NCBI GenBank assembly: GCA_030609125.1
Contig: JAUWCW010000004.1
Span: 1-22,669 of the forward strand
DNA from: JAUWCW01 sp030609125 [NCBI: Candidatus Rokuibacteriota bacterium]
GTDB taxonomy: Bacteria > JAUVQV01
Direction: 5' to 3'
DNA: 22,669 nt
Part shown: positions 1 to 22,669 of the stretch, piece after piece
Numbering within the stretch: the stretch's first letter is position 1
Layout: the number at the start of each line of letters is the position of its first letter
The notes under the pieces: model-generated
The model's input: the letters and a program-made list of their open reading frames with translations, nothing else
Database searches by the model: none
Told to the model about the DNA's origin: nothing
Translations under genes and position numbers: made by a program

Positions 1-711
1 GCGGGGCTGGAGGTGCGAGACATCGTTCTGCAGCAGCTCGCTTCCTCCTACGCCGCCCTGACGGACGACGAAAAGGAGCTCGGCGTGGCCCTCGTCGATG
101 TGGGCGGGGGGACGACGGACATTGCCATCTTCGTTCAGGGAAGCATCTGGCACACATCGGTCCTGGCCCTCGGGGGGAACCACATCACCAACGACATGGC
201 CGTGGGCCTGCGAACGCCGACGGCCGAGGCGGAGAAGCTCAAGAAAAAGGCGGGGTGCGCCCTGACGTCAATGGTGACGGGCGACGAGACGGTGGAGGTT
301 CCGTCAGTGGGTGGAAGGGACGCGAGGGTGATTTCCCGCCACGTCATGGCGGAGATCATCGAGCCCCGGGCGGAAGAGATCTTCGCCCTCGCCAAGCGCG
401 AGATCCAGAAGTCCGGCTTCGAGGAGATGATCGCCTCCGGCGTGGTGATCAGCGGTGGGACGGTCATCCTTGAAGGAATGCCGGAGCTTGCGGAGCAGGT
501 CTTCGACCTCCCCGTCCGGAGGGGGGTTCCCCGGGATATCGGCGGTCTGGTGGATATCATCAGCAGCCCGATCTACACCACCGGAGCGGGCCTGGTCCTT
601 TACGGCATGAAGCATCAGGACGCCGGCCGCTTCGGAAGAGTGAGCAGTGACGACCGCCTGTTCGGGCGCGTGTTCAAGAGGATGAAAGATTGGTTTCAGG
701 AGTTTTTCTAA
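1..711 (+). CDS. ftsA: Cell division protein FtsA, C-terminal part (5' end outside window)
   Basis: The reading frame is open from base 1, so the gene begins upstream; about 236 C-terminal residues are present. FtsA is an actin-like ATPase that anchors FtsZ polymers to the inner membrane and recruits the later divisome. The sequence shows the actin-fold phosphate-2 motif (VDVGGGTTDIAIF), a second glycine-rich nucleotide motif (VVISGGTVILEG) and a late GAGLVLYG segment typical of FtsA. The last 15 residues (GRVFKRMKDWFQEFF) form a basic/aromatic amphipathic helix, the expected membrane-targeting sequence, so the 3' end looks intact. ftsZ follows after 21 bases, the usual dcw-cluster order, and the two are probably co-transcribed. 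The family call is very secure; only the N-terminal half is unseen. Confidence 0.96.
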   Translation, partial: AGLEVRDIVLQQLASSYAALTDDEKELGVALVDVGGGTTDIAIFVQGSIWHTSVLALGGNHITNDMAVGLRTPTAEAEKLKKKAGCALTSMVTGDETVEVPSVGGRDARVISRHVMAEIIEPRAEEIFALAKREIQKSGFEEMIASGVVISGGTVILEGMPELAEQVFDLPVRRGVPRDIGGLVDIISSPIYTTGAGLVLYGMKHQDAGRFGRVSSDDRLFGRVFKRMKDWFQEFF

Positions 712-732
712 ACCGGAAGGGGAGGTGAGAGA

Positions 733-1872
733 ATGAATTTTGAGTTCGAAGAAGAAATGGTGACGGGAGCGGACATCCGCGTCATCGGCCTGGGCGGCGG
801 CGGAGGCAACGCCATCAACACGATGATCTGCTCCGGCATCGAGAACGTGAAGTTCATCGCGGCCAACACGGACATGCAGGCCCTGAGCACGTCCCTGGCG
901 CCGCTGAAGCTTCAACTCGGCGCCAAGCTGACGAGGGGCCTGGGGGCGGGAGCGAACCCGGAGATCGGCTGCAAGGCGGCCATGGAAGATTCCGCCAGGA
1001 TCGCCGAAGCCATCCAGGATGCGGACATGCTCTTTCTTACCGCGGGCCTGGGGGGCGGCACGGGAACGGGGGCGGCGCCGGTGGTGGCGAAGGTCGCCAA
1101 GGAACTGGACATCCTCACCGTCGGAGTGGTGACAAAACCCTTTCCCTTCGAGGGGCAGCGCCGCGCGCGTCAGGCCGAGGAGGGCCTGAGGGAGCTGAGA
1201 GACGTAGTGGACACCCTGATCGTCATTCCCAACCAGCGGCTTCTCGGCATCGTTGAGCGGAAGACGACCCTCCTGGAAGCCTTCCAGATGGCCGACGACG
1301 TTCTGCAGCAGGCCGTCCGGGGGATTTCGGATCTCATCACCGTTCCCGGCCTCATCAACCTCGATTTCGCCGACGTGAGAACCATTATGGCCAGGATGGG
1401 AAGGGCCGTGATGGGGACCGGTGTCGCCCGGGGAGAGAACCGGGCGGTGGAAGCGGCCCAGAAGGCTATAGCGTCTCCGCTTCTCGAAGAAGGGTCCATC
1501 GAAGGCGCCGAGGGTGTGCTGGTAAACATCACCGGCGGGCCCGATCTGGCCCTGCAGGAAGTGACGGATTCGCTGAACATCATCCAGAAGGCGGCGGACG
1601 AACAGGCCCATATCATCTTCGGTTCAGTGGTCAAGGAGGACCAGGAGGAGGATGTCGTCATCACCGTGATCGCCACGGGATTCGACAGCCAGCGGTGCAC
1701 CGACGAGCTTCCCCACTCCGTGGCCTTCCGGGCGCAGAAGGAGCGGGCCCTTGAGCGACCGGCTATCCGCCGCAGAAAGGTGAGCAACGGGCTGGACTTC
1801 TACTCTCCCGATGGAGACTTCGAAGAGGACGATCTGGACGTGCCGACCTTCCTCCGAAAGCAGGCAGACTGA
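733..1872 (+). CDS. ftsZ: Cell division protein FtsZ
   Basis: This is the tubulin-like GTPase that forms the Z-ring at mid-cell. The 379-residue length is normal. An N-terminal GGGGGNAIN nucleotide loop at about 21-29 is followed by the tubulin signature GGGTGTG at 107-113. The T7 (synergy) loop NLDFAD at 209-214 carries both catalytic aspartates (D211, D214). After a variable linker rich in acidic residues, the protein ends in the conserved peptide DVPTFLRK, which binds FtsA and other partners. The ATG is preceded by a strong GGAGGTGAG ribosome site. It lies 21 bases after ftsA, presumably in one operon. Nothing is unusual except a rather short linker. Confidence 0.99.
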
Positions 1873-1890
1873 CGGCGGAGCATGATTTGC

Positions 1891-1912
1891 ACTGCCCTCC
1901 GAAAGGAGGAGT
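1891..1912 (+). promoter_or_regulatory. Hairpin that covers the Shine-Dalgarno of the radical SAM gene
   Basis: CCTCC (1896-1900), a GAAA tetraloop (1901-1904) and GGAGG (1905-1909) make a perfect 5-bp stem. ACT/AGT (1891-1893/1910-1912) can extend it past a two-base bulge. The 3' arm is itself the Shine-Dalgarno of the gene starting at 1915. If it folds, translation start would be limited unless ribosomes or a factor open it. The structure is read directly from sequence; its function is inferred. Confidence 0.5.
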
Positions 1913-1914
1913 GA

Positions 1915-3582
1915 ATGCCTGCCCGGTCTGAGAAACAGGAGCCGGGCCGGGGAGAGCGGGGGTGGTCGCCTCCGCGTTTCGGCCGGAGTTTTCGTGTCGC
2001 CCTGGTCTATCCGGGCTCGTACCGGGCCGGCATGTCCTCCCTTGGCTTTCAGACCGTTCTGCACGGCTTCTCAGTTCTCGATGACGTCGCCGCCGGCCGG
2101 GTCTTTCTAGACGAGGAGGGCGAGGAGCTTATTCTCCTCGATGCCGCCGTCGATCCGGGCCGAGTCGATCTCCTCGCCTTCTCCGTCTCCGCTGAAAACG
2201 ACTACCCGCAGGTGCTGCGGATCCTTGCCCTCGCCGGCCTCCCTCTCCGCTCCGGCCTGCGGAAGCGGCCGCACCCTCTCGTTATCGCCGGAGGCATCGC
2301 TCCGAGCCTGAATCCCGAGCCCCTGGCGGAATTCATGGACGCCATTGTCCTGGGAGAGGGCGAGCAGGTTCTGGCGCCGCTCGTCGAGGCCGCACGGGAA
2401 AGCGGGGGGGGCGAGGCGGACAGGATGGCCCGCCTGGAAAAACTCTCGTCCGTGGAGGGGGTCTACGTCCCCTCCCTCTACGAACCCTCGTACGCCGCGG
2501 ACGGGACGCTGGCGGGATTCACCGCCGCGCCGCCGGCTCCGGCGAAAGTCGTCAGGGCAGTTACCCGCGACCTCGACCCCTACCCGGCTGTAAGCCGCAT
2601 CGTGGCGCCGGGGAGCGAATTCGAAGACCTCTTTCTGATGGAGGTGAATCGGGGGTGCGGGAGAGGATGCCGCTTCTGCGCCGCCGGTCATCTCATCCGG
2701 CCCCTGCGCCATCGCTCGCTGGAATCCCTGAAGGCTCTCGCCGATGAGGGGGCGCTGATGTTCGAGCGTTTCGGCCTCCTCGGCTCCGCCGTGGCGGACC
2801 ATCCGAGGATAAAGGATCTGATGAAGGCGCTCCTGGACCGGGGCCGGCAATTCTCCGTATCTTCGCTGAGGGTCGATCGCCTCGAGCCGGAGTTCCTGGA
2901 CCTGCTCAGGCGGGGCGGCTGCAGGACGGTGACTCTCGCTCCGGAGACGGGAAGCGAGCGCCTGCGCCGGGCCGTGGGCAAGCGCATAAGCGATGAGCAG
3001 ATCCTCGCCGCCGTCGAAGCGGCGGCGGCGGCGGGTATTCCCAACCTGAAGCTGTACTTCATGATAGGGCTGCCGACGGAGACCGCCGGGGACCGGGACG
3101 CCATAGCGGCCCTTCTGAGAAAGGTGAGGCACCGGGTGGTCTCCGCCAGCCGGGAGCACGGCCGAATCGGAACGATCAGGGCCAGTGTGAGCTGCTTCGT
3201 TCCGAAGGCCTGGACGCCCTTTCAGTGGCACCCCTTCGCGGACGTGAAAGAGCTCAAGGCGGCCTTGCGCCTCCTGTCGAAACAGATCGGGAAGATCCCC
3301 AACGTGACGGTAACTCACGATCTGCCCAAATGGGCCTACGTGCAGGCCCTGCTTTCCCGGGGAGACCGGCGGACGGCGGACATCCTGGAGAGGGTTCACC
3401 GTCTCGGAGGGGACTGGAGCCGGGCCCTCAGGGAGTCGCCCTTCAACCCCGATTTCCTCGTCTACCGTGCCCGTGATAAGGACGAGCTCTTCCCCTGGGA
3501 TTTCATCGGCACCGGCCTGCGCCGGGAGAGGCTGTGGCAGGAGTACGAGCGGGCCCTCGGGGAAGAGGCGGGGAAGACATGA
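1915..3582 (+). CDS. Radical SAM protein with N-terminal B12-binding-like domain, function unknown
   Basis: The product has 555 residues. The N-terminal part (about 25-150) begins FRVALVYPGSYRAGMSSLGFQ and contains IAGGIAPSLNPEPLAEF and VLGEGE segments, as in the cobalamin-binding-like domain that precedes many radical SAM enzymes of the YgiQ/MiaB-like type. The cluster motif CGRGCRFC gives C248, C252 and C255, which would hold the [4Fe-4S] centre that cleaves S-adenosylmethionine. TLAPETGSERLRR and NLKLYFMIGLPTE are typical beta-strand segments of the radical SAM barrel. The substrate cannot be told from sequence. The ATG has an AAAGGAGGAG ribosome site, and the stop overlaps the pgeF start (ATGA). 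Position directly after ftsZ suggests co-expression with division genes but does not prove a division role. Confidence 0.85.
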   Translation: MPARSEKQEPGRGERGWSPPRFGRSFRVALVYPGSYRAGMSSLGFQTVLHGFSVLDDVAAGRVFLDEEGEELILLDAAVDPGRVDLLAFSVSAENDYPQVLRILALAGLPLRSGLRKRPHPLVIAGGIAPSLNPEPLAEFMDAIVLGEGEQVLAPLVEAARESGGGEADRMARLEKLSSVEGVYVPSLYEPSYAADGTLAGFTAAPPAPAKVVRAVTRDLDPYPAVSRIVAPGSEFEDLFLMEVNRGCGRGCRFCAAGHLIRPLRHRSLESLKALADEGALMFERFGLLGSAVADHPRIKDLMKALLDRGRQFSVSSLRVDRLEPEFLDLLRRGGCRTVTLAPETGSERLRRAVGKRISDEQILAAVEAAAAAGIPNLKLYFMIGLPTETAGDRDAIAALLRKVRHRVVSASREHGRIGTIRASVSCFVPKAWTPFQWHPFADVKELKAALRLLSKQIGKIPNVTVTHDLPKWAYVQALLSRGDRRTADILERVHRLGGDWSRALRESPFNPDFLVYRARDKDELFPWDFIGTGLRRERLWQEYERALGEEAGKT

Positions 3583-4397
3583 CGGACATGGTTGTTCACG
3601 AGTACCGCCGCGGCCGCCTATCCCGCCTGGCCCTGGATCTTCTCGAGAAGCGCGGTGTGAGTCACGGCTTCACGCTCCGCTACGGCGGCGTGAGCCGGGG
3701 GGCTTTCGCCAGCCTCAACTTCACGTCCCGGCAGGGGGACGACCCGGAGCGGGTGCGAGAAAACTGGCGGCGCCTGGAGGAAGCGGCCGCCCTTCCGTCC
3801 CGCCGCTGGGCCCTGGTCAGCCAGATTCACGGGGCGGTGGTGGTGAGGGCCGCCGCCGGCGCCGCTTGCCACCACCGGCTCGACTGCCCTCCCGCCGACG
3901 CCATCGTCACGTCGCGCAGGGGGGTGACACTGGGAATCCTCACGGCGGACTGTCTCCCGGTGATCGTTGCCTCCGCGGACGGAGCCGCGGCGGGTGTGGC
4001 CCACGCCGGGTGGAAAGGCACCCTGGAGGGGGTGGCGGTCAGGGCCCTGGAGTCCTTGGGGGGAGGGGACCCCGCCGGGGCAGCGGCGGGGCTGGGGCCG
4101 GCGATCGGAGCCTGCTGCTACCAGGTGGGCGACGAAGTCTATGAGGCTTTCCGGGAAAAATGGGGAGCCGGTTTTGTGCGGAAGGTCTTCAAACGGTCCG
4201 AGCCGTGGAGACTCGATCTGCAGAAGGCCAACGCCGTCCAGCTTATCGAGGCGGGCCTGAAGACGGGGAACATAGGTGTCGTTCCCCTCTGCACCTGCTG
4301 CAGGAAGGACCTTTTCTTCAGCCACCGCCGCGACGGCGAGAGGACGGGAAGAATGCTCGCCTACGCCTGCGTTTCCTCCGCCGGCGCCGCCGACTGA
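3579..4397 (+). CDS. pgeF: Peptidoglycan-editing/laccase-domain protein PgeF (YfiH/YlmD family)
   Basis: This 272-residue member of the multicopper polyphenol oxidase (laccase-domain) family is a cytoplasmic zinc protein. Family members have been linked to removal of mis-incorporated residues from peptidoglycan precursors and to purine nucleoside phosphorolysis. The zinc ligands are visible as H84 (SQIHG), C125 (TADCLP) and H142 (HAGWKG). The conserved tail CTCCRKDLFFSHRRDG is present. The chosen ATG at 3579 overlaps the upstream stop as ATGA, implying translational coupling; the frame is open further 5' (to 3534), but those residues have no family match. A second ATG lies three codons in. 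A role in wall maintenance would fit the neighbouring division genes. Confidence 0.93.
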   Translation: MTDMVVHEYRRGRLSRLALDLLEKRGVSHGFTLRYGGVSRGAFASLNFTSRQGDDPERVRENWRRLEEAAALPSRRWALVSQIHGAVVVRAAAGAACHHRLDCPPADAIVTSRRGVTLGILTADCLPVIVASADGAAAGVAHAGWKGTLEGVAVRALESLGGGDPAGAAAGLGPAIGACCYQVGDEVYEAFREKWGAGFVRKVFKRSEPWRLDLQKANAVQLIEAGLKTGNIGVVPLCTCCRKDLFFSHRRDGERTGRMLAYACVSSAGAAD

Positions 4398-4400
4398 GCC

Positions 4401-4420
4401 GTCCGGCCCCGTCCGGCCCC
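4401..4420 (+). repeat. Tandem direct repeat, two copies of a 10-bp unit
   Basis: GTCCGGCCCC occurs twice head to tail right after the pgeF stop and is followed by a further GTC. It is too small to have a known role and may be slippage-generated spacer. Confidence 0.6.
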
Positions 4421-4425
4421 GTCAC

Positions 4426-4453
4426 TTGACAGCCCGGTGCGCGTCCGGAGAAT
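4426..4453 (+). promoter_or_regulatory. Possible weak sigma-70 promoter before yggS
   Basis: A perfect -35 TTGACA (4426-4431) is followed after 16 bases by GAGAAT (4448-4453), which has 4 of 6 consensus bases. Transcription would then start only a few bases before the yggS ATG, leaving almost no leader, so this is doubtful. Confidence 0.3.
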
Positions 4454-4461
4454 GGGTTGTC

Positions 4462-5169
4462 ATGACCTCCGGAAGAATGACGGTGGCGCAGGCCCTGGGC
4501 GAGGTCCGCTCCCGGATCTCCGCGGCGGCGAAGCGATCGGGCAGGTCCGCCGGCGAAGTGGCGCTTCTGGCGGTGACCAAGACGGTTTCCCCCGAAAGAA
4601 TCCGGGAGGCCGTGGCCGCCGGGCAGACTCTCTTCGGGGAGAACCGTGTCCAGGAGGCCCGGGTCAAGATAGAGGCCGTCGGATCGGCGGTGACCTGGCA
4701 CATGATCGGTCATCTGCAAAAGAACAAGGCAAGAGCGGCGGCGGAGCTCTTTGCCGCCGTCCAGTCCGTCGACTCGGTTGCACTGGCGGCGGCGCTGGCT
4801 CGGCGGGCGGGGGAGGCGGGCAGGAGGCTCGAGATCTTCATCCAGGTGAAAGAGGCCGAGGAGGAGGCAAAGAGCGGAATCCGCCCCGAAGAGGCCCCCT
4901 CCCTCATTGAGTCCATAGCCGGTTTTCCCAGCCTGGTCCTGAGGGGCCTGATGAGCATTCCCCCCTGGCCGGAAGATCCGGAAGATTCCCGTCCGTACTT
5001 TGCCCGCCTGCGGCGACTGCGGGAGGAGTGGGACGGCAGCTGTTGCCCTCCCGGCACTCTCAGGGATCTCTCCATGGGGATGACTGCCGACTACGAGGTC
5101 GCCGTGGAGGAGGGGGCGACCATCGTCAGGGTCGGAAGCGCCATCTTCGGCCCGCGATCGTATCGGTGA
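4462..5169 (+). CDS. yggS: PLP homeostasis protein, YggS family
   Basis: The 235-residue, single-domain fold-type III pyridoxal phosphate protein (YggS/PROSC/YlmE) helps balance free vitamin B6 and amino/keto-acid pools and has no firm enzymatic reaction. The cofactor lysine is K40 in LLAVTKTVSP. HMIGHLQKNK and the C-terminal SMGMTADYEVAVEEG...VRVGSAIFG phosphate-binding segment are also present. The frame is open to 4276, but the family match begins near the chosen ATG, which has a GGAG 11 bases upstream; an ATG at 4477 is a second option. The gene lies 64 bases after pgeF. In many bacteria yggS sits with yggT, proC and yggU; here proC and yggU follow and yggT is absent. Confidence 0.94.
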   Translation: MTSGRMTVAQALGEVRSRISAAAKRSGRSAGEVALLAVTKTVSPERIREAVAAGQTLFGENRVQEARVKIEAVGSAVTWHMIGHLQKNKARAAAELFAAVQSVDSVALAAALARRAGEAGRRLEIFIQVKEAEEEAKSGIRPEEAPSLIESIAGFPSLVLRGLMSIPPWPEDPEDSRPYFARLRRLREEWDGSCCPPGTLRDLSMGMTADYEVAVEEGATIVRVGSAIFGPRSYR

Positions 5170-5182
5170 AAGGGGGTTTTCC

Positions 5183-5211
5183 TTGACAGGGTTTTTCCCT
5201 CACGGTAAAAG
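5183..5211 (+). promoter_or_regulatory. Sigma-70-type promoter for proC-yggU
   Basis: TTGACA (5183-5188) and TAAAAG (5206-5211) are separated by exactly 17 bases. The predicted leader of about 60 bases contains a 6-bp stem, CCGGCA (5222-5227) with TGCCGG (5237-5242), before the GGGAGG ribosome site. Confidence 0.6.
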
Positions 5212-5277
5212 ACCGGTGTCTCCGGCAGGTTGGCGTTGCCGGGCGGGACCGGATCATCAGCGAACGGGAGGCGGGAC

Positions 5278-6090
5278 GTGCAGAAGAAGAAGATCGGATT
5301 CATAGGGGCGGGAAACATGGGCGAGGCGCTCGTCAAGGGGCTGCTTTCTGCCGGGTTGTTCGGCCCCGGGAGCGTTCTGGTCAGCGATCCGAGCAGGAAG
5401 AGAGAGGCCGTTCTGGTCAGGGCGTACGGGGTGAAAAAGGTCTCGGGCAACGCGGCACTGGTGAGCGGTGCGGACATCGTCGTTCTTGCCGTAAAACCGG
5501 CGAAAGTCAACAGCGTGCTCAAGGAAGTCGGCGCCGTCCTCGACCGGAGCAAGCTCCTGATATCGGTGGCCGCGGGGGTCTCTCTTTTCCAGATAGAATC
5601 CAGGCTCAAGACACCGGCGCGCCTGGTTCGGGCGATGCCCAACACCCCTGCCCTCGTCGGCGAAGGAGCCACGGCGGTCTGCTGCGGCCGCACCGTGACG
5701 GCGGCGGACCGGAAGCTCGTGATGCGTGTCTTCGGCGCCGTGGGGCGGGTTGTTGAGCTCGAGGAATCGCTCATGGATGCGGTGACGGGGCTGTCGGGGA
5801 GCGGACCGGCCTACGTCTTCTCCCTTATCCAGGGAATGGCGGACGGCGGTGTGAGAGAAGGTCTGCCGAGGGCGACGGCCCTGGAATTGGCCGCTCAGAC
5901 GGTCCTCGGCTCGGCCCGCATGGTTCTTGAAACAGGCAAGCACCCTCTGCAGCTTCGCGACCAGGTAGCCTCCCCGGGAGGCACGACCATCCAGGGGATA
6001 GGCGTGCTGCAGGAGACGGGCTTCGAAGGAATGGTCATGGAGGCCGTCAGGGCAGCCACCGAGAGGTCGCGCCAACTGTCGGAGCAGTGA
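5278..6090 (+). CDS. proC: Pyrroline-5-carboxylate reductase
   Basis: ProC catalyses the last step of proline synthesis, NAD(P)H-dependent reduction of pyrroline-5-carboxylate, in the cytoplasm. The 270 residues match the family length. The N-terminal Rossmann motif GFIGAGNMGEA lies just after the start, with MPNTPALVGEG in mid-protein. The C-terminal signature region includes GLSGSGPAYVF and SPGGTTIQGIGVLQ. The GTG start is chosen because GGGAGG lies six bases upstream; the frame extends to a TTG at 5230, but those residues are not family-like. The stop overlaps the GTG of yggU (GTGA). Its own promoter suggests it is uncoupled in part from yggS. Confidence 0.96.
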   Translation: MQKKKIGFIGAGNMGEALVKGLLSAGLFGPGSVLVSDPSRKREAVLVRAYGVKKVSGNAALVSGADIVVLAVKPAKVNSVLKEVGAVLDRSKLLISVAAGVSLFQIESRLKTPARLVRAMPNTPALVGEGATAVCCGRTVTAADRKLVMRVFGAVGRVVELEESLMDAVTGLSGSGPAYVFSLIQGMADGGVREGLPRATALELAAQTVLGSARMVLETGKHPLQLRDQVASPGGTTIQGIGVLQETGFEGMVMEAVRAATERSRQLSEQ

Positions 6091-6395
6091 CACGGCTGAA
6101 GGTCCGCCCCGCCGCTGACGGCGCCGCACTGGAAGTTCGCCTTCATCCCCGGTCATCGCGAAGGGGAGCGGGCGGCTTGAGGGACGGGGCTCTTGTGCTG
6201 CGTGTGAATGCCCCTCCCCTGGAGGGGAAGGCCAACGAGGAGGCGCGGAAGCTTCTTGCCGGGCTCCTCGGGCTGCCACGTTCGCGGGTGACCCTCGCCG
6301 CCGGCGCCAGGTCGAGAAACAAGGTGTTTCACCTTTCGGGCGTGACGCCCGAGGATCTCACGCGACGCCTGATGAAGGTAACAAAAAGCACTTGA
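6087..6395 (+). CDS. yggU: DUF167 family protein YggU
   Basis: The 102-residue member of the UPF0235/DUF167 family is a small alpha/beta cytoplasmic protein of unknown biochemical role. The hallmark segment APPLEGKANEEARKLLAGLL and the following SRVTLAAGARSRNKVF are intact. The GTG start overlaps the proC stop by 4 bases, so translation is probably coupled. The stop codon lies inside the -35 box of the rho promoter. The last part of the gene holds a perfect 15-base palindrome (6337-6351, CGGGCGT-G-ACGCCCG), which may be chance in GC-rich coding DNA. Confidence 0.9.
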   Translation: MTRLKVRPAADGAALEVRLHPRSSRRGAGGLRDGALVLRVNAPPLEGKANEEARKLLAGLLGLPRSRVTLAAGARSRNKVFHLSGVTPEDLTRRLMKVTKST

Positions 6396-6420
6396 CAGGC
6401 GGGGGAGAAAGGGGTAGTTT
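6392..6420 (+). promoter_or_regulatory. Sigma-70-type promoter for rho
   Basis: TTGACA (6392-6397) and TAGTTT (6415-6420) have 17-base spacing; the -10 keeps the three most conserved positions (T1, A2, T6). It overlaps the yggU stop codon. It would make a transcript starting near 6427 with an untranslated leader of about 215 bases. Confidence 0.5.
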
Positions 6421-6640
6421 CCAAGTATTCTCGTAATAAATCACCGTCAGGTATCTTGCCCCGGAAAACAAAACCGCATAGAAGAGTTGAGAAAGAACCT
6501 GTTTCCAAGCTGAGATAAAAGCAGTCGGGACATCCGTCCGCAGTGTGCAGAAGATAATCCAGAGGTAAAGCCGCCTGATCTCGCGTCGTATCGATTTTTT
6601 CCCCTGAAGATTCCGGGGGAGCCCATTCCAGGAGGAAAGC
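6421..6640 (+). promoter_or_regulatory. Long 5' leader of rho, probably regulatory
   Basis: This gene-free stretch is clearly more AT-rich than its surroundings. It contains a T6 run (6595-6600), then a short CCCC/GGGG stem (6601-6604 with 6616-6619), just before the AGGAGG ribosome site of rho. The 9-base word GTTTCCAAG occurs at its upstream edge (6417-6425) and again at 6501-6509. rho genes in other bacteria control themselves by Rho-dependent attenuation in such leaders; that this one does so is inferred. No convincing short ORF with a ribosome site was found. Confidence 0.45.
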
Positions 6641-7888
<1,248 letters not shown>

Positions 7889-7889
7889 C

Positions 7890-8684
7890 ATGCGGCCCGT
7901 AAAGATCGCCGCCATCCAGATGTCCCTCCGGGAGGGAGACGTGGAGGGCAACACCGCCAAAGCCCTCTCTTTTCTCGAGCAGGCCGGAGGCGCGGGGATG
8001 ACCCTTGCCGTTCTCCCCGAGATGTGGTGGACGGGATTTTCCTACCGCCGGCTTCCCGGCTTCGCTGACGGCACGCCGGCTTCCCTCCGTGCCGTCGGGG
8101 ACGTGGCCCGCAGGCACGGCATGGCCGTGGTGGGGAGCTGGCCGGAAAAGGAAGGCGACAGGATCTACAACACCGCCTACGTCATCGGTTCCGACGGATC
8201 TGTTCGCGGCTCCTACCGCAAGGCCCATCTCTTCAGCCCGATGAAGGAAGACGTCTTTCTCGCCTCCGGCGACAGTCTTACCGTGGTGAAGATGGAGTTC
8301 GGCGCCCTGGGCGTGCTCCTCTGCTACGACCTGCGTTTTCCGGAGATTGTCCGCCGCCTGGCCCTCGAGGGAGCGGAGCTCGTCGTTGTTCCGTCCCAGT
8401 GGCCGGAGGCCCGCATCGATCACTTCTGGACGCTTCTGCGGGCCAGGGCCATCGAGAACCAGCTCTTTGTCGCCGGGGCCAACAGGGCGGGGATGGGGGG
8501 CACAGTCCGCTTCGGCGGATATTCGGGCGTGATCAATCCCCGCGGAGAGACCTCCGGCGAGTGCGGCAGCGACGAGTGCGTCGCCATCGCCGAGATCGAC
8601 CTCGACGAGGTCGCGAAGGTCCGCGAGGAGATCTGCTACCTCGACGACCGCGTTCCCGCCGTCGACGACATAGTGTCGCGGTAG
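7890..8684 (+). CDS. Carbon-nitrogen hydrolase, probable omega-amidase (YafV/Nit2-like)
   Basis: The 264-residue nitrilase-superfamily enzyme has the complete Glu-Lys-Cys triad: E44 (LPEMWWTGFS), K111 (YRKAHLF) and C145 (LLCYDLRFPE). The PEMWxTGFS and WPEARIDHFWTLLRARAIENQ segments resemble YafV/Nit2 omega-amidases, which hydrolyse 2-oxoglutaramate or related acids to ammonia and a keto acid and clean up transaminase by-products. N-carbamoyl-amine hydrolase or another amidase is possible. The ATG is one base after the rho stop and has no clear ribosome site, so translation may depend on re-initiation by ribosomes finishing rho. The C-terminus converges on the cinA-like gene with 27 bases between stops. 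Confidence 0.85.
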   Translation: MRPVKIAAIQMSLREGDVEGNTAKALSFLEQAGGAGMTLAVLPEMWWTGFSYRRLPGFADGTPASLRAVGDVARRHGMAVVGSWPEKEGDRIYNTAYVIGSDGSVRGSYRKAHLFSPMKEDVFLASGDSLTVVKMEFGALGVLLCYDLRFPEIVRRLALEGAELVVVPSQWPEARIDHFWTLLRARAIENQLFVAGANRAGMGGTVRFGGYSGVINPRGETSGECGSDECVAIAEIDLDEVAKVREEICYLDDRVPAVDDIVSR

Positions 8685-8711
8685 TATTCTTCCGCCGGCC
8701 TCGCTGCCCGA

Positions 8712-9446
8712 TCAGGCGGCGGGCTGGCCGGGGAGGCGCTCGGCGAGCCAGGTGAAGGCCGCTTCGAGCGTTTTCTCGTTCTTCGACTTCAGGACGATTT
8801 CGACGAAGTAGGCCTCGCCGTCATTCTTGGGGTACGAGCCGATGCGGACGCCCGGGTATTTCCGGAAGAGCTCCTCCAGGAGGGTGGCAATCTCCGATTC
8901 GAAACAGCTCGTTGTCAGCATGCGGGACTTGAACGGCTCTCGCCGGAGCTCGGCGCTCACGAGAGGGAACATGTCGTGCAGCATCTCGGGAACTCCGGGG
9001 AAGACGTAGATGTTGTCGAGGACAAATCCCGGGGCGCGTCCTATGCGGTTCGGGATGAGCCGGCACCCGCGGGGCAGCTCAGCGAGGCGTTTCTGGGTTT
9101 CCGTGAGCGCTCTCCCCTTGGCTTTTTCCAGTGCCTCGATCACGTCCCGGCGCAGCTCGAGAGGGCGGCGGGTGGCGCGGGCCACGGCCTGGCGGGTGAT
9201 GTCGTCCAGGGTGGCCCCGATGCCGCCGGTGGTGATCAGAGGGGCGTAGCGGCGGGCCAGGCCCCGGATGTACGCCGCCACAAGAGGCTCGTCGTCGGGG
9301 AGGGTGATCATGATCCCCACTTCCACCCCGAGCTGGTAGAGCTCCCGTGCGAGCCAGCAGCCGTTGAAGTCGTGAACGTCGGCGCAGAGTATCTCGTTGC
9401 CGATGGTGAGAACGGCCGCCTGCTTCCCGGTCTTTTCGCCCGTCAT
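8712..9446 (-). CDS. CinA/MoaB-type molybdopterin-binding-domain protein
   Basis: The 244-residue protein is built on the MoCF_biosynth fold: AVLTIGNEILCADVHDFNGCWLARELYQLG at the N-terminus and ITTGGIGATLDDITRQAVA about 60 residues later. RLIPNRIGRAPGFVL and YVFPGVPEMLHDMF follow. This is the stand-alone N-terminal type of CinA (COG1058), with no C-terminal nicotinamide-nucleotide amidase domain. Related proteins hydrolyse ADP-ribose or bind pterin; the activity here cannot be fixed. The chosen ATG fits the family start; the frame extends upstream to 9548 without family similarity. GGGGAAAAGGGAG lies just 5' of the ATG. It is transcribed alone, convergent with the nitrilase and divergent from the aminopeptidase gene. 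Confidence 0.85.
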   Translation of the reverse strand: MTGEKTGKQAAVLTIGNEILCADVHDFNGCWLARELYQLGVEVGIMITLPDDEPLVAAYIRGLARRYAPLITTGGIGATLDDITRQAVARATRRPLELRRDVIEALEKAKGRALTETQKRLAELPRGCRLIPNRIGRAPGFVLDNIYVFPGVPEMLHDMFPLVSAELRREPFKSRMLTTSCFESEIATLLEELFRKYPGVRIGSYPKNDGEAYFVEIVLKSKNEKTLEAAFTWLAERLPGQPAA

Positions 9447-9488
9447 CTCCCTTTTCCCCAAGGATCTTCCTGCAGCAGAGGTCCCGAA

Positions 9489-9517
9489 AGGGTATCGACT
9501 CCAGGAATCCCTGTCAA
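9489..9517 (-). promoter_or_regulatory. Promoter of the cinA-like gene
   Basis: On the minus strand TTGACA (9517-9512) and TACCCT (9494-9489) are 17 bases apart. The -10 keeps T1, A2 and T6. The predicted start lies about 35 bases before the ATG. Confidence 0.55.
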
Positions 9518-9524
9518 TGACAGG
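9510..9524. promoter_or_regulatory. Perfect palindrome over the cinA-like -35 box, candidate operator
   Basis: CCTGTCA-A-TGACAGG is a perfect 7-1-7 inverted repeat that includes the whole -35 element. The half-site CCTGTCA recurs at 9541-9547, and further GTCA/TGAC words follow up to about 9593. This looks like a dimer-binding site, but no regulator can be named. Confidence 0.45.
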
Positions 9525-9612
9525 TGACACCGCCCATAGCCCTGTCATCCCGAGCCCTTCGGCCCGTCATTCTGACAACACGCAGCCCCGTCACCGCCCT
9601 GCGGCACGTCCG

Positions 9613-9621
9613 TGATAAAAT
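9613..9621 (+). promoter_or_regulatory. Extended -10 promoter for the aminopeptidase gene
   Basis: TGATAAAAT matches the extended -10 pattern TGnTATAAT with one mismatch. No -35 box lies at the right distance. A start near 9628 would give a leader of about 38 bases before the TTG start codon at 9666. Confidence 0.45.
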
Positions 9622-9665
9622 GGGCGAAATCGGCTCCGTGAAAAACAGAGAACGGGAGGGCCCCC

Positions 9666-10793
9666 TTGGCAGAAAAATACCACCAGGTCCTGGAACGCCT
9701 CTTCAAGGAGAACATGGGGCTTCGCCGGCGGGAAAAGGTGCTCGTCTTCACGGATGTTCCCCATCTCTCCGACAGCGTCGGACGCCGCCGCCGGCGCTGC
9801 GCCGCGGAGGCCGTCGAGACGGCGGCCGGCATGGCCGGGGAGGCCCGCCTGGTGGAGTTCGAGCCCACCGGGACCCACGGCGCCGAGCCCCCCGAAGAGC
9901 TCTGGAAGGCGTGCTTCGGGACGGAGGCGGTGGCGCGGCTCAAGAGCAGGGGGCTCCTGCGGAAGATCATCGGAAAAGGGGCCGCGGCCGGGGAGCTTGC
10001 CGCGGCGCGGCGCATTCTCGGCAGGGCCTCCGCGAACGTTCCCGACGTCATCATCGGCCTGTCGTTCTATTCCACTTCGCACACCAGGTTCAGGAGTTTC
10101 GCCTGCCGGGCCGGGGCCCCGTAAGGCACCATGCCCCTTTTTTACCCCCGGAATTTACCGGGCCCCATGGCCCTCGACAGGAAGGTCCAAGCCCGGATGG
10201 CGAGAAGGGGGGCGGCCCTTCTTTCCCGGTCGAAGCGGATCGTGGCCAGTGCCCCCAACGGCACCTACCTGCGATTCGATACGGGCGGCCGGAAGGCGTT
10301 GTCGGACGACGGCCTCCTGCACCGCCCGGGCGACTTCGGCAACCTGCCCGCGGGAGAAGTCTACCTAGCCCCCCTGGAGGGGAAGACCCAGGGGGTTCTT
10401 GTCGCCGAATGGTCCCCTGTCTCCCGGCTGAAAAGACCTCTCGTTTTCTGGATTCGCGACGGCCTGCTTCACGAGATCGAGGGCGAGGGGGACCACGCGG
10501 ACCTGCTGCGCCGGAAAATGAGGCAGAACCCGCGCAACGCCAACGTGGCGGAGCTCGGTGTGGGCACCAATCCCGGAGCCTGCCGGCCGGACAACATCCT
10601 CGAGTCGGAAAAGATCCTGGGGACAATCCATGTCGCCTTCGGCGACAACCACGCGTTCGGCGGACGGGTCAGTACGCCTTTTCACCAGGACTACGTAGTC
10701 TTTCGGGCCTCGCTGCGGGCCGAGTCCGCCGCCGGCCGCCGCCGGGAGATCCTCAGAGAAGGGGAGTGGGTGCTGGGCGGCTACAGGGAGTAG
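9666..10793 (+). pseudogene. M29-type aminopeptidase (aminopeptidase T-like) interrupted by an in-frame TAA
   Basis: Two open segments in the same frame, 9666-10124 (152 codons) and 10131-10793 (220 codons), are separated only by TAA GGC ACC. Together they read as one member of the leucyl aminopeptidase/aminopeptidase T family (COG2309), metal-dependent cytoplasmic exopeptidases. The first part holds FKENMGLRRREKVLVFTD and GLSFYSTSHTRFRSFACRAGA. The second part begins MPLFYP and holds NLPAGEVYLAPLEG. It also carries the metal-site region: AELGVGTNP (E141), EKILGTIHVAFGDN (E160, H167) and FHQD (H185, D187), numbered from 10131. Family members run through the junction with no gap, so the stop replaces what is probably a tyrosine codon. 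The TTG start has GGGAGG seven bases upstream. AAGG before the ATG at 10131 might allow re-initiation and a split protein. A sequencing error or paired indels in the nearby GGGGCCCC run is the main alternative. Confidence 0.75.
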
Positions 10794-11209
10794 ATCTCTT
10801 CGTCGGTCAGCGTGGAGAGCCCCTGTTCCCGCAGGAGACGATCGACTTCCGGGATCTTTTCCACCTCTATGACGAGGACCGCCCTCTTCTTGTCCTCCAC
10901 GACGAACCCGTAGGCGCCCTCGACGTTGATGCCTGCCCGGCCGAGGGTCTCCGCCACGGCATGCAGGCCTCCGGGCCGGTCGTCCATGAGAACGGCGACG
11001 ATCTCCCGCTTGAAAGGAGACATCCCTTCCGCGGCGAGGGCGTCGTGGGCGCCGTCGGGATCGTCCACCAGCAGCTTGATGACGCCGAAGGAGTCGCTCG
11101 TCGCGATGGTGATGGCCCGGATGTTGATGGCCGCCTCCTTCAGGACCCGGGTTACCCGCTCTATCCGTCCCGGTTTGTTTTCGGCAAAGACCGTGATCTG
11201 ATGCGCCAT
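10781..11209 (-). CDS. Tandem ACT-domain protein, probable amino-acid-sensing partner of PaaK
   Basis: The 142-residue protein consists of two ACT domains in a row (about 4-70 and 71-140). The first has the typical turn ITVFAENKPGRIERVTRVL, and the second repeats it as AVLMDDRPGGLHAVAETL. ACT domains bind small ligands, often amino acids, and control partner enzymes. Stand-alone tandem ACT proteins of this kind are often encoded next to phenylacetate-CoA ligase genes in anaerobes. Here the gene lies 16 bases downstream of paaK in the same transcript. AGGAG is close to the ATG. Its 3' end overlaps the convergent aminopeptidase gene by 13 bases. The ligand is unknown. Confidence 0.88.
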   Translation of the reverse strand: MAHQITVFAENKPGRIERVTRVLKEAAINIRAITIATSDSFGVIKLLVDDPDGAHDALAAEGMSPFKREIVAVLMDDRPGGLHAVAETLGRAGINVEGAYGFVVEDKKRAVLVIEVEKIPEVDRLLREQGLSTLTDEEIYSL

Positions 11210-11225
11210 GGCTCCTGTCCCCCGG

Positions 11226-12527
11226 CTACCCGTTCCGGCGGTCCTCCACCCGGATGGCCTTCCCCTCCGCCACCGGGAGGCTCCCCGCCTCGACCAACTC
11301 CACCCGGGGGGTGATCAGGATCTCCCCCCGCAGCTCGTTCGCTATCCTGCTCCTCAGCCCCTCGAGGGACGCCAGGTCTCCCCGGAAAAAACCCTTTTCC
11401 AGCTCCGCCATGACGGTCATCTGGTCCACGCGCTCCTCGCGGGTCAGGACTATCAGGTAGTTGCTTCCTATTTCGCTGAATCTCATGAGGACCCGCTCGA
11501 CCTGGATGGGATAGATGTTGACGCCCTTGATGATCAGCATGTCGTCGGTGCGGCCCGTGATCCGGTCTATGCGCAGGTGCGTGCGGCCGCAGGGGCAGTG
11601 ATCCCGGCGAGCCGAAGTGAGGTCCTGGGTGCGGTAGCGGACCAGCGGCATGCCTTCCCTGGTGAGAGTGGTGAGGACCAGCTCGCCCCGCTCGCCTTCG
11701 GGAAGAGGCGCCAGGGTGTCGGGATCGATGATCTCCACCAGGTAGCTGTCCTCCCACAGGTGCAGCCCCTCCTGGCATTCACACTCAAAGGCCACGCCGG
11801 GACCGTTCATTTCCGAGAGGCCGTAGGAGTTGAAAGCCTTCAGGCCCCACAGCGCCTCGATGCGGCGGCGGATGGTGTCGGAGTGAGGCTCGGCTCCGAG
11901 AATGGCGGTCCGGACCGGCAGGTCCCTCGGATCGTATCCCATGTTCTCGAAGGTCGAGGGAAGTCTCAGGGCGTAGGAGGGGATGATATGGATGGCGGTG
12001 GTGGAAAAGTCGCGCATGAGACTGATCTGCTTCCTGCTGTTTCCCGCGCCGGCGGGGATGGTGAGGGCGCCCACCCTCTCGGCGCCGTAGTGCAGTCCCA
12101 GCCCGCCGGTGAAGAGGCCGTAACCCATCATGTTCTGAAAGACGTCGCTCGCCGTCACTCCCGCCATGGTGAGACAGCGGGCAACCAGTTCCGTCCAGGA
12201 GTCGAGGTCGCCGCGGGTGTGAAGGATGGTCGTGGGCCGTCCCGTCGTGCCCGAGGAGGAGTGGAGTCGGACCAGCTGTTCCCGGTCGACGGTGAGAAAG
12301 CCGTACGGGTAGTTCTCATCGCTCCGAAGATCGTCCTTCGTCGTGAAGGGCAGGGACGCGACGTCCTCGAGGCTTTCAATCCGCGGCGGATCTTCGCCTC
12401 TTCCGGTGAGGCGGCGGCGGTAGAAGGGGCTGCGGACTGCCCGCTCCAGGGTTTGCCGCAGCCGGCGCAGCTGCAGCCGCTCCAGCTCCGGGCGGGCCAG
12501 GGTCTCTATCTCTTCATTCCAGAACAT
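11226..12527 (-). CDS. paaK: Phenylacetate-CoA ligase
   Basis: This 433-residue adenylate-forming enzyme joins phenylacetate or a related aryl acid (for example indoleacetate) to CoA with ATP, forming an acyl-AMP intermediate. It begins MFWNEEIETLARPELERLQ, as PaaK proteins usually do. The AMP-binding loop is SSSGTTGRPT (90-99). SYGLSEMNGPG (234-244) and GRTDDMLIIKGVNIYP (325-340) are the other core motifs, and ECEC and CPCG cysteine pairs are present. The frame extends 20 codons further to a TTG at 12587, but that lies inside the promoter, so the ATG at 12527 (with GGAGG 11 bases upstream) is the real start. In anaerobes PaaK with an ACT protein commonly works with 2-oxoacid:ferredoxin oxidoreductases in aromatic amino acid breakdown; no such genes lie in the window. 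Confidence 0.95.
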   Translation of the reverse strand: MFWNEEIETLARPELERLQLRRLRQTLERAVRSPFYRRRLTGRGEDPPRIESLEDVASLPFTTKDDLRSDENYPYGFLTVDREQLVRLHSSSGTTGRPTTILHTRGDLDSWTELVARCLTMAGVTASDVFQNMMGYGLFTGGLGLHYGAERVGALTIPAGAGNSRKQISLMRDFSTTAIHIIPSYALRLPSTFENMGYDPRDLPVRTAILGAEPHSDTIRRRIEALWGLKAFNSYGLSEMNGPGVAFECECQEGLHLWEDSYLVEIIDPDTLAPLPEGERGELVLTTLTREGMPLVRYRTQDLTSARRDHCPCGRTHLRIDRITGRTDDMLIIKGVNIYPIQVERVLMRFSEIGSNYLIVLTREERVDQMTVMAELEKGFFRGDLASLEGLRSRIANELRGEILITPRVELVEAGSLPVAEGKAIRVEDRRNG

Positions 12528-12558
12528 CGCTGTCTTTGCCTCCGCCGAAAGCCGCCCA

Positions 12559-12587
12559 ATTCTATCCGCCGCCTTTTTCGTTGTCAA
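12559..12587 (-). promoter_or_regulatory. Near-consensus sigma-70 promoter for paaK-ACT
   Basis: On the minus strand a perfect TTGACA (12587-12582) is followed after 17 bases by TAGAAT (12564-12559), 5 of 6 consensus. It is one of the best promoters in the window. It gives a leader of about 25 bases and rules out the upstream TTG as start codon. Confidence 0.75.
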
Positions 12588-12630
12588 AAGACAGCGGGCC
12601 CTGGAAAAGAGCGTGCACGACAGCGGGCTG

Positions 12631-12639
12631 TGCTACGAT
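12631..12639 (+). promoter_or_regulatory. Extended -10 promoter for the HEAT-like gene
   Basis: TGCTACGAT fits TGnTATAAT with two mismatches and lies 21 bases before the ATG at 12661. No -35 box was seen. It faces away from the paaK promoter, so the 130-base interval is a divergent promoter region. Confidence 0.35.
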
Positions 12640-12660
12640 GGCGCTGATGGGGGGAGCAGC

Positions 12661-13461
12661 ATGAAAGGTGACCGCGAAGCGCTTCTTCTCTGCCTGCGAC
12701 TGGTTCTGCGGTCCCGAGCGCCCTCACTGGCCGCCCGTCTCCTGCGCGCTCTTGCCGGGATGAACGATCCGCGCAAGGCGGCGCTCTACCTCGGCTCCCG
12801 GCTCAGGCCCCTTCCCCCGGAGATCATAGCCGCCTCTCTCCAGGGGGTCCTCGACGGGGTGGAGCGCAAGGAGCCCGGTTCGGACCTGGCCGTTCAGGCC
12901 ATGCTCTGCGGCGAGCTGCGCTCAACGTGGCCCGAAGGCCTTTCCCGGCAGGTTCAGGCGTGCGCCCGGAGGGAGGGGAAGTTCGATCTGGCGGGCATGC
13001 TCCTCGAGCTTCCGGAGATGGACAGCCGCTTTGTCCCGGCAGTTTCGCGGCTGCCGAAAGACCTCCAGGAGGTGCCTCTGGGGGTGAGAAAGGCCTGGGC
13101 CAGACAGGGCGATGTCTTTCTCATGGACCGGCTGCTCTACGATCCGGACCCGGCGGTTGTCGCCAATCTTCTCGACAACCCCCGCCTCTTGCCCCGGGAC
13201 GTGATCCGGCTCGCTTCCAGAACGGATGCGGGGGAGGGCGTTCTGGAACTGGTCGCCACCCATCACCGCTGGATCGCTCTCTACCCGGTGAAGGTGACCC
13301 TTGTCCACAACCCCTCTACGCCGGTGCGGATAACACTGGGGCTTCTGCGCCTTCTGATGTCGCCGGACCTGCGGGAGCTGGTGGCCGTGGGGAGGGTGAG
13401 CGGTGTGGTCGCCCGGCGGGCGAAGGAGCTGCTGCGGGAGCGGGAGGAACGTATCGGTTAA
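12661..13461 (+). CDS. Uncharacterised protein with HEAT-like helical repeats
   Basis: The 266-residue protein is mostly alpha-helical, with no signal peptide or membrane segment and no catalytic motif that I recognise. The second half repeats a pattern of DPDPAVVANLLDNP (161-174), LPRDVIRLASR and later VKVTLVHNPSTPVRITLGLLRLL (211-232). Each unit pairs a short NP turn with a leucine-rich helix, as in HEAT/leucine-rich variant scaffolds. Such proteins usually bind other proteins; no function is claimed. The ATG with GGGGGAG upstream is preferred over the in-frame GTG at 12613, which lies before the predicted promoter. Its stop is 4 bases from the convergent argH stop. Confidence 0.65.
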   Translation: MKGDREALLLCLRLVLRSRAPSLAARLLRALAGMNDPRKAALYLGSRLRPLPPEIIAASLQGVLDGVERKEPGSDLAVQAMLCGELRSTWPEGLSRQVQACARREGKFDLAGMLLELPEMDSRFVPAVSRLPKDLQEVPLGVRKAWARQGDVFLMDRLLYDPDPAVVANLLDNPRLLPRDVIRLASRTDAGEGVLELVATHHRWIALYPVKVTLVHNPSTPVRITLGLLRLLMSPDLRELVAVGRVSGVVARRAKELLREREERIG

Positions 13462-13465
13462 ATGG

Positions 13466-14851
13466 CTACGTGTTCCGTTCCCTCGCCGCCGCGAGCGCCG
13501 CCCTCACCCTCGAGGGGGCGGTTCCGCCGGGAAGCTTCTTGGATCTCACCGAGGCGTCGGCGGAGATGAGCTTCAGGGACCGACGGTCGAAGAGGGGCGA
13601 AAACCGCCGGAGGTCTTCGAGGGCGAGGCTGTCGGGTGAGACTTTCTTTCCGATGCACCACTTGACAAGCTCCCCCACGGCGGCGTGCGCCCGGCGGAAC
13701 GGCAGCCCCCGGAGGGCGAGATGCTCGGCCAGGTCGGTGGCAAAGGAAAAACCCGCCTCCGCCGTCTCGCGGAGCTTTTCGGTTTTGAAGACCACGCCTT
13801 TCATGAGGGGGGCCATGACTTCGAGAGAGGAAAGAAGTATGTCCGCCGTGTCGAAGACGGCCCCCTTGTCTTCCTGGAGGTCCCGGTTGTAGGCCAGCGG
13901 CAGGCCTTTGAGCACCGTCAGGATACCTGTCAGGCGGCCGATCACGGTTCCGGTTTTGCCCCTTGCCAGCTCGGCCATGTCGGGATTTTTCTTCTGCGGC
14001 ATAAGGCTGCTGCCCGTGCAGTACTGCTCCGGGATATCGACCCAGCCCAGGGACGGGTGGGACCAGAGGATGAGCTCTTCGCTCAACCTGGAAAGATGCA
14101 TCATGACCAGGGAGGCGCAGGCGATGAACTCCACGGCGAAGTCTCTGTCGGAGACGGCGTCCATGCTGTTCGACGAGATCTCCTTCAGCCCCAGTTCCCT
14201 GGCCACGAGGCGGCGGTCGAGAGGAATGGACGTTCCCGCCAGCGCCCCGCTCCCCAGCGTCAGGACCGCGATCCTCGGCCGCAGCTGGCGGAGGCGTTCG
14301 CTGTCGCGCTGGAACATCTCGAAGTAGGCCAGAAGGTGGTGGGCCAGCAGGATCGGCTGGGCGGGCTGCAGGTGGGTGTGGCCCGCCGCGAGGGCGCCGT
14401 CATACCGCTCGGCGGTGTCGAGGAGGGAGCCCTTCAGTTTCACCAGGAGACCCAGAGCGTCGTCCACCCGGTCCAGGAGAAAGAGGCGCAGGTCCTGCGC
14501 CACCTGGTCGTTCCGGCTCCTGCCCGTGTGGAGCTTGTCCGCCGTCGCTCCGATCTTCTTCCGGAGACGGTTTTCGACCCAGGTGTGTATGTCCTCCTCG
14601 CCGGTGAGAAAAGAGGCCTTGCCGGAGAGGACCTCCCTGCGCACCTCCCGGAGGCCCCTGCGGATGGCGCGGAGTTCCTTCTCCGTGAGGATCCCCGCCT
14701 TCCTCAGCGCCCGGGAGTGGGCAAGACTCACCTCGATGTCGTACGGCGCCAGGCGGCTGTCGAAATGCAGCGATCGGGAATAGGCCTCCGCCTCGGCGGC
14801 GGGGCCCTTCTCGAAGCGGCCGCCCCACATGCGTGACGGCGTTTTCTTCAT
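13466..14851 (-). CDS. argH: Argininosuccinate lyase
   Basis: ArgH splits argininosuccinate into arginine and fumarate, the last step of arginine synthesis. The 461 residues are normal for this fumarase/aspartase-superfamily homotetramer. The protein starts MKKTPSRMWGGRFEKGPAAE, has HTGRSRNDQ (108-116) and GHTHLQPAQP (157-166) with the catalytic histidine region, and carries the signature GSSLMPQKKNP (280-290), which includes the catalytic serine loop. The ATG overlaps the argG stop by 4 bases (ATGA) and has AGGAGG upstream. The frame runs 86 codons further 5' inside argG without family similarity. It is last in the argF-argG-argH operon. Confidence 0.98.
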   Translation of the reverse strand: MKKTPSRMWGGRFEKGPAAEAEAYSRSLHFDSRLAPYDIEVSLAHSRALRKAGILTEKELRAIRRGLREVRREVLSGKASFLTGEEDIHTWVENRLRKKIGATADKLHTGRSRNDQVAQDLRLFLLDRVDDALGLLVKLKGSLLDTAERYDGALAAGHTHLQPAQPILLAHHLLAYFEMFQRDSERLRQLRPRIAVLTLGSGALAGTSIPLDRRLVARELGLKEISSNSMDAVSDRDFAVEFIACASLVMMHLSRLSEELILWSHPSLGWVDIPEQYCTGSSLMPQKKNPDMAELARGKTGTVIGRLTGILTVLKGLPLAYNRDLQEDKGAVFDTADILLSSLEVMAPLMKGVVFKTEKLRETAEAGFSFATDLAEHLALRGLPFRRAHAAVGELVKWCIGKKVSPDSLALEDLRRFSPLFDRRSLKLISADASVRSKKLPGGTAPSRVRAALAAARERNT

Positions 14852-16071
14852 CGCCGCCTCCTGTTCCTGACCCTCGCGTGAGTCTCCAGCGGCAGGCCCC
14901 AGATCTTCGAGAAGGCTTCGCCCGCGCTGTGGTCGAAGGCGTCGTCCTCCTCGTAGGTCGCCAGCTTGCGGTCGTAGAGCGAGTGGGGGGACTTGCGCCC
15001 CGTCGGCCGGCAGCTGCCCTTGAAGAGCTGAAGGCGGACCTGGCCGGTCACGGTGCGCTGCGTCGAATTCACAAAGGCGTCCAGAGCTTCCCTGAGGGGT
15101 GAGAACCACCAGCCGTAATAAACCAGCTCCGCGTACTTGGTAACAAGTATCTCCTTGAGGTGCAGCGTCTCCCTGTCGAGGACGAGGCTTTCCATCTCCC
15201 GGTGAGCGGTGTGCAGGATCGTCGCGCCCGGGGCCTCGTAGATCTCGCGGGACTTGATGCCCACCAGGCGGTTCTCCACAAGGTCGGTTATGCCCACACC
15301 GTGTTTCCCGCCGGTGCGGTTGAGCTGCCTGATGAGTGAGACCAGGTCAAGGCGGCGACCGTTCAGGGACACGGGAACGCCCTTGCTGAAGCCGATCTCG
15401 ATCTCCTGCGCCTTGGCAGGGGCCAGGTGGGGGAGTGTGACGGCGGAGAAGATGTCGTCCGGCGGGGACTCCCAGGGATCCTCCAGAATCCCGCACTCTA
15501 TGCTCGTGCCCCACAGGTTGCGGTCGATACTGTACGGTTTGTCCTTCGTGACGGGAACCGGTATCCTGTGTTTCCTGGCGTAGGCGATCTCCTCATCGCG
15601 TGATTTCAGTTCCCACTCCCGGATCGGAACGATGATCTTCAGGGCGGGGTCGAGTGCCCTGACGGAAACGTCGAACCTGACCTGGTCGTTGCCCTTTCCC
15701 GTCGAGCCGTGTGCGACGGCGTCCGCCCCCTCCTTGTGCGCCGTCCGCACCAGGTGCTCCGCGATGAGCGGACGCCCGAGGGCGGTGGCCAGGAGGTACT
15801 TTCTCTCATAGACGGCCCCGGCCCTGAGAGCGGGGAGGACGTAGTGCTCGGCGAACTCCTTGCGGCAGTCCTTCACCACCGCCTTGACGGCCCCCGTATC
15901 CAGGGCCTTGCGGCGGATCGCCTTCAGGTCCTCACCCTGCCCGAGATCGGCGATAAAGGCCACGACGTCGCAGTTGTAGTGCTCGCCCAGCCACTTGATG
16001 ATGACCGACGTGTCGAGGCCGCCGGAGTAGGCGAGAACCACTTTCTTCTTCCGGGTTCCTTTTCGTATCAT
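14848..16071 (-). CDS. argG: Argininosuccinate synthase
   Basis: ArgG condenses citrulline with aspartate using ATP (to AMP and pyrophosphate), forming argininosuccinate. The 407-residue protein belongs to the type-1 family of about 400 residues. The N-terminal PP-loop VVLAYSGGLDTSVI (11-24) binds ATP. AHGSTGKGNDQVRFD and DRNLWGTSIECG are the other strongly conserved segments. The ATG has GGAG about nine bases upstream. argF ends 46 bases before it on the same strand, and argH overlaps its stop, so the three genes form one operon that converts ornithine to arginine. Confidence 0.98.
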   Translation of the reverse strand: MIRKGTRKKKVVLAYSGGLDTSVIIKWLGEHYNCDVVAFIADLGQGEDLKAIRRKALDTGAVKAVVKDCRKEFAEHYVLPALRAGAVYERKYLLATALGRPLIAEHLVRTAHKEGADAVAHGSTGKGNDQVRFDVSVRALDPALKIIVPIREWELKSRDEEIAYARKHRIPVPVTKDKPYSIDRNLWGTSIECGILEDPWESPPDDIFSAVTLPHLAPAKAQEIEIGFSKGVPVSLNGRRLDLVSLIRQLNRTGGKHGVGITDLVENRLVGIKSREIYEAPGATILHTAHREMESLVLDRETLHLKEILVTKYAELVYYGWWFSPLREALDAFVNSTQRTVTGQVRLQLFKGSCRPTGRKSPHSLYDRKLATYEEDDAFDHSAGEAFSKIWGLPLETHARVRNRRRR

Positions 16072-16117
16072 TTCCAGTCTCTCCCGTTGGGCAGGTTAAG
16101 CGTGCGTCGGGGTCCCG

Positions 16118-17050
16118 TCACTTTTTCGGGCTCAGGTGTCTTACCAGCAGCGCTTTCTGCAGATGCAGACGGTTCTCCGCCTGGTCGAGGATGAGCGATG
16201 CCGGACCGTCGAGGACATCCGCGGTGATCTCCTCCCCCCTGTGGGCCGGCAGGCAGTGCATGACCACCGCGCCCGGGTTGGCGAGAGAGAGCAGCCGGCT
16301 GTTGATCTGGAACCCGCGGAAGGCCCGGAGCCGCCCCCGCCGCTCCTTCTCCTGACCCATGCTGGTCCACACGTCGGTGTAGAGAACGTCGGCTCCGGCG
16401 GTGGCCGTGTCGGGGTCGTGACAGAGGCGGGGAGGATCGCCGGCGCCGCGGAACCTGGAGCGCGCCTCTCCCAGCACCTCCGGCAGAGGCTCGTACCCCT
16501 TCGGGACGGCCAGTGTAAGGTCAAGCCCGAGGATGCCCGCGGCCAGTATCCACGAGTGGGCCACGTTGTTTCCGTCTCCGACATAGGCGATTTTCACGCC
16601 CTTCAGCCGTCCGAACGACTCCCTGATCGTCATGATGTCCGAGAGGATCTGGCAGGGGTGACAGAAGTCGGAGAGGCCGTTTATGACGGGGATGGTCGAG
16701 TGCCGTGCCCAGGCTTCCAGTTCCTTCTGCTCGAAGGTCCTGATGACGATACCGTCGAGGTAGCGGGAAAGGACGCCGGCCGTGTCTTCCAGGGTCTCGC
16801 CGCGCTGCAGCTGTATTTCCGACGGAGGGATGACGATGGCGGTGCCGCCCAGCTGGGCCATGCCCACCTGGAAGGAGACGCGGGTGCGCGTTGAGGGCTT
16901 GGAAAAGAGCAGCCCGAGAACCTTCCCCCGCAGCGGGCGTCCGCCCCTTCCCCGGGCATGGTCCTTCTTCATCCTGATGGCGGCGCTGATCAGACTGCGG
17001 ATCCCCGCGCCGCTCAGGTCTGTTACCGACAGAAGATCTTTCTTTTTCAC
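16118..17050 (-). CDS. argF: Ornithine carbamoyltransferase
   Basis: The enzyme makes citrulline from ornithine and carbamoyl phosphate. The 310-residue protein has the carbamoyl-phosphate motif STRTR (53-57), HPCQ (131-134), DVWTSMG (226-232) and the ornithine-site motif HCLPAHRG (265-272), as in anabolic trimeric enzymes. It starts at GTG (17050-17048). The ribosome site is weak, but no better start exists before the promoter. It is first in the arg operon and is read divergently from hsp20. No convincing ArgR box was found in the leader. Confidence 0.97.
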   Translation of the reverse strand: MKKKDLLSVTDLSGAGIRSLISAAIRMKKDHARGRGGRPLRGKVLGLLFSKPSTRTRVSFQVGMAQLGGTAIVIPPSEIQLQRGETLEDTAGVLSRYLDGIVIRTFEQKELEAWARHSTIPVINGLSDFCHPCQILSDIMTIRESFGRLKGVKIAYVGDGNNVAHSWILAAGILGLDLTLAVPKGYEPLPEVLGEARSRFRGAGDPPRLCHDPDTATAGADVLYTDVWTSMGQEKERRGRLRAFRGFQINSRLLSLANPGAVVMHCLPAHRGEEITADVLDGPASLILDQAENRLHLQKALLVRHLSPKK

Positions 17051-17093
17051 TCTTGCACGCTGTCGACAGATTCACTCACAAAGCAAAAAAGTG

Positions 17094-17122
17094 ATCTTAC
17101 GCATCCCGCAGCTGTATGACAA
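17094..17122 (-). promoter_or_regulatory. Promoter of the argFGH operon
   Basis: On the minus strand TTGTCA (17122-17117) and TAAGAT (17099-17094) are 17 bases apart. The run of six T residues just after the -10 (minus-strand 17090-17085) covers the likely start site. Confidence 0.6.
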
Positions 17123-17140
17123 GCTTTTTCGGTCCTTTAC

Positions 17141-17165
17141 GCCCTCTCCCCTGGAGGGAGGGGGC
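17141..17165. repeat. Inverted repeat between the argF and hsp20 promoters
   Basis: GCCCTCTCCC (17141-17150) pairs with GGGAGGGGGC (17156-17165) over 10 bp with one G-T pair and a 5-base loop. No T-run follows on either strand, so it is not an ordinary terminator. Its CCCTCTCCC/GGGAGGG character resembles short dispersed intergenic repeats of proteobacteria, but only one copy is in the window. Confidence 0.5.
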
Positions 17166-17201
17166 GCCGAAGGGCTCGGGATGAGAAGCGACCAGGCCGG
17201 A

Positions 17202-17224
17202 GGTTGATTGTTGGAGACTCAACC
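17202..17224. promoter_or_regulatory. HAIR-like operator (HspR-associated inverted repeat)
   Basis: GTTGATT (17203-17209), 7 bases, then ACTCAAC (17217-17223). The known HAIR consensus is CTTGAGT-N7-ACTCAAG: 11 of 14 bases and the exact spacing match. The arms, with one extra outer pair (17202/17224), are complementary at 7 of 8 positions. It covers the -35 box and most of the spacer of the hsp20 promoter, where a bound repressor would block polymerase. An HspR-like protein is encoded by the third gene of the operon. Confidence 0.7.
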
Positions 17225-17232
17225 TATATAGT
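17204..17232 (+). promoter_or_regulatory. Promoter of the hsp20-dnaJ-hspR-sigma operon
   Basis: TTGATT (17204-17209) and TATAGT (17227-17232) have 17-base spacing, a sigma-70 type arrangement. The start would be near 17239, giving a leader of about 41 bases. Confidence 0.65.
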
Positions 17233-17249
17233 AAATTCTCACGCAAGGG

Positions 17250-17266
17250 CGGCGCCTGCGGCGCCG
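17250..17266 (+). promoter_or_regulatory. Perfect GC hairpin in the hsp20 leader
   Basis: CGGCGCC, loop TGC, GGCGCCG forms an uninterrupted 7-bp stem between the predicted transcription start and the hsp20 start codon. It ends 13 bases before the ATG. It could modulate ribosome access or mRNA stability; its function is inferred. Confidence 0.5.
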
Positions 17267-17279
17267 GGTGAACACTGGT

Positions 17280-17741
17280 ATGGGTCAGGGCAAAAACTTC
17301 GACTACAGGAAATTCCTCAGGAACCTGGAGGAATTGAAATTCCGGGAGCAGCACCTCTACGCCGAGAGGGTTACGGCCGTATACGGCGGGGGGATGACCT
17401 CCACGGGAGAGTGGACTCCCGCCATCGACGTCTACGAGACGAAGGAGAGTTTCTTCCTCGTCGCCGAAGTGGCGGGGCTGAGCGAGGAAGACATCCGCAT
17501 CGAGGTGGCGGAGAACATCGTTGCCCTGAAAGGGGAGCGGCCCTTCACTCGCAAGGGCGTGTCGTCCGAGAACTACTACCGGATGGAGTTCTCCTACGGT
17601 AGCTTCGAGCGGTCGTTCACGCTCCCCTGCGCCGTCGACGCCTTGGAGGTAAAGGCCGTGCTCAAGGACGGGATTCTGACCGTGAAGCTGCCTCGCAGCG
17701 ATTCCGGGCGGAAGCAGACCACCATCATAGTTGTGAAGTGA
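17280..17741 (+). CDS. Small heat shock protein, Hsp20 family
   Basis: The 153-residue ATP-independent holdase contains one alpha-crystallin domain (about 45-140). It starts at the WTPAIDVYETKESFFLVAEVAG strand region and ends with the family motif around LKDGILTVKLP (DGIL at 130-133). The N-terminal arm is short and charged. The C-terminal tail TTIIVVK could supply the I/V-x-I/V oligomer contact. ATG 17280 is chosen with GGGTGA at 17266-17271 as a weak ribosome site; a GTG at 17268 in the same frame would abut the hairpin and is less likely. It is first in the operon with dnaJ (27 bases downstream), hspR and a sigma gene, under the HAIR-like operator. Confidence 0.92.
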   Translation: MGQGKNFDYRKFLRNLEELKFREQHLYAERVTAVYGGGMTSTGEWTPAIDVYETKESFFLVAEVAGLSEEDIRIEVAENIVALKGERPFTRKGVSSENYYRMEFSYGSFERSFTLPCAVDALEVKAVLKDGILTVKLPRSDSGRKQTTIIVVK

Positions 17742-17768
17742 CATGGCGAGAGGGAGCCGGAGGGGAGC

Positions 17769-18845
17769 GTGAGAAGAGACCTTTACAGGACCCTCGGAAT
17801 TCCCCGCCAGGCCCGTGAGCGTGACATTCAGCGGGCCTACCTCAAGCTTGCCAGAAAGTGTCATCCCGACGTGAATCCCGGGGACCGGCAGGTGGTGGTC
17901 CGTTTCAGGGAGATTCAGGAGGCGTACCGGGTGCTCGTCAACCCTGCGGCACGACAGCTGTACGACCGGAAGGGGCAAGTTTTGCCTCCGCGGAAAGAGG
18001 GGAGCCCGGCGCGGGAGAAGGAGGCGGCTTCTCCCGAGTCCCGGGGCTGGGAGAATATCATCAGAGATGTTTTTCACGGTGAGACGGCCGAGGTCGACAC
18101 CGGCGCCTCCAGGGGCGAGGACCTCCACCCTGTTCTCGAGGTAAGCTTTCAGGAGTCTCTGAAAGGCGCGAGGAAGGATATTGTCTACCAGCGCGAGGCG
18201 GCCTGCACCGTGTGCGGCGGGAGGCGCTTTGCCCCCGGAGCCCCCGTCGGCGAGTGCGGGGACTGCGGCGGCAGCGGTCTCGTAAGGGTCAGGAGGGGCC
18301 CCTACCAGGTGAAGAAGATCTGCCCCCGCTGTTCCGGCGCGGGTGAGACGAGCACCAGGTTCTGCGCCGGCTGCGGAGGCAAGGGCAGGAGGCTGGTGAC
18401 GGAGAAGAGATCGGTCCAGGTCCCTGCCGGAAGCGACTCCGGTACGATCATAGAGGTCCCCGGGGGAGGACAGCCGGGGAAGCGTGGAGGCGAGAGCGGG
18501 AGCCTCCTGGTAACCGTAAGGGTCCAGCCCCATCCCACTATCGAGAGGAGGGGCTACAATCTATTCCGCACCGTGCCGGTCACCCTGGCTGAAGCCGCCG
18601 GAGGTTCGACGATACTGGCGCCGACGGCGGAGAAGAAGGTCTCGCTGAAGATCCCCCCGGGGACCCAGTGCGGGCAGCAGTTCAGGTTGAGGGGCAAAGG
18701 CGTGCCCCTTCCGGGAGGCTCCAAGAGGGGGGACTTCTACGTGACGGTGAAGGTCAGGATCCCCATGGTCACCGACCCCGGGGCCCGGCGGCTCCTGCGC
18801 GAACTGGAGAAGATCTATCCCGAAAATCCACGGGTTAGGGCCTGA
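17769..18845 (+). CDS. dnaJ: DnaJ-family co-chaperone with zinc-finger domain
   Basis: The 358-residue J-protein stimulates a DnaK-type ATPase and delivers substrates to it. The N-terminal J domain (about 3-67) has the essential HPD at 32-34. The glycine/phenylalanine linker is replaced by a charged stretch with WENIIRDVFHG at 93-103, a remnant of the DIF-like motif. The zinc domain has four CxxC pairs (C145/148, C162/165, C184/187, C198/201); the first repeat (CTVCGGRR) lacks the last glycine of CxxCxGxG. Two C-terminal beta-barrel domains follow. The GTG start has GGAGGGGAG upstream. No dnaK or grpE is in the window, so this may be a second, specialised DnaJ working with Hsp20 rather than the main one. 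Confidence 0.9.
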   Translation: MRRDLYRTLGIPRQARERDIQRAYLKLARKCHPDVNPGDRQVVVRFREIQEAYRVLVNPAARQLYDRKGQVLPPRKEGSPAREKEAASPESRGWENIIRDVFHGETAEVDTGASRGEDLHPVLEVSFQESLKGARKDIVYQREAACTVCGGRRFAPGAPVGECGDCGGSGLVRVRRGPYQVKKICPRCSGAGETSTRFCAGCGGKGRRLVTEKRSVQVPAGSDSGTIIEVPGGGQPGKRGGESGSLLVTVRVQPHPTIERRGYNLFRTVPVTLAEAAGGSTILAPTAEKKVSLKIPPGTQCGQQFRLRGKGVPLPGGSKRGDFYVTVKVRIPMVTDPGARRLLRELEKIYPENPRVRA

Positions 18846-18860
18846 CGGAGAAGGAAAGAC

Positions 18861-19256
18861 ATGGCGCGGGAAGAAAACGAGAAAGACAGGGACAAACCTC
18901 TCTATATGATCAGCGTCGTCTCGGAGCTGCTCGGTGTGCATCCCCAGACCCTGAGGCTCTACGAGAGGGAGGGCTTTATCAACCCGAGAAGGACAAGGGG
19001 CAACACGAGACTCTATTCCGAGCGTGACGTGGAGGACGTGCAGCGGGTGCTGCACCTTACACGGGACCTGGGAGTAAATCTCGCCGGTGTCGAGGTGATC
19101 CTCGAGATGCGCCGGAAGATGGAAAAGATGCGGGCTGAAACGGATGAAAAGATAGAATTCCTCCGGCAGGAGATGAGAAGGGAGTTCGAAAGGCAGCAGG
19201 CGCGGAAGGCTCTTGTGAGAGTCGGACGGGTGGGTACGGTTAGAAAAGCGGACTGA
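18861..19256 (+). CDS. hspR: Heat-shock repressor, HspR-like MerR-family regulator
   Basis: The 131-residue protein has an N-terminal MerR winged helix-turn-helix (about 14-72): LYMISVVSELLGVHPQTLRLYEREGFINP, then TRLYSERDVEDVQRV and LGVNLAGVEVILEM. The ISV-x-HPQTLRxYEREG and GVNLAGVE strings are the HspR type rather than metal-sensing MerR. A long charged coiled coil (about 77-115) for dimerisation follows. HspR represses chaperone operons by binding HAIR repeats, in known cases with DnaK as co-repressor. The HAIR-like site at 17202-17224 makes autoregulation likely. The ATG has GGAGAAGGAA upstream and is 15 bases from the dnaJ stop. Confidence 0.9.
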   Translation: MAREENEKDRDKPLYMISVVSELLGVHPQTLRLYEREGFINPRRTRGNTRLYSERDVEDVQRVLHLTRDLGVNLAGVEVILEMRRKMEKMRAETDEKIEFLRQEMRREFERQQARKALVRVGRVGTVRKAD

Positions 19257-19270
19257 AGGATCTATCGGGG

Positions 19271-19287
19271 CGCCGGAATGTCCGGCG
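19271..19287 (+). promoter_or_regulatory. Hairpin between hspR and the sigma gene
   Basis: CGCCGG, loop AATGT, CCGGCG forms a perfect 6-bp stem in the 65-base gap. No T-run follows, so it may mark an mRNA processing or pausing point that sets relative expression of the sigma gene. Confidence 0.35.
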
Positions 19288-19321
19288 TCTCGCCAGGTGG
19301 AAACAAGGGGGGGAACGGACC

Positions 19322-20182
19322 ATGTCGGCCGGTGGCAACTTCGAGTTCCGTGATCTTCGCAAAACGTCCCTGGGAACGTACTTGAAGGAGATCGCCAGGA
19401 TTCCTCTTCTGACCCGGGAAGAGGAGATCGAGGTTGCCAAGCGTGCCCGCCAGGGCGACCAGGAGGCCCTGCGGGAGCTGGTGGAGGCCAACCTCCGCTT
19501 CGTCGTGAGCGTTGCCAACAAATTCACCGGCAGCGGAATCCCCCTTCTGGATCTTATTAACGAGGGGAACGTCGGTCTCATCGAAGCGGCCCGGCGCTTC
19601 AACCCTGACCATGGGGTCAAGTTCATCTCCTACGGCGTATGGTGGATCAGGCAGGCGATCATGCAGGTCCTGGCCGAGCAGCAGGGCTCGGTGAGGCTCC
19701 CCCTGAAACAGGCGGGTCTCCTCTACAAGATCAGGCGAAAGTACGAGGAGCTCTTCAAGAAGCACGGCCGCGAGCCCACCAACCGGGACCTGGCCCAGGC
19801 CCTCGGGATCAAGGTGAAGGACGTGGAGGAGGTCCTCCGTGTTTCCCGCCGGTCCCTCTCCCTGGAAAGCCCCATAGGCGAGGACTCCGACACGGCCTAC
19901 CTGGAGCTGATGCAGGCCGAGGATGCGCCGGCCGTGGACCAGGAGCTCATTCAAAAATCCCTCCACGAGGAGATCCTGAAGCTTCTCGAGAGCCTCGAGG
20001 AGAGGGAAAAGGAAGTTCTCCGCCTTCGCTTCGGCATCGGGTCGGACAGCACCATGACCCTGGAAGCGGTGGGCGAAAAGCTCGGTCTGAGCCGCGAGCG
20101 GATACGGCAGATAGAGAAGAAGGCGAAGAAGAAGCTCCAGCGGGCCGCCAAGGGGCGGCAGCTGATGGACTTTCTGAATTAA
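19322..20182 (+). CDS. Alternative (group 2-like) sigma-70 family RNA polymerase sigma factor
   Basis: The 286-residue protein has sigma regions 1.2 (SLGTYLKEIARIPLLTREEE, 16-35), 2 (about 52-122, with GNVGLIEAARRF and FISYGVWWIRQAIM), 3 (about 127-205) and 4 (about 217-286, with LSRERIRQIE at 256-265). It lacks region 1.1, so it is shorter than an RpoD of this kind of organism. It also lacks the RpoH box, so it is not sigma-32. The region 4.2 residues that contact -35 TTGACA are conserved. In region 2.4 the position of E. coli Thr440 is Met (AIM), so -10 preference may differ. GGGGGGAAC precedes the ATG. It is fourth in the hsp20-dnaJ-hspR operon. Similar short sigma factors are the primary sigma of Bacteroidetes, but here a second, longer RpoD is expected elsewhere. 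Confidence 0.9.
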   Translation: MSAGGNFEFRDLRKTSLGTYLKEIARIPLLTREEEIEVAKRARQGDQEALRELVEANLRFVVSVANKFTGSGIPLLDLINEGNVGLIEAARRFNPDHGVKFISYGVWWIRQAIMQVLAEQQGSVRLPLKQAGLLYKIRRKYEELFKKHGREPTNRDLAQALGIKVKDVEEVLRVSRRSLSLESPIGEDSDTAYLELMQAEDAPAVDQELIQKSLHEEILKLLESLEEREKEVLRLRFGIGSDSTMTLEAVGEKLGLSRERIRQIEKKAKKKLQRAAKGRQLMDFLN

Positions 20183-20189
20183 CCCGAAT

Positions 20190-20217
20190 TTGCATTTCCC
20201 TGCCTGCTCGATATAAT
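20190..20217 (+). promoter_or_regulatory. Promoter with consensus -10 before the histidine kinase
   Basis: A perfect TATAAT (20212-20217) has only a poor -35 (TTGCAT, 20190-20195, 16-base spacing). The strong -10 with weak -35 suggests an activator or an alternative sigma factor. Confidence 0.5.
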
Positions 20218-20223
20218 GTTCCC

Positions 20224-20420
20224 GCCGTGTCACTCTGATGCGCCGCTGAAGCGGCCGCAGCAGACCAGCACTTCAGCGGCATCGTTCTTCCCCGGTCCCA
20301 AAGCCCGGCACGGAGCTTTTTCCTGCCGGCGGACCGGGTCACCTGTTCCGCGGGATCCGCAGAGTCACTGTTCTGCCAAGCCGGTTCTACCGGGCCGGCC
20401 CACTGTGCAAGGGGAGAGGC
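20224..20420 (+). ncRNA. Structured leader or small RNA upstream of the histidine kinase
   Basis: No gene fits here, but successive stems can be read. GCCGCTGAAG/CTTCAGCGGC (20242-20251/20271-20280) is perfect over 10 bp. CCCGGTCC/GGACCGGG (20291-20298/20331-20338) is perfect over 8 bp and encloses a second stem (20303-20310/20324-20330, one bulge). GCGG-GAT-CCGC lies at 20350-20360 or, as an alternative, GCAGA/TCTGC at 20359-20363/20372-20376. CCGGT-TCT-ACCGG lies at 20381-20393. The kinase ribosome site GGGGAGAGG follows. I do not recognise a known RNA family or riboswitch. Confidence 0.4.
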
Positions 20421-22385
20421 ATGTTTGAAGATCCTTCGGCCGTCTGGCGGTTCACACCGCAGGCGTGGCTGCCGCTGACGGGGTTCTTTCTCACCCTGGG
20501 GCTGGGACTGTACGTATGGTCCAGAAACCGGAGCGCCCTCCTGAACCGGTCCTTCGCCCTGCTCAACGTCGCGGCGGCCCTGTGGAACCTGGACGTCTTT
20601 CTCCTTTTCACCGTCCAGGATGCCGAGCTGGCGGGGTATCTCGACAGAATGCTGCAGGTACCGATCGTCTCCATCCCCTTCCTGGGGCTCTTTTTCTTCT
20701 TCACTTTCCTCGGCATCCGTCGGAGGCACCCCCTCCTCGTGGCCTTCGGGCTCTGGACGGTGATGCTCTGGTTCATCAGTACGGGCCCCGGATTCATCGC
20801 TTCCTGGGACCGGCACTGGTTCGGCTACTACGGGCGGGCGGGCAGGTTCTATCCGCTTTTCATCGCCACCCACGTCGCCTACCTTTTGATCTCGTGCCGT
20901 TTTCTCTGGAAGGCGCACAGGGCCAGCGGCGACGGACTGCGCCGCCATCAGATAGCCAACCTCCTCCTTGCCAATCTCGTTCTCGGCCTGATCAGCCTCC
21001 ACAACTTCGGCCCGCTCTACGGGGCGCAGAGACTCCCCCTGGGCAACCTCGCCGCGGTCCTGTATTTCTTCGTCATCTCCGCCACCATAGTCCGATACCG
21101 CCTCCTCGACGCCCACGTGCTTTTCCGGTACAGCCTCATCTACTCCACACTGACGTTCGTCCTCTCCGGCCTCTACCTGCTCCTCATCCTCGGGCTGCAG
21201 GGATGGTTTCAGGTGGAGTTCTCTTCCGGATCCCTGCTGCTTCCCATGATGCCCGCCATGGCGGTGGCTTTCGCCTTCGGCCCCGTGAAAAGCTCCCTCC
21301 AGGAGCGGCTGGACAGGTACTTCTTCCGTTCCAGGAAACTCCTGCGCTCCCGTCTCGCCGGCTTCGCCGCCGTCGTTGCACCCCTCGAGCGGGAAGAGGA
21401 AGTATGGAGGGCGGCCTGGGACAGGGGCTGGAAATACGTTGATCCCGCGTGGGTGTCCATCGTGTCTGAAAAAAACGGGTGCAGTCGGCCTGAAGTGACG
21501 GCGGGTGATGTTCCCGACGCCGGCACCCGCGGGACGGGCGGCCTTCGGCTTCAGGTGGAGGGCACGGAAGGTCCTCTCGGCTCCTGTCTGCTCGGCCCCA
21601 AGAGGGGGGGCGACGTGTACAGCACGGAGGAGACCTCCTACGCGCGGGCCATCGCGGCCCAGAGCGCCCTCGCCGTTGAAAAGGTGAGGCTCATCGAGGA
21701 GGGCCGCAGGAAGGAGCGCCTGGCGGCTTTCGGCAGGGCTGCGGCAGTGATCTCTCACGAGTTGCGCAACCCCCTCAACGTCATCCGCGCCGCCGCCGCT
21801 CTCCTGCGCTCCCGTGTTGCCGGAGGGGACGGCGAGGAACTGGTTGGTGTCGTCGAGGGCGAGATCAGGCGGGGAGACCGGTTCATTTCGGATTTTCTCG
21901 CCGCCTGCAGGGAGCCCCGCCCCTCCTGCTGCGCCGTCGAACTCGGCCCTTTCCTGCGGCGGTTCGCGCGCACCTGGCCCGAGGGGGAGTTTGCGTCCAT
22001 GAGGGTGAAGCTGAGTCTCCCGCCCGCCTGTCCGACTGTTCGGGCCGATCCCTTTCAGCTGGAGAGGGTATTTCAGAACCTGGCGCGCAACTCCGCGGAA
22101 GTCACGGGCGGTTCGGGGACTGTGACGATACGCTGTGAACCGGAAGGGGCGTCGAAAGTTCTGATAACAGTCGCTGACGACGGGCCCGGTATCGCCGCGG
22201 ACAGCCTTCCGCGGCTCTTTGAGCCCTTTCAGACGTCAAAGAGAGGCGGCACCGGCCTGGGCCTCTCCATCGTGAGGACCATTGTCGAGGCTCACGGAGG
22301 AAGGATTACGGGGGAGAACGGCGAGGCCGGGGGCGCTGTCTTTCGCATCGCCCTCCCCGCTCTGATCGGCAAGGAGGGGACGTGA
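20421..22385 (+). CDS. Membrane-bound sensor histidine kinase (multi-TM, GAF-like, HisKA, HATPase)
   Basis: The 654-residue protein begins with about eight hydrophobic membrane segments between residues 17 and 290. A GAF-like region follows (about 311-425, ending YARAIAAQSALAVEKVRLIEEGRR). The dimerisation domain has the phospho-histidine H446 (AVISHELRNPLNVI). The ATPase domain has N-box NLARNSAE (553-560), G1 box VADDGPGIA (584-592), F-box LFEPFQTS and G2 box GGTGLGLSI (609-617). The layout of polytopic sensor, GAF, HisKA and HATPase resembles kinases such as PrsK of exosortase systems, but no exosortase genes are seen. The stimulus is unknown. A response regulator begins 43 bases downstream and is the likely partner. 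The ATG has GGGGAGAGG upstream. Confidence 0.92.
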   Translation: MFEDPSAVWRFTPQAWLPLTGFFLTLGLGLYVWSRNRSALLNRSFALLNVAAALWNLDVFLLFTVQDAELAGYLDRMLQVPIVSIPFLGLFFFFTFLGIRRRHPLLVAFGLWTVMLWFISTGPGFIASWDRHWFGYYGRAGRFYPLFIATHVAYLLISCRFLWKAHRASGDGLRRHQIANLLLANLVLGLISLHNFGPLYGAQRLPLGNLAAVLYFFVISATIVRYRLLDAHVLFRYSLIYSTLTFVLSGLYLLLILGLQGWFQVEFSSGSLLLPMMPAMAVAFAFGPVKSSLQERLDRYFFRSRKLLRSRLAGFAAVVAPLEREEEVWRAAWDRGWKYVDPAWVSIVSEKNGCSRPEVTAGDVPDAGTRGTGGLRLQVEGTEGPLGSCLLGPKRGGDVYSTEETSYARAIAAQSALAVEKVRLIEEGRRKERLAAFGRAAAVISHELRNPLNVIRAAAALLRSRVAGGDGEELVGVVEGEIRRGDRFISDFLAACREPRPSCCAVELGPFLRRFARTWPEGEFASMRVKLSLPPACPTVRADPFQLERVFQNLARNSAEVTGGSGTVTIRCEPEGASKVLITVADDGPGIAADSLPRLFEPFQTSKRGGTGLGLSIVRTIVEAHGGRITGENGEAGGAVFRIALPALIGKEGT

Positions 22386-22428
22386 CGACTGACCTCGGAA
22401 GAGTGCCGTGTGAAGAAGGAGGATGCTG

Positions 22429-22669
22429 ATGGAGGAAGGGAACAGTTCCGGGCGGTGGAGGATTCTCCTGGTGGACGATGACGAGCAGGCCCTGCGCCTC
22501 TACGGAGCCCTGCTCGGGGAGGAGGGTTACTCCGTCACGACGGCGGCCACGGCGCGGGAGGCGCGAGGGCTCGTGGCGTCCATGGACAACCTGGCCCTGG
22601 CGATCCTGGACCTGAGGCTTCCGGACGCGGAGGGGCTCGAGCTCTTTCGCTGGACGAGGAAGAAGGCCC
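22429..22669 (+). CDS. Response regulator, N-terminal receiver domain (3' end outside window)
   Basis: Eighty codons are visible. RILLVDDDEQALRLY supplies the acidic pocket (D16, D17), and AILDLRLPDAEGLELF supplies the phospho-acceptor D61. The ATG at 22429 is favoured because AGGAGG lies six bases upstream; an in-frame ATG at 22423 touches that site directly. The output domain is outside the window, so it could be an NtrC-type activator or another class. It is almost certainly the partner of the upstream kinase. Confidence 0.9.
   Translation, partial: MEEGNSSGRWRILLVDDDEQALRLYGALLGEEGYSVTTAATAREARGLVASMDNLALAILDLRLPDAEGLELFRWTRKKA

Follow-up and report, generated by a model that had tools for sequence, protein, structure and literature searches.

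Gene content of the locus

The window analysed here, a 22,669-base stretch from a Candidatus Rokuibacteriota genome (G000), carries on its forward strand a series of genes encoding a small heat shock protein, a DnaJ-type co-chaperone, the repressor HspR and a sigma-70 factor, headed by a predicted promoter that an inverted repeat overlaps (Table 1). The initial annotation delimited this unit as 17202-19256, an interval that correctly takes in hsp20, dnaJ and hspR and ends too soon, missing the sigma-70 gene.

Table 1. Predicted genes and regulatory features of the hsp20-dnaJ-hspR-sigma locus (positions in the window)
Feature	Position	Strand	Basis and remarks
HAIR-type HspR operator (predicted), GTTGATT-gttggag-ACTCAAC	17203..17223	.	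left arm forms the -35; right arm inside the promoter spacer
sigma-70-type promoter of the operon, TTGATT-17-TATAGT	17204..17232	+	promoter scan
hsp20, encoding an alpha-crystallin-type small heat shock protein	17280..17741	+	PF00011, 1.2e-21
dnaJ-type co-chaperone	17769..18845	+	GTG start; J domain and DnaJ C-terminal domain above cut-offs
hspR, MerR-family heat shock repressor	18861..19256	+	NF047375, 113.2 bits (NCBIfam cut-off 105)
sigma-70 factor, regions 1.2, 2, 3 and 4; inferred fourth operon gene	19322..20182	+	profile matches, tree, no intervening terminator-like site

That the third gene encodes an HspR-type MerR protein, as first annotated, is borne out both by its score above the cut-off of the curated model and by its linkage to chaperone genes, hsp20 and dnaJ lying directly upstream in an arrangement kept in G001, the only other genome of the phylum compared with that of the window; the G001 counterpart of HspR is 74% identical. 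The central CxxC domain of the DnaJ protein falls slightly below the Pfam cut-off (31.1 vs 32.7 bits), and hsp20 has an in-frame alternative GTG start at 17268. No dnaK gene is linked to the window operon, again as originally noted; two full-length copies occur elsewhere in the genome (G000:C230, C152), which also has an HrcA gene.

Because 65 bases separate hspR from the sigma-70 gene, we infer the place of the latter in the transcript. The gap contains a GC-rich inverted repeat, read by eye, that lacks a T run, and terminator-like sites were absent from the + strand between 16950 and 20450. Across the same interval four promoter-like sites were seen (0.3 expected), of which a single + strand site (18883, inside hspR, 9/12) falls between the operon promoter and the sigma start, and a further site (20189-20217) lies beyond the sigma gene. 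In G001 all four genes are kept in the same order, and the listed frames of hspR and sigma overlap (3563-4042 and 4032-4889).

An RNA thermometer in the hsp20 leader was also considered and rejected, folding energies being no better than those of shuffled sequences (z 0.67 in the window, 0.79 in G001). A search of Rfam returned two matches only, both far under the gathering thresholds and lying within genes on the opposite strand.

A HAIR-type repeat merged with the operon promoter

The HAIR consensus has been published as CTTGAGT-N7-ACTCAAG. Scoring upheld the initial claim of an inverted repeat, its arms exactly seven bases apart, that agrees with this consensus at 11 of 14 positions, although it begins at 17203 rather than 17202; with the outer pair removed, the match to the TTGAGT/ACTCAA core is 11/12, and the outer pair itself is G..C instead of C..G. 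The repeat overlaps the predicted -35 of hsp20, also as described: its left arm constitutes the -35 (TTGATT, 17204-17209), 17 bases ahead of the -10 (TATAGT, 17227-17232), in a promoter scored as a 9/12 match. This is the sole site of at least 11/14 in the whole window, where three more reach 10. Chance alone would give 0.004-0.006 matches of at least 11/14 within the 229 intergenic bases, 0.4-0.7 over the whole window, and about 0.0001-0.0003 intergenic matches of at least 11/12 when the outer pair is set aside. TTGA being part of the -35 box, the independent evidence is confined to the right arm and the spacing. The genome-wide scan envisaged in the initial annotation, run as exact TTGANT-N7-ANTCAA, recovered the window operator at its own hsp20 promoter and no second copy in the 2,316,609-base assembly, the reversed control giving none.

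The degenerate state of the site at the same operon in G001 (see below) and the presence of HrcA in the genome would accord with a chance resemblance at 17203-17223 and control of the operon by other means, such as HrcA or the sigma factor acting by itself. We regard this as extremely unlikely in view of the low match probability in the intergenic stretch, the uniqueness of the exact pattern in the assembly and the occurrence of the same type of site upstream of chaperone genes elsewhere among HspR-carrying genomes. Judged from these sequence features, 17203-17223 very probably represents a genuine target of HspR, of a type already described.

Distribution of the operator among HspR loci

To place this site in a wider setting we compiled 93 HspR loci (78 plus 14 regions, and the window) with HspR matches of at least about 81.8 bits; several share a genome, genus or family and are thus not independent. 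A scan of named organisms, made with a single protein query, gave seven loci only. The HAIR N7 palindrome occurs at 10/12 or better near chaperone genes in 24 of the 93, compared with a maximum of 8 and a median of 1 for 59 permuted half-site motifs, and with at most 6 loci at other spacings from 3 to 12. A form in which the left arm is merged with the -35, TTGACA-N7-ACTCAA, is found at 11/12 or better in 30/93 loci (permuted right arms: maximum 11, median 0; other gaps from 1 to 15: at most 2), counts to be read with the fact that this motif was derived from the very loci in which it was counted. Strong sites were absent from the scanned stretches of 54/93 loci. Forty-five sites were found in all, the window's included: 21 have a 17-base spacer, and for 10 a -10 of at least 4/6 is absent at the usual distance.

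The initial annotation had taken the compensating G..C outer pair as a hint of a lineage-specific variant of the operator. This reading was rejected: the outer pair is loose across the 45 sites, C..G occurring in 11, a left-hand C in 25 and G..C in one, the window's own. As 34 of the sites lack C..G, we do not treat the outer pair as defining HAIR; at four other candidate sites in G000 and G001 it is C..G, C..G, A..G and A..T. The left arm TTGATT is seen at 3/45 sites, including the window, and also upstream of dnaJ-hspR in an Arcobacter record (L049).

Exact copies of TTGACA-N7-ACTCAA were then inventoried in nine genomes of our choosing: that of the window, the sister genome G001 and seven with an HspR-linked sigma. 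Eleven of the 12 copies precede chaperone, HspR or HtrA-type genes (seven dnaK, one hsp20, one hspR-sigma, one dnaJ-hspR-sigma and one trypsin-PDZ gene of HtrA type), and the twelfth lies in a coding stretch. Five were already in the earlier locus sets; the seven new copies comprise five before dnaK, that before the HtrA-type gene and that within the coding stretch. With one mismatch allowed, the same genomes yielded 94 matches, and the reversed pattern still gave 50, so that many of these matches are due to chance; among 18 such loci fetched and examined, four precede chaperone genes. Operators of this type are tied, across genomes, to HspR and chaperone genes.

Sites in the sister genome and in the window genome

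Comparison with a relative, also proposed at the outset, gave a divided result: the operon persists in G001, and its operator there is only degenerate (10/14 for HAIR, chance 0.04; 8/12 against TTGACA/ACTCAA, chance 0.26). With a pattern fixed beforehand, two of the five G001 sites with one mismatch or fewer precede dnaK and another hsp20, and share with the window operator a 17-base promoter spacer. HspR may well act on unlinked dnaK too, since in G001 an exact TTGACA-N7-ACTCAA starts about 72 bases before that gene.

The site before a dnaK gene of G000 itself is weak (9/14 for HAIR). In G000, convincing HAIR sites were absent before clpB, hrcA, the second dnaK (whose contig supplies just some 130 bases ahead of it) and the two other hsp20 genes, and G001 likewise has none before its clpB, its hrcA and a further two hsp20 genes; groEL gave no match in G000 and two in G001. 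All 11 one-mismatch sites of G000 lie within open frames of at least 70 codons, a location that says little, the window operator being inside such frames as well. The contigs that yielded dnaK, hsp20 or hrcA carry none of these sites, and one contig with such a site (C166) has a 17-bit match to the ClpB model.

A distinct group of sigma-70 factors, many linked to hspR

A sigma-70 gene directly follows hspR in 14 of the 93 loci (12 families) and lies behind hspR-clpB in six further loci (three more families), a total of 20/93 loci in 15 families. In a limited search of open-licence literature we did not meet this linkage in print. Such linkage would also suit a different explanation of the operator, whereby TTGACA-N7-ACTCAA-N3-TATATT is a promoter signature for the linked sigma or for another regulator and is not bound by HspR: the left arm is the -35, the 17-base spacer recurs, and the motif scans covered HspR-carrying genomes only. 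Against it, strong sites occur in 27/73 loci without a linked sigma as well as in 12/20 with one, the palindromes of two loci (L107, L108) are perfect (12/12) without a matching -10 at that distance, and the published HAIR consensus has the same gap of seven and the same ACTCAA arm; we consider this explanation very unlikely, and retain HspR as the probable ligand of the site.

The window sigma shares sigma-70 regions 1.2-4 with RpoD, RpoS and RpoH, and has the region 4.2 motif RERIRQIE as in RpoD. It scores below the cut-offs of the models for RpoH (TIGR02392, 185.7 < 323.1 bits), RpoS (TIGR02394, 245.2 < 378.7) and the RpoD C-terminal region (231.2 < 354), and lies apart from E. coli RpoH and RpoS in trees; the genome's own RpoD is a separate protein (G000:C186, 405.4 bits). 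All 19 distinct HspR-linked sigmas differ from RpoD in having M, I, V or L at the region 2.4 position of the RpoD T, and all 19 cluster in a single group that is separate from the E. coli proteins RpoD, RpoS and RpoH (support 96/97). For these trees one of any identical rows was kept, L191 was excluded as stop-broken, and weaker or partial matches of the RpoD search stayed outside. The group holds 30 rows, of which 11 were not found beside hspR, seven of them in a single genome (G099), and the label "linked" requires four changes on the tree. An earlier tree of 46 rows had suggested a group with almost no unlinked members (20 rows, one unlinked, 96/87); many unlinked sigmas from the RpoD-model search were missing from that tree, and the reading was rejected when 12 more were added. 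In an RpoD-model search of G000 and G001 this sigma is the sole match besides RpoD at E <= 1e-20, and might therefore stand in for both RpoH and RpoS in these genomes.

Were HspR to control hsp20-dnaJ-hspR only, the sigma would use a promoter of its own and owe its position to an accident of gene order. The 65-base gap with its inverted repeat is compatible with such an arrangement, as is the 11/30 share of members not found beside hspR, which shows that the group does not carry the linkage uniformly. We nevertheless hold it to be rather unlikely, given the adjacency in 12 families directly and in three more behind clpB, the confinement of all linked sigmas to one tree group, the overlapping frames in G001, and the 18883 site as the sole internal promoter-like candidate on the + strand. 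A more far-reaching reading, which we judge less likely than not, is that in many little-studied bacterial families HspR holds a sigma-70 factor of this separate group under its direct control, in a repressor-to-sigma heat-shock cascade.

Comparison with known HspR systems

There are precedents for HspR control of an hsp20 gene and of a DnaJ-hspR operon, namely M. tuberculosis acr2 and D. radiodurans hsp20 (PMC8223512, PMC2687793) and H. pylori cbpA-hspR (PMC6032397). The contrast first drawn with actinobacterial HspR targets is accurate as to an hsp20 and a dnaJ without linked dnaK, and in light of these precedents marks no departure. As in the HspR/HAIR system of Streptomyces (a dnaK operon with hspR, clpB, lon), a MerR-type HspR lies within the operon it would control and the repeat has a 7-base gap (PMC8223512, PMC2687793); the window operon differs in lacking dnaK, in having hsp20 first and a sigma after hspR, and in the merging of the left arm with the -35. 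The acr2 gene of M. tuberculosis and hsp20 of Deinococcus radiodurans likewise encode Hsp20-family proteins under HspR (PMC8223512, PMC2687793); in the portions of those texts available, hspR is not placed in the same operon, whereas in the window it is. A parallel to the middle of the operon is the Helicobacter pylori cbpA-hspR-helicase operon, in which a DnaJ-type gene also precedes hspR, HspR covers the -35/-10 region of its own operon and the DnaJ-type protein modulates HspR (PMC6032397); the window operon has hsp20 ahead of this pair and, where H. pylori has the helicase, a sigma-70 gene. The operator itself is thus ordinary HspR biology, carried into a phylum represented here by two genomes.

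Proposed regulation and its implications

We conclude that the locus is, with high probability on the sequence evidence, an autoregulated HspR heat-shock operon, hsp20-dnaJ-hspR-sigma, in keeping with the autoregulation through a HAIR-type operator on the -35 that was originally envisaged. In the unstressed cell an HspR dimer would occupy the inverted repeat at 17203-17223; with the left arm forming the -35 and the right arm set within the 17-base spacer, such binding would keep RNA polymerase off the operon promoter. Misfolded protein would draw off the chaperone that maintains HspR activity (DnaK in actinobacteria), leading to its release. Modulation of HspR by DnaK or by CbpA/DnaJ is known in other bacteria (PMC8223512, PMC6032397), and by analogy with CbpA the DnaJ of the operon might act on HspR too. 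Release would allow Hsp20, DnaJ and fresh HspR to be produced along with an alternative sigma factor resembling RpoD.

When exact, the -35-merged TTGACA-N7-ACTCAA provides a sharp motif for predicting HspR regulons in uncultured bacteria. If the proposed cascade is true, release of HspR would yield chaperones at once together with a sigma factor reaching further stress promoters. Should HspR truly release the sigma, promoters could be sought for a whole series of sigma factors, many of them recognisable by their gene linkage, and repressor and sigma-factor strategies of heat-shock control, usually described apart, would be joined in one operon.

An operator-like repeat over the hsp20 promoter

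The best match in the window to HAIR, the operator consensus (CTTGAGT-N7-ACTCAAG) of the MerR-family heat shock repressor HspR, is an inverted repeat over the hsp20 promoter. The initial annotation had placed it one base too early and had otherwise described it accurately: the repeat agrees with HAIR at 11 of 14 positions with the exact N7 gap (11 of 12 when the outer pair is dropped), and its left arm coincides with the -35 hexamer of the TTGATT-17-TATAGT promoter. The chance expectation of such a match is 0.004-0.006 for the 229-base intergenic stretch and 0.4-0.7 for the whole window. The exact pattern TTGANT-N7-ANTCAA occurs once in the 2,316,609-base assembly, at this repeat, and its reversed control not at all. 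The assignment of the third gene to the HspR type was likewise upheld (see table).

Features of the proposed hsp20-dnaJ-hspR-sigma operon and adjoining genes
Feature	Position	Remark
Candidate HAIR-type operator	17203-17223	GTTGATT-gttggag-ACTCAAC; inverted repeat, gap exactly 7
Predicted promoter		-35 TTGATT (operator left arm), spacer 17, -10 TATAGT
hsp20	17280-17741	Downstream of operator
dnaJ	17769-18845	GTG start
hspR	18861-19256	Score above curated HspR cut-off
Sigma-70 gene	19322-20182	After hspR; other hspR-linked sigma loci: L034-L038, L112-L114, L116, L117, L120-L122, L125, L127, L130, L138, L147, L181
Promoter-like site	20189-20217	Precedes sensor kinase gene as its own
Sensor kinase gene	20421-22385	7TM-type histidine kinase; next after sigma gene
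Response regulator receiver domain	22423-22668	Window end; follows histidine kinase gene

In the proposed circuit, HspR would occupy the -35 and spacer and so block polymerase; protein-folding stress would release HspR and switch on Hsp20, DnaJ and HspR, and also the sigma factor if it is co-transcribed. The sensing step is modelled on other bacteria: passages of published accounts describe a co-repressor role for DnaK alongside HspR in Streptomyces and mycobacteria (PMC8223512, PMC6032397), and the DnaJ-type CbpA as hindering HspR in H. pylori (PMC6032397). Neither folding against shuffled sequences nor Rfam revealed an RNA thermometer in the hsp20 leader.

Distribution of the predicted operator among HspR loci and genomes

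A search of 386 genomes detected HspR in 104 (E <= 1e-15). In the 93 HspR loci compared, the roughly 250 bases preceding hspR and linked chaperone genes were scanned. With at least 10 of 12 positions matched, the TTGAGT-N7 palindrome occurred in 24 of these loci, against at most 8 (median 1) for 59 permuted half-sites and at most 6 for other spacings of 3-12; with the left arm taken as TTGACA and at least 11 of 12 positions matched, 30 loci were retrieved, against at most 11 (median 0) for permuted right arms and at most 2 for other gaps of 1-15. Joined, the two definitions gave 45 sites in 39 loci and none in 54. The best -10 match lay 17 bases from the left arm at 21 of the 45 sites, and no -10 of at least 4/6 was found at 10. 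Left arms ended in CA (29), GT (8) or TT (3), CA and GT being favoured by the choice of definitions; the TT ending also stands before dnaJ-hspR in a named Arcobacter record (L049). The outer pair was C..G at 11 sites, the left outer base was C at 25, and G..C appeared only in the window; the compensating pair proposed earlier is therefore not a lineage variant. Two loci, L039 (genome G020) and L110 (G305), each carry two tandem hspR-like domains in one open frame of ~245 codons, an arrangement like that of the curated 'fused homodimer' HspR type.

Nine genomes were chosen for a full search: the window's, its sister G001, and seven in which a sigma gene is linked to hspR. They contain 12 exact copies of TTGACA-N7-ACTCAA: seven before dnaK, one each before hsp20, hspR-sigma, dnaJ-hspR-sigma and a trypsin-PDZ protease gene (HtrA type, its frame beginning 337 bases from the site's first base), and one inside a coding stretch. 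The hsp20 case and one dnaK case, both in G001, were assigned from gene searches and inspection, because automatic frame choice took other frames. Five copies already belonged to the motif-source sets (two from G001, one each from G022, G099 and G215); the seven new ones comprise five before dnaK, the HtrA-type case and the coding one. No exact copy was found in the window's own genome or in G112. Allowing one mismatch gave 94 matches versus 50 for the reversed pattern; 4 of 18 such loci examined precede chaperone genes (clpB once, hsp20 three times, two of the latter already known), whereas by the comparison applied the other 14 show no such placement. On sequence grounds, this predicted operator type is tied to the heat shock genes of HspR genomes.

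Heat shock genes within the phylum

The phylum is represented in the compared set by the window's genome and G001, of the same order and a different family. G001 keeps the order hsp20, dnaJ, hspR, sigma, kinase (a related kinase gene adjoining the operon in L034), and its hspR and sigma frames, as listed, overlap. On the initial annotation's criterion that the repeat should persist in relatives keeping the operon, the outcome is mixed at the hsp20-dnaJ-hspR-sigma promoter, where only a degenerate candidate was seen (CTTGATC-N7-ACGCAGG, 10/14; chance 0.04 when scored over 14 positions and 0.26 over 12), and good for the regulon: two of five G001 sites within one mismatch of TTGANT-N7-ANTCAA precede heat shock genes, one beginning ~72 bases ahead of the dnaK start and the other before a second hsp20, both reading TTGACA-N7-ACTCAA with TATATT 17 bases after TTGACA. 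Two-mismatch searches rose little above chance (137 versus 84 for the reversed control in G001; 206 versus 122 in the window's genome). At its dnaK the latter has a weak site, TTGACA-N7-GCTAAG. The operator is thus strong at some heat shock promoters of the phylum and weak at others.

The window's genome carries two full-length DnaK genes (G000:C230, L060; G000:C152, L061), 59% identical over 596 residues, with no hspR or dnaJ match found around either in the fetched stretches. HrcA is present; no GroEL (Cpn60) match was found genome-wide, which may reflect a gap in the 92%-complete assembly.

A sigma factor gene recurrently linked to hspR

A sigma-70 gene lies directly behind hspR in 14 of the 93 loci (12 families) and behind hspR-clpB in six more (three families). 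Strong operators accompany 12 of these 20 sigma-linked loci versus 27 of the 73 others; of the eight sigma-linked loci lacking one, one starts at a contig edge. A first tree of 46 rows, in which many unlinked sigmas of the same genomes were missing, had grouped 19 distinct linked sigmas with a single unlinked member (96/87); this near exclusivity was lost when 12 unlinked sequences were added. In the resulting 58-row tree a single group still contains all 19 linked sigmas and is separate both from the RpoD proteins of these genomes and from E. coli RpoD, RpoS and RpoH (96/97), and this group also holds 11 members not found beside hspR (seven in G099, two in G074, one each in G049 and G035); G099, G074 and G049 carry an hspR-linked copy as well. 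Many members of the group, though not all, are therefore linked to hspR. The seven further sigmas of G099 (L213, L248-L253) cluster together and therefore look like a lineage-specific expansion. For both the window's genome and G001, an RpoD-model search (E <= 1e-20) returned only RpoD and the linked sigma.

In the region 2.4 motif WWIRQAIT, the T of RpoD is replaced by M, I, V or L in 19/19 linked sigmas, and in region 4.2 their motif RERIRQIE is close to the RpoD version. Because such positions influence how the -10 and -35 are recognised, our guess from these motifs is that the linked sigmas may have kept the -35 preference and changed that for the -10.

Relation to known HspR circuits

Published descriptions, in the passages concerned, place the Hsp20-family acr2 (PMC8223512) and D. 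radiodurans hsp20 (PMC2687793) under HspR control, and describe in H. pylori a DnaJ-type cbpA-hspR operon at which HspR binds over the -35 and -10 (PMC6032397). The order hsp20-dnaJ-hspR occurs with no dnaK in the fetched stretch at 6 of the 93 loci, including the window, and with dnaK at seven more. The hspR-sigma linkage was not met in a literature search of open-licence papers, a scope that makes the missing mention weak evidence of novelty. The finding in the window holds up and, as a probable HspR circuit, is mostly ordinary; what the comparison adds is the recurrent linkage of hspR to a sigma factor gene, which the initial annotation did not contain.
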